Source of the DNA: an uncultured Verrucomicrobia subdivision 3 bacterium
Lineage (GTDB): Bacteria > Verrucomicrobiota > Verrucomicrobiia > Limisphaerales > UBA11358
Assembly (NCBI GenBank): GCA_903878805.1
Contig: CAIRJF010000017.1
Location: 1 to 64,000, forward strand
Reading direction: 5' to 3'
DNA: 64,000 nucleotides
A program made the position numbers and the translations under genes. The notes beneath the pieces are model-generated. The model made no database searches and was not told where the DNA came from. It saw nothing but the letters and a program-made list of their open reading frames with translations. This document shows, in pieces, positions 1 through 64,000 of the stretch (its first letter is position 1; each line of letters begins with the position of its first letter).

Positions 1-184
1 CACGCGATGACTTTAGGCGGCGTCGCCCGCGAGCTGACGCAATTTATCGCCGGCTGTCGCAAAAATAAAAACGGATTCGCTTGCCACGCGTTTGGCGAAA
101 AATTTATTCTACCCGCTCGCAGTTCAAAATATTTTATCACCCTTATTCGGTTGGCAGAAATCTGCGCGCCGTCTAATCTGCACC

Positions 185-271
185 ATGCGGTTGCACGACC
201 GATATTTGTTTCGCGAACTCCTCACGCCGCTGGCTTACTGCCTCGGTGGCTTTCTGGTTTTCTGGATTGCG
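185..271 (+). pseudogene. LptF/LptG permease, amino-terminal stub
   Basis: From an ATG at 185 the frame reads MRLHDRYLFRELLTPLAYC and then a hydrophobic segment ending in FLVFWIA. This matches the first transmembrane helix of YjgP/YjgQ (LptF/LptG) permeases, which move lipopolysaccharide to the outer membrane. After about 29 residues the similarity stops. The frame runs on to 337 through Thr/Val-rich codons that look like the antisense of the neighbouring lipoprotein. A full LptF lies at 23736-24896, so this stub may be what remains of its usual partner LptG. The breakpoint near 271-285 is inferred from loss of family character, not from an alignment. Confidence 0.5.
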
Positions 272-486
272 TCTAAAAAGGAATGGTCCATATTTGTCAC
301 GACAACCACGTTTGTCACGATGACGACCGTTGTATAATTAGTTACAGATTCTCCGCGCCATTGTGGATCTACATTTTGAATCAGAGAATTGTGCAAGTAA
401 TCCGCGCTATCGACAATGGTATCGCAACCAGTCAATGCAAGAGCAGAAACGGCTGCACCAATTTTTAGAAGATTGGAAATATTCAA
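235..486 (-). CDS. small lipoprotein, 3' end probably rearranged
   Basis: An 83-residue product opens with MNISNLLKIGAAVSALALTGC, a clear lipoprotein signal with lipobox LTGC (Cys21). A Val/Thr/Asn-rich stretch with two copies of VTN-type repeats follows. The last dozen codons overlap, in antisense, the LptF/LptG stub at 185-271, so the natural carboxyl end has probably been lost and replaced by chance codons. No family is recognised. The signal peptide supports export to an envelope membrane. Confidence 0.45.
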   Translation of the reverse strand: MNISNLLKIGAAVSALALTGCDTIVDSADYLHNSLIQNVDPQWRGESVTNYTTVVIVTNVVVVTNMDHSFLDAIQKTRKPPRQ

Positions 487-520
487 CGCTCTAAAAAATA
501 CTGATTGTCTTCTGGTGTGG

Positions 521-868
521 CTAGAAATAATGCTGCCAACAAATAAGCACTTCTGGTATTCCGCGCTCGCAACTTACTCCTGACACGCTCGCATTCAGTG
601 ATACAGCATTTCTGGCCGAGATAAATTTGATTAGAGAAAACTTTCCCTGCTCCAGAAACCCTTTTTCGCTGATGCCATAGTAGCCAGCTGTTCCAGACAG
701 ATTAATTTGCCAACTTGAACCCAGAGCACGCGAAAGACCGACTTCAACTTGCGGCCCAATATCAACACTGCTATCCAAACCTGAACCTGCGAGCAGCGAG
801 CCTTTCAACACGCGGTCAGGCGTCAATTGAAATTCCACGCGGAGGCTGGCGTTGACTGACTTTTGTTA
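521..868 (-). pseudogene. outer-membrane beta-barrel protein, carboxyl-terminal fragment
   Basis: The open frame begins immediately after a stop at 866-868; a GTG start at 838 is possible but arbitrary. The text alternates polar and hydrophobic residues in beta-strand fashion (VNASLRVEFQLTPD, SSWQINLSGTAGYYG) and ends in WQHYF. A carboxyl-terminal Phe with aromatic residues before it is the usual recognition signal of outer-membrane barrels for the BAM complex. Roughly the last 110 residues of such a protein are present and no amino-terminal part or signal peptide is. I read it as the surviving 3' end of a truncated gene. The exact barrel family is not identified. Confidence 0.4.
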
Positions 869-1065
869 CGCGTCATTTTAAGGCGATGAAGCCGGACGCA
901 TTCCGGAATTATGACGCGGTGTTGAGCAACTTTAATTGGTATAATTCATTTACCTAAATCAAGAGGCCAATAAAACACTGAATATAGTGCTTATACAATA
1001 GCGAACCGGCATATTGATCCTTTAAGACCGAATCCTTCAACAAACCACCAAAATAAGAATGGGGT

Positions 1066-1093
1066 AACGCCCTCGCATTTATCTGCGGGCGTT
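1066..1093. repeat. hairpin in a gene-free stretch (869-1161)
   Basis: The stretch from 869 to 1161 has no credible gene. The only clear structure is a perfect 7-bp inverted repeat, AACGCCC at 1066-1072 with GGGCGTT at 1087-1093. No T-run follows on either strand, so a terminator is not established. Confidence 0.35.
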
Positions 1094-1161
1094 GATGTGA
1101 GCCATGATAATAAGCGGAAGTATTACAATCAACATCAGTAAGCATTTGATGCCAAACACCG

Positions 1162-1443
1162 GTGCTGTCGGAATTCGTGAAACTCCGGCTGGCGAAGCTG
1201 GAGGCCGGGCAGCAGCGCGGCATTCCTTTCAATGAAGCCATCGGCAACGACACCCTTGGCCTGGACATCATGGCGCGCGGCGTGTTGCAGGATTGGCTGG
1301 CCACGATGTTCAATCAATACGACCGGATCGCGGCCAAACTCCTGCCGGTGGTCGAGGCGGCCACCATCAAGCCAAAAATCATCCCGCCCATTGGCGAACC
1401 GCTGTTCGCCAAACGTGGCGCGAAGGTGAATCTGGCTGAATGA
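1162..1443 (+). CDS. hypothetical protein of mobile-element type
   Basis: A 93-residue protein from a GTG start, with no recognised domain. It is mostly helical in character, with a central segment LDIMARGVLQDWLATMFNQY and a Pro/Ile-rich tail. Its stop overlaps the sequence that carries the ribosome-binding site of the next gene, so the two are probably translated together. The pairing with a long helical, membrane-anchored partner suggests a conjugation or plasmid origin, but this is inference. The true 5' end may have been lost, because sequence upstream of 1160 looks unrelated. Confidence 0.4.
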   Translation: MLSEFVKLRLAKLEAGQQRGIPFNEAIGNDTLGLDIMARGVLQDWLATMFNQYDRIAAKLLPVVEAATIKPKIIPPIGEPLFAKRGAKVNLAE

Positions 1444-1454
1444 AAGGAGTTGCC

Positions 1455-2795
1455 ATGACCGAGCCACATCTGTTTGAAGAAATGCTCACCACCTATCCGG
1501 CTGAAAAACGGGAACTGGCGCGGATGGTTTATCACCGCTTCGCCGACGGCGACAGTGAACAATTTTTTACCCAACTTTTTCTCGTGCTGGATGTCTATGC
1601 TCATTATGTCGAGCGCATCCCCACCCGGATGATTTCGGCCAATGCCGATTCGCTGGCGACGTTGCAGGAGATGCGGGAGGAAATCAGTTTGCTCGCCAAA
1701 ACGATTGAGACCCTCAATGTCAATATCACCAATCACGCCGAAAAAACGGACGAGCTTTGCCGGATCACATTGGCCAAATGCAGTGAGACCGTCGCCGGTG
1801 TTGAATTGATGGTGAAAAATCTCGGTGCGCGGGTGGACACCAAGACCATTGTGAAAGGCATTGAAAACGCTCTGAACTCCGGCATTCGCCGGGAGGTCAT
1901 TTCACCGTTCATCCAGCGCACGGAGGAGCTGGCGCAACAGGTCATGCCCACGCTGGAAAGCATCCGGGAGGCGGCGAACGAAGCCAAATCGGAATGGTCA
2001 CTGCGGATCTGGAAAACCGCGTGGACGACCAGTTTAATATGGAGCATTGGGGCGGCAGTCATCTGCACCTGCCTGATCTGCCTGAAATTCGGCGCATACT
2101 ACGAACATAAAATGGCGGTTCAAACCGCCGACATGGCGCAGGTGGTGAAATTTAATCAGGAGGCGTTCCAAAAACTGGTGATTGCCCAAGTGCCAGTCAG
2201 GGTGGTGCCGGTTCAAGATGATGACGGCGCTCCCAATCCACGGGGCTTTGCGCTGTTGATCGAAGGTGCCTATGCCGCCGAGATGCGCCCGTTGGACGGG
2301 CAAAAAACCGGCTGCATTTTCTTCAACAGCAATGTCCGGCAAAACGTAGCCGGGAAAACGCCAGTCGAGCGGCGAATAATAAAGTCCGACGCGCAAGCCC
2401 GCGTCGCGAACGGCCTGAACATATTCCGCCACGAAATCGCGATGCGCCGCCGACCGCACGCTCGTGTAAGTGTTCGTGCCGTCAGCAAAAAGCGCGAAGC
2501 CGTCGTGATGGCGCGAGGTCAGCACCGTGTATTTCATGCCCGCCGACTTGGCGAGTTCGGCCCACGACGCCGGCGAAAAATTCGTCGGCACAAATTGGTC
2601 GGCGAACTTTGCGTATTCGTCCACGGGAATTTGTTCGTTCCACTGCACCCATTCGCCGCGCGCGGGAATCGCGTAGATGCCCCAGTGGATGAACATCCCG
2701 AACTTCGCATCGCGCCACCACGCGAGCCGGGCGTCGCGCTGCGCGGCGGTTTCATCGCCCGTCGTCGTTGCCGATTCCTGTGCGCGGAGATTTGA
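1455..2795 (+). CDS. membrane-anchored coiled-coil protein, conjugation-like; 3' part is antisense to a fucosidase
   Basis: An AAAGGAG ribosome-binding site lies just before the ATG at 1455, which decides that start. The first 180 residues are helical with coiled-coil spacing (ADSLATLQEMREEISLLAKT and so on). One transmembrane helix follows (TSLIWSIGAAVICTCLICLKF region, about residues 194-216), then a short region ending near LIEGAYAAEM. The layout resembles accessory transfer proteins of plasmids, but no family is recognised. From about 2300 onward the frame is the Arg-rich antisense of the GH29 fragment on the other strand, so the natural gene probably ended or was cut at about 2290-2345 and the remainder is open only by chance. 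Confidence 0.4.
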   Translation: MTEPHLFEEMLTTYPAEKRELARMVYHRFADGDSEQFFTQLFLVLDVYAHYVERIPTRMISANADSLATLQEMREEISLLAKTIETLNVNITNHAEKTDELCRITLAKCSETVAGVELMVKNLGARVDTKTIVKGIENALNSGIRREVISPFIQRTEELAQQVMPTLESIREAANEAKSEWSLRIWKTAWTTSLIWSIGAAVICTCLICLKFGAYYEHKMAVQTADMAQVVKFNQEAFQKLVIAQVPVRVVPVQDDDGAPNPRGFALLIEGAYAAEMRPLDGQKTGCIFFNSNVRQNVAGKTPVERRIIKSDAQARVANGLNIFRHEIAMRRRPHARVSVRAVSKKREAVVMARGQHRVFHARRLGEFGPRRRRKIRRHKLVGELCVFVHGNLFVPLHPFAARGNRVDAPVDEHPELRIAPPREPGVALRGGFIARRRCRFLCAEI

Positions 2796-2867
2796 ACTGA
2801 CGGCGGCTGCGCCAATCGCCAGAGCCATCAAAATGATGTGAAATCGCGTGCCGTTTTTGGTCTTCAT
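2034..2867 (-). pseudogene. alpha-L-fucosidase (GH29), truncated after the first third
   Basis: The gene starts at 2867, only 21 bp after the end of the GH29 fusion gene, so the two formed one operon. A signal peptide (MKTKNGTRFHIILMALAIGA) precedes the GH29 hallmarks AWWRDAKFGMFIHWGIYAIP, SAGMKYTVLTSRHHDGFALF and GLYYSPLDWRFPGY. The family ends abruptly near 2290-2345, before the nucleophile Asp, and the rest of the frame to 2034 is the antisense of a helical mobile-type gene. A complete GH29 domain needs about 300 more residues, so this copy cannot be catalytic. The break is a recombination or deletion scar, or else an assembly join. Confidence 0.75.
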
Positions 2868-2888
2868 GGAATTAATAAAATCTTGCCG

Positions 2889-5888
2889 TCAATTTTTTAG
2901 CGAAATTATTTGGTCGGGTTTCGCCGAAAATTTTTGTTTGTGGCCGTTGGCTTCCAGCAACACTTTTTGTTTCTGCGCCGTGATGCCGACGATTTTATAA
3001 ACGTGTCCGTCTAAATCCGTGACCACGCGGCAGCCGGTCGAGCAGGAAAAAATTTTACGGCCGTCCAATTCCGCGCTGACGAGGCCGTTGGTCGAAGTCA
3101 TTTTCCAAACGTGTTCGCCCCAGCGTTGCGAATAGGAAAAATCTTTTTCATCGCACGCCGACCACCAGACTTGATTTTGGACGACATCGAGATGAATGCC
3201 GTGCATCCGCGAAAGGTATTCCAACACGGAAAGAATCATCGGGCCGTAGCCATCCATGTGCGCGCTGGCCAGCTCGCCGGTGGACGGATCAATCTGTTCC
3301 GTGAAACGGTTGTGGCCGCGCTCGACCGCGGCAATCAGTTTTTCGCCCAGCTCGGTGACGAGCGAATAATGCCCGTAATTTTCCAGCGCGCGGATGGCGC
3401 GTTGATACGTCAAACCTTCCGGCTGGCCGCTCCAATCGTTGCCGCTGGAATTGCGAAACAGCGGATCGTTGGCTGCGATGGAGGGCAGGGGAACGGGCGT
3501 CCAAAATTCGTTCGTGTTCAGCAAATGATATTTGATGAATTCGTCCGCCATCTTCTGCGTGAAAATGCCGTGATACATCGCGCGCAAATTGTTGTGGACG
3601 ACTTCAGGAAGCACGTTGCCATTTTTGTCGCGGTCAAAACACGCGTGCCGTTTTTCGTCCCACAATTTTTCAATGAGCGTTTGGCGCACGGCCTCGGCTT
3701 GTTGCTGCCAGAAATTTTCCTGGCCGTTGCCCAGCTCTCGCGAAATTTTCGCCAGCGTCGCGCGCATGTCGTAGCTGTAAGCCATCATTTCCATGGATTG
3801 AAACGGCACAAGCATTTGGTCGCGCGGCATCGGCGGACGTTTGCGTTCCGCTTCCAAAGCCCAGTATTGCTTGAAATCTTTTGGGTTCATCGGATCGGGC
3901 GTGCCGGGACTGCCCGGCGGCACGTCAAACGGCCACGGCGCGGGGGCGCCGCGCGCCATGTAGCGCTCCGCAAAATCTTCGCCGGTGTCATACATGCACC
4001 AGCTTTCAATCACGCCGTCGTGGTTGGAATCGCGCGTGCGCCAGAGATACGCGTCGTGCGCGGCGAGACCGTTGTAAAGTCGCTGCAAATAATCCTTGTC
4101 CTTGCCGGCCCAAAAATAAGTCCGCCACGCCGGCTCGGGAAAACACAGGCCTTGCAGCCAGCCGTAGTGCGCGAGAACTTTCAACTCGGGAAACCATGCC
4201 GTCCAAAAATTTGTGCCGCTGGGAATTTCATTCGTGCGGCGCAAAAACGAAGTCACCATGCCGGGAAAACGTCCGTCGCGCCGTTGCGTCAGCAGGAAAA
4301 TATTTTGGTTGTTGAACGCCAGCTGCACGTCGCGCGCGGCATACATCTCGCCACCCATCGGTTGCGTTTCGATCCAGCAATTCCCGTAGCCGCCGCCCTC
4401 GACGAGAATTTTCATCGTTGGCGTGAACGGCGTGACATTGCGCCGCTCCATCATCTCCGCGCGGTTGTAAAGTTGTTGGAGATTGGTGTCGGTCGTTGAA
4501 AATTTTACGCCGGTCAGCGGCAACGAACTTTTTTCTGGAATGCTGGCCGCGGTAGTTTCCGGCAAACTGATGGCCGGAATGTCCATCGCCGAGCCGTCGA
4601 GTTGCAATTTCACGACCGTCGCCGTGAACTTTTCGCGCGGCGGCAAATGCAGAATAATTTTTCCGTTCGTCGTTTCAAAGTTGACCGCTTTGCCGCCAAG
4701 AATGTTGGCGGAAATAATTTTTTTCGGTAAAGCCGGCAATTCGATTTCGGTTTTCTCTTTGTTCAAAACAAAAACGTAAATGGAATTTCCCTTGCGCGTG
4801 CTGGCGATTTGTTTCATCGGTTTCCACGGGCCGCCGCGCGTGCCGTAAATGCTTTCGCCGTTCACGTCCATCCACGCGCCGACTTTTTTCAACACTTCAA
4901 CCTGACGCGGTTCGATGCGGCCATCCGGCATCGGGCCGACATCGAGCAATAAATTTCCATCGCCGCCGACCGTTTGTGCGAGGATGCTGATGACTTCGGC
5001 GGCGGATTTGATTTTGTCGTTTGGTTTCCACGACCATTGCGTGCCGAGCGTCATGCACGATTCCCACGGCTGTGATTCGTCGTAAGCGCCGACTTTTTGC
5101 TCTGGCGTATAAAAATCTTCGTTCGCGCGCAGCTTGAGTTTTTCCTGATGCGCCCATTGCTCGCCGGTGTCCATTTGCAGTCGGTTATCAATGATGATTT
5201 GCGGCTGCAATCCGCGCACGAGCGGATACGTCGTTTCGGGATGCCACATCGTCAGACGCCCGTCGGAATCAAACCACAGCACATCAATCTTGCCGTAGTT
5301 CGTCAGCAGCTCGCGCAACTCGTCTTGAATGTGCGCCACAAAATGATCATTGTTCGTCGAGCGGCACTCGGGATCGCGCCAGTCCATCGGCGAAAAATAC
5401 CAGCCCATGTGCAAGCCGGCTTGGCGCACCGCTGCTGCCAGTTCCGCGCAAAGGTCGCGGTGAAACGGCGATTGCATAATGTTGTAATCATCCACCTTGG
5501 AATCCCACAGCAAAAATCCGTCGCAATGTTTCGCCGTGAGCACGACGTATTTCATGCCGGCGGTTTTGGCGACCTCGGCCCACTCCGCTGCGTTAAAATT
5601 CGTCGGATTAAATTTTTTGTAGAGGTTGTCGTAAATCTCGACTGGTGTTGCTCCTTTGTTCGGGCAATTGGTATTTGAATTCGCGCGCGACCAACTGATT
5701 TCTTTGCCGGTTAACGCCACCGGGCCATAGTGAATGAACATTCCAAATCGCGCCGCGCGCCACCACGCCATGCGCTCCGCCTGATTTTCGTTGGGCATTT
5801 GCGAAAGCTCATTTGCCAAGAGTTTTGAGACGCCGGCTACCAAAAAAAAGAGAACGACTAAAATTAATTTGGGAGATTTCACCTGCAA
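2889..5888 (-). CDS. alpha-L-fucosidase (GH29) fused to a GH63-like (alpha/alpha)6 domain
   Basis: A secreted protein of about 999 residues. The signal peptide spans residues 1-25; the start may be the TTG at 5888 or the in-frame GTG at 5882. Residues 35-420 are GH29, with RFGMFIHYGP, AGMKYVVLTAKHCDGF and IDVLWFDSDG, whose Asp207 is the expected nucleophile. Residues from about 455 to 880 resemble the (alpha/alpha)6 fold of GH63 and mannosylglycerate hydrolases: PMGGEMYAARDVQLAFNNQ, then RRDGRFPGM, DGVIESWCMYDTGED and NDWSGQPEGLTYQRA. A beta-rich tail closes it. GH29 releases alpha-fucose from glycans; the second domain suggests release of another alpha-linked sugar. It heads an operon with a truncated GH29 and is divergent from a sensor kinase likely to control it. 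The GH63 assignment is by motif only. Confidence 0.8.
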   Translation of the reverse strand: MQVKSPKLILVVLFFLVAGVSKLLANELSQMPNENQAERMAWWRAARFGMFIHYGPVALTGKEISWSRANSNTNCPNKGATPVEIYDNLYKKFNPTNFNAAEWAEVAKTAGMKYVVLTAKHCDGFLLWDSKVDDYNIMQSPFHRDLCAELAAAVRQAGLHMGWYFSPMDWRDPECRSTNNDHFVAHIQDELRELLTNYGKIDVLWFDSDGRLTMWHPETTYPLVRGLQPQIIIDNRLQMDTGEQWAHQEKLKLRANEDFYTPEQKVGAYDESQPWESCMTLGTQWSWKPNDKIKSAAEVISILAQTVGGDGNLLLDVGPMPDGRIEPRQVEVLKKVGAWMDVNGESIYGTRGGPWKPMKQIASTRKGNSIYVFVLNKEKTEIELPALPKKIISANILGGKAVNFETTNGKIILHLPPREKFTATVVKLQLDGSAMDIPAISLPETTAASIPEKSSLPLTGVKFSTTDTNLQQLYNRAEMMERRNVTPFTPTMKILVEGGGYGNCWIETQPMGGEMYAARDVQLAFNNQNIFLLTQRRDGRFPGMVTSFLRRTNEIPSGTNFWTAWFPELKVLAHYGWLQGLCFPEPAWRTYFWAGKDKDYLQRLYNGLAAHDAYLWRTRDSNHDGVIESWCMYDTGEDFAERYMARGAPAPWPFDVPPGSPGTPDPMNPKDFKQYWALEAERKRPPMPRDQMLVPFQSMEMMAYSYDMRATLAKISRELGNGQENFWQQQAEAVRQTLIEKLWDEKRHACFDRDKNGNVLPEVVHNNLRAMYHGIFTQKMADEFIKYHLLNTNEFWTPVPLPSIAANDPLFRNSSGNDWSGQPEGLTYQRAIRALENYGHYSLVTELGEKLIAAVERGHNRFTEQIDPSTGELASAHMDGYGPMILSVLEYLSRMHGIHLDVVQNQVWWSACDEKDFSYSQRWGEHVWKMTSTNGLVSAELDGRKIFSCSTGCRVVTDLDGHVYKIVGITAQKQKVLLEANGHKQKFSAKPDQIISLKN

Positions 5889-5915
5889 AATTTACCATTG
5901 CTGGCAAGTCAAGCG

Positions 5916-5935
5916 AACCACGAGAACTCGTGGTT
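5916..5935. promoter_or_regulatory. palindromic operator candidate between divergent genes
   Basis: The 127-bp divergent region between the fucosidase fusion (5888, leftward) and the sensor kinase (6016, rightward) contains AACCACGAGAACTCGTGGTT, two perfect 9-bp arms around AA. The position is right for a dimeric regulator acting on both promoters. The NarL-type regulator encoded at 9020 is the obvious candidate to bind, which is inference. It could also form a hairpin in a leader transcript. Confidence 0.45.
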
Positions 5936-6015
5936 GTGCGATTTATCGTGCCGCGAATTTTAAGTCGCCGCGTGTTCGGACTTGTTTGCCGCGACCAAAG
6001 TAATTAAATACCGTC

Positions 6016-8988
6016 ATGCCCAAGCTCCGGTTGCGAAAGTTTTTGCCGTGTTTGATTTTTTTCAGCTGGGCATGCTCGGCGGTTTTTTCGCAGGTAAACA
6101 ATTCTGCCGTCACATGGTCGGTGCGCGCGTGGCAGACGGATGAAGGCTTGCCGGACAACGACGTCACCGGCATCGCCCAAAATTCCGACGGCTATCTCTG
6201 GCTCGCGACGCAAGGCGGCCTCGCGCTGTTTGACGGCGTGCGGTTTCGCGACGTGGATTTGCCGACGCCGTCCGAGCGCACGCGGCCGCTCATCCGCGCG
6301 TCGCTTTTGGAAAACAACGGCACGTTTTGGGCCGCGCTCGAAGGCGGCGCGGTGGTGAACTTGCGCGGAAATAAAATTATTTTTTTCGGGCAGACCAACG
6401 GCCTGCCGAATTTTCGTCCGACCTCCATCGCCCAAGCTGCGGACGGCTCCATCTGGATTGGTTTCGTGGACGGCTCGGCGTGTCAGATTGTTAAAAATCA
6501 GGTGACTCGTTTCACCGCCAAATCCGGTCTCGCCGGCAACGGCCCGTGCATCGTCGCCGCTGATGCGCAGGGAAAAATCTGGTTCGCCAAAGCTGGTCAG
6601 CTGATGGGATTTCGCGACGGAAAATTTTTTATTGTCGCCGATTTGCCCGAAGGTTCCGTGCGCCTCGCCGCCGCGCGCAATCGCGGCCTGTGGATTTTCG
6701 TCGGCAAAGATTTGCTTAAAATCGAAGGCGACGGGCCGCTGCAAAAAATTCTTTCGCTCAACGCCGTCGCCGCCGGCGTCAGCGCGTCGGTGGTTTTTGA
6801 AGACCACGCCGGCGCGGTCTGGCTCGGCACTTTTGCGGGCGGACTTTTTTGCGCGACCGGCACGAATGTTTTTTCCGTGCCGACGAGTTATCCCGATGTC
6901 TTGAGCCTCGCTGAAGACCGCGAACAAAACATTTGGGTCGGAACCGGCGGCGGCGGTTTGAACCGGCTGCGTCCACGCGTGTTAGAATTGCAAGGCACGG
7001 ACGCCGGTCTGCCGTTCGCGAGCGTGCGCTCGGTCTGCGCGGACAATCACGGCGCGCTTTGGGCCGCCACGCAAAACGGTTCGCTCGCGCGGCTCGAAAA
7101 TGGCGTCTGGAAAAATCTTTCCGCCGAAACCAAATGGGCCACTTCCCGCGCAACGTGCGTTGCCGCCGACAACGCTGGCGGCGTGTGGATTGGCACGACG
7201 CACGACGGCTTGCAACATTGGCACGATGGGCAAATGGAAACGTTCACGCGCGACGACGGCCTCGGCGGCGAAACCGTGCGCGCGTTGCTCGCGGATAAAA
7301 ACGGCGATTTGTGGATTGCCACTGAATCGCCGAGTGCGGTGCAAAAACTGCACGCGAAAAATTTTCAGAATTTTTCGCGGCCGACGCCGTCGCGCACCGT
7401 GCGCGTGATGGCGCAGGACAGCGACGGAAAAATCTGGCTCGGCACGCTTGACGGTTATTTGCTGCGCGTGGACGGCGACAAACTTGTGGATGTCACCGCC
7501 GGCACGCTCGCGAAACCGAAACCGATCCGTTGTCTTTATGCCGCGCCGGACGGCGATTTGTGGATCGGCTACGCGGGCGCGGGCGCAGGACGAATTCGCG
7601 CGGGAAAATTTTCCGCCATTTCCACCGACCGCGGTTTGCACGACGCTTACATTTGCGCGATGACGCTGGATGACGGTGGCGGATTTTGGTTCAGCTCCGA
7701 CCACGGAATTTTTCAAGTGCGACAAAATGAATTGGAAGACGCGTTGACAGGAAAAATTTCTGGCGTGCGTTCGGTGTTGTTCGGCCGCGAAGAATCGTTG
7801 CCGAGTTTGCAGGGCAATTTCGGTTACACGCCAAATTTCGCGCGCACGGATGCCGGCCGCATCGTGTTTCCGACGCGCAGTGGACTGGTATTCGTTAATC
7901 CCAACCAGTCGCAGCCAAATCATCTCGCGCCGCCGGTCGCCATCGAGCGCGTGCTGGTGGACGGCGCGGAATCGCCGTTGAAAAATGGCGGTGCGGTGAA
8001 AATTCCGCCGCGTCATCGGCGCATTGACATCGAGTTCACGGCGTTAAGTTTTGTTGCGCCGGAGAACGTAAATTTTCGCTACAAACTCGATGGCTGGGAC
8101 GACAACTGGAACACGCCGGTGCGCGGTCAGCGCGCGGTGAATTACACGCGACTGCCGGCGGGCGATTACACGTTTCGCGTCAGCGCGTGCAACAACGCGG
8201 GCATCTGGAACGAGCGCGGCGCGGCGCTGAATTTCACCGTAGAGCCATTCGTTTGGCAGACGTGGTGGTTTCGCGCGACGATTATTTCCGGGCTGCTGCT
8301 CGCGGTGGCGGTGGCGGTGCGTTTTTATTCGCACCGGAATTACCGTTTGCGGCTGCAAAAATTGGAGCAGGAAAATGCGCTACAAAAAGAACGCGCGCGC
8401 ATCGCGAAGGACATTCACGACGAACTCGGCGCGAACTTGACGCAAATTTCGCTGCTCGGAAAATTCACCGAGCACGATCTGGCGGAGCCGGAAAAGGCGC
8501 GCACGCACGTCGAAAAAATTGCGGCCATCGCGCGTGCCGGTGTGCGTTCGGTGGATGAAATTGTCTGGGCTGTGAACCCGCGCAACGACACGCTCGCGCA
8601 ACTGCTCGATTACGCGGGGCAATTCGCCGTGGATTTTTCGCGCGCGGCGGAGATGCGCTGCCGGATTGATTTTCCGGAAAAAGTTCCGTTGCACAATCTG
8701 CCCGCCGATACGCGGCACGATTTGTTTTTGATCGTGAAAGAAGCGCTGCACAACGCGGTGAAACATTCGGGCGCACAGGAAATTATTTTGCGCGCGGAAA
8801 TTTTCGGCGGCGAATTGCGTCTCGAAATCGCGGACAACGGGCGCGGTTTTGCGTCGCCGAAAGATGACGCGCTGGCGGACGGCTTGCGCAACATGAAACA
8901 GCGCGCGGTGGAGTTGGGCGGTGAGTGCGTCGTCGAAAGTGCGCCGGCGCACGGAACGAAAGTGCGGGTGCGACTGAAATTGCCTTGA
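6016..8988 (+). CDS. sensor histidine kinase with periplasmic beta-propeller
   Basis: A 990-residue membrane kinase. After a signal peptide, residues 30-640 hold repeats of the two-component regulator propeller (for example GLPDNDVTGIAQNSDGYLWL and DGKIWLGTLDGYLLRVDGD). A Y_Y_Y domain lies at about 690-755 and one transmembrane helix (ATIISGLLLAVAVAVRF) follows. The cytoplasmic HisKA_3 region has IAKDIHDELGANLTQ with His801 as phosphate acceptor, then an HATPase domain with DNGRGF. This is the input half of the systems that control polysaccharide-utilisation loci in Bacteroidetes, but here it is not fused to its regulator. The regulator follows 31 bp downstream. The ligand is probably an oligosaccharide released by the nearby hydrolases (inference). 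Confidence 0.9.
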   Translation: MPKLRLRKFLPCLIFFSWACSAVFSQVNNSAVTWSVRAWQTDEGLPDNDVTGIAQNSDGYLWLATQGGLALFDGVRFRDVDLPTPSERTRPLIRASLLENNGTFWAALEGGAVVNLRGNKIIFFGQTNGLPNFRPTSIAQAADGSIWIGFVDGSACQIVKNQVTRFTAKSGLAGNGPCIVAADAQGKIWFAKAGQLMGFRDGKFFIVADLPEGSVRLAAARNRGLWIFVGKDLLKIEGDGPLQKILSLNAVAAGVSASVVFEDHAGAVWLGTFAGGLFCATGTNVFSVPTSYPDVLSLAEDREQNIWVGTGGGGLNRLRPRVLELQGTDAGLPFASVRSVCADNHGALWAATQNGSLARLENGVWKNLSAETKWATSRATCVAADNAGGVWIGTTHDGLQHWHDGQMETFTRDDGLGGETVRALLADKNGDLWIATESPSAVQKLHAKNFQNFSRPTPSRTVRVMAQDSDGKIWLGTLDGYLLRVDGDKLVDVTAGTLAKPKPIRCLYAAPDGDLWIGYAGAGAGRIRAGKFSAISTDRGLHDAYICAMTLDDGGGFWFSSDHGIFQVRQNELEDALTGKISGVRSVLFGREESLPSLQGNFGYTPNFARTDAGRIVFPTRSGLVFVNPNQSQPNHLAPPVAIERVLVDGAESPLKNGGAVKIPPRHRRIDIEFTALSFVAPENVNFRYKLDGWDDNWNTPVRGQRAVNYTRLPAGDYTFRVSACNNAGIWNERGAALNFTVEPFVWQTWWFRATIISGLLLAVAVAVRFYSHRNYRLRLQKLEQENALQKERARIAKDIHDELGANLTQISLLGKFTEHDLAEPEKARTHVEKIAAIARAGVRSVDEIVWAVNPRNDTLAQLLDYAGQFAVDFSRAAEMRCRIDFPEKVPLHNLPADTRHDLFLIVKEALHNAVKHSGAQEIILRAEIFGGELRLEIADNGRGFASPKDDALADGLRNMKQRAVELGGECVVESAPAHGTKVRVRLKLP

Positions 8989-9019
8989 GCGGCGGTTTTT
9001 GCGACGCTGCGAAATCTCC

Positions 9020-9658
9020 ATGAAAAAAAATCCCATTGCCGTGGCCGTGGTCGAGGACGTGAAAGGCACGCGCGAAAATCTCGTCGAGCTGCTGAAGCGC
9101 GCGGCCGGGCTGAACTGCGCGGGCGCTTTTGCGAGCGGCGAGGCGGCGGTGCGCGATTTGCCTACGCTCGCGCCGGATGTGGTTTTGATGGACGTGAATT
9201 TGCCGGGCATGAGCGGCGTGCAATGCACGGCGCAGTTGAAGGCGCGGTTGCCGAAGACACAGTTTCTGATGCTGACGGCGTATGAAAACAGCGAGCTGAT
9301 TTTTGAATCGTTGCGCGCTGGCGCGAGCGGCTACCTGATGAAAAATACGGAACCGAACGAAATTCTCGCGGCGATCGAGCAGGTTCACGCGGGCGGTTCG
9401 CCGATGTCCATGCAGATTGCGCGGAAAGTGGTGAGTCATTTTCAGGAGATTAAAAAGCCGTCGTTGGAGTTCGAGCAGTTGACGCCGCGCGAGCTGGAAA
9501 TTTTATCGCTGCTGGCCAAGGGATTTCTTTACAAGGAAATTGCGGACCAATTGAAAATCAGTTTGCACACGGTGCGCGGCCATGTGCATTTGGTTTACGA
9601 AAAACTTCATGTGCAGTCGCGGTCGGAGGCGATCATCAAATTTCTCGGGCAGAAATAA
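9020..9658 (+). CDS. NarL/FixJ-family response regulator
   Basis: A 212-residue regulator. The receiver domain has the acidic pair VVED near residue 12 and the phosphoacceptor Asp58 in VVLMDVNLPG. The LuxR-type helix-turn-helix begins at LTPRELEILSLLAKG and includes EIADQLKISLHTVRGHV. I start it at the ATG at 9020 and not at the longer frame from 8999, because MKKNPIAVAVVED fits the receiver domain. It follows the HisKA_3 sensor directly, so the pair very likely forms one phosphorelay. Targets are probably the flanking carbohydrate genes; the palindromes at 5916 and 9679 are candidate sites. Confidence 0.9.
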   Translation: MKKNPIAVAVVEDVKGTRENLVELLKRAAGLNCAGAFASGEAAVRDLPTLAPDVVLMDVNLPGMSGVQCTAQLKARLPKTQFLMLTAYENSELIFESLRAGASGYLMKNTEPNEILAAIEQVHAGGSPMSMQIARKVVSHFQEIKKPSLEFEQLTPRELEILSLLAKGFLYKEIADQLKISLHTVRGHVHLVYEKLHVQSRSEAIIKFLGQK

Positions 9659-9678
9659 TTTTCAGCGGCGACTGGAAA

Positions 9679-9694
9679 CAGAACGAATGTTCTG
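9679..9694. promoter_or_regulatory. palindromic site upstream of the pseudopilin gene
   Basis: CAGAACGAATGTTCTG has 6-bp perfect arms around a 4-nt spacer. It lies 35 bp before the pseudopilin start and 20 bp after the regulator stop. Fifteen bases of it (ACAGAACGAATGTTC) recur exactly at 15323-15337 before the GH50-type gene, which argues for a shared regulator. Confidence 0.45.
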
Positions 9695-9728
9695 TGGCGC
9701 GTTGAAACAAGTTTTGCGAGAGTGAACC

Positions 9729-10493
9729 ATGATTTCCACGTCCGTTTGCCAACCGCGCGCATGCTCGCCGTTTTTCCGCAAGTCCAAGGCTTTCACGCTA
9801 ATCGAATTGTTGGTGGTGATTGCCATCATCGCGATTTTGGCGGCGATGTTGTTGCCGGCATTATCGGCGGCGAAAAAAAAGGCGCAGCAAACTTCGTGTC
9901 TGAACAACTTCAAGCAGCTCGGGCTGGCGTTGCGGATGTATGATGATGACAGTAATGATCGCTTGCCGCCGGGAAATCCGGTTTGGGGATTGTTGTTCGG
10001 CCAATACGCGGGCTACGGAACTTTCCTGACGGATTTGAACGGCACGTTGCCGTATTACATCCACAGTTATTTGCAGTTGCCCGACGCTTCGGCGCAGACG
10101 AACACCATCAACGTGATGATTTGTCCGGGCGCTTTGTCTTACACGCCCAGCACAGCGGTGGAAACTTGGCATCGCCAAATCTACGGAATGTATAACATCA
10201 AATTCGCCGACACCAACGCGACGGGTTTGAACATCAATCCTTTCGGCGAATACACCGGCTCGGCCTCGACCGGGCCGTCGGTCAAATTGAGCGTCGTCAG
10301 CGCGGCGGGTTCGCTTTCGGAAATTTGGGCCATGTGCGATTTGGATCAAACCGGCTTCAAATCGAATTCTAGCCAGACGCCGTCGTGGTCCGGCAATACG
10401 CCGACGACGCCGTCGCACGGCAAGGTGCGCAACTACATTTATTTCGACGGTCACGCGAGTTCGAAGTCCGTGCCGACGACCGGCAAATTTTAA
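9729..10493 (+). CDS. pseudopilin-like secreted protein with type II secretion leader
   Basis: A 254-residue protein whose leader KSKA precedes [20 protein letters not shown], the prepilin cleavage/methylation motif with Glu at position 5 and a single long hydrophobic helix. The body contains the family features [18 protein letters not shown] and a carboxyl-terminal FDGHASS segment, as in the DUF1559-type proteins abundant in Planctomycetes and Verrucomicrobia. Such proteins are processed by prepilin peptidase and held at the inner membrane. No secretion machinery is encoded nearby, so its partners must be elsewhere. It sits between the regulator and the hydrolase genes, and its role in polysaccharide use is unknown. 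Confidence 0.8.
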
Positions 10494-10528
10494 TCCGAAT
10501 TTTTTTCTCAATCCAACCACTCCAAAAA

Positions 10529-12847
10529 ATGAAATCAAAAATCCCCTCCGTCGTGTTTGCCGTTGCCGCCGTGCTCGTTGGCCATGTTAGTGAAGTGCGC
10601 GCCCAAAATGCCACCGTGAGCACCAATGTGTTCGCCGAATCCACCGTGCAATACGCGGCTGGCACGCTCACGACATCGTTTACAAATTATGTTTCCGGCT
10701 ACAACAAGGTTAAATACAGCCTCACAGCACCGGCCAAAAGTTATTTCAAATTTGATTTCACGGGCCAGAATCCGAACACGAATTATCTCCTAAAATTCAG
10801 TTTTCCGCTCGCGAATAACAACGGCAACACGCATGTCTTGTTGTATGCGTTGAACCAGTCTTACACGACGTTCGTCACTAACAAGCCCAGCCTGACGTGG
10901 TCGAACGCGCAGGCCAATTTTACCGGCACAAACGAGGCGCTCTTCGACGCGATGCTGACCAGCGGCACTTTCAGCGCCACGCAGCTCGGCGACTTCGTGG
11001 ACGCCGGCGGTAATTCCAACAGCATGGTCGCATCCATCGCCGTGCCGTGGGGCCAGTATCTTTTCAATAACCAAATCGTCGTCGTGCTCACGGCGACGAA
11101 TGATCCGGCGAACGTAAATGGTAACGGCGCGCGGCTGGCGTTGAACTCCGCGACGGCGACGTTTCAACCGTTGACTGTCGGCAAGCTGCCGCCGAGCATC
11201 ACGAGCATCGCCAATCAGACCGTGCAATCCACCACCAGTTCGTCGGCGATTGCGTTCACCGTCAGCGATCCGGTGGACGCCGCCGCGTCGTTGAACAACA
11301 TCACCGTCTCGCTGGGCAACACCAACGTCACGCTGACTACGACCAACATCACCGCCGGCTTGGGCGGCAATCGCACGCTGACGTTCACGCCGGTTTCCAA
11401 TCTCAACGCCGGCCAGACGGCGAATGTCACCGTCACCGTCGTGGTCACCGACAGCAGCGGCAACAGCGCGAGCACATCGTTCACGCTGACCGTGCCGCCG
11501 TTTATTTCATTGCCGGTGGTGTTGAGCGGAACGAATGTAAATTACATTGCGCCGACGAATCTCATCGGCGCGGGCAGCGTCACGATTCCTTTTCAAGTCG
11601 TGGACACAAACGTGGCGGCTACGAACTTGATTGTGACCGGCGCGATTTCGGCGTATTCGACAAATCTCGGCAGCGTCAGTTTCACTTCGACGAACGGCAT
11701 CGCGCCGAACACAAATAATTGCACGCTCACCATCAACGCCACCGGCAGCGGCGTCGGCGTCGTGAACGTGACGGTCATTGACCCGGTGAACGCCGTCACC
11801 AACACCCTGCCCGTCGCGCTGATGGTTTTGCCGGACGCCAGTTACGCGGCCTGCGACAAAATGAATTATCAGCCGTCCACTTCGTATTCATCGAGCAGCG
11901 GCCACGCCGACCTCACGCCCGCATCTGCGAATTTGTGGGCTGCGCGCAGCACGTCCGGCTCGGTGAATTTGCTGACTTCGACCGCGTCCGGCAGCATTAC
12001 CGGCGGCTGGCCCACGGTGCGCGGCTCAAGCAGCGGCAATTCCGACCAACTTCGACTCGTCGGCGCGCCTTACGCCGCGAGCAGCCACAAAGTTTTGTTC
12101 GCGAGCATCAACGCGCAGTGGGCCGACCTCTCGGCGTATGGCGCTTCGGCATTTTATCCAGGAAATTCCACCGGCGGTTTTGTTGAATTCGCCGCAGATG
12201 GCAACACCACCGGCGTGGCGATGGCTGCTGTTTGCACGGTGACCAATTCGTTGAACACGACTAACAACGACGGCTCGTTCTACCTCGGTCTTTACAACGG
12301 CACGAACGCGGCTTCCGTGAACACCAACCTTTCGCAAGCCATTCCGAATTTCAACACCAGCGGCGTGTTGCCGAATTCGCCCGTCAACATCGTCATCAGC
12401 TACGACACCGACACCGGCATCAGCAAAATGTGGCTGAACCAATCCGACTCCACCGGCGCGAGCGTCAGCCTGCAAGATGTCGCCGTGACGAATCTCGCCA
12501 ACGTCAGTTATCTCGTGCTGCGCCAAAATGCGAACATGGGCAGCATCCTCATTCAAAACGCGGCGGTGAAAGTCGTCACCAAACCCGTGCCCACCATCAC
12601 CGGCATCACGCAAACCGGCGCGAACACGTATCAAATCAAATTCACCTCCGCCACCGGCAGCGGCGGCACGGCGTCGGTCGTCGGCGCGTCCACGGTGAAC
12701 GGCACTTACAACACCGTGTCCTCGACGATTTCCGAATCACCGTCCGGCTCCGGCAATTTCACCGCGACCGTCACCGGCTCCGGCAGCCAGATGTTTTACA
12801 AGATCGCGCAAAGTGGCGGCACACCGACCGTTACTTTTCCGTTCTGA
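10529..12847 (+). CDS. large secreted multi-domain adhesive or carbohydrate-binding protein
   Basis: I start at the ATG at 10529 because a signal peptide follows at once (MKSKIPSVVFAVAAVLVGHV, cleavage near VRAQ). The product has 772 residues and is very rich in Thr, Asn, Ser, Val and Gly. An amino-terminal region (ESTVQYAAGTLTTSFTNYV) recalls DNRLRE/CBM96-type modules. A cadherin/Ig-like domain (PPSITSIANQTVQS to SGNSASTSFTLTVPP) follows, then a beta-sandwich region and a final GITQTGANTYQIKFTSATG module seen in other verrucomicrobial secreted proteins. No catalytic motif is seen. Its place before two hydrolases suggests surface binding of the polysaccharide. Confidence 0.6.
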   Translation: MKSKIPSVVFAVAAVLVGHVSEVRAQNATVSTNVFAESTVQYAAGTLTTSFTNYVSGYNKVKYSLTAPAKSYFKFDFTGQNPNTNYLLKFSFPLANNNGNTHVLLYALNQSYTTFVTNKPSLTWSNAQANFTGTNEALFDAMLTSGTFSATQLGDFVDAGGNSNSMVASIAVPWGQYLFNNQIVVVLTATNDPANVNGNGARLALNSATATFQPLTVGKLPPSITSIANQTVQSTTSSSAIAFTVSDPVDAAASLNNITVSLGNTNVTLTTTNITAGLGGNRTLTFTPVSNLNAGQTANVTVTVVVTDSSGNSASTSFTLTVPPFISLPVVLSGTNVNYIAPTNLIGAGSVTIPFQVVDTNVAATNLIVTGAISAYSTNLGSVSFTSTNGIAPNTNNCTLTINATGSGVGVVNVTVIDPVNAVTNTLPVALMVLPDASYAACDKMNYQPSTSYSSSSGHADLTPASANLWAARSTSGSVNLLTSTASGSITGGWPTVRGSSSGNSDQLRLVGAPYAASSHKVLFASINAQWADLSAYGASAFYPGNSTGGFVEFAADGNTTGVAMAAVCTVTNSLNTTNNDGSFYLGLYNGTNAASVNTNLSQAIPNFNTSGVLPNSPVNIVISYDTDTGISKMWLNQSDSTGASVSLQDVAVTNLANVSYLVLRQNANMGSILIQNAAVKVVTKPVPTITGITQTGANTYQIKFTSATGSGGTASVVGASTVNGTYNTVSSTISESPSGSGNFTATVTGSGSQMFYKIAQSGGTPTVTFPF

Positions 12848-12865
12848 TTTTAGGGGCGCTGGCAT

Positions 12866-12906
12866 AACCTCCGGATGGACGCGCGTCTGTCCGGAGGTTG
12901 TGTTTT
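12866..12906 (+). terminator. strong hairpin, probable terminator or attenuator
   Basis: AACCTCCGGA (12866-12875) pairs perfectly with TCCGGAGGTT (12890-12899), and a GACGCGCGTC palindrome lies inside. GTGTTTT follows, a modest T-run. It lies between the adhesive protein gene and the clan GH-A hydrolase gene, so it may end one transcript or dampen read-through into the next. Confidence 0.6.
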
Positions 12907-12921
12907 AGAAAAATAAAAATC

Positions 12922-15318
12922 ATGCGGCTCCTGCCAAAAAAAATTGCCGGCGGAAAAATAATTTTCGCCGCGCTGATTTTTTTGTTTGCCGCCAAAATTT
13001 CCGCCGCGACTGTCACGTTGCAAACCAACATTATCGGTTCCACGCCCGCCATCCTCGGCTACAACCTCAGCCATTTTTATCCCGGCAGCAACACACGCGA
13101 TTGGTGGCGTTACGCTGGCGTGAACGGCGCGCGCATTTTCATTTCGCCGAGCCAGATTGAATCCGCCGGAACCATCGCCGCCGCCGCCGGACTCGTCGGC
13201 GTAAGCAACCAAGCCTCGTTTCTCGCGTGTCGCGCGGCGATGCACACCAACCAGTTCAATCCGAATTACATTCCGTGGTCGTCCATCACGAACAATTACA
13301 ACAGCAACGATCTTTATCCCGTCAACCACATCCTCGTCGCGCCCGCGCTCACGGCGTTGCACAACCTCGGCATCCAAATTTGCGCGCAAATCACCGCGTC
13401 GCAATCCACGTTTCCCATCACCGACACGAACGACTGGCCGGACCTTTGGGGCTTGTGGCATCACTACTACGCGCAGGCGTTTTATCTTGGCTGCTATTTT
13501 GACGTGCAGCGTTTTGAAATTTACAACGAGCCGAACGCCAGCGGCGGCCCGACGCAAACAAACTTTCTGTTGCGCCTGCAATTCGCGTCCGACGCGATTT
13601 CCAACGCGCTCGCGGATGTAAATTCACTTTACGGCAAAACGCTTTCGCCCGTCGTCCTCGCGCCCACGCTCGCCGGCGGCGCGGTCGGGCATTGGTCAGA
13701 TTGGGGTTTGCAAATGGTCACGAATCGTCATGTGAATTTTCTCGGCCAATCGAATCCGAATTTTTTGCTGTTTCAAAAATACGATTATCATCAATACGAC
13801 AGTTCGCCCGGAACTTTCGGCAGCGATCTCGCGACGCTGAACGCCGATTTGCAATCCACGATGTCGCCGGAAACGCCGCTGCCCGCCGTCATCACGGAAT
13901 TCAACACGCACACTGCTGCGAATTTTGACAACCTCACGAACACGCTCGACACGCCGACCGAATACGCCGACCTCGGCTCGATTTGCAACGAGCTGCTGAC
14001 GAATCAGGCGAGCGAACTTTACGCCTTCAAATTCAGCCAGGTCGGTTACGCCGGAAGTTATCCGGTGCAAAAAAACGCGATGTTCTATGTGGACAACACG
14101 AATTCGCCTTACAACATCGGCGGTATCAGCAAAGGCGGCGAAGTCTATCGCCTCTTCAACAAAGGTTTTGCCGCCGGTCGCACGCGCCTCAAAGTCACCG
14201 AAAGTTCCGGCGCGGCCAGTTTGGAAACGCACGCCAGCTACGATCCGGCGACGCAGTGCTACCATCTTTTTTCCGCGAACAGCACCGCGAGCGCGGTGTC
14301 GTTGAATCTTGATTTGAGCGCGTTGAACTTGCCGGCGTCGAATCACATTTTGCTCGAAGAAGTCAGCGAAACAAATTACGGCAGCGGTTTGCTCTGGACT
14401 AATTTGCCCGCGAATTCTGTTGTTGCCGCGCCGCAAAATGCGAACACCGTCTGGCTCCTCACCGCGCCCGCGCGGCCGCAACAGGCCGAGCAAATTATTT
14501 TTGCGAGCGACGACGCCGAAGTGCGCGATGGCGCGAACAAAAATGTAAATTACGGTTCCGCCACGACGATGACCGCGCGCAACGATTCCGCCAGCACCGC
14601 GAACCGCCGCGCCGCGCTGATGAAATTTCATCTACCGACAACTAATTTCGCCGGCATCGAATTCGCCTTACTGTCGCTGCCGGCCGCGTGCGCGACGAGC
14701 AATTGCGTGGCCCAGGCGCATGTTTATTTTTTGACGAACACCGCTTGGACGCAAAGTGCCGTGACGTGGAGCAGCGCGCCGAATTTGCGCCAGAATATTC
14801 CCGCCGGCGCAAAAATCACGAACAGCGTGATTCAAGGCGTCGGCACAAACGCCAGCATCGTCGGGCAAATCGTCGTGACGACGACAACGGTCTCGGAAAA
14901 AATAATTGACCTCACCGATTTTTTGCGCGGCCAGACGAATCAGGATTTTTCCATTCTCATCGTGCAAGATCCGCGCTGGGACGTGGCGTTGCCCGCGCTG
15001 ACCACCGGCGACGTGCAGCCCGACGGCGTGCAAATCGCCACTACCGAAAGCGGCAGCGGCCCACGCCTGCGGCTCGTCATGGCCGCCACGAACGCGCCGG
15101 CCATCACGGGAATTTCGGCGAAAACAAACGGCAGCCTTGTTTTTAATTTTTCCGGCCTGGCGAACAATCAACTGCGCGTGCAGGCAACCACGAATCTCGC
15201 GGACACAAACTGGCTGAATCTCACCACGAATTTTTTCAGCACCGGCGGCGCGTGGAATTGGACAAATTTTGACGTGACGAATTTTCCGCAGCGATTTTAT
15301 CGCGTCGTCTCGCCGTGA
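12922..15318 (+). CDS. secreted clan GH-A glycoside hydrolase with DNRLRE-type carbohydrate-binding tail
   Basis: The ATG at 12922 starts a signal peptide (GGKIIFAALIFLFAAKISAA). Residues 35-430 look like a (beta/alpha)8 retaining glycosidase of clan GH-A: the acid/base is probably Glu203 in RFEIYNEPN and the nucleophile Glu326 in AVITEFNTH. The overall look is closest to GH39/GH86-type enzymes (agarase or porphyranase group), but the family is not certain. From about residue 530 a DNRLRE/CBM96-like module begins (IIFASDDAEVRDGANKNVNY, then MKFHLP and DLTDFLRGQ), followed by a short Ig-like tail. The module binds polysaccharide. The gene follows the large binding protein and precedes an agarase-like gene. 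Confidence 0.75.
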   Translation: MRLLPKKIAGGKIIFAALIFLFAAKISAATVTLQTNIIGSTPAILGYNLSHFYPGSNTRDWWRYAGVNGARIFISPSQIESAGTIAAAAGLVGVSNQASFLACRAAMHTNQFNPNYIPWSSITNNYNSNDLYPVNHILVAPALTALHNLGIQICAQITASQSTFPITDTNDWPDLWGLWHHYYAQAFYLGCYFDVQRFEIYNEPNASGGPTQTNFLLRLQFASDAISNALADVNSLYGKTLSPVVLAPTLAGGAVGHWSDWGLQMVTNRHVNFLGQSNPNFLLFQKYDYHQYDSSPGTFGSDLATLNADLQSTMSPETPLPAVITEFNTHTAANFDNLTNTLDTPTEYADLGSICNELLTNQASELYAFKFSQVGYAGSYPVQKNAMFYVDNTNSPYNIGGISKGGEVYRLFNKGFAAGRTRLKVTESSGAASLETHASYDPATQCYHLFSANSTASAVSLNLDLSALNLPASNHILLEEVSETNYGSGLLWTNLPANSVVAAPQNANTVWLLTAPARPQQAEQIIFASDDAEVRDGANKNVNYGSATTMTARNDSASTANRRAALMKFHLPTTNFAGIEFALLSLPAACATSNCVAQAHVYFLTNTAWTQSAVTWSSAPNLRQNIPAGAKITNSVIQGVGTNASIVGQIVVTTTTVSEKIIDLTDFLRGQTNQDFSILIVQDPRWDVALPALTTGDVQPDGVQIATTESGSGPRLRLVMAATNAPAITGISAKTNGSLVFNFSGLANNQLRVQATTNLADTNWLNLTTNFFSTGGAWNWTNFDVTNFPQRFYRVVSP

Positions 15319-15322
15319 GCGC

Positions 15323-15337
15323 ACAGAACGAATGTTC
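15323..15337. promoter_or_regulatory. second copy of the ACAGAACGAATGTTC site
   Basis: This repeats exactly 15 bases of the site at 9678-9692, with the core GAAC-N4-GTTC palindrome. It begins 5 bp after the stop of the clan GH-A hydrolase and about 37 bp before the GH50-type gene, a sensible place for an operator. Confidence 0.45.
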
Positions 15338-15374
15338 CGATGGCAAAAACTTTCCGCGTGTCATAATTGAGGCA

Positions 15375-16799
15375 ATGAAATTTCCGGCAAAAATCAAACT
15401 GGCGTGCGCGCTCGTCTCCGCGCTGCTGCCGCTTTTGCCGGTGCGCGCGGAAATTTCCGTGCCGGTCGCCACCAAGCCGGACGCGCAATGGAAAAATTTC
15501 ACCGCCCGCACGCTCGACGATTTGCCCGCGCTCGCGCCGGACGCCGGTATCGACCAATTTGGCGGTTTACTCGGGCGCACGGAAAATGCCACCGGCTTTT
15601 TTCACACCGCAAAAATCGGCGACCGTTGGTGGCTCGTGGATCCCGCCGGCGGTTTGTTTTTGAACGCCGGCGTGGCCTCGGTCAAAACCATCGCCGCGCC
15701 GGGCGCGGAATTGGTGCTGGACAAAAACTTCGGCAACAAATCCGGCTGGGCGCTGGCGACGGCGGAATTGCTGCACACAAACGGCTTCAACGGCACGGGC
15801 GCGTGGAGCGAGGACGATTTTTTATCCGCCGCCAAACCGCATCTCGCCTACACGCGTTTGCTTGGTTTCATGGCGGGCTACGGCAAAATTCGCGGCGGCA
15901 CGCACATGCAGCCCGGCCACGTCGGCTATCCGAACGACTGCATTTTTGTCTTCGATCCACAGTTTGAAAAATATTGCAACGACTACGCGAAACCGCTCGC
16001 GGCGAACAAAAATGACCCGTGGCTGCTGGGTTATTTTTCCGACAACGAAATGCCGTTTCCGAAACACGCGCTGACGAATTTTCTCGCGTTACCGGAAACG
16101 GACGCCGGCCACCTTGCGGCGCTGAAATTTTTGCAATCACGGCACGGCGCAAGCGCGACCGTTCACAATGTGACCGCAAAAGACGAAAGTGATTTTCTCG
16201 CGTTCGTCGCCGAAAAATATTTTTCCACCGTGGCGCACGCGATTAAAAAATACGATCCGAACCATCTTTTTCTCGGCTCGCGCTTTTACGCGGTGGACAT
16301 CGCGAAGCCAGAATTGTTCCGCGCCTGCGGGCCATTTGTGGACGTGGTCTCGATGAATTATTACCGCGCGTGGACGCCGGACGCGGCGACGATGCAGATG
16401 TGGGCGCGCGAATCCGGTCGGCCGGTTCTCATCACCGAATGGTATGCGAAGGCCGCGGATTCCGGTTTGGCGAACACCGGCGGCGCGGGCTGGCTCGTCA
16501 AATCGCAGCGCGAGCGCGGAATTTTTTACCAAAATTTTGCGCTTGGTTTGCTGGAGTCAAAAGTCTGTGTCGGCTGGCACTGGTTTCGTTATTCCGACAA
16601 CGACCCGGAGGAAAAGGGCGTGGATCCGTCAAACCGCGATTCCAACAAGGGCATTGTGAACAATCGTTACGAACCTTACGCGCCGCTGCTCGCGACGATG
16701 AAATCGTTGAACGAAAAAATTTATTCGCTCGCAGATTATTTTGACCACGCCGAAAGCGCGAGCGCGGACAAGCGTTTGCCCGGCGAAAAAGGCGACTGA
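15375..16799 (+). CDS. GH50-type beta-agarase-like secreted hydrolase
   Basis: The ATG at 15375 opens a signal peptide (IKLACALVSALLPLLPVRAE), giving 474 residues. IDQFGGLL near residue 60 and GDRWWLVDPAGGLFLNAGVASV match the entry region of GH50 and related agarases. The probable acid/base is Glu225 in GYFSDNEMPF and the nucleophile Glu355 in PVLITEWYAKA. WHWFRYSDND near the end also fits. GH50 enzymes cut beta-1,4 links in agarose; related GH2/GH42-like enzymes act on other beta-galactans, so the substrate is not fixed. It is upstream of two esterase-like genes in the same orientation with 7-bp spacing, probably one transcript. Confidence 0.75.
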   Translation: MKFPAKIKLACALVSALLPLLPVRAEISVPVATKPDAQWKNFTARTLDDLPALAPDAGIDQFGGLLGRTENATGFFHTAKIGDRWWLVDPAGGLFLNAGVASVKTIAAPGAELVLDKNFGNKSGWALATAELLHTNGFNGTGAWSEDDFLSAAKPHLAYTRLLGFMAGYGKIRGGTHMQPGHVGYPNDCIFVFDPQFEKYCNDYAKPLAANKNDPWLLGYFSDNEMPFPKHALTNFLALPETDAGHLAALKFLQSRHGASATVHNVTAKDESDFLAFVAEKYFSTVAHAIKKYDPNHLFLGSRFYAVDIAKPELFRACGPFVDVVSMNYYRAWTPDAATMQMWARESGRPVLITEWYAKAADSGLANTGGAGWLVKSQRERGIFYQNFALGLLESKVCVGWHWFRYSDNDPEEKGVDPSNRDSNKGIVNNRYEPYAPLLATMKSLNEKIYSLADYFDHAESASADKRLPGEKGD

Positions 16800-16806
16800 A
16801 AATTCC

Positions 16807-17736
16807 ATGAAAAAATTGCTCTACATTTTTTTGTTTGCCGGTCTTATCGCCCGCGCGCAAACCGCGACGAACGACATCGAGGAACCCGCACCGGCGAAAG
16901 GAAAATTTGCGCCGCCGGTTTATCCGACGAATGTGCGCGTGGAAGCGAACGTGCCGTATCTCGGCGACGACCGTGCGGAAAAAGCGGATTTGTATTTTCC
17001 GCTGCAACTGCCGAAAGACAAAAAGTTGCCGGCGATTCTCATCATTCACGGCGGCGGGTTCAACGACGGCGACAAGGCGCGTCCGCGCGAAATGAACATC
17101 GCCACGAATCTTGTTTTGCAAAATTACGTTTGCATGAGCATCAACTACAAACTGCGCCGCAAGGCCGGCGACGTGACGTGGCCGCAGGCGGTTTATGACG
17201 CGAAGGCGGCGGTGCGCTGGCTGCGCAAAAATGCGGAGCGCCTGCAGATTGATCCGAATCGCATCGGCGTCATCGGCTGCTCCGCCGGCGGCAATCTCGC
17301 GACGATGCTTGCGCTCACGCAGCCGAAGGACGGATTTGATTTGCCGGAACCGAACGGCGGCGTTTCGTCGGCCGTGACTTGCGCGGTGGATTTTTACGGC
17401 GCGGTGGATTTGATGAATTATCACGACATGAAGATGTTCAACAAAACGCGCGCCGAAGCGCCGGAGCTTTATGTGAAGGCGTCGCCGGTGACTTACGCGC
17501 GCAAAGACGCGCCGCCGATTTTGCTCGTCCACGGCACGGCGGACGCCGTCGTGCCCGTCACGCAAAGCCAGACGCTCGACGCGGCGCTGACGAAAGTTGG
17601 CGCGGAACATCAATTCGTCATCGTTCCGGACGCGCCGCACACCTTTCATTTGCAGCCGAAACAACGTGATTTGCGTCCGCTGGTTTTTGAGTTTTTCGGA
17701 AAACATTTGAAAGACGAAACGGCGGCGGCAAAATAA
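16807..17736 (+). CDS. secreted alpha/beta-hydrolase, esterase-like (first of a tandem pair)
   Basis: The ATG at 16807 starts a signal peptide (MKKLLYIFLFAGLIARAQ); the product has 309 residues. It carries the oxyanion motif HGGGF, the nucleophile elbow GCSAGG with its Ser, an Asp in HGTADAVVPV and a His in APHTFHL, a complete triad of the BD-FAE/acetyl-xylan esterase type. Such enzymes remove acetyl or feruloyl groups from polysaccharides. It starts 7 bp after the GH50-type gene and is followed after 7 bp by a paralogue. The substrate is inferred only from context. Confidence 0.8.
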   Translation: MKKLLYIFLFAGLIARAQTATNDIEEPAPAKGKFAPPVYPTNVRVEANVPYLGDDRAEKADLYFPLQLPKDKKLPAILIIHGGGFNDGDKARPREMNIATNLVLQNYVCMSINYKLRRKAGDVTWPQAVYDAKAAVRWLRKNAERLQIDPNRIGVIGCSAGGNLATMLALTQPKDGFDLPEPNGGVSSAVTCAVDFYGAVDLMNYHDMKMFNKTRAEAPELYVKASPVTYARKDAPPILLVHGTADAVVPVTQSQTLDAALTKVGAEHQFVIVPDAPHTFHLQPKQRDLRPLVFEFFGKHLKDETAAAK

Positions 17737-17743
17737 TTTTCGG

Positions 17744-18628
17744 ATGAAAAAACTTTTAATGGCAATTTTTCTGGCCGGAATTTTCGTCGGCAACAGCTTC
17801 GCGCAATCCGCCGAAAACAAATCTGCGTCCGTGGATTTGAGCGGCGTGCGTGTGGAAAAGGGAATCGTGTATCTCGACGGCGATCGAAAAGAAAAAGCGG
17901 ATTTGTATTTTCCGGCGACGATGCCGGCGGACAAAAAACTGCCCGCACTGGTGTGGATTCACGGCGGCGGTTGGTCGAGCGGCGTGCGCGATGCGAAGCG
18001 CGAAGTCAGCGTGTGCAGCACGCTCGCGCGCAACGGCTATGTGATGATGAGCATTGATTACATTTTGTCCGACCGAAAACAGGCCGTGTGGCCGACAAAT
18101 TTGTGGGATTGCAAAACCGCCGTGCGCTGGCTGCGCAAAAACGCGGATCATCTTGGCGTAGACGCCGACCGCATCGGCGTGGCCGGCGGTTCGGCGGGCG
18201 GGCATCTCGCGGCGATGGTCGCGCTCACGACACCCGCCGACGGACTCGATCCGCAAGCGCCGTTCGGCGACGTTTCGTGCGCGGTGAAATGTTGCGTGGA
18301 TCTTTACGGCATCGCGGACATCGGCAGTTATCACGACGTGACGATGCTGGAAAAAAAGTTTGCTGAAGCGCCTGAACTTTATCGCGCAGCGTCGCCGGTG
18401 ACTTATGTGCGGAGCAATTCCGTTCCGATTTTAATCTGCCACGGCACGGCGGACACCACAGTGAGCATCCAGCAATCGGAATTATTCGACCAGACGCTGA
18501 CACGCAGCGGCGTGGTGCATCATTTTGAAGCCGTCACGAATGCGGCGCACACGTTTGATTTGCAGCCCGCTCAAAAGGATTTGCGGCCGTTGGTGACGGA
18601 TTTTTTGGCGAAAAATTTGCGGCAATAA
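17744..18628 (+). CDS. secreted alpha/beta-hydrolase, esterase-like (second of a tandem pair)
   Basis: A 294-residue paralogue of the preceding gene, with the same plan: signal peptide (MKKLLMAIFLAGIFVGNSFA), HGGGW oxyanion motif, GGSAGG elbow, Asp in HGTADTTVSI, and His in AAHTFDL. The conserved EKADLYFPA, AVRWLRKNA, RIGV and KDLRPLV segments in both show tandem duplication followed by marked divergence. One copy may act on a different ester. It is the last gene of the rightward carbohydrate run. Confidence 0.8.
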   Translation: MKKLLMAIFLAGIFVGNSFAQSAENKSASVDLSGVRVEKGIVYLDGDRKEKADLYFPATMPADKKLPALVWIHGGGWSSGVRDAKREVSVCSTLARNGYVMMSIDYILSDRKQAVWPTNLWDCKTAVRWLRKNADHLGVDADRIGVAGGSAGGHLAAMVALTTPADGLDPQAPFGDVSCAVKCCVDLYGIADIGSYHDVTMLEKKFAEAPELYRAASPVTYVRSNSVPILICHGTADTTVSIQQSELFDQTLTRSGVVHHFEAVTNAAHTFDLQPAQKDLRPLVTDFLAKNLRQ

Positions 18629-18633
18629 TTGAT

Positions 18634-19161
18634 TCAATTATTCGGTGTCAGCAGTAGCAGCGAAACGCCCTGGCGCGGCAAGTTGAACTGCAAATCCAAA
18701 TTTTTATTTTCAGCGGTAACAATTTTTGGTGTTTCAAGTTCTGCCAATTTTCCAGTGGCCTCCAGTTCTGAAAATTGTTTTGCCCCAGAGACCGCCCAAA
18801 GTGTGTTACTGCTATCAATCGTCAAAGCACCGATGCCCCACGTCGTCAAATTGGCGTTTGTTCCCGTTCCGGGCATATTGCTACCACCGCCCGCAAAAGT
18901 TGTCACCGTCCCATCTGGCGCAATTTTTCTTATTCTGTAATTGCCGGAATCCCAAACAAAAAGGTTGCTGTGCGTGTCGGCGACAATCGCATTTGGATTA
19001 TTGAACATCGTCAACTGGCCAACGCCGTCCACATAGCCGGAAAAACCTGAACCGGCAAAAGTTTGAACAACTTCGTTGTTCGTGTCGTATGTCTGCCCGT
19101 GGGCGTGCCAGCCGAGTGAAGCCATGACCGCCGCTAGAACCGCAATGATTTTTGTTTTCAT
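18634..19161 (-). CDS. secreted NHL-repeat protein, probably truncated and fused to a foreign tail
   Basis: The ATG at 19161 gives a signal peptide (MKTKIIAVLAAVMASLGWHA). NHL-type beta-propeller repeats follow (NPNAIVADTHSNLFVWDSGN, RIRKIAPDGTVTTFAGGG), about two blades; propellers normally have five or more. The last 25 residues (LQFNLPRQGVSLLLLTP) look like the closing strand of a glycoside hydrolase, not an NHL blade. I suspect an internal deletion has joined the start of an NHL protein to the end of another gene. It points at the esterase genes tail to tail with 5 bp between. Confidence 0.55.
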   Translation of the reverse strand: MKTKIIAVLAAVMASLGWHAHGQTYDTNNEVVQTFAGSGFSGYVDGVGQLTMFNNPNAIVADTHSNLFVWDSGNYRIRKIAPDGTVTTFAGGGSNMPGTGTNANLTTWGIGALTIDSSNTLWAVSGAKQFSELEATGKLAELETPKIVTAENKNLDLQFNLPRQGVSLLLLTPNN

Positions 19162-19195
19162 AATTCCCCGCTTGCGTCGCCGGTTCCGCTGCCAA

Positions 19196-19335
19196 TAAAA
19201 AGGGCGCACTTACTCACGCCCTGAATCAGGCACTGGTATGCCTTGCAAGAACGCTTTCGGCACGCCCAGCTTTGGGCGTGCTTCAAACGCTGTCTTGCTT
19301 GTGAAATTACCAGTTTCGATTCAGACAGCAGCCGA
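19196..19335 (-). ncRNA. structured RNA candidate with terminator, upstream of the NHL gene
   Basis: Four perfect stems are nested about one centre: 19221-19227 with 19318-19324 (7 bp), 19232-19238 with 19308-19314 (7 bp), 19245-19250 with 19293-19298 (6 bp) and 19260-19268 with 19273-19281 (9 bp). On the minus strand a GGGCG/CGCCC stem (19217-19221 with 19202-19206) and TTTTT follow at once, a factor-independent terminator, about 35 bp before the NHL gene. This fits a small RNA or an attenuating leader. No known RNA family is recognised. Confidence 0.5.
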
Positions 19336-19514
19336 AGCCGCAAATTGGATGTTGTGTGTTTTCTGGTCTGGTTTTAACCGATACTGACGATTCAACCACC
19401 GATGCCAAACAGATACAAGTGCAACTTTTGATGCCTACGCGCGCGCGTCGTGCGAGCCATTTAGCGCGGGCAAATTGGCAGAATTTTTGCGCGGGTTGAA
19501 AAATGGCGAAAACG
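19336..19514. other. gene-free stretch at the element's left side
   Basis: No credible gene or RNA is seen here. It has alternating purine/pyrimidine GCGCGCGC near 19440 and must contain the left end of the integrated element, but no direct repeat of the right-hand tRNA fragment could be found. Confidence 0.3.
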
Positions 19515-19799
19515 TCATTTCATGCTGTCACCGCAGATTAGGAGCAAATCGGCGTGCATTTCAGTAAGCCTTGTATTCGAGCCGGTATTTGTGCCGGTGA
19601 CAAAAGCAATATAACGGTCTGTCTGACGCCATTGGATGTTGAATTTATTCCTGACGGCGCGGTGGATTTGCGTCTTGGTTTTGCCAGCGTCTAGCATTCG
19701 GGCGACGAATCCGCGCCGCTGGTCTATTTGCTCCCGCGTTCCCTTGCGGTATGCGTGACGCTGGCCTGCGCGGATAAATTGGCGGGTGGGAAGTATCAT
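19515..19799 (-). CDS. small element-borne protein, possible helix-turn-helix
   Basis: A 94-residue basic protein. RRGFVARMLDAGKTKTQIHR followed by WRQTDRYI could form a helix-turn-helix of the kind found in phage or element regulators and small terminase-like proteins. No close family is recognised. It is the last gene of the leftward element cluster, separated from the ATPase gene by the repeat block at 19827-19957. Confidence 0.45.
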   Translation of the reverse strand: MILPTRQFIRAGQRHAYRKGTREQIDQRRGFVARMLDAGKTKTQIHRAVRNKFNIQWRQTDRYIAFVTGTNTGSNTRLTEMHADLLLICGDSMK

Positions 19800-19826
19800 T
19801 TCAGAATTGTCCTTATTTTTGTCGCT

Positions 19827-19957
19827 GTCTCATGTCTCATACCCTAAAGGGATATGAGACTATGAGACTTTGAGTATCATATTTAGATTTGAGACTTTTG
19901 AGACTATGCACAAAAACCTTGTGAACATTGGCGAAAATAGTTTTGAGACTATGAGAC
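19827..19957. repeat. iteron-like TGAGAC repeats, candidate replication origin
   Basis: GTCTCA occurs at 19827 and 19834; its complement TGAGAC occurs at 19855, 19863, 19890, 19899, 19944 and 19952. Pairs are spaced 7-9 bp apart, and the first four form a large inverted repeat around CCCTAAAGGG. The block is AT-rich and touches the 3' end of the RepA-like ATPase gene. Repeats of this kind beside a Rep gene are usual for iteron origins. Confidence 0.55.
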
Positions 19958-21207
19958 TATGCGCTTTCATGTTTCAAATTCGGTTGCCATTTGCCGGTTT
20001 CGGCTTCCGCGTGGATTTTCCCGGCCTTTTTCAACGCTTTGAGGAGCCGGAAAAATGTCGCCCGGCTAATTCCTTCGCTTTTCGCTTTGGTCTGCCATTC
20101 GGCACTTTCCATGCCTTCCGCCGGTAGTATTTCGAGCAAATCAGCGGGCAAGTGTTCCGGCTTCCGTCCGCCAACTTTTTTCAGCTTGGCCGGGTCGAGG
20201 TCGTCGTCGGGGTGCATCAAGGGAAATTCCCAGCGCACGCCGAATGGCTCGACGGGCGCGAAGTTGCGAAGAATCGGTTCAACCACAAATGCGCTGTCGT
20301 CTTCATGCTTGGTAAAAATCAAAAGACTATCCGGGTCGCGCGCGAAAACACCACTGCCGCTGATGCGGTCAATCGCTTCCTTGCCCGCCGCGTTGCCTTT
20401 GGCAAAGTGCGCGCCGAAAGCGATGGCCGCGCCCGTTTCCGTCGCCATATTTTCAAGCGAGTTCAAAAGTTCAGCCACGTCGCCAGCGGCATTTTCATCC
20501 GTCCCGCCGTAAAGTTTGTAAATCGGGTCAAGAATGATTAGCGCGAAGTTTTCCGCGCGACAGCGTTCAATGATTTTCGGAATGAGTTTTTTGAAGTCGG
20601 CAGCATGGCCGCGCAGATTCCAAAGGTGAATCATGCCGGTGCTAATCTCGACTTTTTTAGCGTGGGCAACCTCTTTAATGCGCCGCTGCCATGCGTGTGG
20701 CTGAATCTCAAAATTCACGAAAAGGACTTTGCCTTGCGCCGTCGTGCGTCCAATCCAGTCCGCGCCAGTGGCAACGGAAATTGCCAAGTCGAGCAAAACC
20801 CAGGTCTTGTAACTTTTCGAGCCTCCGCCCAAAACCAGTTTTGAGCCGAGATGCAAAATTCCGGCAATCAGTTCCGGCGGTGGCGCAATCGGCGCGGCCA
20901 AAAAATCGGCAGCATCAATCAAATCCGGCAAACCGTTGCCCGTATTGGTTGTCGTGTCGTCACGATTTGTTAGTTCATCAATTCGTTTGTTCTGATCTAT
21001 TGCAGCGAGTTCAAGTTTGTCCCGGCTCAATCCTCTGTAAAGTTTAAGCAGAATGGCATCCGCATCTTGCGGTTGAATCGCCGCGCCTTTCCGCACGGGC
21101 ATCTTGAAACCGTTGGCCGGTGGTTTTTCAAGTTTCACAAAGTCCCCCTTCCTGCAATGTCCGTCGGCGGACTGCAATAAGTTGGCGACGTGTGGCGCGT
21201 TCGCCAC
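19957..21207 (-). CDS. AAA_25/RepA-type replicative ATPase of the element
   Basis: A 416-residue RecA-fold ATPase. The Walker A-like GGGSKSYKTWVLLDLA is at about residues 125-140, FVNFEIQPHAW is the family's acidic motif, and FALIILDPIYKLYGG is the Walker B. A serine-rich GSGVFARDPDSLL segment follows. The tail holds a winged-helix-like AEWQTKAKSEGISRATFFRL, which may bind DNA. The family includes RSF1010 RepA-type hexameric helicases and element-borne homologues. The iterons lie at its 3' end. The first 60 residues are poorly conserved in character, so an internal start such as MPVRKGA is possible. Confidence 0.75.
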   Translation of the reverse strand: MANAPHVANLLQSADGHCRKGDFVKLEKPPANGFKMPVRKGAAIQPQDADAILLKLYRGLSRDKLELAAIDQNKRIDELTNRDDTTTNTGNGLPDLIDAADFLAAPIAPPPELIAGILHLGSKLVLGGGSKSYKTWVLLDLAISVATGADWIGRTTAQGKVLFVNFEIQPHAWQRRIKEVAHAKKVEISTGMIHLWNLRGHAADFKKLIPKIIERCRAENFALIILDPIYKLYGGTDENAAGDVAELLNSLENMATETGAAIAFGAHFAKGNAAGKEAIDRISGSGVFARDPDSLLIFTKHEDDSAFVVEPILRNFAPVEPFGVRWEFPLMHPDDDLDPAKLKKVGGRKPEHLPADLLEILPAEGMESAEWQTKAKSEGISRATFFRLLKALKKAGKIHAEAETGKWQPNLKHESA

Positions 21208-21273
21208 GCCGGATGATTTGTTCCACTTTACGCCGGGTTGAACCTGACGCCCGCGAGAATCGCAAAAACTTTT

Positions 21274-21603
21274 TCACGCGCTCACCAAATCCTTTCTGGC
21301 GGGGTTGCCCTGCCGTAGCAGGTCTAAAATCGTTTCAGGTGACAAAGCTCCTCCCGCATTAAAGGTGATGGAGAAAACCAGCAATGCAACTTCATCAGCT
21401 TCCGTGAGCATTATGCCGCGCGATTTGATGAATTGCTTAAATCCAGACTCGTCAATCCAGTTCGACGGCAAACTGTCTTTTGGGAATTCGGCAAAAAACT
21501 CTTTTGTGTCCGCGATGTGCCGCTTGATTTTCGCATCCAATTCGTGAGCGCGTTTCACGTCTGCCGCTGAAATTGCCGTTTCGGTTCTGGCTGGAAGTTT
21601 CAT
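21274..21603 (-). CDS. hypothetical element-borne protein
   Basis: A 109-residue acidic-helical protein not recognised as any family (AADVKRAHELDAKIKRHI, then ESGFKQFIKSRGIMLTEADE). Its ATG overlaps the stop of the excisionase-like gene by 4 bp, so the two are translationally coupled. The next gene downstream is the RepA-like ATPase. Confidence 0.5.
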   Translation of the reverse strand: MKLPARTETAISAADVKRAHELDAKIKRHIADTKEFFAEFPKDSLPSNWIDESGFKQFIKSRGIMLTEADEVALLVFSITFNAGGALSPETILDLLRQGNPARKDLVSA

Positions 21604-21878
21604 TGCGCGTTCCCTCCCTGTTGTTGGTCGTCGTCGAAACTTTCAATGGCCGCGCGTAGGCTTGCACAATCAATCAGCCGCACGCCGCGCGTTGCGCCGG
21701 GCATTCTGAGTGAGTGGCTTTTTACTCGCCCGGATTTGATAAGCGAGAATAGTTGTGTCCTGCACAGGCCGGAGTATGGCTCGCGCTGGCCGGGACGCGG
21801 GAAGCGAGTGAAAGCGGGAGTGATGTTGCTTGGCGTTGCGCCCGCGTCGCAATCGTTTTGGTTTAGTTTTTTCGTCAC
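21600..21878 (-). CDS. excisionase / AlpA-like DNA-binding protein
   Basis: A 92-residue protein whose second half reads like a MerR/AlpA-type winged helix: EPYSGLCRTQLFSLIKSGRV (helix-turn-helix) and then RGVRLIDCASLRAAIESF, the wing and recognition segment seen in excisionases and element activators. It lies two genes from the integrase in the same operon direction and overlaps the next gene by 4 bp. Likely roles are control of integrase direction or activation of the element's replication genes. Confidence 0.6.
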   Translation of the reverse strand: MTKKLNQNDCDAGATPSNITPAFTRFPRPGQREPYSGLCRTQLFSLIKSGRVKSHSLRMPGATRGVRLIDCASLRAAIESFDDDQQQGGNAQ

Positions 21879-21939
21879 GCCCTACATTCGGCGAGAGGCG
21901 ACGAAATTCCTAGAAGTTGAAGGGGAAAATGAAGCTGCC

Positions 21940-22389
21940 CTAAATTTTCCCCTTGGGAAGCGGATATTGTTTTGCGAGTGCCTGACGGGTTTTCTGGACG
22001 TTTTCGACAAGCTTTTCAAATGCTTTGCCCGCGAGTTTGCTTTGATTGGTTCGCTGGCATACTAAACTGGCAATCTCTACGTCCTTAAGCATCCAGTTCG
22101 GTGGGCTTGCTTTATTGTCGAGTAAAACTTTGCGGATTGGGTTATCCCGCTTCGGGTCTTTATAGTTGCGGATAGCGAGGATTAGTCGCGCGGCTTCTTT
22201 TGGTTTTCTTCCAATGGTTGCCAGCAATTTTGTTTGCCATGCTTCGTCGTATGTTGGCGTTACATTTACCGCCAAATACCAGAGCAGCACATATTCCTCG
22301 ACGTTAAAACCGAGTCTTTCAGCCAACTTTTTACCATGTCGCTGCGGCATACATACGCGGGGGACGTTGATTCCTAGTTTCTGTTTCAT
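21940..22389 (-). CDS. hypothetical element-borne protein
   Basis: A 149-residue basic protein of unknown family. MPQRHGKKLAERLGFNVEEY and LLATIGRKPKEAARLILAIR are the most distinctive stretches, and most of it appears helical. It starts 4 bp after the integrase stop, so it is probably co-transcribed with the integrase. Confidence 0.5.
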   Translation of the reverse strand: MKQKLGINVPRVCMPQRHGKKLAERLGFNVEEYVLLWYLAVNVTPTYDEAWQTKLLATIGRKPKEAARLILAIRNYKDPKRDNPIRKVLLDNKASPPNWMLKDVEIASLVCQRTNQSKLAGKAFEKLVENVQKTRQALAKQYPLPKGKI

Positions 22390-22393
22390 TTTT

Positions 22394-23521
22394 CTAAACT
22401 TTCAAACTCGGCAATTTATTCACGGCGTCACGCATGGTTTTAATTTCCGTCTGGGTGTAGCGGTCATTCATGGCGTCGGATTTGTGGCCAGTGAGTTTGC
22501 GGCGCAATTCCTGATCCACGCCCTTGTTGTGAAGTCCGCTGTTGAACGACGCCCGGAGCGCGTGGAATGACAGACGGGAAAGCTGCCGTTGCCCGCCAGT
22601 GTCCACGGAATCATTGCCAATCCCTGCCCGCTTCATTATGGCGAGAAATTGCTTGGACAGTCCGCTACGCCCACCAACAGGCACGGCAGCAAGGCCGGGG
22701 CAGATTGCGCCGGTAGTATCGCCCGCTAGATTGTTCAAATGGCTTTCCAGCGACGGGTGCAACGGGATTTCCAACGTCTCGCCGGTTTTGTGAGTTTCCA
22801 CGACAAGTTTATTGCCCGCCAAATCCACCGCCTGCCAAGTGAGCGTGACGCAATCAGACAAGCGGAGTCCGGCGTAATAGCCTAGCAGGATAGCGGTTTT
22901 CCATTCATCGCTTGCCGCGTCAATCAGCATTTGCGCTTGGGCGGGCGTGAACACTTTGCGTTTAACCTGTTTGATGCGGTCTGGCAATTGCACCGCAGCG
23001 GCGGGATTCGTTGGAATGAGTCCAAGACGACGGGCATAGTTGAACATGGAAATTACTGTTTTCATTTCCACGCGCATTGTGGCGGGCGCAAGTTTCGTTT
23101 CGGCAAGGCGGTCGTAAAACTTTTGGCAATCGTGCGGCGTTACGGCGGAAATTGGCCGGTCAGCTTTGACGCCCAAATAATCGTTGAACCGCTTAACAGA
23201 TGCCTCATAGCGCGTCGCCGTGCCCGCTTGCCGTGAGTTTGTTTTGCCCTTCATCCATTCGGCGCAGAACTCGCGCACGGTGGACTGGCGCAACGTCTCG
23301 CCGCTGGTGCGTTCTAGGATGCCGCCGATGACTTCGCGGCTGATTGCCTCGGTGAGAATCCTATCGCGTCCCATTCCGCCCGCCCGTTCCCATTCGATAG
23401 CAACCGCAAGCGCGGCAGTCTTGGCGGTTTTCTTGGTGGATTTTTTTCGCCACTGGTTTTGGTCGTCACGATAGATGCCAGTCCAGAACGGAGACTTGGG
23501 ATGTTTCCAAACGTATGCCAT
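22394..23521 (-). CDS. tyrosine-type site-specific integrase
   Basis: A 375-residue recombinase. A SAM-like core-binding domain (RQAGTATRYEASVKRFNDYL to LGLIPTNPA) precedes the catalytic domain. The catalytic residues are visible: Arg in YYAGLRLSD, His-x-x-Arg in FHALRASF, His in LTGHKS and the nucleophile Tyr in MNDRYTQ. An Arg/Lys-rich amino-terminal arm (QNQWRKKSTKKTAKTA) would bind arm sites. It is the rightmost gene of the element and its 5' end faces the tRNA 3' fragment about 80 bp away, as expected for a self-integrating element. Confidence 0.9.
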   Translation of the reverse strand: MAYVWKHPKSPFWTGIYRDDQNQWRKKSTKKTAKTAALAVAIEWERAGGMGRDRILTEAISREVIGGILERTSGETLRQSTVREFCAEWMKGKTNSRQAGTATRYEASVKRFNDYLGVKADRPISAVTPHDCQKFYDRLAETKLAPATMRVEMKTVISMFNYARRLGLIPTNPAAAVQLPDRIKQVKRKVFTPAQAQMLIDAASDEWKTAILLGYYAGLRLSDCVTLTWQAVDLAGNKLVVETHKTGETLEIPLHPSLESHLNNLAGDTTGAICPGLAAVPVGGRSGLSKQFLAIMKRAGIGNDSVDTGGQRQLSRLSFHALRASFNSGLHNKGVDQELRRKLTGHKSDAMNDRYTQTEIKTMRDAVNKLPSLKV

Positions 23522-23603
23522 AAGTAAGACACAGAGTAAGACATACAGGGAAGTTTGTCAAGATACAAAGACGAATAGAATCAATGCTTTTATCACTTCA
23601 AAA

Positions 23604-23647
23604 GGGACGGAATTGAATCGCCGGTTCAATTCCGGCTCCTGCCACCA
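23604..23647 (+). other. tRNA or tmRNA 3' fragment, probable attachment site (attR)
   Basis: A T-arm is complete: GCCGG (23620-23624), loop TTCAATT, CCGGC (23632-23636). It is followed by a 7-nt acceptor strand TCCTGCC and ACCA ending at 23647. No 5' half is found upstream. CGGAATTGAA (23608-23617) is also a perfect inverted repeat of TTCAATTCCG (23625-23634), giving the symmetric core that tyrosine recombinases prefer. The intact gene should be at the left end but was not found there. Confidence 0.6.
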
Positions 23648-23735
23648 CTTCACATTTTCATTAGCCAACATTTTCTGCGGATGAATTGGCTTTTCTCCTA
23701 GCGATAAATCGGTCACTTTGCGCGCGGCATCGCCG

Positions 23736-24896
23736 TTGAAAACACTCCAAAAATATCTCGTTGGCCAGGTCTTCGTCACGCTGCTGCTCACCGTGACGGT
23801 GTTCACCGCCGTGCTCCTCATCGGCAACGCGCTGCGGGAAATTCTCACACTGCTCGCCAGCAGCCACGTCAGCCCGTGGCTGATGGTGAAAGCCATAGTC
23901 TATTTGATTCCGTTCGTCTGGGTGTTTGCGCTGCCCATGGGAATGCTCACGGCCACACTGCTGGTTTTTGGTCGCTTCAGTGCGGATCAGGAATTGACCG
24001 CCGCGCGCGCGAGCGGCGTCAGTTTGCTGTCGCTCATCATGCCGGTGCTGCTGCTGAGTTTGTTTTGCTGCACCTTGAGCGCGTGGTTCAATCTGGATCT
24101 CGGCCCGCGCTGCCGCGTGGCCTATCTCGGGCTGATCCGCGACTTGCGTGCGGAAATCGTCAACGCGCAACTGCCGGAAGGCCGCTTCATCACCGATTTC
24201 AAGGGCTACATTTTCTACGTTCAAAAAAATGACGGCGGCAGACTGCAAAACGTAATGATTTACCGGCTGCAAAACGAGACGAATGTGGACACGACGTTGC
24301 GCGCGCCGAGCGGTCAGCTTCACCCGGACCGCGCGAACAATCAGTTGATCCTTGATTTGGTGGATGCGACCAGTGTATCCACGCCCGACCACGGCGATGT
24401 CATTCAGAATTTCCCGACGCTGACTTTGAACTTGAGCATGAGCGACGCCACCAACCACGTCAACAAGCCGAACATCAACGACATGACGTATCTGCAACTG
24501 CGGCAGGAACTGCGCAACCTGGAAAACCTGCGCCTGCCCGTCGGCACGAATACGCCGGACGGATTTCGCGCGCAACTCAAGTCATTGCGCCAGCAGCCCG
24601 GCGATTTCACCGAGCCGGTGCGCGTGGCGATGAACCGCGAGGTGGCGTTTTCGTTTGCATGTTTCGGCTTCACACTGGTTGGTATTCCGCTGGGCATCCG
24701 CGTCCACCGGCGCGAGACGAACATCGGTATCGCTATCGCGCTGCTGCTGGTGCTGGTGTATTACGCCTTCATCATGCTGGGGCAGTCGCTGGCGGCGCAC
24801 GCGGAATTTTATCCGCATCTCATTTTCTGGCTGCCCAATTTTATCTTTCAGGCCGTAGGCGCGGTGCTGCTCTGGCGCGCAAACCGCGGCATCTGA
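23736..24896 (+). CDS. lptF: LptF/LptG-family lipopolysaccharide export permease
   Basis: An inner-membrane subunit of the Lpt exporter, which draws lipopolysaccharide out of the membrane with LptB. The family opening KTLQKYLVGQVF precedes two amino-terminal helices (VFVTLLLTVTVFTAVLLIGN, MVKAIVYLIPFVWVFALPMG). The typical SADQELTAARASGVSLLS follows, then a periplasmic domain at about residues 130-280 and four closing helices (FGFTLVGIPLGI and others). I start at the TTG at 23736, since family members begin at this point; the frame is open to 23718. No clear Shine-Dalgarno is seen. The gene begins right after the attachment site, so its native upstream region has been replaced. Confidence 0.85.
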   Translation: MKTLQKYLVGQVFVTLLLTVTVFTAVLLIGNALREILTLLASSHVSPWLMVKAIVYLIPFVWVFALPMGMLTATLLVFGRFSADQELTAARASGVSLLSLIMPVLLLSLFCCTLSAWFNLDLGPRCRVAYLGLIRDLRAEIVNAQLPEGRFITDFKGYIFYVQKNDGGRLQNVMIYRLQNETNVDTTLRAPSGQLHPDRANNQLILDLVDATSVSTPDHGDVIQNFPTLTLNLSMSDATNHVNKPNINDMTYLQLRQELRNLENLRLPVGTNTPDGFRAQLKSLRQQPGDFTEPVRVAMNREVAFSFACFGFTLVGIPLGIRVHRRETNIGIAIALLLVLVYYAFIMLGQSLAAHAEFYPHLIFWLPNFIFQAVGAVLLWRANRGI

Positions 24897-24905
24897 AAAT
24901 AAAAA

Positions 24906-25694
24906 TTATTTTTTTGGGCGGCGAAAAACTTTTCCAATCTCCGCCTGATCCGTCGGCTTCACAAGAATTTCATCAATGTTGACATGCGGCGGTCGGCTGG
25001 CGACCCAGACGATGGTTTCCGCAATATCAGTGGCGGTCAGTGGATTCATACCGACATAAACTTCGGCGGCCTTTTGCCTGTCGCCCTTGAAGCGCACCGT
25101 GGAAAATTCCGTCTCCGCGAGACCCGGATCAATCGTGCCGACACGAATGCCCGTGCCCAAAAGTTCGTGCCGCAGCACGCGGGTGATTTGCAGTTCGCCC
25201 GCCTTCGCCGCGCAATACGCCGAAGCCCCTGCGTAGGCCGTGCGTCCGGCGATAGAACCGATGTTGATGATGCTCGCGCCCGCGTGCGGTGGCATGAGCG
25301 GCAGCGCGGCGCGCGTCACGCGCAACAGGCCGAGCACATTGGTTTGAAAAGTCGTTTCCCAATCGGCGTCCTTGCCGGTGGCGACCGAGTCCAGCCCGTG
25401 TGCGCCGCCGGCATTGTTAATTAAAACGTAGAGCGTCCGGGATTTTAATTTTGCTTTCGCCCACGCCATGAAAGCCTCGACGCTCCCGGTTTGGGAAACG
25501 TCCAACTCGTGAAAATGTGCCGCCGCCGCGCCGGATTTTTTGGCGTGTGTGGCCACTTTTTCCAAGCGGTCAACCCGGCGGGCGCCGAACAAAAGTTTTG
25601 CACCATGCGCGCCAAAAGCGGTGGCGGCCGCCGCGCCGAATCCGCTGGACGCCCCGGTGATGAGCACCCATTTGTTTTTTAACGAAGACTTCAT
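24906..25694 (-). CDS. short-chain dehydrogenase/reductase (YdfG-like)
   Basis: A 262-residue SDR. TGASSGFGAAAA is the nucleotide-binding Gly motif, ARR after the second strand suggests NADP preference, and NNAG, SIAG and the active-site AYCAAK (Tyr-x-x-x-Lys) are all present. PGLAETEF closes the cofactor site. The carboxyl part (TATDIAETIVWVASRPPHVNID) is that of YdfG-type serine/3-hydroxy acid dehydrogenases, which oxidise L-allo-threonine and related substrates. I use the ATG at 25694. It ends 9 bp from the LptF stop, tail to tail. Confidence 0.85.
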   Translation of the reverse strand: MKSSLKNKWVLITGASSGFGAAAATAFGAHGAKLLFGARRVDRLEKVATHAKKSGAAAAHFHELDVSQTGSVEAFMAWAKAKLKSRTLYVLINNAGGAHGLDSVATGKDADWETTFQTNVLGLLRVTRAALPLMPPHAGASIINIGSIAGRTAYAGASAYCAAKAGELQITRVLRHELLGTGIRVGTIDPGLAETEFSTVRFKGDRQKAAEVYVGMNPLTATDIAETIVWVASRPPHVNIDEILVKPTDQAEIGKVFRRPKK

Positions 25695-25701
25695 GGTGAA
25701 A

Positions 25702-26214
25702 TTATTCCGAAGGTTCAGGTTCACCGCCACCTTTCTTTCGCGATGTCCCGGCCACGCGGGAAAGTTTGTCGAATAAAAATCCCACCGCCAGTGCGCACAC
25801 GCAACCGATGATGACGGCAGCGACGCGATCGCGCGAACTACGCCATTCGTTCCCGCCGCCGATGAGCGTCACGATGATGACGGCGACGAAGGCGGGACGC
25901 AGCGCATCGTCCTGTTTCAACAGATAGCAAATCAGTCCAGTAGCCAGCACGCCGATTGCCATCGCGAGAATCGGTTGTCCGGTGGCGGCCAGCAGTGCCG
26001 CGCCGCCAAATGCGCCGGCAAGGTTGGCGACGACGCGCATCAGCGACGTATTGAATGAGGAATGCAAATCCGGCTGCGTCACCAGCACGGCAGAGACGGC
26101 CGCCACCCACGGCGCGCCGGGCAGCGCAATTAATTGGTAGCCCCAGGCCGCTACCACGGTCGCGACGGCGGCCTTGGCGGAAAAAATTACGGCTTCGAAA
26201 TGGCGTGAAGGCAT
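25702..26214 (-). CDS. FUSC/aromatic acid exporter-like membrane protein
   Basis: A 170-residue protein with five or six hydrophobic segments (AVIFSAKAAVATVVAAWGYQ, LAAATGQPILAMAIGVL, AFVAVIIVTLIGG, AAVIIGCVCALAVGFLF). The WRSSRDRVAAVIIGC motif is typical of FUSC_2/ArAE-type transporters. It is a single-module form, shorter than the full exporters, and may act as a dimer. The substrate is unknown. It precedes the SDR gene in the same direction by 7 bp. Confidence 0.7.
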   Translation of the reverse strand: MPSRHFEAVIFSAKAAVATVVAAWGYQLIALPGAPWVAAVSAVLVTQPDLHSSFNTSLMRVVANLAGAFGGAALLAATGQPILAMAIGVLATGLICYLLKQDDALRPAFVAVIIVTLIGGGNEWRSSRDRVAAVIIGCVCALAVGFLFDKLSRVAGTSRKKGGGEPEPSE

Positions 26215-26315
26215 GGAGAAAATTTAACTGGAAGAATTGCGTTTGTCCTTGCGGGCTTGCCAAGCCGTAACTCTTGGCGCGGCAGCCTTCGCTTTCACTA
26301 CCATCAAGCGAAGGC

Positions 26316-26391
26316 TGGTGGAGCCTAGGAGGCTCGAACTCCTGACCTTCTCATTGCGAACGAGACGCTCTACCAACTGAGCTAAGACCCC
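26316..26391 (-). tRNA. tRNA-Ala(CGC)
   Basis: A full cloverleaf of 76 nt on the minus strand: acceptor GGGGTCT/AGGCTCC with the G3.U70 pair that marks alanine tRNAs, D-arm GCTC/GAGC, anticodon loop TTCGCAA (anticodon CGC), T-arm AGGAG/CTCCT and an encoded CCA. Confidence 0.95.
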
Positions 26392-26497
26392 ATCCACCAA
26401 ACTTGCCGATGACTCAAAAAACCGTCTTTCGTAAGCTGAACTCGGCTTGCGTCAAGGCCGGACTATTATGCCCGCCACCAAAACAAGAGCAAGAATT

Positions 26498-27475
26498 TTA
26501 ATCCTCCGCCTTGAACGCGCGCGAAATCAAATCGCGGACAGCGAGCTTCGGATTTTTTCCCTCGTAAAGCATCGCGTGCACTTCGTCAATGATGGGCGTC
26601 GCCACGCCTTTTTCCTTGGCTAACCGGTGCGCTGAACGCGCGGTGGGATAACCTTCCGCCAACTTTGGATTCGACGCGACAATCGCTTCAATCGTCTCGC
26701 CGCGACCGAGTCGCTCGCCTAAATCACGGTTGCGACTTTGTTTTGAAAAACACGTCAGCATCAAATCACCAAGACCGCTCAAGCCGTTAAAAGTTTCCGG
26801 CTTCGCGCCACACGCCACGCCGAGCCGACGTATTTCCGAAAGCGCGCGGGAAACTAAACCAGCTTTGGTGTTGTCGCCGTAGCCGAGTCCATCGCCTACA
26901 CCCGCGCCAACGGCAATGACATTTTTCAGCGCGCCGCCGTATTCTACGCCGATAACATCCGTGCTGCGATAGATGCGAAATTCGGGGCGATGAAAAAGTC
27001 CCTGAACCGTTTTGGCCGTGCCGTCGCTCTCGCACGCGCAGACAATCGTCGTGGGAATTCCCAGCGCAACTTCACGCGCAAAACTCGGACCGGACAATGC
27101 TGCGACGCGATCCGCTGGCGCTTGCTCGCGCAAAATGCGGCTCATCGTGTCGCCGGTTTCAAATTCAATTCCTTTCGTGACGCTGAGAAAAATTCCCGGA
27201 TGACCTTTTAATTTTCCCGACACTTCGCGGAACGCCTGCGACGGAATCGCCAGCACCACGCATTCCGCGCCGCCGATGGCCGACTTGAAATCCGTTTGCG
27301 TTTTCCAATCAGACGGCAGCGCAACGCCGGGCAGATACTTTTCATTTTTCCCGCGCTGGACGTGTTGCAGCAACTCGCCGTCTTTGTCCCAAAGCGTCAC
27401 GGCATTGCCGTTCTCCTGCAAAATTTTGGCGAGCGCCGTGCCCCACGCGCCTGCACCGAGGACGGTGATTCTCAT
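26498..27475 (-). CDS. gpsA: glycerol-3-phosphate dehydrogenase [NAD(P)+]
   Basis: This enzyme reduces dihydroxyacetone phosphate to sn-glycerol 3-phosphate for phospholipid synthesis. The 325 residues carry the Rossmann motif MRITVLGAGAWGTALAKIL, SVTKGIEFETGD, LSGPSFAREVALG, the catalytic Lys in EYGGALKNVIAVGAGV, and GLGDLMLTCFSKQSRNRDLG. Its start overlaps the stop of plsY by 4 bp, so acyl acceptor synthesis and the first acylation are co-translated. Confidence 0.95.
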   Translation of the reverse strand: MRITVLGAGAWGTALAKILQENGNAVTLWDKDGELLQHVQRGKNEKYLPGVALPSDWKTQTDFKSAIGGAECVVLAIPSQAFREVSGKLKGHPGIFLSVTKGIEFETGDTMSRILREQAPADRVAALSGPSFAREVALGIPTTIVCACESDGTAKTVQGLFHRPEFRIYRSTDVIGVEYGGALKNVIAVGAGVGDGLGYGDNTKAGLVSRALSEIRRLGVACGAKPETFNGLSGLGDLMLTCFSKQSRNRDLGERLGRGETIEAIVASNPKLAEGYPTARSAHRLAKEKGVATPIIDEVHAMLYEGKNPKLAVRDLISRAFKAED

Positions 27476-28176
27476 TTCGTTTTCTCCGGGGTTGCGGCTT
27501 TTTTGCCGAGCTTATTTTCCGTTCCCGCCATGAGTCGGTGAATATTTGATTTGTGTTTGTAAATCGCCAGCGCACCGAGCGCCGTTGAGACGATGCCGAG
27601 AAATATATTTTGCGGCGTCATGATCCAAACTGTCACCGGCAGCGCAATGGCCGCTGCAATGGAACCGACCGAAACATATTTCGTGAACAGCACCGCCAAA
27701 ATGAAAACGACCAATCCCACCAGCACCGCCCACGGCGCGAGCGCAAGATAAACGCCCGCTGTCGTCGCGATGCCTTTGCCACCCTTGAACTTCAGCCAGC
27801 AGGTGTAGTTGTGGCCAAGCACGGCGCAAATGCCGGCGATAATTGCAAATCGTTCTTCCATCGAAGGCACAAACTGTTCGAGTGGAACACTTACATTGCC
27901 ATTTGATGTAATCATCATGAAATGGGGAGCAAAATAAATACAAAGAAACGCACCAAGATAACATGCGCCAAACCCCTTCGCCGCGTCCGCTAGCAGCACG
28001 AAAATTCCCGCCGGTTTGCCGAGCACGCGCATCGCGTTCGTCGCGCCGATGTTCCCGCTGCCCACGCTGCGGATGTCTATCCCCTTCGCCTTCGCCACGA
28101 GAAATCCCGTAGGAATCGAGCCGAGCAGATACGCCGCAATCGCAACGATGATGTAAGTCAGAACTGGCACGCGCAA
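27472..28176 (-). CDS. plsY: acyl-phosphate:glycerol-3-phosphate acyltransferase
   Basis: PlsY transfers an acyl group from acyl-phosphate to glycerol 3-phosphate in the inner membrane. The family motifs are present: GSIPTGFLVAK, SVGSGNIGATNAMRVLG, and GHNYTCWLKFKGGKGIATTAG, with several transmembrane helices. At 234 residues it is slightly longer than usual, with an inserted segment around MMITSNGNVSVPLEQF. It starts at a GTG at 28176 and overlaps gpsA by 4 bp. Confidence 0.93.
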   Translation of the reverse strand: MRVPVLTYIIVAIAAYLLGSIPTGFLVAKAKGIDIRSVGSGNIGATNAMRVLGKPAGIFVLLADAAKGFGACYLGAFLCIYFAPHFMMITSNGNVSVPLEQFVPSMEERFAIIAGICAVLGHNYTCWLKFKGGKGIATTAGVYLALAPWAVLVGLVVFILAVLFTKYVSVGSIAAAIALPVTVWIMTPQNIFLGIVSTALGALAIYKHKSNIHRLMAGTENKLGKKAATPEKTK

Positions 28177-28276
28177 AGTTTATGATTCAAACGCCCAAAG
28201 TTAAAAGTCCAAAGTTACCTGCAGTCGCGAGACATTTCTGATTTCAGTTTTCGCCGTTAGCTGGCAAACTTCGCGC

Positions 28277-29311
28277 ATGGCAAAAGTCAAAGTCGCCGTG
28301 CTCGGCACCGGGTCGCTTGGTCAACATCACGCCCGCATCTATTCCGAACTCCACGCCGCTGGCGAGGTTGAACTCACCGGCATTTACGACGCCCACGCCG
28401 AAACCGCCCGCAACATCGCCGCGAAACATAAATTAAAAGTTTTTGCTTCCGTTGCCGAAGCCGCTGCCGCCAGCGATGCGCTGAACATTGCCACGCCCAC
28501 CACCACGCATTACGAAATCGCCAAGCAACTGCTCGCCGCTGGCAAACACGTGCTCGTCGAGAAACCGATGACCAGCGAATCCGCGCAGGCTGCCGAACTC
28601 TGCGAACTCGCGCTTCAGAAAAATCTCGTTCTCCAAGTCGGTCACGTCGAGCGGTTCAATCCGGTTTTCAAATTTCTCCAGACCGCCGCGACCGAACCCA
28701 AGTTCATCGAATGCCATCGCCTTTCGCCCTACCCTGCCCGCTCGATGGACATCGGCGTTGTGCTCGATCTGATGATTCACGATCTCGACATCGTGCTCGC
28801 GTTCGTCAAATCGCCCGTCGTCAGCGTCGAGGGCGTGGGCATTCCCGTGTTGAGCAAGAACGAGGACATCGCCAACGCGCGCCTGCGTTTCGCCAACGGC
28901 TGCATCGCCAATCTCACCGTCAGCCGCATCAGCCCCGAACGCATGCGCAAGATTCGCGTGTTCAGCGGCCCGACCAATCCCTGCTACATCTCGCTCGATT
29001 ACCGTGTGCAGGAAGGATTTCTTTATCGCGTCGCGCGCGATGGCGAGGAAGAAACGCCGTTCATCAAAAAGATTCTCGCCGCCAAGCTCGGCATCGGCAA
29101 AGACTCCGCCATTGTCAGCGAATTTGCCGGACGCAAAATCGTGCGCGAGCCCGTGCCCATCAACAAAGACGAACCGCTCAAACTGGAACTGCAACATTTC
29201 GTCGAATGCGTCCGCGCGCAGCAAACCCCGATGGTCAGTGGCGAAGCTGGCAAACGCGCGCTGGACTTGGCGTTTGAAATCACGCGGCAGATTCAGAATC
29301 AAAAGTCTTGA
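28277..29311 (+). CDS. Gfo/Idh/MocA-family oxidoreductase, upstream of lpxB
   Basis: A 344-residue NAD(P)-dependent sugar oxidoreductase. The Rossmann motif AVLGTGSLGQHHARIY, the active-site VLVEKPMT and the family's DLMIHDLDIVLAF are clear. Its stop overlaps the start of lpxB by 4 bp, so it probably acts on a UDP-sugar in lipid A synthesis. A GnnA-like role (oxidising UDP-GlcNAc to the 3-keto form) is attractive but not shown; no GnnB transaminase is beside it. Confidence 0.8.
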   Translation: MAKVKVAVLGTGSLGQHHARIYSELHAAGEVELTGIYDAHAETARNIAAKHKLKVFASVAEAAAASDALNIATPTTTHYEIAKQLLAAGKHVLVEKPMTSESAQAAELCELALQKNLVLQVGHVERFNPVFKFLQTAATEPKFIECHRLSPYPARSMDIGVVLDLMIHDLDIVLAFVKSPVVSVEGVGIPVLSKNEDIANARLRFANGCIANLTVSRISPERMRKIRVFSGPTNPCYISLDYRVQEGFLYRVARDGEEETPFIKKILAAKLGIGKDSAIVSEFAGRKIVREPVPINKDEPLKLELQHFVECVRAQQTPMVSGEAGKRALDLAFEITRQIQNQKS

Positions 29312-30447
29312 AGCCGAAAACCTTCATGCTCATCGCCGGTGAGGCGAGTGGTGATCTGCTCGCGGCAGAATTGGTGTCCGCCTTGCGCGGTCAGTTGCCG
29401 GACGCGCAATTCTTCGGCGCAGGCGGCACGAAGATGTCCGCCGCCGGCGTGGAACTGGCGTTTGACATGACGCAGCACTCGGTCATCGGCATCACGGATG
29501 TGCTGAAAAATATTTTGAAGTTCCGGCGGCTCTTCAATCAGTTGCTCGCGCTCGCCATCGAGCGGAAACCGGACGTGGTGATCGGGATCGATTTCGGCGG
29601 GTTTAATCTGCGCTTCGGTCAGGCCATCAAAAAATACGTCCGCGAGAATCCGTTTTCCAAGTGGGACCCGAAAATCGTGCAGTTCGTCTCGCCGCAGGTC
29701 TGGGCGTCGCGTCCGGGCCGCGCGGACAAGCTGGCGCGCGATTATGATCTGCTGTTGAGCATCTTTCCGTTTGAGAAGGCGTGGTATGCAAAACGGGTGC
29801 CGCAATTCCGCGTGGAGTTCGTCGGCCATCCGATGGTGGAGCGCATGCGGAAGGAGGAATTGAGCAGCCAGAAAAAGTCGTCCGTGCCGACGGTGCTGTT
29901 GCTGCCGGGCAGTCGGAAGAGTGAATTGCAACGGCATCTGCCGACGATGCTCGCGGCACTGAAAACAATTCAGGAAAAATTGCCGACGGCGAAAGCGAAA
30001 ATGGTTTTGCCGAATCCGGCCTTGGTGTCGCTCGCGAAAGCGCTTGGTGCGGAAGTGGAAATTCAGATTGGGGAATTACCGTGGGCGCTGGCGGAAAGCG
30101 ATGTCGCGCTGGCCTCGACCGGCACGGTGACGATGGAATGCGCGTTCTTCGGTGTGCCGACGGTGACGCTCTACAAAACGTCGTGGCTGACGTATCAAAT
30201 CGCCAAACGCATCGTGACGGTGAAGTCGCTGACGATGCCGAACCTGCTCGCGGGCGAGCCGGTGTATCCGGAGTTCATCCAGAACGAGGCGACGCCGGAA
30301 AATCTTTCGCGCGCGGCGCTGGAGTTGTTGGAGAACGCGGCGCACCAAGCGCAAATCAAAGCGCAGCTTGCCAAAATCATTGCGTCGCTCGGCGAGCCGG
30401 GTGCAGCGGGTCGCGCAGCAACGGCGATTTTAAGTTTGTTCCCGTAA
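29308..30447 (+). CDS. lpxB: lipid-A-disaccharide synthase
   Basis: LpxB joins lipid X with UDP-diacylglucosamine to form the lipid A disaccharide at the inner membrane. The 379-residue GT19 protein has IAGEASGDLLAAELVSALR, FFGAGGTKM, HSVIGITDVLK, the nucleotide region YDLLLSIFPFEKAWYAK, LLLPGSRKSE, and ALASTGTVTMECAFFGVP. It starts at a TTG overlapping the previous stop (an ATG six codons on is possible). A trailing HIT-family gene follows 23 bp downstream. Confidence 0.95.
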   Translation: MKPKTFMLIAGEASGDLLAAELVSALRGQLPDAQFFGAGGTKMSAAGVELAFDMTQHSVIGITDVLKNILKFRRLFNQLLALAIERKPDVVIGIDFGGFNLRFGQAIKKYVRENPFSKWDPKIVQFVSPQVWASRPGRADKLARDYDLLLSIFPFEKAWYAKRVPQFRVEFVGHPMVERMRKEELSSQKKSSVPTVLLLPGSRKSELQRHLPTMLAALKTIQEKLPTAKAKMVLPNPALVSLAKALGAEVEIQIGELPWALAESDVALASTGTVTMECAFFGVPTVTLYKTSWLTYQIAKRIVTVKSLTMPNLLAGEPVYPEFIQNEATPENLSRAALELLENAAHQAQIKAQLAKIIASLGEPGAAGRAATAILSLFP

Positions 30448-30470
30448 TTTCTGCGCGGTAATTTCTTGGC

Positions 30471-30956
30471 ATGGACTCACTCCACGCGCCGTGGCGCATC
30501 GAATATATTTTGTCGCCGAAGCCGGAACTCAAGGAAGGTCTGTTCGCCCGCATCGCGCAGTCGTCGGACGACGTGGACAATCTCGTCGTCGTGCGCGAGC
30601 GGACTTGTTTTGCGTTGCTGAATCGTTACCCCTACAACGGCGGTCACTTGATGGTCGTGCCTTACAAGGAAGTTCCCGATTTGAACGGCCTCACGGACGA
30701 GGAACTCGCCGATTTGTGGAAACTCGTGCGGCGTTGCAGCAATGTGCTGTCGGCGGTCATGAAGCCGGACGGCTTCAATGTGGGCATCAACATCGGCAAG
30801 GTCGCAGGCGCGGGTATCGCCGAACATTTGCACATCCATATCGTCCCGCGCTGGAACGGCGATACTAATTTTATGCCGGTCATCGCGAACACCAGCGTCG
30901 TGCCGGATGCGCTGCTGGCCATCGCCGCCAAACTGCGGGCGGAACTTGCCAAATAA
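30471..30956 (+). CDS. HIT-family nucleotide hydrolase/transferase
   Basis: A 161-residue protein of the histidine-triad superfamily. HLHIHIVPRW is the catalytic triad motif. NRYPYNGGHLMVVPYKEVPD and GFNVGINIGKVAGAGI fit the Fhit/AP4A-phosphorylase-like branch, and the amino-terminal WRIEYI is typical of that branch. It likely cleaves a dinucleoside polyphosphate or adenylylated compound. It follows lpxB in the same direction, probably in one transcript. Confidence 0.88.
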   Translation: MDSLHAPWRIEYILSPKPELKEGLFARIAQSSDDVDNLVVVRERTCFALLNRYPYNGGHLMVVPYKEVPDLNGLTDEELADLWKLVRRCSNVLSAVMKPDGFNVGINIGKVAGAGIAEHLHIHIVPRWNGDTNFMPVIANTSVVPDALLAIAAKLRAELAK

Positions 30957-30977
30957 TTTTCAGTCGCAACGGTTTTT

Positions 30978-32888
30978 TCAATTCGCCCAAATCGTGCCGA
31001 CGGCGCTGACGGGCATGAACTGGTTGTTGCCGATGTATTGAAGCTCCACTGCCGAACCCTGCCCGCCGCTGATGAATCCGTTCGTGCCGACGAGTGAAGA
31101 TGTTTGTGCAGCGCTGCCGGAATAATAAATATTTCCGCCAGAACTGTTGACCGCGCCGGCGAGATGATTGCCATCGGCGGAACTGGCGAGGGCGGACCAG
31201 GCATTGCTCGGCGAACCGGCGAGCGCCGACCAGCTTGCGCCAAAGTTGACGGAAGCGTAGATCACGCCGTTGCTGATGCCGGCCACCAAGCGCGAGCAGT
31301 CAGTAGAGGCCGCGAGGCAATTCCAGTTGGCCGTCGGTGCGGCAGAGTTGGTCCAGTTTGCGCCGCCGTTGGTGGAGGCGTAGATGGAACCGCCAAAGGC
31401 AGTCGCGACCAGCTTCGAGCCGTCGCCGGACATCACCACGTCAGTCCAGTTGGCCGTCGGCGCACCGCTGCTCCAGTTTGCACCCGCGTTGGTGGAGACA
31501 TAAATCGCGCCGTTGAAAATGGCGGCGGCCAAGTGCGAGCCATCAGCAGAGGCGGCCACGGCCGACCAGTTTTGCACGCCTGAACTGGGGATGCCGGAGG
31601 CAACGATGTTCCAACTGGCGGCGGTGTTGGTGGAAAGATAAAGATTGCCGGATTTGACCGCGCCAAGAATTTTGGTGCCGTCGGCGGAACAGGCGCCTGC
31701 AACCCAGCTAAACTTATTGCTCGTCATGATGGTCCACGATGCTCCGAAATTAGTGGAATACTGGATGTAATTGTTCCAAGGAAAGGCATAAATTTTGCCG
31801 CCGTTTGAAGCACACGCCAGCCCATAAACGCCGGTGGCCGTGGACGGTGTTTGCGTCCAGGTGCGACCGTAATCGGTTGAGGCATAAATCCCGACGGCGG
31901 TTTTTAATCCGGCATAGATAAGCGCGCCGTCCGCCGAAGCCGCGAGGCAATCCCACAAACCAGCCGCCGCCGTAGATGCCGACCAGACGGAATTTTTATA
32001 ACTGACAAAATTTCCGAGCATGGACTGGTTGGTCCCCTGCCCGGTCTGCCAACCCGCCGCGCCCGCGCCGGAAATCCGCACGATGTCGCCGAGCAAAGGT
32101 GAAGTCGGCAGCAACACCGTGGTCAGTTGCGCGTTGTTCGTCAGCAAATAGCCGGTGTCAGGCAACGCTTGCACGGTCGGACCCGCCACCGGAATCCAGC
32201 CGACGAGTCCGTTGCCAAAAAAACTGCCGGTGAAATTGTTCGCGCGGTTGGTGAAATTATTTGAACCTGTAAATGTCTGGCTGGCGTTCAACAAGGCCAC
32301 ATTCGTCGTGAGCCGCGCATCCGCGACCGTCCCGACGGTCAATTGTGCGGCATTCAAATTGGTCAGCGCCGCGCCATTGCCGGTGAATGTGCCGGAAAAA
32401 GTGTTCGAGCCGTTCACAAAATTCACCGCACCAGAGTAAGTGCCGGAGATTTGCGCCGACGGCAGCGTGCCGGTGATTTGGGTCGCGGGCAAGTAGCCTA
32501 TCAGGTTGCTTGCGCCCGCCGCGAAAATCGCATACGGCGTGGGGAGCACCGGCTGGCGCGGAGAGAGCGCGGTGAAATTGGTGACGCCGATGGCGCGCAC
32601 GCCGATGTCCAGCCAGCGGTTGTTGCCAGCGAAAATGTTCGTGCCGAAATCGAGCGTGACGTTGAACAGCCCGCTGTTCACGACCACGGCGAAGTTGGTC
32701 AACTGCGCGCTGATTTGGTTGCCGTTGGTCACGGCATCGTAAATCGTGAAACGAAAATCGTAGTTCGTATTGGCGGGCACGCCGCCGTCGTTCAGCCGAC
32801 CCTGATAAGTAAACGCCGTGCCTTGCGCGGAAATTTTTAATCCAACCAGAAGCAGAATCAGCAGGACAAATTGAATGCGGCGGTTCAC
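30978..32888 (-). CDS. secreted BNR-repeat beta-propeller protein
   Basis: A 636-residue secreted protein. The signal peptide (IQFVLLILLLVGLKISAQG) precedes an amino-terminal beta domain (FTYQGRLNDGGVPANTNYDF) common in verrucomicrobial and other secreted proteins. A linker of phage tail-fibre type repeats (NFVNGSNTFSGTFTGNGA) follows. About seven BNR/Asp-box repeats run from residue 300 (YASTDYGRTWTQ, YSTNFGASWTI, YLSTNTAASWNI, YVSTNAGANWSS, YASTNGGANWTN, YASVNFGASWSA). The Asp of the usual SxDxGxxW box is often Asn, which suggests a structural and not catalytic sialidase-type propeller. Function unknown; it may bind surfaces or glycans. Confidence 0.7.
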   Translation of the reverse strand: MNRRIQFVLLILLLVGLKISAQGTAFTYQGRLNDGGVPANTNYDFRFTIYDAVTNGNQISAQLTNFAVVVNSGLFNVTLDFGTNIFAGNNRWLDIGVRAIGVTNFTALSPRQPVLPTPYAIFAAGASNLIGYLPATQITGTLPSAQISGTYSGAVNFVNGSNTFSGTFTGNGAALTNLNAAQLTVGTVADARLTTNVALLNASQTFTGSNNFTNRANNFTGSFFGNGLVGWIPVAGPTVQALPDTGYLLTNNAQLTTVLLPTSPLLGDIVRISGAGAAGWQTGQGTNQSMLGNFVSYKNSVWSASTAAAGLWDCLAASADGALIYAGLKTAVGIYASTDYGRTWTQTPSTATGVYGLACASNGGKIYAFPWNNYIQYSTNFGASWTIMTSNKFSWVAGACSADGTKILGAVKSGNLYLSTNTAASWNIVASGIPSSGVQNWSAVAASADGSHLAAAIFNGAIYVSTNAGANWSSGAPTANWTDVVMSGDGSKLVATAFGGSIYASTNGGANWTNSAAPTANWNCLAASTDCSRLVAGISNGVIYASVNFGASWSALAGSPSNAWSALASSADGNHLAGAVNSSGGNIYYSGSAAQTSSLVGTNGFISGGQGSAVELQYIGNNQFMPVSAVGTIWAN

Positions 32889-32936
32889 AAATACATTTTG
32901 GCTGTCAGCCGGCCTTAATTCAATCCGGAATGTGTT

Positions 32937-33812
32937 TCATCTGGCTGGGAGCGCCGCGACAATTTCCGCTGGCGGAGACAACTGGCCAAGCAAATTTGTC
33001 TCGGGTGCACCGGCATCAATCCACCATTTCAGCAGCGCGACCTCCGCTGCGGTCAACGGGACTTTGCCGTCCGGCGGCATCCGGTCGTCGTCGCCCGCCG
33101 GCAGCAGCACGCGCTGAATGAGCAAGCTTTGCGCAGACTGGCCGGGCTTGATGGCGACATCGTCTTTGCCGCCGCGCAAAACCGCCGCGAACGAGTCGAG
33201 CCGCAGGCCGCCTTTGGATTTTTCCGCACCATGGCAGCTTGTGCATTTGTTTTCAAAAACTGGTTCAATGACCCCGGTGAAAATCAGCCGCTGCCGCCAG
33301 TCGGCTGACGGAATGTTCACAGCCGTTTTTTTTAAGCTGGAAATTCCGAGAAGTTTTTTAATCGGTTCCGGCGCGTAGCGTGTCAAGTAATCGCTCCCAT
33401 GCGTCAGCGAACCGCCCAGATGCCCCGCCGCCATCAGCAGCGCGACGGTCAAAAACAAACTGACGCGGTAGGCGATGATTTTACCGCGCTGAAAAAAAAT
33501 TGCCGCAACCACTGCCGCCACCGCCGTGCCCGTGCCCAGCCATTTGTGCCACGCCAGCAACGCATCATCGTAGCCGCCAGCCAGCGACAAAAACCAGCCG
33601 CACAACGCCGTCACCACCGCAAGCGGAGCAGCGAGCGCGAGAATGAACCCGGCGCTGGCGGCAGCATTTTTGAAACGGGGCAGCCGCGCGGCGATTTCCA
33701 GCGCTGCGAGCGCCGCGAGCATTCCGATGGGCAGATGCACCAGCAACGGATGAAAGCGACCAATAAAAAGCAGAATTTCGGGCGTCGAGTGCAAGTGAAT
33801 TAAATGCGGCAA
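32937..33812 (-). CDS. membrane protein with DUF2231-like helices and planctomycete-type cytochrome c domain
   Basis: A 291-residue protein. Residues 10-150 hold four or five helices around FHPLLVHLPIGMLAALAALE, the DUF2231-like heme/membrane module. Residues 185-275 carry the planctomycete cytochrome C domain with heme motif CTSCHGAEKSKGG and RMPPDGKVPLTAAEVALLKWW. Larger homologues in this phylum continue with further domains; this one stops after the cytochrome. It is probably an inner-membrane electron carrier. It precedes the BNR gene in the same direction. Confidence 0.8.
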   Translation of the reverse strand: MPHLIHLHSTPEILLFIGRFHPLLVHLPIGMLAALAALEIAARLPRFKNAAASAGFILALAAPLAVVTALCGWFLSLAGGYDDALLAWHKWLGTGTAVAAVVAAIFFQRGKIIAYRVSLFLTVALLMAAGHLGGSLTHGSDYLTRYAPEPIKKLLGISSLKKTAVNIPSADWRQRLIFTGVIEPVFENKCTSCHGAEKSKGGLRLDSFAAVLRGGKDDVAIKPGQSAQSLLIQRVLLPAGDDDRMPPDGKVPLTAAEVALLKWWIDAGAPETNLLGQLSPPAEIVAALPAR

Positions 33813-33822
33813 AGTTCTGAAA

Positions 33823-33898
33823 TGGTGCCCCGGGCGAGACTTGAACTCGCAACAAACAGATTAAGAGTCTGCTGCTCTACCAATTGAGCTACCGAGGC
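33823..33898 (-). tRNA. tRNA-Lys(CTT)
   Basis: A 76-nt cloverleaf on the minus strand: acceptor GCCTCGG/CCGGGGC, D-arm GCTC/GAGC, anticodon loop CTCTTAA (anticodon CTT), T-arm GCGAG/CTCGC, encoded CCA. Confidence 0.95.
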
Positions 33899-34119
33899 AA
33901 AATAAGACCATTCCACAATTCAACGCCGAAACCTGATTCTGCCAGAACCGGGATTCAGGGCAAGCTGATTTGAAAACTGCGCACGACTGGCCGCCACCGG
34001 CAGAATTATGCCGGTTCGAATTTTGCAGAAACCAAGAAACCCGTTTCAAAAACTCGTTTTGGACGTTTTGCAAAATTTAATCAGTGCGAATCCGTGAAAT
34101 CCGTGTCAAAATTTTCTGA

Positions 34120-35013
34120 ATGGAAACAGTCGAAGCCAATTTGAAAACCCGCCCGCGTTTGCCGGAATGGCTGCGCATCAAGCTGCCCACGTCCGACACG
34201 TTTTCGCAGACGCGCAACCTGCTCGGCGAACTCAAGCTGCACACGGTCTGCGAAAGCGCCAAGTGTCCGAACCATTGGGAATGCTGGAGCAAAGGCACGG
34301 CGACGTTCATGATCGCCGGCGACCGCTGCACACGCGCGTGCGGCTTTTGCGCGGTGGCCACGGCCAAACCGCTCCCGCTCGAAGCCGATGAACCGCTGCG
34401 CGTGGCCGAGGCGACGCGCCGGATGAAATTGAAACACGTCGTCATTACCGCCGTCGCTCGCGACGACGTGGCCGATGGCGGCGCGGAACATTTTCGCCAG
34501 ACGATTGAGGAAGTGCGTAAATTAAATCCGGGAATCGTCATTGAAGTTTTGGTTCCGGATTTTCAAGACAGCGACACGTCCATCGACGCCGTGCTCGCCG
34601 CGAAGCCGCAAATCTTCAATCACAATCTCGAAACCGTTCGTCGCCTGACGCCGAGCGTGCGTCATCGCGCGACTTACGACCGTTCGTTGAGCGTGTTGAA
34701 AAAGGTTAAAGACAAACGCGGTAATGCGATTTACACGAAGTCCGGCCTGATGCTTGGTCTTGGCGAACGCGAGGAAGAAGTTTTGGAAGCGATGCGCGAT
34801 TTGCGCGCGGCGGGTTGCGACATTCTCACGCTCGGCCAGTATTTGCAACCGACATTGAAACATCTCGAGATGGTTGAATTTATACCGCCGACGAAGTTTG
34901 CCGAATACAAGTTGCGCGCCGAGGAAATGGGTTTTGTTCACGTCGCTAGCGGTCCGCTCGTGCGCAGCTCGTATCACGCCGACGAGTTTGGGTCTGCGGC
35001 TGCAACGTGCTGA
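34120..35013 (+). CDS. lipA: lipoyl synthase
   Basis: LipA inserts two sulfurs into octanoyl groups on lipoyl domains, using two [4Fe-4S] clusters. The 297 residues show the auxiliary-cluster motif CESAKCPNHWEC, the radical-SAM motif CTRACGFC, EVLVPDFQ, FNHNLETVRRL and the final RSSYHADEF. The likely clients are the E2 protein at 36437 and GcvH at 53381. The preceding 220 bp after tRNA-Lys hold only small hairpins. Confidence 0.96.
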   Translation: METVEANLKTRPRLPEWLRIKLPTSDTFSQTRNLLGELKLHTVCESAKCPNHWECWSKGTATFMIAGDRCTRACGFCAVATAKPLPLEADEPLRVAEATRRMKLKHVVITAVARDDVADGGAEHFRQTIEEVRKLNPGIVIEVLVPDFQDSDTSIDAVLAAKPQIFNHNLETVRRLTPSVRHRATYDRSLSVLKKVKDKRGNAIYTKSGLMLGLGEREEEVLEAMRDLRAAGCDILTLGQYLQPTLKHLEMVEFIPPTKFAEYKLRAEEMGFVHVASGPLVRSSYHADEFGSAAATC

Positions 35014-35625
35014 TTAATGACCAATTCTAGTCCGGCTCAAAGTCATCCACATCACGATGGCGAGGCAGATGAAGAAAATGCCAAAGCTGGCGACGGTGAT
35101 GAACAGTTTGAATTTGCGGGCGTTTTCAGCGAGTTGCGTGGTGTGTCTTTTCTCGGATTCCATGAAATCACCAAACTGATTTTTCAGCACGGCGTTGATG
35201 GCGTCTTCATTTTTTAATTCCAGGGTGAGCCAGTTGCCTTCAAGATTTTTCCATTCATCGGGCAGGCGCGTGCTGGCTTCGGCAGAAGGCGGTTGGAAAC
35301 CATAATTTTTCCAGAACGGCGAATCTTCAATCATCCACAGACGAAAAACACCGTGATTGGCGGCAAGTTTCTGGATGCGTTCCCAAAACAATTCACGCGC
35401 GGCATCGGCCACGGAAAAATCCGCGTAATCTTCGCTGTGCAAGCGCGCGTGCTGGCGGACGATTTGCACGCCAATCGCACCGGCGAATTTTCCGTCCGCC
35501 TCGACCACTTGAAATTCTGTGACGCGATCTTTCAGCTTGTCCGCCGGCAGTTGCGCGGCGAGCCAGAGCGCATGGAGCGCGGGCAGGTCGTCCACGGTGG
35601 CGCGGCGGATGTGCAGTTGCGGCAT
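35014..35625 (-). CDS. GNAT-like acetyltransferase with a carboxyl-terminal membrane anchor
   Basis: About 203 residues from the ATG at 35625. The first 130 have the GNAT layout: IRRATVDDLPALHALWLA, GAIGVQIVRQHARLHSEDYA, LFWERIQKLAANHGVFRLW. The acetyl-CoA loop is poorly conserved, so activity is uncertain. The tail has one helix (FITVASFGIFFICLAIVMWM) followed by RTRIGH, which would anchor the domain on the cytoplasmic face. Tail-anchored GNATs are uncommon. It meets lipA tail to tail with no gap. Confidence 0.65.
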   Translation of the reverse strand: MPQLHIRRATVDDLPALHALWLAAQLPADKLKDRVTEFQVVEADGKFAGAIGVQIVRQHARLHSEDYADFSVADAARELFWERIQKLAANHGVFRLWMIEDSPFWKNYGFQPPSAEASTRLPDEWKNLEGNWLTLELKNEDAINAVLKNQFGDFMESEKRHTTQLAENARKFKLFITVASFGIFFICLAIVMWMTLSRTRIGH

Positions 35626-35717
35626 GAGTTGATTCTGCAATAAATTTTTCCAGTGCGAAGAAAAATTTGCATTTGCGTTGAACTGTGTAATTTTACGCCG
35701 TCTATAAAAATCAAATT

Positions 35718-36365
35718 ATGAACCAAACCAAACAACTTCTCGACGCCTTGCAATGGCGCTACGCCACCAAGGTTTTTGATGCGACCAAAAAAATTCCCGC
35801 CGACGTGTGGAGCGCGCTAGAAAAAGCGCTTGTGCTGACGCCGACGAGCTACGGTTTGCAGCCGTATCAATTTCTCGTCGTGCAGGACGCGGCGAAACGC
35901 GCGGCGCTGCTGCCGAATTCGTGGGGACAAAAACAGGTCGTGGACTGCTCGCATTTTGTCGTGTTCACGGCGCGCACGGAAATGACGGAGGCGGACGTGG
36001 ACAAGTTTATTTCGCGCGCGGTGGAAATCCGCAAGCTGCCGACGGCGGAAGCGCTCGGCCCGTATCGCCACATGATGCTTGGCGATGTAGTAAATGGTCC
36101 GCGCGGAAAAGCCGCGCACGAATGGGCGTCGCGGCAGGTTTACATCGCGCTGGGAAATCTGATGACGTGCGCCGCCATGCTCGGCGTGGATGCGTGTCCG
36201 ATGGAAGGCATCAATCCGCCGGAGTATGACAAGATTCTTGGACTCGCCGGCAGCGGTTACAAAACGGTGGTGGCCTGTGCGCTCGGTTATCGTTCGGTGA
36301 ATGACAAATATGCGAGTATGGCCAAAATCCGTTACGAGACGGCGGAACTGGTGAAGGTCGTTTAA
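35718..36365 (+). CDS. NAD(P)H-dependent nitroreductase-family oxidoreductase
   Basis: A 215-residue flavoprotein of the NfsB-like group: amino-terminal RYATKVFDATKKIP, FMN-binding PTSYGLQPYQFLVVQD, EWASRQVYIALGNLMTCAAMLGVDACPMEG and the closing ACALGYRSVND. Such dimers reduce nitroaromatics or quinones with FMN. It is monocistronic, and its transcript ends at the hairpin at 36384. Confidence 0.88.
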   Translation: MNQTKQLLDALQWRYATKVFDATKKIPADVWSALEKALVLTPTSYGLQPYQFLVVQDAAKRAALLPNSWGQKQVVDCSHFVVFTARTEMTEADVDKFISRAVEIRKLPTAEALGPYRHMMLGDVVNGPRGKAAHEWASRQVYIALGNLMTCAAMLGVDACPMEGINPPEYDKILGLAGSGYKTVVACALGYRSVNDKYASMAKIRYETAELVKVV

Positions 36366-36383
36366 TTATTTTTACCGAAAAAA

Positions 36384-36426
36384 CAAAAACTTCCGCTGCG
36401 AAAAAATCGCGGCGGAAGTTTTTTTG
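36384..36426. terminator. bidirectional terminator between nitroreductase and E2 genes
   Basis: CTTCCGC-T-GCGA pairs with TCGC-G-GCGGAAG around an A-rich loop. It is flanked by AAAAA on the left and TTTTTTT on the right, so it can end transcripts from both converging genes. Confidence 0.85.
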
Positions 36427-36436
36427 GTTTTTGAAA

Positions 36437-37636
36437 TTACAATTTTTCCGGCTGTTTCATCAAATCGCCGATGCGCGAAAGCAAACGTCCCGCCGCGCCG
36501 CCGTCGAGCACGCGATGGTCGAAACTCAAGGTGAGATACGCTTCCATCACCGGCACGAACTGGCCTTTGGCCTCGTCCCAATGCGGCATTTTGCGTCCGG
36601 CGCCAAGGCCGAGCACGAGCGTTTGTTCTGGCAGCGGAATCGGCGTCGCCCAAATCAAACCGAACGTGCCGAAGTTCGTCACAGTCGCGACGGAACCGCC
36701 GGTGGCGTCCGCCGGCAATTTTCTTTGGCGCGCAAGTTCGACGAGTTCGTTGTAGCGCGTGGTCAATTCCTTCAAAGGTTTTTTGTCCGCGCCGCGCAAC
36801 ACCGGCACGAGCACGCCGTCTTCGGCTTCCACGGCAAAACCAACGTCAATGGCGTTCGGATGAACGATGTTTGTGCCGACCAAGCGCCCGGCGACCGCAC
36901 TATTTTCGGCGAGCGCAACTGCGAGCGCACGCAAGGCGTAAAGCGCCGGGCCGGGTTTGGGTTCGCAGGTTTTGCGATGGGCGAGAACGGAATCCAGTTG
37001 CACGGGCAGACCGACGGTCGCGAGCGGACGCGTCCAACTCCGGCGCATGGCGTCAGCTACGGCGACGCGCATGGACGAGGCTTTACTCAACTTTTGCTTG
37101 TCGAGGTGCGCCATGAATTTTTCAAAATCCTCGACGGTCACGCGACCAGCCGCGCCGCTGCCAGCAATGCCCGCGAGATCGGCGGCGCTCAAGCCGAGTT
37201 CGTGCATGCGCGCTTTGAGACGCGGCGACATGTAGCTCGCGCCGGTGGCGTTGGCGGGCACGGGCAATCCACGTATGGTCGGTTCCACGCGCGAGCCGGT
37301 GGCGTTGCGAGTTTTCTTGGAAATGACTTCGGAGTCCGTGTCACAACTTTTCGCCGGGGCGGGAATGTCTAGTCCGAAGCGTGCGGCTTCTTCTTTCGTG
37401 GCTTCAATTTTTCCCAGCACATCGCCGACGGCGTAACTTTCATTTAGCACCGCGCAAAAACTTTCCACGCGGCCGCCGCAGGGCGCGGTGACGGTCATGG
37501 TGGCTTTGTTCGTTTCAACTTCGATCAAGTCCTGTCCGCCCTCGACCTGGTCGCCGGGCTTGACGAGAAAATTGATGATGGCGGCCTCGGCGATAGATTC
37601 GCCGAGTTGCGGCATGATGATGGAAATCTGCGGCAT
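36437..37636 (-). CDS. 2-oxoacid dehydrogenase E2 acyltransferase
   Basis: A 399-residue E2 core. One lipoyl domain (residues 1-78) carries the modified Lys in IEVETNKATMTV; ETDKA is the usual form. A peripheral-subunit binding domain follows (MSPRLKARMHELGLSAADLA). The catalytic domain ends with LSFDHRVLDGG, whose His and Asp are the active-site residues. It transfers the acyl group made by E1 to CoA. The E1 subunits are immediately upstream at 3- and 6-bp spacing. No E3 gene is in the window. Whether the complex uses pyruvate or branched-chain oxoacids cannot be told from sequence alone. Confidence 0.9.
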   Translation of the reverse strand: MPQISIIMPQLGESIAEAAIINFLVKPGDQVEGGQDLIEVETNKATMTVTAPCGGRVESFCAVLNESYAVGDVLGKIEATKEEAARFGLDIPAPAKSCDTDSEVISKKTRNATGSRVEPTIRGLPVPANATGASYMSPRLKARMHELGLSAADLAGIAGSGAAGRVTVEDFEKFMAHLDKQKLSKASSMRVAVADAMRRSWTRPLATVGLPVQLDSVLAHRKTCEPKPGPALYALRALAVALAENSAVAGRLVGTNIVHPNAIDVGFAVEAEDGVLVPVLRGADKKPLKELTTRYNELVELARQRKLPADATGGSVATVTNFGTFGLIWATPIPLPEQTLVLGLGAGRKMPHWDEAKGQFVPVMEAYLTLSFDHRVLDGGAAGRLLSRIGDLMKQPEKL

Positions 37637-37639
37637 AAA

Positions 37640-38605
37640 TTAATAGCGGATAAGTTTTCTGGCGGCAGCGGCCACGCTGCGGGCGGTCGGACGATGCGCG
37701 GCCCACAAATTCGGATGATACGGCACCGGCGTGTCCTTGGCGTTGAGACGTTGCGGCGGAGCGTCGAGCAGGCCGTAACCTTCAGCGGTCACGCGCGCGA
37801 TGACTTCCGCCGTCACGCCACCCCACGGCCACGCTTCGCCGACGCAGAGCAAACGTCCGGTGCGCGCGACGCTGGCGACAACGGTGTCGGTATCGAGCGG
37901 TTTGATGGAACGCAAATCAACTACTTCAACTTGCCAGCCTTCAGTGGCGAGTTCATCTGCCGCCGCGAGCGCTTCGTGCACCATCGCGCTGTAAGTGACG
38001 ATGGTGAGGTCGCGACCTTCGCGGGCGATGCGCGCCTTGCCGATGGGCAACGCTTCGCTCGGCAATTTTTCTGCCTTGAGATGGTAATAGAGAAATTTGT
38101 GTTCACAGAAAATCACCGGGTCATCAATCGCCACGGCGGAGAGCAACATGGAATAAGCGTCTTCAACAGTGGCCGGAGTCAACACGACGAGGCCGGGATA
38201 ATGCGCGTAAATCGCCTCTAAACATTGGCTGTGAAACGGCCCGCTGCCGGACGTGCCGCCGAACGGCAGGCGCACGGTGATGGGGCAAGGCACATTCGTG
38301 CGCCAAAATAAAGTTGAGGCTTGGTTGACGATTTGGTTGAACGCGACCGTGGAAAAATCCGCGAACTGCATTTCGATAATTGGCCTCATGCCTTCGATAG
38401 CCGTGCCCACGGCGAGGCCGATCATCGCATCTTCGCTGATGGGCGAGTCAAGCACGCGTCCCGGAAATTCTTTCTGTAAATTTTTCGTGGCCTTGAACGC
38501 GCCACCGAACGCACCGACATCTTGCCCGTAAATAAATACGCGCGGATCATCGCGCAAGGCGTGGGCTTGCGCTTCGCGAATGGCTTCGAGATAGGTAATG
38601 CTCAT
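37640..38605 (-). CDS. 2-oxoacid dehydrogenase E1 subunit beta
   Basis: A 321-residue transketolase-type subunit: amino-terminal TYLEAIREAQAHALRDDPRV, GQDVGAFGGAFKATKNL, SEDAMIGLAVGTAIEGMRPI, EMQFADF and the carboxyl-terminal EVVDLRSIKPLD and GEAWPWGGVTAEV. It pairs with E1 alpha to decarboxylate the 2-oxoacid with thiamine diphosphate. It lies between E1 alpha and E2 in one operon. Confidence 0.92.
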   Translation of the reverse strand: MSITYLEAIREAQAHALRDDPRVFIYGQDVGAFGGAFKATKNLQKEFPGRVLDSPISEDAMIGLAVGTAIEGMRPIIEMQFADFSTVAFNQIVNQASTLFWRTNVPCPITVRLPFGGTSGSGPFHSQCLEAIYAHYPGLVVLTPATVEDAYSMLLSAVAIDDPVIFCEHKFLYYHLKAEKLPSEALPIGKARIAREGRDLTIVTYSAMVHEALAAADELATEGWQVEVVDLRSIKPLDTDTVVASVARTGRLLCVGEAWPWGGVTAEVIARVTAEGYGLLDAPPQRLNAKDTPVPYHPNLWAAHRPTARSVAAAARKLIRY

Positions 38606-38611
38606 CGCAAA

Positions 38612-39628
38612 TTAAGATTCTTCCCGCAATTCGTTCAAATGTTCCGAGGACAGCGCGCTCCATTTTTCTTCATACGGGTCGGGCGCGGGTTCGCGTTGCG
38701 CCTGCGCTACGGCTTCCTCGATTTCGCGGATGGCTTCGCTGCGCCAGACAGCGATTTGTGCGGCATCGGCAAATTCTTTTTTCAATAAAAAATCTTCGGC
38801 GACTTTCAAGCAGTCGCGACCGAGCTTGGAATTTTTTTGTTCGGGTGCAATGTAGCTGGCATCGTCATGTTCGCCGTGGCCGCAGAGGCGAAGCAAAGTT
38901 GCAATAACAAGTTGCGGGCCGTGTCCGGCACGCGCGCGTGCGATGGCCGCACCGACGGTTTCCATACAGGCGGAAAAATCTGTGCCGTCCACGGAATGCG
39001 ATTCGACGCCGTAACCGATGGCTTTATTTGCCAAGTCCGAGCAGGCGAATTGGCTACTGGTCGGCGTGGAGTATGCAAATTGATTGTTGGCAACGACGAG
39101 CACCAGCGGAAGTTTTTCGACGGCGGCTTGATTGAGTGATTCGTGAAACGCGCCCGTAGACGTGGCGCCTTCGCCGAGACACGCGACGCCGACGATGCCG
39201 GTAATTCCTTTCATCCGGCGCGCGAACAAAACTCCGTTTACGACGGAAACCATCGCGCCGAGGTGGCTGATCATCGGCAGGTAGCCGTCTTGCGGACGAC
39301 CGCGATGCACATTGCCGTCGCGCCCGCGCATCGGACCAAGCGCAGAGCCGAGATAGGTGCGCACGGCGTCAATGATGGGTTCGCCAAAAGCCAATCGCCC
39401 GGCGGCGTCGCGGATAAGTGGCGCGAAGACGTCGGATTTATTGAGATGAACGCCGATGGCGGCGCTCAAAGCTTCCTGACCGCGACCGAGGAAAACGCCG
39501 CCGTGGATTTTGCCGGCGCGGTAAAGCGCGGCAAATTTGTCATCCAACAGCCGCGCCCGCAGCATAAAGCGGTAGGCGACCCGTTGCGTCTCGCCAACCG
39601 TGCGAGACTCGGAGACAGTTTGCAACAT
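38612..39628 (-). CDS. 2-oxoacid dehydrogenase E1 subunit alpha
   Basis: A 338-residue thiamine diphosphate subunit. The cofactor motif is GEGATSTGAFHESLNQAA to LPLVLVVANNQFAYSTPTSS, with the terminal Asn-Asn binding Mg2+. FLGRGQEALSAAIGVHL, SHLGAMVSVVNGVLFA and LRLCGHGEHDDASY also fit. The last resembles branched-chain/acetoin-type E1 alpha more than classical pyruvate E1 alpha (tentative). It is the first gene of the leftward E1-E1-E2 operon. Confidence 0.9.
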   Translation of the reverse strand: MLQTVSESRTVGETQRVAYRFMLRARLLDDKFAALYRAGKIHGGVFLGRGQEALSAAIGVHLNKSDVFAPLIRDAAGRLAFGEPIIDAVRTYLGSALGPMRGRDGNVHRGRPQDGYLPMISHLGAMVSVVNGVLFARRMKGITGIVGVACLGEGATSTGAFHESLNQAAVEKLPLVLVVANNQFAYSTPTSSQFACSDLANKAIGYGVESHSVDGTDFSACMETVGAAIARARAGHGPQLVIATLLRLCGHGEHDDASYIAPEQKNSKLGRDCLKVAEDFLLKKEFADAAQIAVWRSEAIREIEEAVAQAQREPAPDPYEEKWSALSSEHLNELREES

Positions 39629-39774
39629 GACAAAAGTTTATCGCCGACGGCGCAGGCCAGCAATAAAACTTTCTGAGACGGTGAAAGTATTTTACGCGAT
39701 AATTTATTTTGTCCAGTTTGAACAAAAAGCGGATTGCCTTTGTCTGCCAAATCCAGAATCATAAAAGTTCGCAT

Positions 39775-40599
39775 ATGAAAAAAATTATTTTAGGAACGAT
39801 GGTCAGCCTCGGTCTCGCCTCCGCCGTGATGGCCGATGGCACGAATTTGTTGAGCGATGAAAAAGCCCGCGTGAGCTATGCCATCGGCATGATGCTCGGC
39901 CACAACTGGCAGCAGCAGGGTTTGGAAGTGAACCCGGACATTGCCGCCCGCGCCATCAAAGACATCCAGTCTGGCGGCACGACCTTGCTCACGCAGGAGG
40001 AAATGCAGCAGACGCTCACGAGTTTCCAGCAGGAGTTCCGCGCCATCCAGCAAAAAAAACAGGCCGAGCTGGCCGTCAAAAACAAGGCCGCAGGCGACGC
40101 ATTTCTCGCCACCAACAAAAATAATTCCGGCGTCGTGTCCCTGCCCGACGGCCTGCAATACCAAATTTTGACCCAAGGCACCGGCGCGACGCCCACACCG
40201 AACGACACGGTGACAGTAAATTACAAGGGATCATTGCTCGACGGCACGGAGTTCGACAGCTCCTACAAACGCGGCCAGCCCGCGCAGTTTCCCGTGGGCG
40301 GCGTGATTCACGGCTGGACCGAGGCGCTGGAAAAAATGCCTGTCGGCTCGAAATGGAAATTATTCATCCCGTCCGAACTGGCTTATGGCGAACGCGGCAA
40401 CCACGGCATCCCGCCAAATTCCACTTTGATTTTTGAAGTCGAACTCCTCGACACCAAGACGCCCGCGCCGCCCGCGCCCGCACAGCCGCTCACCAGCGAC
40501 ATCATCAAAGTGCCGAGCGCGGCGGAAATGAAGAACGGCGCGAAGATCGAAGTCATCAAGCCCGAGGACGCGGCGAAGGCCGCCAACGGCGCGAAATGA
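39775..40599 (+). CDS. periplasmic FKBP-type peptidyl-prolyl isomerase (Mip/FkpA-like)
   Basis: The ATG at 39775 starts a signal peptide (MKKIILGTMVSLGLASAVMA). Residues 20-110 are the helical dimerisation domain of Mip/FkpA proteins (VSYAIGMMLGHNWQQQGLEV). Residues 125-235 are the FKBP domain with DTVTVNYKGSLLDGTEFDSS, GVIHGWTEALEKMPVGSKW and PSELAYGERG. A Pro/Ala-rich tail follows. It speeds proline isomerisation in exported proteins. An HtrA protease gene follows 45 bp downstream, a sensible envelope quality-control pair. Confidence 0.9.
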   Translation: MKKIILGTMVSLGLASAVMADGTNLLSDEKARVSYAIGMMLGHNWQQQGLEVNPDIAARAIKDIQSGGTTLLTQEEMQQTLTSFQQEFRAIQQKKQAELAVKNKAAGDAFLATNKNNSGVVSLPDGLQYQILTQGTGATPTPNDTVTVNYKGSLLDGTEFDSSYKRGQPAQFPVGGVIHGWTEALEKMPVGSKWKLFIPSELAYGERGNHGIPPNSTLIFEVELLDTKTPAPPAPAQPLTSDIIKVPSAAEMKNGAKIEVIKPEDAAKAANGAK

Positions 40600-40644
40600 T
40601 TTCGCTTTGAACGTCGGCGCGGCGGGCGTGTCAATTTCAGGACT

Positions 40645-42165
40645 ATGAAGTTGAAACCAGTTTTCGGTTTGTGCGCCGTTTTGGCGGGCGCGGCGGTTAT
40701 TCTTTCCGTTTCGCATTTCACCAGTTGGGGGCGCGAAGGCGGTGCGCCGATTTTTAATCTTTCCAGCACGCCCATCAATCGCGACGCGCGCCTCGGCACC
40801 AGCTTCGCGCCCATCGTCAAGAAAGTTGCGCCGAGCGTGGTGAACATTTACTCCACGCGCTTCGTCAAGGAACGGCCGATGCGCAATCCGATGTTTGACG
40901 ACCCGATTTTCCGCCAGTTCTTCGGCAATCAGACGCCCGCCGAAGGTGACGACCGCGAACGCACGCGCAAGGAGCAAAGCCTCGGCTCCGGCGTCATCGT
41001 TTCGCCGGACGGCTACATTTTGACGGCCAACCACGTTGTCGCCGATGCGGACGAAGTAAAGGTTTCCATCGCGGACAGCAAAAAAGAATACACCGCCAAG
41101 GTCATCGGCAAGGATCGCGCCACGGACATCGCAGTGCTAAAAATTCAAGCCGCCAATCTGCCCGCCGTCACGCTCGCGGACAGCGACCAGTTGGAAGTGG
41201 GTGACATCGTGCTCGCCGTCGGCAATCCTTTCGGTCTGGGCCAGTCCGTTACAATGGGCATTGTCAGTGGACTCGGGCGCCACTATGGCGTGAATGGCGA
41301 ATTTGGTTATGAAAATTTCATCCAGACGGATGCGGCAATAAACAAAGGCAATTCCGGCGGCGCGCTAGTGGACGCGGAAGGCCGGCTCATCGGCATTAAC
41401 ACATGGATCGCGAGCAGCAGCGGCGGCAGCGAGGGCGTAGGCTTCGCCGTGCCGATCAACATGGCGCGCAATGTCCTTGAACGCCTTGCCAGCGGCGGCG
41501 TGGTCACGCGCGGTTATCTTGGCATCGTGCCGCAGGACATTGACGCCGACCTCGCGAAGCAGTTTGGTCTGGCCGACCAGAACGGCGCGCTCGTCGGCGA
41601 CGTCATGCCTGAAACGCCCGCCGCCAAAGCCGGTTTGAAATCTGGCGATGTCATCACCGAAATCAACGGCAAGTCCATTGAAGACGCGCACAGCCTGCAA
41701 CTCACCGTTTCGCAGATCAGCCCCGGCACGTTGGTCGCGGTAAAAATCATTCGTAACGGTCTCGCCAAAACGGTAAGCGTCACGCTGGCCGAATTGCCCG
41801 GCGGCGAGGTGGCCGCCAACGACGAAAATGATTCCAGTTCCGGCCCCGGCATGGCCGACGCGCTCGACGGCGTGACTGTGGCCGATCTGGAGCCGGAAGT
41901 CCGCCAGCAACTCCGCGTGCCCGCGAGTGTTCATGGCGCGCTCGTGACGGAGGTGGACAGCGATTCAAATTCCGCCGACGCCCATTTGCAGCCGAATGAC
42001 TTGATTGTGGAAATCAACCGCCAGGCCGTTGCCAGCGCCGACGATGCCGTCCGTTTATGCAAGGCCGCGCGCGGCGAACACATCCTCGTGAAAATCTGGC
42101 GGCGCAACGGCGGTTTCGCCGGCACACGCTACTTGAGCGTGGACAACACCAAGCGCGCGAAATAA
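40645..42165 (+). CDS. HtrA/DegP-type periplasmic serine protease
   Basis: A 506-residue Do-family protease with an amino-terminal signal/anchor (VFGLCAVLAGAAVILSVSHF). The triad is visible: His in LTANHVVADADEV, Asp in DRATDIAVLKI and Ser in INKGNSGGALVD. The first PDZ domain (YLGIVPQDIDADLAKQFGL to GLAKTVSVTLAEL) and the second (VTADL-like region to RNGGFAGTRYL) follow. It degrades or refolds damaged envelope proteins. It lies between an FKBP and a DnaJ-type chaperone gene. Confidence 0.94.
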   Translation: MKLKPVFGLCAVLAGAAVILSVSHFTSWGREGGAPIFNLSSTPINRDARLGTSFAPIVKKVAPSVVNIYSTRFVKERPMRNPMFDDPIFRQFFGNQTPAEGDDRERTRKEQSLGSGVIVSPDGYILTANHVVADADEVKVSIADSKKEYTAKVIGKDRATDIAVLKIQAANLPAVTLADSDQLEVGDIVLAVGNPFGLGQSVTMGIVSGLGRHYGVNGEFGYENFIQTDAAINKGNSGGALVDAEGRLIGINTWIASSSGGSEGVGFAVPINMARNVLERLASGGVVTRGYLGIVPQDIDADLAKQFGLADQNGALVGDVMPETPAAKAGLKSGDVITEINGKSIEDAHSLQLTVSQISPGTLVAVKIIRNGLAKTVSVTLAELPGGEVAANDENDSSSGPGMADALDGVTVADLEPEVRQQLRVPASVHGALVTEVDSDSNSADAHLQPNDLIVEINRQAVASADDAVRLCKAARGEHILVKIWRRNGGFAGTRYLSVDNTKRAK

Positions 42166-42233
42166 AAATCAAATTCAATTTTGCCCGTATGCGGCTTTGA
42201 CAAATCGCCGCCGACGGGCAAATTCATTTCCTG

Positions 42234-43169
42234 ATGGCTGCTCAATACAAAGATTATTACCAGACCCTCGGCGTGCCGCGCACCGCGACCGCCGATGAAT
42301 TGAAGAAATCCTTCCGCAAACTCGCGCGCGAATTTCATCCCGACGTCGCCAAGGACAAAAAGAAGGCCGAGGAAAAATTCAAGGACATCAACGAGGCTTA
42401 CGAAGTTTTGTCCGACGCCGACAAGCGCAAGAAATACGACGAGCTCGGCGCGAACTGGAAATCCGGTGCGGAATTCCGTCCGCCGCCCGGGCAGGGCGGT
42501 TTCGCCGGCGGTCAGCCGTTCCGCAACACGCGCGGCATGAGCCCCGAAGATTTGTCGACCCACTTTGGCGGCACGGGCTTCAGCGATTTCTTTGAACAGA
42601 TGTTCGGCGGGCAACGGCCCGGCGGCTTCAACGGACGCGGTGGATTCGCCGGCGAGCGGATGACCGAACCCAGCCGCGATATCGAAGGCGACATCATGGT
42701 CACGCTCGAAGAAGCCGCGCGCGGCTCGCTCCGCACCGTGACCGTGCGCCACGAAAACCGCACCGACTCGCATCAGGTCAAGATTCCCGCCGGTATCACT
42801 GAGGGCCAGAAACTGCGCATCGCCGGACGCGGCGAGGGCGGCGGCGATCTCTATCTCCGTGTGCGCCTCGCCAAACATCCCGACTTTGAAGTGGATGGCC
42901 ACAACCTCGTGCACGAACTCGAAATTGCGCCGTGGGAAGCCGCCCTGGGCGCCGAGATTTCCGTGCCCACCCTCACCGGTAAAGTCAGCATCAAGATTCC
43001 CCACGGCACGGCGAGCGGACAAAAATTTCGTGTGCGCGGCCACGGCCTCGGCAAGACCGGCGATCTCCACATCACCGTCAAAATCGTCATGCCCGACAAA
43101 CTCACGGAAGCCCAAAAGAAACTTTGGCAGCAGCTTGCGGAGGAATCAAAGTTCAATCCGCGCGATTGA
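42234..43169 (+). CDS. DnaJ-type co-chaperone without zinc finger (CbpA-like)
   Basis: A 311-residue type II J-protein: J-domain with the HPD motif in REFHPDVAKDKKKAEEKF, a Gly/Phe-rich linker (residues 80-145) and two carboxyl-terminal beta domains (DIEGDIMVTLEEAARGSL, ISVPTLTGKVSIKIPHGTAS). The zinc-binding Cys repeats of DnaJ are absent. It stimulates DnaK. It follows HtrA in the same direction. Confidence 0.92.
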   Translation: MAAQYKDYYQTLGVPRTATADELKKSFRKLAREFHPDVAKDKKKAEEKFKDINEAYEVLSDADKRKKYDELGANWKSGAEFRPPPGQGGFAGGQPFRNTRGMSPEDLSTHFGGTGFSDFFEQMFGGQRPGGFNGRGGFAGERMTEPSRDIEGDIMVTLEEAARGSLRTVTVRHENRTDSHQVKIPAGITEGQKLRIAGRGEGGGDLYLRVRLAKHPDFEVDGHNLVHELEIAPWEAALGAEISVPTLTGKVSIKIPHGTASGQKFRVRGHGLGKTGDLHITVKIVMPDKLTEAQKKLWQQLAEESKFNPRD

Positions 43170-43198
43170 ATTGACCGCGTCAAGTATTCGATAAATAT

Positions 43199-43579
43199 AT
43201 GGAAGACTTGATTATCGTCATCCTTCAATGTCTTTTTGAATTTATAGTCGAAATATTCAGTTATGGCTCAGTTGACTGGCCTTTCACTGCAGAATGGCCA
43301 GAGACTCTCGCAGCAAGATGTTTTCTATGGTTCATCATTGGTTGTGTTCTGGCTTATGTCTGCACGCTTTTTCTAAAGCATACATGGATTTCGATTTCGG
43401 CACTGCGGATTGCAAATCTCGTGTTAGCACCAATAACTTCAGCACTTATTTCAGAAGCCATTGCTCGTCGTCGCAGCAAGCGCAATGAAAACATTATTCC
43501 GCGCAACCATTTTTGGCAGGCGTTTTGGTTCACACTTGGAATTGTTACAGTCCGATTCACATATGCGGTTCACCTTTGA
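43199..43579 (+). CDS. hypothetical small membrane protein
   Basis: A 126-residue protein with about three hydrophobic segments (IIVILQCLFEFIVEIF, FLWFIIGCVLAYVCTLFL, FWFTLGIVTVRFTYAV) and a basic cytoplasmic loop (RRRSKRNE). No family recognised. Its base use is more AT-rich than its neighbours, which may reflect later acquisition. It follows cbpA by 29 bp. Confidence 0.55.
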   Translation: MEDLIIVILQCLFEFIVEIFSYGSVDWPFTAEWPETLAARCFLWFIIGCVLAYVCTLFLKHTWISISALRIANLVLAPITSALISEAIARRRSKRNENIIPRNHFWQAFWFTLGIVTVRFTYAVHL

Positions 43580-43636
43580 GTTTAATCGTTGCGCAGCGGC
43601 TTGACCGACTTCTCAACGAACTCTAGGCTTTATCAA

Positions 43637-43903
43637 ATGGCAAACGCCAAAAAACCTAAACACAAGGCCGCACTGCTCGGCGTCGGCTTGGATTCCGACG
43701 GGCACAAGCGCATTACCACCGGCGATAATTTCACGCTCGTCGGCGGCAGCAACGACACGCACGAGCAGATGATCGAAAAGGCCATCAAAATCAACGAGAA
43801 GCTCAAAGCACGCGGCAAACAACTCGAGACCGTCAGCCGCGAGGAGTTCGACGACATCGCCCACGAGGTTGGGTTGAAAAAGATTGAACCGCGCAAGAAT
43901 TAA
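43637..43903 (+). CDS. hypothetical conserved-looking small protein
   Basis: An 88-residue cytoplasmic protein (ALLGVGLDSDGHKRITTGDN, then IEKAIKINEKLKARGKQLET). I start at the ATG at 43637, after an upstream stretch with no protein character. It is charged and helical at the end and no family is recognised. The photolyase gene begins 4 bp after its stop, so they are likely one transcript. Confidence 0.6.
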   Translation: MANAKKPKHKAALLGVGLDSDGHKRITTGDNFTLVGGSNDTHEQMIEKAIKINEKLKARGKQLETVSREEFDDIAHEVGLKKIEPRKN

Positions 43904-43907
43904 TCGC

Positions 43908-45314
43908 TTGAAGACGGTTCTCCACTGGTTCCGCCGCGATTTACGCGTGAGCGACAACATCGCTTGGACCGAAGCGGCCAAGCGCGCGGAGACGGTCGTG
44001 CCCGTTTTCATTTTTGAAGATGCCTTTCGCACCGGCCCGGACGTGGGCGCGGCGCGTTTGGCCTTTCTCCTGCAATCCGTCGAGTCGCTGCGCAAAAATC
44101 TGGCCGAGCTGGGACACACGCTCGTTATCCGTTGCGGCAAGTCCGAGGAGATTTTGCCCGCGCTGGCGAAAGAAGTCGGCGCGCAATGTGTCTTTGCCAA
44201 CAAACGTTACGAGCCTTATACGCAAAAGCGCGATGAACGCATCACGCAGGCGTTGCTGAAAGTCGGTGTGGGCTTCGAGCTGTTCAAAGATGCCGTCGTG
44301 TGGGAAGAAGCCGAAGTGCTCAACCTGTCCGGCAAACCTTACACGGTCTTCACGCCGTATTCCAAAGCGTGGAAGGCCAAGCCGGTGCCCGCACCCGTCG
44401 GAAAAATCGGCCCGCGCAAATCGGCCAGCGGAAATTATCCCAGCGATGCGTTGCCAGCATCGCCGGACGCGGTTGGTTATCCGCTGACGCAAACAATTCC
44501 CGCTGGTGGCGAACGCGCGGCTTTGGAATTGTTGCGCAAGTTCATGGCGGGACCGGTTTACAGTTACACGACGAACCGAAATTTTCCCGCGCTGGACGGC
44601 GGTTCCAACTTGTCGCCGCATCTCCGCGCTGGGACGATTGGCATTCGCACCATCATCGCCGAGTTGAACAAGGCAAAGGCCAAAGACGTGGGCGCGGAGG
44701 CGTTGAAAAGCTGCGAGACGTTTTTGAATGAACTCATCTGGCGCGAGTTTTACGCGCAGGTGTTGCACAACTTTCCGCACGTCACGCAAGGCGCCTTTCG
44801 TCCCGAATACGACCAGCTCAAATGGTCGGACCACGAAGAACATTTCAAGGCTTGGTGTGAAGGGCGCACGGGTTATCCCATCGTGGACGCGGCGATGCGT
44901 TGTCTAAACGCCACCGGCACGATGCACAACCGGCTGCGCATGATCGTGGCGATGTTTCTCACGAAAGATTTGCTCATCAACTGGCAGCAGGGCGAACGTT
45001 ATTTCATGCGCCAACTCGTGGACGGCGACATGGCGGCGAACAACGGCGGTTGGCAGTGGAGTGCGGGCACGGGCACGGACGCCGCGCCGTATTTCCGCAT
45101 CTTTAATCCGGTGTCGCAGGCGGAGAAGTTTGACGCGGGCGGAAAATTTGTGCGCCGCTGGATTCCTGAACTGAAAGATTTTCCCGACGATTTGATTCAG
45201 CAGCCGTGGGAAAATCCGTTGCTCCTCTCGAAATCAAAATATCCGCAGCGCATCGTCCTGCACGAGGAACAGCGCGAAAAATGTCTCGCGATGTTCAAGG
45301 CCGTTAAAGGGTGA
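43908..45314 (+). CDS. phrB: deoxyribodipyrimidine photo-lyase
   Basis: This enzyme splits UV-induced pyrimidine dimers using blue light. About 468 residues from a TTG at 43908, since LKTVLHWFRRDLRVSDN is the family opening; a TTG at 43884 is possible. The antenna-binding domain (residues 1-130) and the FAD domain are intact, with TGYPIVDAAMRCLNATGTMH, NRLRMIVAMFLTKDLLINW and GDMAANNGGWQWSAGTGTDA. It is a CPD class I photolyase by these motifs. Confidence 0.95.
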   Translation: MKTVLHWFRRDLRVSDNIAWTEAAKRAETVVPVFIFEDAFRTGPDVGAARLAFLLQSVESLRKNLAELGHTLVIRCGKSEEILPALAKEVGAQCVFANKRYEPYTQKRDERITQALLKVGVGFELFKDAVVWEEAEVLNLSGKPYTVFTPYSKAWKAKPVPAPVGKIGPRKSASGNYPSDALPASPDAVGYPLTQTIPAGGERAALELLRKFMAGPVYSYTTNRNFPALDGGSNLSPHLRAGTIGIRTIIAELNKAKAKDVGAEALKSCETFLNELIWREFYAQVLHNFPHVTQGAFRPEYDQLKWSDHEEHFKAWCEGRTGYPIVDAAMRCLNATGTMHNRLRMIVAMFLTKDLLINWQQGERYFMRQLVDGDMAANNGGWQWSAGTGTDAAPYFRIFNPVSQAEKFDAGGKFVRRWIPELKDFPDDLIQQPWENPLLLSKSKYPQRIVLHEEQREKCLAMFKAVKG

Positions 45315-45389
45315 CTTTGTTTGCAGCCGGCAAAATTTATTGCCATGCTTGCGGAATACAATTTACCAAAAATGCTTTCCGCCAATTTC

Positions 45390-46175
45390 ATGATTAAATA
45401 TTGGATCATCCCGGCGATGTTGGGATTTTTTCTGGGTTGGAACAGTCTGGCGGCTGACCTCACGATCACCAATTCGCCCGCTCCCTTTGATTTTGCTACG
45501 CCCAAAGTTTTGACGGGCAAGCTTTACGAAATCGGTTCACATCGTCAGAAATTGCTCTTCAACTTCCGGCGCACGGCGGAACGGTCTGGTTCCACGGTCC
45601 GGGTCGAACGGAAGTTTTTTTGTCCTGACGGTTCGCTGGCGGCGGCAGAAAATGTTGTCTATGAATCGGGCCAGTTTGCCTCGCTGCAGATGAAGGAATT
45701 TCAGGCGAACGTCTCCGGAGCCATAGAAGTCGTGCCTGACTCAAAAAAAACGGGGCAATCAAAACTCATTGTCAGCTACGACCACGGTCTGAATCCGCCG
45801 AAAGGCGATCCGCAAATTTTTTATCCGGACACCGTGCAGGACGATAATCTTTACACCTTCATGATGAATCACTGGGATGAACTGATGCGCGGCGACAGTG
45901 TTAAGTTCAAGTTTGTCGCGCTGGAATGGAAACGCACGTTCGGTTTCCGTCTGGTCAAAATCTGCGAGTGTGTGCAGGACGGAACACCTTTGGTGCAGAT
46001 CAAAATGGAGCCGTCAAATATCTTCGTGGCGCAGCTGGTAAATCCGCTGATCTTCACCGTGGAAAAAGCCGAGCCGCATCGCATCATCAGCTATATCGGG
46101 CGCACCACGCCGCGTATCAAGAGGGGCAAAAACTGGAAGTATCTGGATGCCGAAACGGTGTTTGACTGGAAATAA
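45390..46175 (+). CDS. hypothetical exported protein
   Basis: About 261 residues from the ATG at 45390, chosen because MIKYWIIPAMLGFFLGWNSL forms a signal peptide; an ATG at 45372 is also in frame. The mature part is beta-rich, with FNFRRTAERSGSTVRVERKF and PSNIFVAQLVNPLIFTVEK. No family recognised and no catalytic motif visible. It follows the photolyase by about 75 bp and meets hisH tail to tail. Confidence 0.6.
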   Translation: MIKYWIIPAMLGFFLGWNSLAADLTITNSPAPFDFATPKVLTGKLYEIGSHRQKLLFNFRRTAERSGSTVRVERKFFCPDGSLAAAENVVYESGQFASLQMKEFQANVSGAIEVVPDSKKTGQSKLIVSYDHGLNPPKGDPQIFYPDTVQDDNLYTFMMNHWDELMRGDSVKFKFVALEWKRTFGFRLVKICECVQDGTPLVQIKMEPSNIFVAQLVNPLIFTVEKAEPHRIISYIGRTTPRIKRGKNWKYLDAETVFDWK

Positions 46176-46196
46176 AATCCGCGCCGGCGCGGGAAT

Positions 46197-46820
46197 TTAT
46201 GCGGCCTTCACGAGATCGTTAAAATTTTTCAGCAGTTGCAGACCAACCTTCTGGCTTTTTTCCGGATGGAATTGTGTGGCGTAAACATTATCGCGCCAGA
46301 CGGACGAGGCAAAATTGTTCCCGTAATTTGTGCGGGTGGCGACGATGGAATCGTCCACTGGCTGCGGATAAAAGCTGTGCACGAAATAAACGTAGCTGCC
46401 GTCCGCGATGCCGCGATAGAGCGGGCAATCAGTCTGCACAATCTCCAATTGGTTCCAGCCGATCTGTGGAATTTTCAATCCATTCTTTTCTGAAAACTTG
46501 ACGACGCTGCCTTGGAAAATACCGAGGCCGGCGGCGCAGGAATTGAATTCTTCGCTCCGTTCAAACAGTGCTTGATAGCCAACGCAGATGCCGAGAAATG
46601 GTTTGCCCGTCTTGATGAAATCTTTGGCCGCTTCGAGCAATTCCTGTTTGCGCAGCGCGTTGATGCAATCGTCGAATGCGCCGACGCCGGGCAGCACGAG
46701 GCCGCGCGCATCGCCGATCTCGTCGGGACGCTGCACGAGCCGCACGTCCGCGCCGACCTTGAGCAGCGACTTGTGGACGCTGCGCAAATTGCCGGAGCCG
46801 TAATCGAGGAGAGCAATCAC
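46197..46820 (-). CDS. hisH: imidazole glycerol phosphate synthase, glutaminase subunit
   Basis: HisH supplies ammonia to HisF in histidine synthesis. The 207-residue class I amidotransferase has DYGSGNLRSVHKSL, VLPGVGAFDDC, the nucleophile Cys in FLGICVGYQALF (Leu-Gly-Met is more usual after the Cys) and the His/Glu pair in QFHPEKSQ. No other his gene is in the window. Confidence 0.95.
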   Translation of the reverse strand: MIALLDYGSGNLRSVHKSLLKVGADVRLVQRPDEIGDARGLVLPGVGAFDDCINALRKQELLEAAKDFIKTGKPFLGICVGYQALFERSEEFNSCAAGLGIFQGSVVKFSEKNGLKIPQIGWNQLEIVQTDCPLYRGIADGSYVYFVHSFYPQPVDDSIVATRTNYGNNFASSVWRDNVYATQFHPEKSQKVGLQLLKNFNDLVKAA

Positions 46821-46877
46821 GCGTTTATTTTAGCCACAGATGAAACTTAAATGAAACACAGATTTTGCGGAGAGACA

Positions 46878-47984
46878 TTATTCCGCTTTCGCCATCTCGC
46901 GTTCGGTCTTCAAACGCAATTGCCCGCACGCGGCGTCGATGTCGCCACCTTTTTCGCGGCGGAGCGTGGCGGTCACGTCCAGTTTCTCCAGCGCGGCAAG
47001 AAAGCGTTCGCAGACTTCTTCAGCGGGGCGCACCCACGGCAAACCCTCGACTTTGTTATACGGAATCAGGTTCACCTTCGCGTAAAGTTTTTTGGCGAGC
47101 GTGGCGAGCGGACGCGTCTGTTCCAGCGAATCGTTGATGCCGGCGATCAAAATATATTCCAGCGTGATCATCCGGCCTTTGACCTTTTGATAATCTTCAC
47201 ACGCGGCGGTCAGTTCGGTGAGCGGATATTTCTTGTTCACGGGCATGATGCGATCGCGCACTTCATCCGTCGCGCCGTGCAGGGAAATGGCGAGGCGAAA
47301 TTGCATCGGCTCGACCGCGAGCTTGCGGATTTGCGGCGCAAGTCCGCTCGTGGAAATGGTGATGCGCCGCGCGCCAATGCCGCCGCCCCACGAAGCGTTC
47401 AACGTTTTCAGCGCCTTGATCAAGTTGTCGTAGTTTGCCAACGGTTCGCCCATGCCCATGACCACGATGTTGTTCACGACGCGGTCGGCCGCCGGCTCGA
47501 CACTTTCTTCCTTTGGCTGCGCAGCGTTCCAGCGTTCAACTGCCAGAATCTGTTCCACGATTTCATGCACGCCGAGATTGCGTCTCCAACCGTCCAGACC
47601 GCTCGCGCAAAAACGGCAGCCGTAGGCGCAACCGACCTGCGTGGAGATGCAGAGCGTGTGGCGGTCGCTCGCCTCGCCGTAAAGCGCGGGATTGGCGGGA
47701 ATCAAAACGCTTTCGATGAATGCGCCGTCGGCCAGCTTCCAGAGAAATTTCTGCGTCGTGTCGCCCGCGCCCTGCTTGCGGGCGAGTTCGAGGATTTGCA
47801 GGGAAAAGTTTTCGCTCAATTTGGCGCGCAGCGTTTTCGGCAGGTTGGACATCGCGTCCCAAGTGGTCGCGCGGCGGGCGTAAAGCCAGTCGAGCAATTG
47901 CGCCACGCGGAAGGCTGGCTCGTTCCAAAATTTGAATTGCGCTTCGATTTCTTCGCGGGTCAGGGATTTGATGTCAGGCAGCAC
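46878..47984 (-). CDS. rlmN: 23S rRNA/tRNA adenine-C2 methyltransferase
   Basis: A 368-residue radical-SAM enzyme that methylates A2503 of 23S rRNA and A37 of some tRNAs. The cluster motif is CAYGCRFCASG; GMGEPLANYDN, RRITISTSGL, RLAISLHGATDEVR and LIPYNKVEGLPWVRP are diagnostic, and a catalytic Cys lies in DAACGQL near the end. The AT-rich gap to hisH contains a CACAGAT-type intergenic repeat. Confidence 0.95.
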   Translation of the reverse strand: MLPDIKSLTREEIEAQFKFWNEPAFRVAQLLDWLYARRATTWDAMSNLPKTLRAKLSENFSLQILELARKQGAGDTTQKFLWKLADGAFIESVLIPANPALYGEASDRHTLCISTQVGCAYGCRFCASGLDGWRRNLGVHEIVEQILAVERWNAAQPKEESVEPAADRVVNNIVVMGMGEPLANYDNLIKALKTLNASWGGGIGARRITISTSGLAPQIRKLAVEPMQFRLAISLHGATDEVRDRIMPVNKKYPLTELTAACEDYQKVKGRMITLEYILIAGINDSLEQTRPLATLAKKLYAKVNLIPYNKVEGLPWVRPAEEVCERFLAALEKLDVTATLRREKGGDIDAACGQLRLKTEREMAKAE

Positions 47985-48055
47985 GCGACCAAGTTAAACG
48001 TCTGCGGGCGGGAAACCAAGCGGGTTAATTATCCAAGCGACGCCAATGAAATAAA

Positions 48056-48493
48056 TCATCTCGTTTTCAGCGCTGACTTTTTTTCAAAAAACTGCTTGCC
48101 GCCGGGCGGACGGATTTGATTTATTTGGCGGCACAAGCCAATGGTTCGGTTCGGTGTCAGTTTGGGCGGGGTTTGTGCTTTACCCGCAAAATGGTCTGAA
48201 GCTTCAGGGTATGAGGCTTTCAGAACGGTGAGGTTTTGTCTTCCGCTCCCGAGGTTTTCCGCGCCAGCTTCGAGGTTATTTTTCTCCCTGTCGAGGTGGC
48301 CGGTTTCGGACTCAAGGTTATTTATCCCGACCTCAAGGTTAAATGGCTGGCCGACGAGGTTTTTTGTTCCGCTCCAAAGGTTATTTGCCACGGACTCGGG
48401 GTTATTTGGCACAAATTCAAGGTTATTTACGCCGCCCACGAGGTTATTTATGACAAATAACCTCATTTTTCCCTCAATAAACCTCATTCCCAC
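48056..48493 (-). CDS. possible heptad-repeat protein over the 21-nt repeat array
   Basis: On the minus strand a 145-codon frame spans the 21-nt repeats and reads as heptads of the NNLExxx type (NNLVGGV, NNLEFVP, NNLWSGT, NNLESET, NNLEAGA and so on). The + strand frame 48141-48632 is equally open and reads RLFxxxS heptads, because 21 is a multiple of three and no frame meets a stop. No ribosome-binding site or homologue decides between them. I keep it only as a possible gene; the array may have a DNA- or RNA-level role. Confidence 0.25.
   Translation of the reverse strand: MGMRFIEGKMRLFVINNLVGGVNNLEFVPNNPESVANNLWSGTKNLVGQPFNLEVGINNLESETGHLDREKNNLEAGAENLGSGRQNLTVLKASYPEASDHFAGKAQTPPKLTPNRTIGLCRQINQIRPPGGKQFFEKKSALKTR
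48230..48460 (+). repeat. eleven tandem 21-nt repeats ending in an inverted copy
   Basis: Units start at 48230 and recur every 21 nt to 48440. Consensus is (G/A)AGGTTATTT followed by about 10 variable bases ending in C. The last unit is followed by AAATAACCTC, a perfect 10-bp inverted match to its own GAGGTTATTT with spacer ATGAC. The units are contiguous and vary mainly in their second half. Confidence 0.9.
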
Positions 48494-48793
48494 GATAGAC
48501 TTGTCTAATTTTAAGTCAAATAAGGCCAGAAACCCCTTTTTTCACCATTTTTCTATGAAATTCCACCCTTTCCTTGGCGGATTACCTGCCAAAGAAAACC
48601 AAAGCAAAACTGAACCAAAAACAAACAAATGACCGAACACATCAAGAACTACAACCACACACAAAACTATGCCAAATCAACCTTACTTCACCGCAAATGT
48701 ATTTCCGTGGTGTTACGCCGTAGGTTTTTAACGGCAATTATTTTATCTGGGCATCAGTAGTGCCATCAAGTCAGCTTTGAAAACAATACGAAG
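48494..48793. other. AT-rich gene-free stretch
   Basis: Nothing convincing is seen between the repeat array and the pseudopilin gene. A 43-codon frame (48629-48760, + strand) is open but has no family or ribosome-binding site, and the A-rich run near 48590-48640 looks non-coding. Confidence 0.4.
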
Positions 48794-49651
48794 CTAGTCG
48801 TTTAGCTGTTTCATCGCATTTTGGATGCGGTCATAATCTGGCATTTCTCCCGAATCAACAGGCTGACCAAAAAACGAGAAAACTTTTGGTGTTTTCCAAT
48901 GCCAGCGTTCAACATGACCGTCGGCAAATGAGAGATTGCCACCTTGAGCATGCCGATCCGCTGGCAAATCCCACCAAGTATATTGGGAAAGCCAAAATAC
49001 TGGTGAGTTTATTGGTGGATTGCCAAACTGCGCATCTGTAATCGAACCTTCGCTTTCATCGATGAAAACAAAAAGTTCACTTGGTATGGGATGACGAATT
49101 TGCGTAAACCTTTTCCAAGCCGGAATATTTACAAAATAAAATGCGTCATATTCAGGATAGCCATTCACTGACTGGCTCATATTGTAGCTACGCCAGCGAA
49201 GTTGAGGCAGCGGTTGACCGTTCGGTGTTTCTTGCGTCGAACGATCAGCAGGGCAATGATAAATCTGAATTGATGTATTATACTGAAACAACATGCCATT
49301 AACGATGTTGTCGGCATTGGTTTCCGTTCGTTCGTCTTGACCTAAAACCCATGAGCTTCCGGTGCGGTTTTGATTGTTGGTAGTGCCGAAAACGTAAACA
49401 GAATTGTTTGGCACAAGAAAATCGTTGTTGTCGGTTGCATACAAGTGCCAGCATAAACTTAATTGCTTTAGATTGTTCAAACACGCGATGGTTTGCGCCC
49501 GCTCCTTGGCTTTGCTCAACGCGGGCAGCAACATTGCCGCCAAAATCGCGATGATGGCGATGACCACGAGGAGTTCAATCAACGTGAAACCGTTGCGGGA
49601 ACGGCGGCAGGAAATTGAATCTGGAATCGGATTCGGCATGGCTGCTTGCAA
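48794..49651 (-). CDS. pseudopilin-like secreted protein with type II secretion leader
   Basis: About 285 residues (281 if the ATG at 49639 is used). The leader ends RRSRNG before [20 protein letters not shown], followed by [20 protein letters not shown]. The body contains a paired-Cys NYHCPADRS-like region and the carboxyl-terminal [13 protein letters not shown] motif, the H-X9-DG type ending of the family. It is the second such protein in the window (the other at 9729) with only the leader region in common. Its role is unknown. Confidence 0.8.
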
Positions 49652-49688
49652 TTGAAGTTATGCCGAACCGCCGCCAGCGCAACTGAAA

Positions 49689-50705
49689 TCAATACGTTAG
49701 CATCTCCAGTTCGCGCAGCCCTTTTTCGGTCAACTGCCAGCGGCTGCCGTGCTGGATGACGAGGCGGCGACACGGATGCGCGCGATATTCCGCTTCGTTG
49801 ACGGAAATTAGTTGAAACTTCCCCGCGCCCTTGATCTCGGACGCGGCGCGCGGCAGGAGCGCAAAGGGAACGGCGTTGTAATTGAGCGCGATCTCGTAAC
49901 CGGCCACGCCTTCCTTATCCGCCTTGGGATTTTTCAGGACAAGCGGCGCGTAGCGTTTGAGGTAGGGAAAATTCGTCGCGCGCACGAGCACGCGGCAAAG
50001 TTCCGTCTGACTGCGCAGAAACGTGAGCAGGCTGAACGGCTTCGCGGGATTGTGTTCGCCGAGCAGGATGTCGCGCGGGTCAAGGCCGTCGAGGTTCTGG
50101 CCGTTCCATTCGCCGTGGTCGTTGCGTTCGCCCGCGCCGAATTTTTTGAACCACGTGGCGTAGTTGTCGTTGACGAGCACGTTGAGTTCAAAGTGGACGT
50201 GCGCGCGTTCTTTGCCGATGCGTTCGCTCGTGTTCGACGTGCGACCCATGGTGGCGAGGACCTGACCGGCGCGAACGGACTGGCCAGCGGTCACGCTCGT
50301 GACGCTCAAATGCGCGTAGAGCGAATAAATTTCGATCCCTTCGATGACGTGGCGGATGATGACGTATTTGCCGTAGTTGGAAAGTCCGGCCTTCGTGTTG
50401 ACATACATCACCGTGCCGTCGGCGGTAGCCATGACGGGGTCGGTCGGCTCGCCCGCGCGGTCAGTGTGCTGGTGAAGGATGTCGAGGCCTTCGTGCATCT
50501 GCCAGCCATCGCTGCGCACACAGCCGAAACTGCCGCTCGTCCACGATTTGTCGGGCGCGGTGGGCGCGAGAAATTTTGTCTCGCCGCCGATTTCGTAAAG
50601 CGCGTGGTTGGCCGTGGGAAATTGAAACGGCGTCTGCGCGGACAAATTTGAATTGAACGCGCTGAAAATAATTCCCACCAGCGCGGCGCGGCGTGAAAAC
50701 TTCAT
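49689..50705 (-). CDS. M23-family metallopeptidase (LytM domain), exported
   Basis: A 338-residue exported protein. The signal peptide covers residues 1-23. The M23 domain at about 60-185 has the zinc ligands in MHEGLDI (His-x-x-x-Asp) and HVHFEL (His-x-His), with KYVIIRHVIEGIEIYSLYAH between. These enzymes cut peptidoglycan cross-links or act as activators of amidases. The carboxyl 130 residues end in a winged-helix-like stretch (RLVIQHGSRWQLTEKGLREL). Its start overlaps the upstream lipoprotein's stop by 4 bp. Confidence 0.85.
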   Translation of the reverse strand: MKFSRRAALVGIIFSAFNSNLSAQTPFQFPTANHALYEIGGETKFLAPTAPDKSWTSGSFGCVRSDGWQMHEGLDILHQHTDRAGEPTDPVMATADGTVMYVNTKAGLSNYGKYVIIRHVIEGIEIYSLYAHLSVTSVTAGQSVRAGQVLATMGRTSNTSERIGKERAHVHFELNVLVNDNYATWFKKFGAGERNDHGEWNGQNLDGLDPRDILLGEHNPAKPFSLLTFLRSQTELCRVLVRATNFPYLKRYAPLVLKNPKADKEGVAGYEIALNYNAVPFALLPRAASEIKGAGKFQLISVNEAEYRAHPCRRLVIQHGSRWQLTEKGLRELEMLTY

Positions 50706-51238
50706 TTCATTTTCCCCGAGGCAATTTTTTTAGCCATGTTGTTCAGGCCGGTGACGAGCTGGCTGGCTTCTTCGTGCGAGGCGTCGGGCGTGAAGGCAAA
50801 CACGCCGCCCGTGATGCGACGTGTGATGATGGGCGCGGCGAGCCACCGACCGTTGGTGACGCTTTCACTCCACTGGCCGAAGATGACGAAATGTTTTCCC
50901 TGGTAGGCCGAGGTGTATTGCTCAAGCGAATAGGTTCCCAGCTCGTCAAATTTCACCTCGACCGCGTAGCCGACCGGCGAGTCGAGCAGGCTGGCCCGGA
51001 CGATGTTGGCCTCGGTCAGCGCTGGCTCGGTGTTGATGGTCACCAGCACCGGGTTGGAGCGGATGACGGACACGGTCTCGCCGGAGCCGGGCAACTGCCC
51101 GCTGTTCTCAACGTAGAAACGCAAGGTGCCAAGATGCTTGGCCTGACTGTCCTTGTCCGACTGGCAGCCGCACACCGCCGCGATCAGGGCGATGGCGGCC
51201 AGCAAATAAAGATTGAAACTCCGTGCATAAAAATTCAT
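50702..51238 (-). CDS. lipoprotein with a SecDF-P1-head-like domain
   Basis: From the ATG at 51238, 178 residues with signal peptide and lipobox (AAVCGC, Cys at about 23). The mature part, especially YSLEQYTSAYQGKHFVIFGQ, then LAAPIITRRITGGVFAFTPD and EEASQLVTGLN, resembles the P1 head subdomain of SecD, which helps release exported proteins. A free lipoprotein version of this domain is unusual. It is translationally coupled to the M23 peptidase gene. Confidence 0.65.
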   Translation of the reverse strand: MNFYARSFNLYLLAAIALIAAVCGCQSDKDSQAKHLGTLRFYVENSGQLPGSGETVSVIRSNPVLVTINTEPALTEANIVRASLLDSPVGYAVEVKFDELGTYSLEQYTSAYQGKHFVIFGQWSESVTNGRWLAAPIITRRITGGVFAFTPDASHEEASQLVTGLNNMAKKIASGKMK

Positions 51239-51284
51239 AGTGGCGCACACAAAATCGCAACCAACAAAAAAAAGTAAAGACGAT

Positions 51285-51392
51285 ATGGGACAACAATCCA
51301 ACAAGACCGAACACAAGAAACGCCGCAAGGCCTACATCAAACGCAAAAAGGCCGTCATCAAGGCCAAAGTTGCCGCGAAGAAAAAGGGCTGA
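51285..51392 (+). CDS. 35-residue highly basic protein
   Basis: A short frame opens at the ATG at 51285 (MGQQSNKTEHKKRRKAYIKR and then a Lys/Ala-rich tail ending KKKG). Eighteen of 35 residues are Lys, Arg or His. It has a convincing terminator 20 bp after its stop and a promoter-sized gap before it, divergent from the lipoprotein gene. Such small basic proteins are often ribosome- or nucleic-acid-associated; that role is inferred from composition only. Confidence 0.55.
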   Translation: MGQQSNKTEHKKRRKAYIKRKKAVIKAKVAAKKKG

Positions 51393-51411
51393 ACCACGTT
51401 TGAAAGCATTG

Positions 51412-51443
51412 AAGGCCGTCTGCGGACGGCCTTTTTTATTTTT
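51412..51443 (+). terminator. terminator after the basic small protein
   Basis: AAGGCCGTC (51412-51420), loop TGCG, GACGGCCTT (51425-51433), then TTTTTATTTTT. It is a textbook factor-independent terminator and supports real transcription of the 35-codon gene. Confidence 0.9.
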
Positions 51444-51476
51444 ACACGGGAGCAAAACTGGCGCGCCACTTTTGTT

Positions 51477-52442
51477 TCAAGCCGGACGTTGCGGCACGCT
51501 CGTCGAGTAAAGCAGCCGCCCCTGGTCGTCAATCATCCGCACATCCATTTTTTCCGCCGCCAGCGCCACGGTGGTGAAACCGGAGCAGGCGCGGGCAAAT
51601 TTCGTATGCGGCGTGTTGACCGTCGGGCGGAACTGCGAACCGGCGCCAGTGCAGAAAAAATTCAGCGCGCCCGCCTGCAAATGCTGGAGGTCGTGGTCGT
51701 GGCCGTTGAAATACGCCTGGACCTTGTGTTCTTGCAACAGCGGCAAGATGACGTCCACCAGTTCAACCGTGTCGCCGTGGCCGCCGCCGGAATAAATCGG
51801 ATGATGACCGATGACGATTTTCCATTGTGCCTTGGACGCGGCCAACACGGCTTTGAACCACACCAGTTGTTTCGGCACGTCCTGCGTGATGACCTTGGCG
51901 CGCGTTTTCTCACCGCTCAAAACCGAGTAATAGCTTTTGATCATCGGCGTCGTGTCAATGTAGAAAAAATCAGCCGTGGTCGCCGCATCCACTTGCAAAG
52001 TCTGGACGAAGTAGCGCGCGGGCATGTTCCAGCGCTTGCTGGTTTTGGCGTATTCGAGCTGCGCGTCGCAGTTGCCATGGTAATCATGATTGCCGAGAAT
52101 CACCTGCCACGGCACTTGCAACGACGGCGCGGCATAAACATTTTCAAACGAACTTTGCCATTGCGGGTCGTCCACCGCCGCCACGCCGTCCTCGTAAAAA
52201 TTGTCGCCGACGGAAACGATGAACTTCGGCTTCATCGCCTGTGCGGCCACGGCCATTTGCGCGGCCACATCCCGCTGATCCTGTTCCCCGTTGCGTCCCC
52301 AATCGCCGAAGATGATGAAGTTGAGCGCTTCAGATTTTGCCTCCGACGCGAGCAACTGGCGCGGCAACAGCGAACTGGCGGCGGCCGTTGACGCGGTGGC
52401 GACGAACAGGGTGCGGACAAACTGGCGGCGAGTCTGTTTCAT
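51477..52442 (-). CDS. Tat-exported metallophosphoesterase (ACP5/purple acid phosphatase-like)
   Basis: A 321-residue protein with a twin-arginine signal (MKQTRRQFVRTLFVATAST). The dinuclear metal motifs are complete: FGDWG, VSVGDNFYEDG, LGNHDYHGN, VIGHHPIYSGGGHG and FNGHDHD. The NFYEDG and GHHPIYS segments resemble tartrate-resistant acid phosphatase. It probably frees phosphate from organic esters in the periplasm. Confidence 0.88.
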   Translation of the reverse strand: MKQTRRQFVRTLFVATASTAAASSLLPRQLLASEAKSEALNFIIFGDWGRNGEQDQRDVAAQMAVAAQAMKPKFIVSVGDNFYEDGVAAVDDPQWQSSFENVYAAPSLQVPWQVILGNHDYHGNCDAQLEYAKTSKRWNMPARYFVQTLQVDAATTADFFYIDTTPMIKSYYSVLSGEKTRAKVITQDVPKQLVWFKAVLAASKAQWKIVIGHHPIYSGGGHGDTVELVDVILPLLQEHKVQAYFNGHDHDLQHLQAGALNFFCTGAGSQFRPTVNTPHTKFARACSGFTTVALAAEKMDVRMIDDQGRLLYSTSVPQRPA

Positions 52443-52573
52443 AATCGTGGCTTCAGACTACTCCGCCGGATTTCGCGCCGAAACATTTTTTTCAGTTACA
52501 AAATGGTGACGGACACTTTGCCGGCGTCTTTCCGCTTGAGTTTCGCGCACAAGCTGATTAATTGAGTCATTAA

Positions 52574-52798
52574 ATGACCAAAGCTGAAATTGCCGAAACA
52601 TTGCGCAAGGAAGTCGGGGAACTCGAAGTCCTCATCAAAAAACTTCAGGCGCGGCTGGAGCGCTCCAAACGCCTCGTCCTCGACATCGAGGAGGAGATTG
52701 CCGGCCCGCAAGTGCAAACGACCGAAGTGCCGAGCAAATTCCGCAAGGTTGTTGACCGCGTTTTCGGCGAGGCTCCCAAACCGTCCCGCAACCGCTGA
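52574..52798 (+). CDS. small coiled-coil protein
   Basis: A 74-residue charged protein with heptad spacing (KEVGELEVLIKKLQARLERS KR continued as LVLDIEEEIAG), then a proline-rich basic tail (APKPSRNR). No family recognised. It stands alone between the phosphatase gene and small membrane frames. Confidence 0.5.
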   Translation: MTKAEIAETLRKEVGELEVLIKKLQARLERSKRLVLDIEEEIAGPQVQTTEVPSKFRKVVDRVFGEAPKPSRNR

Positions 52799-52893
52799 AG
52801 TTTATCCGCTAATTTAACTCCGTGCTGCACCGTTTTTACATTATCGCCGCTTTCGTTTGCGTGATTTGCATGGGCTAATTGTTGCTGAACCCA

Positions 52894-53064
52894 ATGGAAA
52901 AGGAAGACTTTTTCCTGACCCGCAATCTGGCTCGCTGGCTGTTTCCCAAACTTGACCGGCGCGACCGGCATCGCAAACTCGAACTGATGGCCGGCGTCGT
53001 TCTCGCCGTATTTTTGACGGCTGTCATCGTCGCCGTTGTCGTGAACAAACTCGGACGGCGTTAA
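52894..53064 (+). CDS. small membrane protein
   Basis: A 56-residue protein from the ATG at 52894: a charged cytoplasmic part (MEKEDFFLTRNLARWLFPKL, DRRDRHRKLE) and one helix (LMAGVVLAVFLTAVIVAVVV) followed by NKLGRR. No family recognised. An 18-codon hydrophobic frame with GTG start (52822-52878) lies just upstream. Confidence 0.5.
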   Translation: MEKEDFFLTRNLARWLFPKLDRRDRHRKLELMAGVVLAVFLTAVIVAVVVNKLGRR

Positions 53065-53150
53065 AAACTGCGTCAGCCGACGGCGACCTTGTTTCAATGT
53101 GAGAAATAAAGGCCGGGTGTTCAGCAATGCAGAAACAACTTCATTTGCGG

Positions 53151-53384
53151 TCAAAGACCGTCCCAAAAATTCGCCAGCTCACCCGGACCAAAATCAGCAA
53201 GAATTTTGCCGTCCACATCAATCACCGGCGCGAGCGACTGGCCGGAAAGCTCGACCATCTCGGCCATGGCCTCGCGGTCGGCAATCACGTCGAGCGTCTC
53301 ATATTTGATGCCGCGCTCATCAAGCCAGCGCTGCGCCTTGTGGCACCAGCCACAATAGGGTTTGATGAAGAGACGGATTTTCAT
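53151..53384 (-). CDS. glutaredoxin-like protein
   Basis: A 77-residue thioredoxin-fold protein: the active site CGWC in [19 protein letters not shown], and the cis-Pro in [16 protein letters not shown] replaces the usual CPYC. It overlaps the gcvH stop by 4 bp, which is an unusual but clear translational coupling with the glycine cleavage system. Confidence 0.88.
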
Positions 53385-53764
53385 CCGCCGATCTGCTTCT
53401 TGTAATCGTCCGGCGAGAGCAGCGCGTTCACTTCGGCGACGTTGCTCAATTTAATTTTGTAAAACCAGCCGTCGCTGTCGGGCGCGGTGTTCACGAGCGC
53501 AGGATTGTCCACCACGGCGGCATTGACGGCGGTGATTTCGCCGCTGACGGGCGAATAAATGTCGCTCGCGGTCTTGACGGATTCCACCACGGCGCAGGCT
53601 TCGCCGGCCTTGACCTGGCGGCCGGCGGCGGGCAGTTCCACGAACACGATGTCGGTCAACTCCGCCTGCGCGTGGTCGCTGATGCCGACGGTCGCGGTGT
53701 CGCCGCTGACGCGAATCCATTCGTGTGATTTGGCGTATTTGAGGTCGGAAGGGATGTTGCTCAT
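53381..53764 (-). CDS. gcvH: glycine cleavage system H protein
   Basis: GcvH carries the aminomethyl group on lipoyl-lysine between the P, T and L enzymes. The 127 residues from the ATG at 53764 have [32 protein letters not shown], the lipoylated Lys in [17 protein letters not shown], and [11 protein letters not shown]. gcvT is upstream on the same strand; lipA at 34120 would modify this protein. Confidence 0.95.
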
Positions 53765-53821
53765 AAATTGTGCCGCTATTTCACCGCAAAGATGCCAAGA
53801 CGCAAAGAAAAAAACTTCATA

Positions 53822-53882
53822 CACGAATTTCACCAATTAACACGAATTCAAAATCGGCAGTTTTAATTGGTGAAAATTCGTG
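53822..53882. repeat. inverted CACGAATT-type intergenic repeat
   Basis: CACGAATTTCACCAATTAA (53822-53840) is matched, with one extra A, by TTAATTGGTGAAAATTCGTG (53863-53882). It fills the 130-bp gap between gcvT and gcvH along with a CACCGCAAAGATGCCAAGAC-like motif at about 53783. Related motifs occur at other gene ends here. Confidence 0.8.
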
Positions 53883-53894
53883 CAATTCGTGTCT

Positions 53895-55022
53895 TCACTT
53901 CTTGTAAATCGGTTTTGGCACCACAACGGCAGCGAAGCGTTTGCCGCGAATCTCTATTTCAATTTTTGTGTCCGGCTTCGCAAATTCCGGCGGAACGTAG
54001 CCCATGCCGATGCCAAGGTTCAACGACGGACTTTGTGTGCCGCTGACGACTTCGCCGACGCTCGCGCTGTTGGCCCAGATTGGATAATGCGGGCGCGGCG
54101 GCGCAGATTTGTCGGTCATCTTGAACGCGACGCATTTCTTTTTCACGCCTTTCGCCTTTTGTTCGGCGAGAAAGGCGCGTCCGTTGAATTCGCCTTTGTC
54201 GAGCGAGACAAAAAATCCGACGCCGGCTTCAATCGGCGTCGTTTCTTCGTCGAGTTCGTGGCCGTAAAGCGGATAGCAGACTTCCGTGCGCAACGTGTCG
54301 CGCGCGCCGAGGCCGGCAGGTTTCAAACCGAACGGCGCGCCGACGGACAAAAATTTATCCCACAAATGCTGGATGGATTCGTCGCTGCCGACGATTTCAA
54401 ATCCGTCCTCGCCGGTGTAGCCGGTGCGCGAGACGAGGACGCTTTGATGTTCAAATTTGAATCCGCCGATTTCGTTTTTCTTCAAATCGGTCACGCGCGC
54501 GACGCGCATCGCGGAAATGGATGCGCCGGGAATCACGTCGTTGATGAAATCTTTCACGCGCGGGCCTTGCACGGCGACGGCGGCGTAATTATGCGAGGCG
54601 TCGGTCAAAGTCACTTCGCTGCGCCGGGGAAATTTCGCCGCCTGCGATTGCATCCACGCGACATCGGCCTCGATGCGCGACGCGTTGATGACGAGAAAAT
54701 AAACATCTCCACACAGCCGGTAGGCGTAAAGATCGTCAATCACCGTGCCGCGCTCGTTGCACATGAGCGTGTATTGGCCGAGGCCGGGCGTGAGTTTTTT
54801 GATGTCGTTCGTGAGCAGCTGATTCAGAAATTCCGCCGCCGCCGCGCCGCTGACGGTGACTTCGCCCATGTGCGAGATGTCGAAAATCCCGGCGGCGTTG
54901 CGCACGGCGAGGTGCTCGTCGGTGATGCTGGTGTATTGCACCGGCATTTCCCAGCCGCCGAAATCAATCAGCTTCGCACCGAGTTTTTGGTGCGCGGAAA
55001 AAAGTGCGGTGCGTTTTAGCAT
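53895..55022 (-). CDS. gcvT: glycine cleavage system T protein (aminomethyltransferase)
   Basis: GcvT transfers the methylene group to tetrahydrofolate and releases ammonia. The 375 residues begin MLKRTALFSAHQKLGAKLID and contain FGGWEMPVQYTSITDEHLAV, GIFDISHMGEV, SRTGYTGEDGFEI, GLGARDTLRTEVCYPLYGHE, TPIEAGVGFFVSLDKGEFNG and VPPEFAKPDTKIEIEIRGK. It is the first gene of the leftward T-H-glutaredoxin run; gcvP is not in the window. Confidence 0.95.
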   Translation of the reverse strand: MLKRTALFSAHQKLGAKLIDFGGWEMPVQYTSITDEHLAVRNAAGIFDISHMGEVTVSGAAAAEFLNQLLTNDIKKLTPGLGQYTLMCNERGTVIDDLYAYRLCGDVYFLVINASRIEADVAWMQSQAAKFPRRSEVTLTDASHNYAAVAVQGPRVKDFINDVIPGASISAMRVARVTDLKKNEIGGFKFEHQSVLVSRTGYTGEDGFEIVGSDESIQHLWDKFLSVGAPFGLKPAGLGARDTLRTEVCYPLYGHELDEETTPIEAGVGFFVSLDKGEFNGRAFLAEQKAKGVKKKCVAFKMTDKSAPPRPHYPIWANSASVGEVVSGTQSPSLNLGIGMGYVPPEFAKPDTKIEIEIRGKRFAAVVVPKPIYKK

Positions 55023-55151
55023 GAAATTATTTTAGCCACGGATGGACACGGTCTGTATATCTAATTCAGATTTCAATAAACTAGCGAAAACCATTGATTT
55101 AACAATGCAAATTCGCCCTAACTCGTCACTATTTTAGCTAACTTTTCGCTG

Positions 55152-55175
55152 CTTTCACTGACACTTTCACTGACA
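55152..55175. repeat. tandem 12-bp repeat near the island's left edge
   Basis: CTTTCACTGACA occurs twice head to tail. It lies 10 bp before the end of the first island gene, at the junction with the chromosomal glycine cleavage genes, so it may mark the edge of the island. Confidence 0.4.
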
Positions 55176-55184
55176 GTTTGCGGT

Positions 55185-55586
55185 TCAATCTTCATCCGGC
55201 AACATGATGGTAATGGCTGGTTGCGGGTCGTCAATGTCGAGTGCGCCACACATGGCGACAAGTTTCACCAGCTTGGCGGCGCGGTTGTCGTTGCGAACGT
55301 AGAGCGCGAACGGCAAACGGCTTTGCCCGCTGACCGCCTTGCGAATGGCAAAGCGAAGCATCCAGACAACATCCCAAAGCCTTCCGGCTTCATCCTGCCC
55401 GCTGACGTTCGGCGGGACGGTCACATAAGCGTCAAAGGCGGTGCGCGTGATAAACACCGGAAAACGGATTCCGGCTTCCTGCGCGGTCTTGCTCACTTCA
55501 ACCTGAAAGCCGTCTGCGATGGCTTGCTTGCGGGTGTAGGCGTAAATTACTTCGCCAAAGGGTGAATTGTCGGTGTGTGTATTCAT
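55185..55586 (-). CDS. DUF6573-like small protein of mobile-element type
   Basis: 133 residues from the ATG at 55586 (MNTHTDNSPFGEVIYAYTRK). The opening FGEVIYAYTRKQAIADGFQV and the following ITRTAFDAYVTVPP, then RLWDVVWMLRFAIRKA and LYVRNDNRAAKLVKLVAMCG match the DUF6573 family, which is mostly found on plasmids and integrative elements and has no known function. Longer frames upstream are shadow. It follows the next gene by 14 bp. Confidence 0.75.
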   Translation of the reverse strand: MNTHTDNSPFGEVIYAYTRKQAIADGFQVEVSKTAQEAGIRFPVFITRTAFDAYVTVPPNVSGQDEAGRLWDVVWMLRFAIRKAVSGQSRLPFALYVRNDNRAAKLVKLVAMCGALDIDDPQPAITIMLPDED

Positions 55587-55600
55587 GGCAATAATTCCTT

Positions 55601-55975
55601 TCAAGCGGGCAAAACATCGGCGGCAAAATAGCTGCGGTATTTGCTGCGCGGGTCTTTGGGGTGTGAAGCGTAGGGCGCACACGCCCCGCAAGGGTGCTGC
55701 CACACGCAACGGCGTTGGTTCCAATGGAAGCCCAAACGGGAAAGAGTATTCGCGGCGGCGCGATGGCTGGCCTTTGGAAATTCCAACCAAACCCACTTAC
55801 CGACAACCTCCGCGAGTTCGTATTGCTCCGGCAACTGCTTCCGCAGAAATTCCAAGACGGTGTTGGTGGGCAATTCGCGGTTGTAATTGTATTTGCTCAC
55901 CCGCCCGCCTCGGTTTGATGATAGCTGATCGGCGTTTGCTGGCGTCGCTGCTTCAATCTGTAATTTGTTTTTCAT
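55601..55975 (-). CDS. hypothetical mobile-element protein
   Basis: 124 residues from the ATG at 55975. The central VLEFLRKQLPEQYELAEVVG-WVWLEFPKA and RLGFHWNQRRCVWQHPCGAC look like a compact fold with a small Cys/His-rich end, but no family is named with confidence. It runs with the DUF6573-like gene in one operon. This pair is typical of element backbones and suggests that the island to the right came in by transfer. Confidence 0.6.
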   Translation of the reverse strand: MKNKLQIEAATPANADQLSSNRGGRVSKYNYNRELPTNTVLEFLRKQLPEQYELAEVVGKWVWLEFPKASHRAAANTLSRLGFHWNQRRCVWQHPCGACAPYASHPKDPRSKYRSYFAADVLPA

Positions 55976-56062
55976 AAGCTTTTTTTTGATGTTCGCCGCT
56001 CGTGTCTCGCCGTATGTCGCTTGCTTCACCAATCGCGGAGACATTTTTTGAACACACTCCGG

Positions 56063-56817
56063 TTTATTTCCGGCGTGCATGAGGCATGACAGCGAAAGTT
56101 GGGGCGTTATCAGGTAGCCCCGGTCGCTGGCGTGGCTCATGCGCTTCGTCGCCGGAAATAAAACGCCCCGCGAGAGCGGGAATTAAGAAGCCTGAAAAAG
56201 ATGGCGTAGCAGCAAGCGCACTACGGAAAGACCTCGGCGGCGTTCCCCTAAAACAAAACGCGCCATGACCCAAAACACTTAACAAAAATTTACTAGCCCC
56301 GCAGGGTCGCCAAAGGCTCAAGTTCTATTTCCGCCTTGACGGGCGCGACGGGCGGGCTTCATGGCTCTGCATGAAGCATGACGGACAAGCATCCTCCGGC
56401 CTGTCTCTGATAAATCCCGAAGTGGAATGTAGCGGAATGAAGGGGTGAGCCAGCGGGCAAGGGTCGTTGGCTGCACTGGAATGAAGCGAAATTGAAACGA
56501 AGGGAATTATCAGAGTCAGGCAACTTCCGGTGGCGGCAGTCGGCGGTTTTGAGGCGCAGGCACAGTCCCGCTTGCGAACGTAGCCGGAGCGGCAAAACTG
56601 TCGTCTGACGCCGCCATCAAAATGGGTCGCGGGGTCGCGCTATTCTGACTTTTGGCTGGCGGTGTGAAGCAAGGGAGCCGTGGCTTGCAGGGTGAAGGGC
56701 AAGCCGGAAGGCGGACGGCTGAACACGACGGCCAAATGTCAGACTGAAATGGGCAAGGACAAGTGGCACAAGTTGCGCGGTGGCTTGCCACGCTGAAAGC
56801 GAGCGGCTGCTTGTGCC
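56063..56817 (+). ncRNA. large structured RNA candidate, about 760 nt, no credible gene
   Basis: No plausible protein frame covers this interval. It folds as a series of long hairpins with perfect arms: 56063-56075/56150-56162 (13 bp) with inner stems 56077-56083/56136-56142, 56090-56095/56124-56129 and 56101-56105/56117-56121; 56167-56171/56176-56180 (GAGA loop); 56201-56206/56261-56266; 56356-56363/56370-56377; 56399-56403+56405-56413+56415-56418 with 56502-56505+56507-56515+56517-56521; 56531-56537+56541-56551 with 56593-56603+56610-56616; 56644-56656/56731-56743 with inner 56676-56681/56715-56720 and 56682-56688/56699-56705; and 56765-56772/56810-56817. Loops are purine-rich. Three G.U pairs occur in the + strand reading. 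Confidence 0.6.
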
Positions 56818-56834
56818 TCTTGGACGCCGGGAAC

Positions 56835-58775
56835 TCAAAGATTTGCAATTTCGTTTTCCAAATGGATGGATTCTTCAGGAAACAGGCCAAGCGATATTAT
56901 CTGACGTTTGGCACTGGCAATGTCACCTGTGAAAAGAACAACGATTAAATCCTTCATGGCGCGAGTGCAGCAGACGTAGAAAAGACGTCTTGTCCTTTCG
57001 ACTGCGGTTTCCTTACCCTCTCGTCTGTTCGTCTCATCGCGGTCTGACAGCGCCTTAATGCCTAGATATTTGTCGTAGGAAAATTGCACATGCGTTCCTT
57101 CATCATCATCAAGGACTACGAGAACACGCTCGAATTCTGCACCTTTAATGCCTTGCTGCGTGGAGAACGGGGAATCATCGTTGACGTAATTATAGTAGCC
57201 CCAGAATTGCGATGCTGGGCAGGCAAGGAACGCGTCCATCGCTGCGACTTCTTTCGTTAATTCCTCCCCATCATCATCGTTCTCGGCTGCCTGAGGATTT
57301 TCATCACCCCCAGCTTCATTCTGCGGCGGCAGATTGAGATACGAAAGTATCCTAGGGTCTAACAATATGACTTTGGACTCATGAAGCAGACGTAGGGCAT
57401 CAGCATTGGTTGCTCCCGATTCGGGCTCCATCATTCGTTGCAAAGATTCAGTGAAACGCCGTAGCTCTGCGAGCCGCTCCGCTATGTTAACGCCTTTTAA
57501 CTTCTCGCGATCCATGAGCGGCGATGTTCTGAGAAGTTGCATAACCTCGAATTCACGCCCCTTTTTGGCTGCCTCCACAAGTGGCAGAACGAAACTATTG
57601 AATGGGCGAACCGGCCAAGCAGTGCCGTCTAAAAAGCCGTTCTTGAATTTATCTGGAGCTTTGTCATTCAGGGCCGCATACAAATCACCGAAGCCAAGAC
57701 GCTTGGCGGCCATTCTATGGACGATTACAAGGAGCTTAACTTCATCAACTCCCTCAGTCATCCATGCGGGATCATCAATTTTTTCCGCAGCCCACAAGCG
57801 AATCTCCTTAATCCGTTGGTCGCGTCGTTCATCAGCCGGAAGTATGAAGATATGCGCGTTGCCGGGCATACTCACCTGAGCACCCTCAGGTCCTGTCATT
57901 CGCCCTCGCGTTTGGACTACGGGGTCGCCCTCTCGCCTGATTGCGTTGGCGACAGCGAGCACTGAAGTTGGACACCGGAAGTTCTCAGGCTTTGTGATCT
58001 TGGCCCAACCCGCCTCTGTTGGTATCTCGCCGACTCCTGTCGGATAAATGCGCTGCATGGGATCGCCAAAGAACCCCAGACAGAACCGATCTCCCAATTC
58101 CTGATCTACGGCCTTGAGAGCCGACACTACGTTTTCGGTTGTATCTTGACTCTCATCAACGAAGAGGAATGGAAACTGTTGCACCAAAATGCTTCTCATC
58201 AATGGGCGCTCAACAATGATTTGCGGCACCATCTTGATTATGTCGTCGTGTCCCAAGATGCCATTAACGTAGTCACTTCCTGTTCCATAGGTGAATGAGC
58301 GGACACGGCCAATCCGCGTCTTCTGTTGCTCGTATCGGAGAATATCGCGCTGGTTCTTGTCACGCGTGCGTTGCTGCACGCGCGGGCCGAAATTGGCGGC
58401 AGTCTCCCTCAATTCAGCAAGCTTCTCGTCAATACGGTTTGTCACCCAAGCTTGGATGTCGGATTGGAAAGCACGAACAAGTGACCAGAGAAAGCTATGA
58501 ATTGTTGAAACATGAACAAGAGGGTTTTTCCCCACGTCTGCCCATATCTCTCCGGCAGCAATTTCGGTGTAAGTGATGCAGGCAACCTTTTGGCGGCGGA
58601 GTCTCAGTCTTTCACCATGTTTGGTAAGAATCTCCGTCAGCCCCTTTATTAAAGATGTGGTCTTCCCTGATCCAGCCCCTGCGACCATCAAAAAACTTTG
58701 CGGCGGCGTTGAGTTCAAGCAGCCGTAAAGTTTACGATCCGCTTCGGTATCTTTTTGGTAAGCGCGACTACTCAT
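56835..58775 (-). CDS. UvrD/PcrA-like helicase, GajB-like
   Basis: A 646-residue superfamily 1A helicase. Motif I is VAGAGSGKTTSLIKG, motif II LFVDESQDT, motif III region FFGDPMQRIYPTG, then KGAEFERVLVVLDDDEG (motif V) and RRLFYVCCTRAMKDLIVVLF (motif VI). A charged insert (QNEAGGDENPQAAENDDDGE) lies in domain 2B. Its ATG overlaps the stop of the OLD nuclease by 4 bp. In Gabija, GajB is a UvrD-like protein encoded just after GajA; here it is about 150 residues longer than typical GajB. It ends 18 bp past the structured region. Confidence 0.85.
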   Translation of the reverse strand: MSSRAYQKDTEADRKLYGCLNSTPPQSFLMVAGAGSGKTTSLIKGLTEILTKHGERLRLRRQKVACITYTEIAAGEIWADVGKNPLVHVSTIHSFLWSLVRAFQSDIQAWVTNRIDEKLAELRETAANFGPRVQQRTRDKNQRDILRYEQQKTRIGRVRSFTYGTGSDYVNGILGHDDIIKMVPQIIVERPLMRSILVQQFPFLFVDESQDTTENVVSALKAVDQELGDRFCLGFFGDPMQRIYPTGVGEIPTEAGWAKITKPENFRCPTSVLAVANAIRREGDPVVQTRGRMTGPEGAQVSMPGNAHIFILPADERRDQRIKEIRLWAAEKIDDPAWMTEGVDEVKLLVIVHRMAAKRLGFGDLYAALNDKAPDKFKNGFLDGTAWPVRPFNSFVLPLVEAAKKGREFEVMQLLRTSPLMDREKLKGVNIAERLAELRRFTESLQRMMEPESGATNADALRLLHESKVILLDPRILSYLNLPPQNEAGGDENPQAAENDDDGEELTKEVAAMDAFLACPASQFWGYYNYVNDDSPFSTQQGIKGAEFERVLVVLDDDEGTHVQFSYDKYLGIKALSDRDETNRREGKETAVERTRRLFYVCCTRAMKDLIVVLFTGDIASAKRQIISLGLFPEESIHLENEIANL

Positions 58776-61060
58776 CCGGCAACCTCATCAGTCCCCGCAG
58801 GAACAATCGCGTCAGCCGGGGCCGCAGGCTCTACTACCACAGGTAACGGGGCAGGCAGTTCAAGACTGACTTCGCTGTCCAGCCACCTTAAACCCTCTTT
58901 GATATAGCGTGGCACTTGCCAGTTCGCGGGCACCTCCGTCAGCAAACCCAAAGCGAATTTGGTTTTGTTGAACGACTGTCCGGTCACACGTTTATGAATA
59001 CCAGAAGCGAGATTGTTAGGAGTTGCGGGATTCACCCGAAGCTTCAAACCAATATGGCGCTGAGGTTGTGCTTGGCACCATTCTGCATTTTCAAGAGCGA
59101 AGGCTTCTTCGAGCGTCCGTCCACACAGGCTGACTGTTGTGCCATTCCAAGTCACGTCGGTCGGGACTTGGTATGTAACGCGGACTTTGAAACCGTTGCC
59201 ACCTTCTGCCTCCTGCAATTTATCCGCTTTGGTCGCAACGAGCAGCTCTGCGACCGTTTGTTTCTTTGGCAGCCACTGGATTAAGGTCTGGTTCGACGTG
59301 AGAGCGCCTGGCTCAGAAGGCAGGCACGTTTTACCGGCTTTTCTCACCGGAGGCTGATCTTGTTCGGCATTTGGAACTTCAAACTCCGTATCCTCAGATT
59401 CATCCTCATCGGCGGCATTGGTCACGAGTGCGACGCTATCAAGGTCGGTGATGACTAAAGCAACTAGACCGAGGAACTCGATCAACATCTTGAAGCGATG
59501 CCCAAATGCACCCCCGACCTCCAGAATGCAAAGACATGCGGATCGCAACGAAACCGCTTCCTTCTCAATCATTACAGGAAGCAATAGCCGCTCAACATTA
59601 CCTTCGACGAGGATGGCCGCATCGGCGAAAAATAAGTCGCAATGCGTCAGCTTTAGGTATCGCTGAAGGAAATCACGATCTTCCGCGTTTTTGTCGTAAA
59701 ATGCGGACAGATTCAATACTTCCGTCGTCTGCTCAACATCGGTGTTCTGTCGGCGAAAATACCGGATTGGCTGAAAGCCGCGCTCATAAAGAATATGAGG
59801 CGAATGGGTTGTTACGACCGTCTGGCTGTGGAAAGCGCCGCCGTCTTCGCCGGTTTCTTTCACCAGGTCTAGCACATTCCGAATAAATACCTGCTGGAGT
59901 TGGGCGTGCATGTGTGCCTCCGGCTCCTCAATGAAAATCAAATGCAGCGGAGCACGGTTTTCTTTATCGGCGATCCATCCAGCATGAACGTCCAATATTT
60001 CTACCACCATATAAATGAGATTTTTGAAGCCAAGACCGTTGTAGGCATCTGGAAGTCTTAGAGCGTCGTCCTCATCCCCCAAAACGTAATGCACGCGGGC
60101 GTCTTGACTGCTCATGATCGTCGCAGGATTCAAGGCAGACTTAATCTCTAGTTTGGGATTATTGAGACCGGGATACCCAAGCTTGGAAAGACGGCCAAGT
60201 GTGTCCTTGAAAACATCGTCCAAGTGTTCGTTGAGGCCAACCTCCGAGTCAAACAGTGCCCTCAAAGCACTATGATCCTCCTGTCGCTGATCCAAATTCC
60301 GCTTGTAAAACTTGCTCAGTCGTTTTGAAAGGTCTTCGGATCGTCCTGCACCCGGTCCGCTGCCTGATGACGGATCGGCCAGATGCCTTTGAGCATTGAG
60401 ATTATCAACTTTGATGAGGGATTTCAAAAGTGCTGCGCCGCCGGGGTCTTTGCCCAATGGCAACGGCTCATAGCCTTGGTTGGGTTTATGAGTATCGTCG
60501 AATTGCGCCCGGTCGAGAACGAAGTATTTGAACTCAAATTCACTCAAAAGCTCGTCTTTTAAGTAATCGGTCAGGCTCTTTGGCCACGGAACATATTTTG
60601 AATTTTCGCGCTTTTCCAAAGCGGCGGCTTTAGCCTGAGCTTCTTGGCGAGTTGTGCGGAATTTCTGTAAAAGCTCTGCTTGGTTACGCGCCGCAAACTC
60701 AATGCGGATGCCGACTTGCGTGCCCTGCCAGTGGGTGCTTGGCAACAGTGGTAACACCGGAACCAGATCGGTGGCCGCCACTTCAAACCAGAGATCGAGA
60801 CTAATGGAAGGCAGTGCTGGCTGCTCTGCACCTTCCTCCGGCGGGTTCCCTAACTTGTCAAACTCCTTCCAACAGGAAGAGCTAAAATCATAGAGCGAGA
60901 ACTTATCTTTAGAGCCAGAGGTGAACGCATGAATGGCCTGAGTTGCCGAGGTCTTACCGCTGTTATTCGATCCAACAAAAATCGAAATGTCGGAAGCCAG
61001 CTCAATACGCACGTCCCGCATTCGTCGGAAATTTTTGAGCCTATATGAATGAAGGTGCAT
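58772..61060 (-). CDS. OLD-family ATPase/TOPRIM nuclease, GajA-like
   Basis: A 762-residue protein. The ABC-type ATPase half has Walker A GSNNSGKTSA, the signature-like YNGLGFKNLIYM, Walker B LHLIFIEEPEAHMHAQLQ and the H-loop VVTTHSPHIL. The TOPRIM half has ILVEGNVERLLLP (Glu) and LVITDLDS (Asp-x-Asp), so the nuclease centre is intact. The last 200 residues are extra compared with many GajA proteins (about 580 residues). With the coupled helicase it forms a Gabija-like or class 2 OLD pair, which defends against phages by DNA cutting triggered when nucleotides fall. Confidence 0.85.
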   Translation of the reverse strand: MHLHSYRLKNFRRMRDVRIELASDISIFVGSNNSGKTSATQAIHAFTSGSKDKFSLYDFSSSCWKEFDKLGNPPEEGAEQPALPSISLDLWFEVAATDLVPVLPLLPSTHWQGTQVGIRIEFAARNQAELLQKFRTTRQEAQAKAAALEKRENSKYVPWPKSLTDYLKDELLSEFEFKYFVLDRAQFDDTHKPNQGYEPLPLGKDPGGAALLKSLIKVDNLNAQRHLADPSSGSGPGAGRSEDLSKRLSKFYKRNLDQRQEDHSALRALFDSEVGLNEHLDDVFKDTLGRLSKLGYPGLNNPKLEIKSALNPATIMSSQDARVHYVLGDEDDALRLPDAYNGLGFKNLIYMVVEILDVHAGWIADKENRAPLHLIFIEEPEAHMHAQLQQVFIRNVLDLVKETGEDGGAFHSQTVVTTHSPHILYERGFQPIRYFRRQNTDVEQTTEVLNLSAFYDKNAEDRDFLQRYLKLTHCDLFFADAAILVEGNVERLLLPVMIEKEAVSLRSACLCILEVGGAFGHRFKMLIEFLGLVALVITDLDSVALVTNAADEDESEDTEFEVPNAEQDQPPVRKAGKTCLPSEPGALTSNQTLIQWLPKKQTVAELLVATKADKLQEAEGGNGFKVRVTYQVPTDVTWNGTTVSLCGRTLEEAFALENAEWCQAQPQRHIGLKLRVNPATPNNLASGIHKRVTGQSFNKTKFALGLLTEVPANWQVPRYIKEGLRWLDSEVSLELPAPLPVVVEPAAPADAIVPAGTDEVAG

Positions 61061-61070
61061 AGATTTTTCT

Positions 61071-64000
61071 TTAGCTGGCAGCTTTGTTGCGCAGGGTTTC
61101 GTAGAGGCCCGCGTGATTGAGCAGGATGTCTTTCATCCCGTTTTGGACGGTGGCGGAATTTAGCGCCTGCGTGCTCATTAGGGTGTGCGCGTCCAGTGCG
61201 CCCATGATGGCATTTAGCAACTCGCTCTTTAGGTCGGGCGAATTGGCAAACTGCTCCTTGGTGTTGTTCGTCGCCTGTTGTCGCAAGGTTTCCGACTCAA
61301 GCAGCTTTCCCTTAATCACGTTGTTCACATAGACCAGTTTGTCCTGATCGGTAAGCTCGCCCTCAAAAAGGTCGTTCACCCTTTCGATGATTTCATTCAG
61401 AAAGGCTTTCTCCTTGTCGTGCAACTCGCCGCTGCCCGCTTCGGTGATTGGATCGAGCAGGGGTGTTTCACCGGCATACAATGGCATTGGTTGCCGCCCG
61501 ATGTTTTTCAGGTGGTGATGCGTGAGGATCACTTTCGAGAGGTCAATGCCCTCGCGCTCGCGGCCAAACTCAAGCAGCGGCAAAAGACGTTTGAAAAAGA
61601 TGGCGCGTTTCTCAAGCGCGGTGTTGCCGTAGTCGAAAATTTGGGAAAGGAACGTGTAGAGCCGGATGAATGCGCCCAGGTCGGTCTTGAACAGAATGAG
61701 CGCGTTCAACTCGTCTTGGGCGGTTTTGGCGGCGGCTTCGTCGTCCTTATCCTTCGCCGTTTTCAAAGCCTCCTGCGCGGTCCTGTAACGCTTCATCAAG
61801 CGGTCTTCAACGGGCGCAATCGCCGCCAGCAATTCGCTCTGCTTTGCGTTCGGGTTTAATTCCACCGCTACCACACGCTCGACTTCAAAATCATCGTAAT
61901 GTCCGGCGGCGTCCAACTTCGACCTGAGATTATAGACAAGGTTCGGGTCGGTGGTCGCCGAAAGTTCTGCCGTGGTGTGATAGGTCTTGAAAGCGGCAAG
62001 AACTTCCTCGGTGTCGTTCACGAAATCCAGCACATAGGTCGTGTCCTTGCCGGGGTGGGCGCGATTCAGGCGCGAAAGCGTCTGCACGGCCTGAATGCCT
62101 GCGAGCCGCTTGTCCACATACATCCCGCAGAGCAACGGCTGATCGAAGCCCGTCTGGAATTTGTTCGCGACGAGCAAAATCTGATAATCGTCGCCCTTGA
62201 AGGCTTCGCGGATGTCACGGCCTTTCAGATTCGGATTGAGCGCGTGGCTGTTTTCCGTAAAACTGTCCGGGCCGGATTGCTTGTCATTCACTTCACCGGA
62301 AAAGGCAACGAGCGTGCCGATTTTGTAGCCATGCTCCTTGATGTATTTATCAATCGCCAGTTGCCACCGCACGGCCTCGACGCGACTGCCTACCACCACC
62401 ATCGCCTTGGCTTTGCCGTTGAGCAGCGGGGCAACATATTCGCGGAAGTGTTCCACCACGATCTGCACCTTCTGCGAGATGTTGTAAGGGTGCAACCTGA
62501 CCCAGCCCATGATGCCCTTCATGGCCGCGCTACGCTCGACAGTTTTGTCGTCGTAGTCTTTGCCCTCGTGCGCCAACTTGAACGCCAGTTTGTAAGGCGT
62601 GTAATTTTTTAGCACGTCGAGGATGAATTTTTCCTCAATGGCCTGCCGCATGGAATAAACATGAAATGGCGCGGGAAGATTTCCCGGCCCGGCGGGTTTG
62701 GTGGGAACGGGGCGCGTGCCGAAAAGCTCCATCGTCTTGTTCTTCGGCGTGGCGGTGAACGCAACGAAAGTGATTCCGCCGTCGTCGGCCCGCGCTGCCA
62801 TCTGCGCCGCGAGAACGTCATCCATGCTCACTTCGCCGCCGTCGTTCAACTCCTGCAATTCTTCGGGACTCAACACCGCCTTTAGTTTCGCGGCGGCTTC
62901 GCCGGTCTGCGAACTGTGCGCCTCATCGGCGATCACGGCAAAGCGTTTGCCCTGCGTAGCAGCGAGTTTGCGGACAGCTTCCAACGCAAAGGGGAAAGTC
63001 TGAATGGTGCAAACCACAATCTTCTTGTCGCCTGACAGGGCTTCGGCCAACTCACCGCTCTTGCTGCCTTCGCTGCCTTTGATGGTGGCAACCACGCCGC
63101 TCGTCCGTTGAAAATCAAAGAGGGCTTCCTGAAGTTGTGAATCAATCACCGTGCGGTCGGACACGACCAGCACCGTGTCGAAAACCTTTTTGGCCGTGGC
63201 ATCGTGCAACTCCGCGAGAAAGTGCGCCGTCCACGCAATCGAGTTCGTCTTGCCTGATCCTGCCGAGTGCTGGACGAGATACTTTCCACCGGGGCCGTCT
63301 TTAAGCACGGCCACTTGGAGCTTCCGCGTCACGTCAAGCTGATGAAAGCGGGGGAAAATTACCTTCGTGATCTGCTTCTTTTTGTCGCGTTGGGCGATGA
63401 GGTAACGGCCTAAGATTTCCAGCCAGCTTTCACGCGTCCAAACCTGTTCCCATAAATAGGCCGTGCGGTGGCCGGTCGGATTCACCGGGTTGCCCGCCGC
63501 GCCGTCGTTGCCTTGGTTGAAGGGCAGGAACACCGTGGCCGGGCCGTCCAGCTTCGTTACCATCGAGACTTCGCTGTTGCTCACCGCGAAATGCACAAGC
63601 GCCCCATTGGGAAAAGACAGTAACGGTTCGGCGGTCTGGCCTTTTGGCTTGGGGTTGCGGTCAAAACGATACTGGTCAATCGCGTCGCCGATGCTTTGGG
63701 TGAAATCGGTTTTCAATTCCACCGTGGCGACGGGGATGCCGTTTAGGAACAACACGAGGTCAATGCTGTTCTCGTTGTGTTGGGAGTATTTCACCTGGCG
63801 CACCACGCGCAGCCGGTTGGCGGCGTAGCGGGCGAGGATTTCGGGATTGATGGCGAGGGCGGGTTTGAACTCAGCCAGCTTCAACGGCTTTTTCAGGCCA
63901 AGCAATTCGACTCCGTGGCGCAATACATCCAACGTGCCGCGTTGGTCAAGCTGGTCGCGCAGGCGGGCGAGCAAAGTTTCACCCGCTTTGTCTCCGTGAT
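61071..64000 (-). CDS. hsdR: type I restriction enzyme, HsdR subunit (5' end beyond the window)
   Basis: At least 976 residues. The frame stays open to the right edge (GDKAGETLLARLRDQLDQRG), so the start is outside the window. The PD-(D/E)xK nuclease signature lies in NSIDLVLFLNGIPVATVELK. The motor has Walker A HSAGSGKTNSIAW, DEAH in VIADEAHSSQ, FTATPK and the FQTGFDQPLLCGMYVDKRL and QTLSRLNRAHPGK motifs. A long helical tail (AQEALKTAKDKDDEAAAKTA onward) would bind HsdM. hsdM and hsdS should lie to the right. It precedes the OLD gene by only 10 bp, so the three may be one transcript. Confidence 0.95.
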   Translation of the reverse strand, partial: HGDKAGETLLARLRDQLDQRGTLDVLRHGVELLGLKKPLKLAEFKPALAINPEILARYAANRLRVVRQVKYSQHNENSIDLVLFLNGIPVATVELKTDFTQSIGDAIDQYRFDRNPKPKGQTAEPLLSFPNGALVHFAVSNSEVSMVTKLDGPATVFLPFNQGNDGAAGNPVNPTGHRTAYLWEQVWTRESWLEILGRYLIAQRDKKKQITKVIFPRFHQLDVTRKLQVAVLKDGPGGKYLVQHSAGSGKTNSIAWTAHFLAELHDATAKKVFDTVLVVSDRTVIDSQLQEALFDFQRTSGVVATIKGSEGSKSGELAEALSGDKKIVVCTIQTFPFALEAVRKLAATQGKRFAVIADEAHSSQTGEAAAKLKAVLSPEELQELNDGGEVSMDDVLAAQMAARADDGGITFVAFTATPKNKTMELFGTRPVPTKPAGPGNLPAPFHVYSMRQAIEEKFILDVLKNYTPYKLAFKLAHEGKDYDDKTVERSAAMKGIMGWVRLHPYNISQKVQIVVEHFREYVAPLLNGKAKAMVVVGSRVEAVRWQLAIDKYIKEHGYKIGTLVAFSGEVNDKQSGPDSFTENSHALNPNLKGRDIREAFKGDDYQILLVANKFQTGFDQPLLCGMYVDKRLAGIQAVQTLSRLNRAHPGKDTTYVLDFVNDTEEVLAAFKTYHTTAELSATTDPNLVYNLRSKLDAAGHYDDFEVERVVAVELNPNAKQSELLAAIAPVEDRLMKRYRTAQEALKTAKDKDDEAAAKTAQDELNALILFKTDLGAFIRLYTFLSQIFDYGNTALEKRAIFFKRLLPLLEFGREREGIDLSKVILTHHHLKNIGRQPMPLYAGETPLLDPITEAGSGELHDKEKAFLNEIIERVNDLFEGELTDQDKLVYVNNVIKGKLLESETLRQQATNNTKEQFANSPDLKSELLNAIMGALDAHTLMSTQALNSATVQNGMKDILLNHAGLYETLRNKAAS

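Follow-up and report, generated by a model that had tools for sequence, protein, structure and literature searches.

The window analyzed here, 64,000 nucleotides long, comes from contig C17 (assembly size 2.29 Mb) and carries a structured region that is likely to encode a large, modular, non-coding + strand RNA, representing a new family of Verrucomicrobiota phages and of integrative elements with defence cargo. A preliminary description had placed a long structured + strand RNA, borne on a mobile element and distinct from the families already known, at positions 56063-56817. Comparative analysis supports that proposal, the RNA nature of the product being inferred. The sequence within this span is indeed structured, but its start truncates the outer stem; the unit extends from ~55,980, at a T8 run beside the start codon of the neighbouring gene c0, to the limit of homology at 56,826/56,831 (~0.85 kb). 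The minimum-energy fold of 55,977-56,831 contains 18 helices of at least 6 bp. The + strand folds at -346.1 kcal/mol (z of -4.4 against dinucleotide shuffles), and the - strand at -291.8 kcal/mol (z of -3.6 against dinucleotide shuffles). Smaller details of the earlier account also hold, including both copies of the repeated motif GGAATGAAG (at 56434 and 56478), the G.U pairs 56543 G/56601 T, 56545 G/56599 T, and 56453 G/56467 T, and the location of the flanking genes on the - strand. The region had been thought free of protein-coding sequence, and because alignments of homologues carry 1- and 2-nt indels within the block, it contains no conserved protein frame.

The architecture of the unit is modular, and consists of a Y-shaped domain (R1), an optional middle block (B), a hairpin domain (R2), and a closing terminal hairpin, all on the + strand. 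In the window, R1 belongs to subfamily R1a and forms a closed Y-shaped domain of 76 pairs at 55980..56247, with a match to covariance model R1 at 55991-56244. The T8 run (55980-55987) is the 5′ base of R1, where single-sequence folds close. P1 (55994..56242) is a long-range outer stem that pairs a 5′ arm at 55994-56026 with a 3′ arm at 56209-56242, and both arms are replaced in the homologue G014 (TTGTTTCTGTTC / GAACAGAAACAA). P2 (56063..56162) is a long internal hairpin with the internal loop CRUGACAG / CUGGCGYG, a motif that by eye recurs in several hairpins, and P3 (56166..56181) is a small hairpin capped by a GAGA (GNRA-type) loop. Block B (56322..56639, 318 nt), which is missing in some relatives, comprises a hairpin at 56356-56377, a long stem at 56405-56418/56502-56515, and a second hairpin at 56529-56615. 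The R2 hairpin domain (56640..56753), matched by covariance model R2, is built on the base stem UCUGAC...GUCAGA and is followed by the terminal hairpin (56765..56817), the final 42-54 nt of which recur in G008 and G041 at 96-100% identity. A repeat search had suggested that 56,017 and 56,664 pair over long range, but this pairing is not conserved and was dropped. The first-stage treatment of the region as a single integrated insertion was also rejected, since block B is optional and homology is modular.

Patterns of substitution indicate that this structure is under selection. Among eight R1a sequences, 96.4% of cells at the 76 consensus pairs are paired, and changes on both sides of a pair occur at 23 of the 76, whereas shuffles average 5.4 and sliding the partner gives 1-8; one divergent sequence, G014, supplies most of these both-sided changes, many of them in P1. 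Ten R2 sequences show both-sided changes at 9 of 29 pairs (2.4 in shuffles), and block B, which is common to the window and G020, shows six both-sided compensatory pairs and none broken. Larger alignments were compared with a tree-preserving null in the spirit of R-scape, which puts the substitutions back at random along a FastTree tree and then compares APC-corrected G scores. Significance against this null was reached by 17 of 53 pairs in R1c (62 rows) and 14 of 29 pairs in R2 (33 rows), in alignments that were fitted to their own models and thereby somewhat favour the structure. The top column pairs lie in or beside the proposed structure in 13 of 19 cases for R1c and in 7 of 7 for R2. Covariation is significant across diverse homologues of R1a, R1c, and R2, as expected of the structured element originally proposed.

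The same homologues bear on which strand folds. Among pairs that separate predictions for the two strands have in common, G.U combinations outnumber A.C combinations 11:2 in R1a, 11:5 in R1b, and 7:5 in R2, and in larger fitted sets the ratios are 210:85 cells for R1c and 45:11 for R2. Of 33 R1 loci folded on both strands, 32 give a lower energy for + and 29 a lower z, counts that are not independent trials because the loci are mutually related. Wherever matches of covariance model R3 are listed on both strands, the strand antisense to c0 outscores its reverse. Because wobble ratios, energies, and R3 scores all favour +, we conclude that a single + strand, either RNA or single-stranded DNA, folds; the wobble pairs and fold energies agree with the strand assigned at the outset. 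Judged from sequence, the folded molecules of this family are probably RNAs.

Of 195 relatives searched at the DNA level, 26 carry homologues, and further members were recovered by covariance models R1, R2, and R3. Carriers include many Verrucomicrobiota genomes, mainly Limisphaerales, together with IMG/VR phage contigs; the relatives recovered with the c0 protein of the window are nearly all Verrucomicrobia subdivision 3 / Limisphaerales, and the plasmid and phage DNA collections that were searched gave no match to the region. R1 falls into three subfamilies with little sequence identity among them, namely R1a (the window type), R1b, and R1c. Each opens with a T-run adjoining the c0 start codon, and in most single-sequence folds, including that of the window, this run base-pairs with sequence on the distal 3′ side to close a long rod. 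R1c sequences are too divergent for MAFFT, whose alignment gave a poor consensus fold and was replaced by a covariance-model alignment. R1 (block A) is joined straight to R2 (block C), with block B missing, in G070, G021, G138, and copy b of G045. Several contigs terminate within hairpins, and because several assemblies break in these hairpins, copies are probably under-counted.

The constant neighbour of R1 is c0 (55601..55975, - strand), which encodes a 124-aa orphan protein with the motif LGFHWNxxRxxWQHPCG, recognized by protein alignment. Members of the c0 family are ~125 aa long with invariant LGFHWN and WQHPCG motifs; 23 homologues were aligned, and c0 was recovered at over 90 other loci. 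Pfam, NCBIfam, and PDB yield no match to the c0 protein, PHROG gives a single weak one, to a family of unknown function, and structural comparison of a moderate-confidence AlphaFold model (pLDDT 72) brought up no convincing neighbour. Every one of the 33 distinct c0 genes recovered with an A-run start has R1 immediately upstream, in antisense orientation, and matches to covariance model R3 lie upstream of and antisense to c0 at ~60 loci. Oriented on R1, the gene order is DUF6573<, RadC<, c0<, R1>, R2>. In the window, the DUF6573 gene (55185..55586, - strand; Pfam PF20213, E 9.9e-21) is an accessory member of the c0 operon. A + strand promoter or terminator for the structured region was sought, and none was identified.

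The module occurs in two genomic settings. In phage and prophage loci, the TerS and TerL genes lie to one side of the module and the portal gene to the other, and TerL, TerS, portal, head, and integrase proteins were confirmed nearby. R1 or R2 is co-directional with the terminase or portal gene in all 13 phage loci examined, and R2 lies downstream of R1 on the same strand in 8 of the 10 IMG/VR contigs that have R1. In the window, the module is found with defence cargo encoded on the - strand: GajB (56835..58775; PADLOC GajB, E 3e-243), GajA (58772..61060; PADLOC GajA, E 8e-280), and the type I restriction subunit HsdR (61071..64000, running past the window; PADLOC REase_I), after which HsdS and HsdM come beyond the window (L064). 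The adjacent GajA (ATPase-TOPRIM) and GajB (UvrD-like helicase), which had been described as a Gabija-like pair, are identified as genuine Gabija by PADLOC and Pfam. Other elements carry type II, IIG, or type I restriction-modification genes, and that of G021 carries what appears from its sequence to be an RND-type efflux operon. A MobF relaxase gene lies beyond the module in some carriers, and in G045 two structured copies flank an hsdRSM operon, with a TraG-like gene, a MobA/MobL relaxase, and an integrase-like gene as neighbours. The suspected mobile-element setting is confirmed by these homologues in phages and integrative elements. On the operon side, a conserved segment (55031..55177, no strand assigned) comprising CCACGGATGGACACGGTCTGT and then TTTCACTGACAC/TTTCACTGACAG direct repeats marks a junction at which, in ~28 distinct loci compared by blastn/MAFFT, homology halts at the outer edge. 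This segment with its TTTCACTGACAG repeats is a probable element end, and integration into dispersed chromosomal repeats is possible.

We hypothesize that the + strand region is transcribed, in phages probably within the late transcript, and that its product acts as a folded RNA. The c0 protein could be a partner of this RNA, or c0 could be an antisense-regulated gene. The RNA may serve the lytic or mobile phase of the element, as has been supposed for GOLLD and ROOL. A more specific version, which we regard as distinctly unlikely, has the giant RNA and c0 working with the phage terminase and portal in an RNA-based packaging or head-associated system, and defence islands copying the module and travelling in particles as satellites.

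The main rival to an RNA is a single-stranded DNA element, in which the + strand would be transferred in conjugation and folded R1 would provide the leftward c0-RadC-DUF6573 operon with a promoter or a priming site ahead of second-strand synthesis. Elements of the Frpo type are structured and lie upstream of leading-region genes (PMC11541004), and the module resembles Frpo/ssi elements in being structured, a few hundred nt long, and directly upstream of mobile-element accessory genes. R1 measures 180-270 nt and immediately precedes the start codon of an operon templated by the + strand, relaxases of the MobF or MobA/MobL type and a TraG-type coupling protein are encoded by some carriers, and the fold would be partly available to single-stranded DNA too. 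However, the module differs from Frpo/ssi elements in lacking -35/-10 elements: with the sigma70 consensus as the only one scored, a sigma70-like -35/-10 pair toward c0 reaches 9/12 in 0 of 76 sequences, compared with 7% of shuffles. The module is also found between the terminase and portal genes of tailed phages, and R2 and the middle block are too distant from c0 for a promoter role. Because of the phage position, the sharing of the module with defence-cargo islands, and the absence of a promoter signature toward c0, we favour a structured RNA and consider the Frpo-type single-stranded DNA promoter unlikely.

The phage position itself invites another explanation, that the module is a packaging element, either a pRNA-like RNA or a cos/pac-type site for the phage terminase, copied by satellite-like defence islands. 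This would overlap with the structured RNA we favour if its active form were RNA. The phi29 pRNA is a phage RNA tied to the packaging module, and the present module shares that tie but is much larger, with homology compared via Rfam only. A packaging element would suit both the place of the module in phages, between the terminase and portal genes, and its presence in defence-cargo islands with no visible structural genes, whereas the relaxases of some carriers suggest conjugative mobilization and, to our knowledge, the size and modularity of the module exceed those of known packaging sites; this explanation is likewise improbable. If the - strand were instead the RNA, R1 would be an autoregulatory 5′ leader of the c0 mRNA, as its place immediately upstream of the c0 start codon and the conserved A8 tract that precedes it might suggest. 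Such a leader is very unlikely, given that the + fold is better at 32 of 33 loci, that wobble pairs favour +, and that R2 lies 0.3-0.9 kb away and in G144 occurs with no c0 nearby. Hairpins arisen by chance, or inverted repeats that have decayed in a GC-rich intergenic region, would fit the base composition and the breaking of several contigs here, but are refuted by the compensatory changes, the strong covariation, and the wide conservation, and merit practically no credence.

The favoured structured RNA is best explained as a previously undescribed family that is comparable in kind to GOLLD and ROOL and unrelated to them by membership. A search of all 4227 Rfam families against the whole window and the R1 relatives returned nothing relevant at curated or permissive thresholds; the region matches none of GOLLD, ROOL, OLE, HEARO, or group I/II introns, and the GOLLD covariance model gives no match either at its gathering score or with E relaxed to 10. 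Beyond Rfam, the comparison with published work was made by a text search, which turned up no account of an RNA of this sort in Verrucomicrobiota. Covarying structure over hundreds of nt, encoded by phages or elements, places the module among large structured phage and mobile-element RNAs. GOLLD RNAs are large (often >800 nt), elaborate, non-coding, and found in phages and prophages, with unknown function (PMC12286853). The module is similarly large, elaborate, non-coding, and phage-borne, but lacks a tRNA island (two tRNAs in 10 neighbourhoods scanned) and is tightly linked to an antisense protein gene. ROOL RNAs (~660 nt) are highly structured and also reside in phages and prophages (PMC12286853), as does the module, which unlike ROOL consists of a long closed rod (R1), an optional middle block, and an R2 hairpin. 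OLE is a large ornate RNA that forms RNA-protein complexes (references in PMC12286853); the module is likewise large and ornate, but it is located on phages and mobile elements beside c0 and has no match to the OLE model.

Large ornate bacterial RNA classes are few and the functions of the phage-borne ones are unknown, and this module would add another class, from a phylum whose RNAs have been little studied. Its near-constant antisense protein gene and its fixed site in the phage head and packaging cluster make function testable. Because at least three subfamilies share a layout despite little sequence identity, a comparative structure study is possible at once. That the module is common to phages and defence-carrying islands also points to how such islands might move.

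Several further observations were made in individual genomes. The genome of the window holds a second R1, of type R1b, among chromosomal genes (G000:C28, L271 8,934-9,138, - strand), with its own c0 at 9,160-9,516. Near the end of another contig of this genome (G000:C19 378-508, L003), 131 bp of the R2/terminal-hairpin end survive as a remnant with 91% identity, next to a chromosomal gene. The element end adjoins CCACAGATGAACACAG-like sequence in the window and ~28 relatives. Past the type I restriction operon lies a second DUF6573 gene (L064 12,395-13,009; contig 67,395-68,009), and after it come genes for membrane proteins and for a TraG/TraD-like coupling protein. In R1c (e.g., L219 2,756-2,943), the apical segment GGGAGTAGTCTTCAGAGGGCACC is almost invariant, with co-varying variants. 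An apparent Nextera adapter is found inside an R1 hairpin at the end of G010:C238 (L041 ~5,357-5,390). Two near-identical R2 copies are present on separate contigs of G123 (C312 and C84; L133 and L134). Tandem R2-type hairpins, two per locus, occur at L120 13,839-14,500 and L048 8,169-8,484, the former in a prophage of G144 with no c0 nearby.
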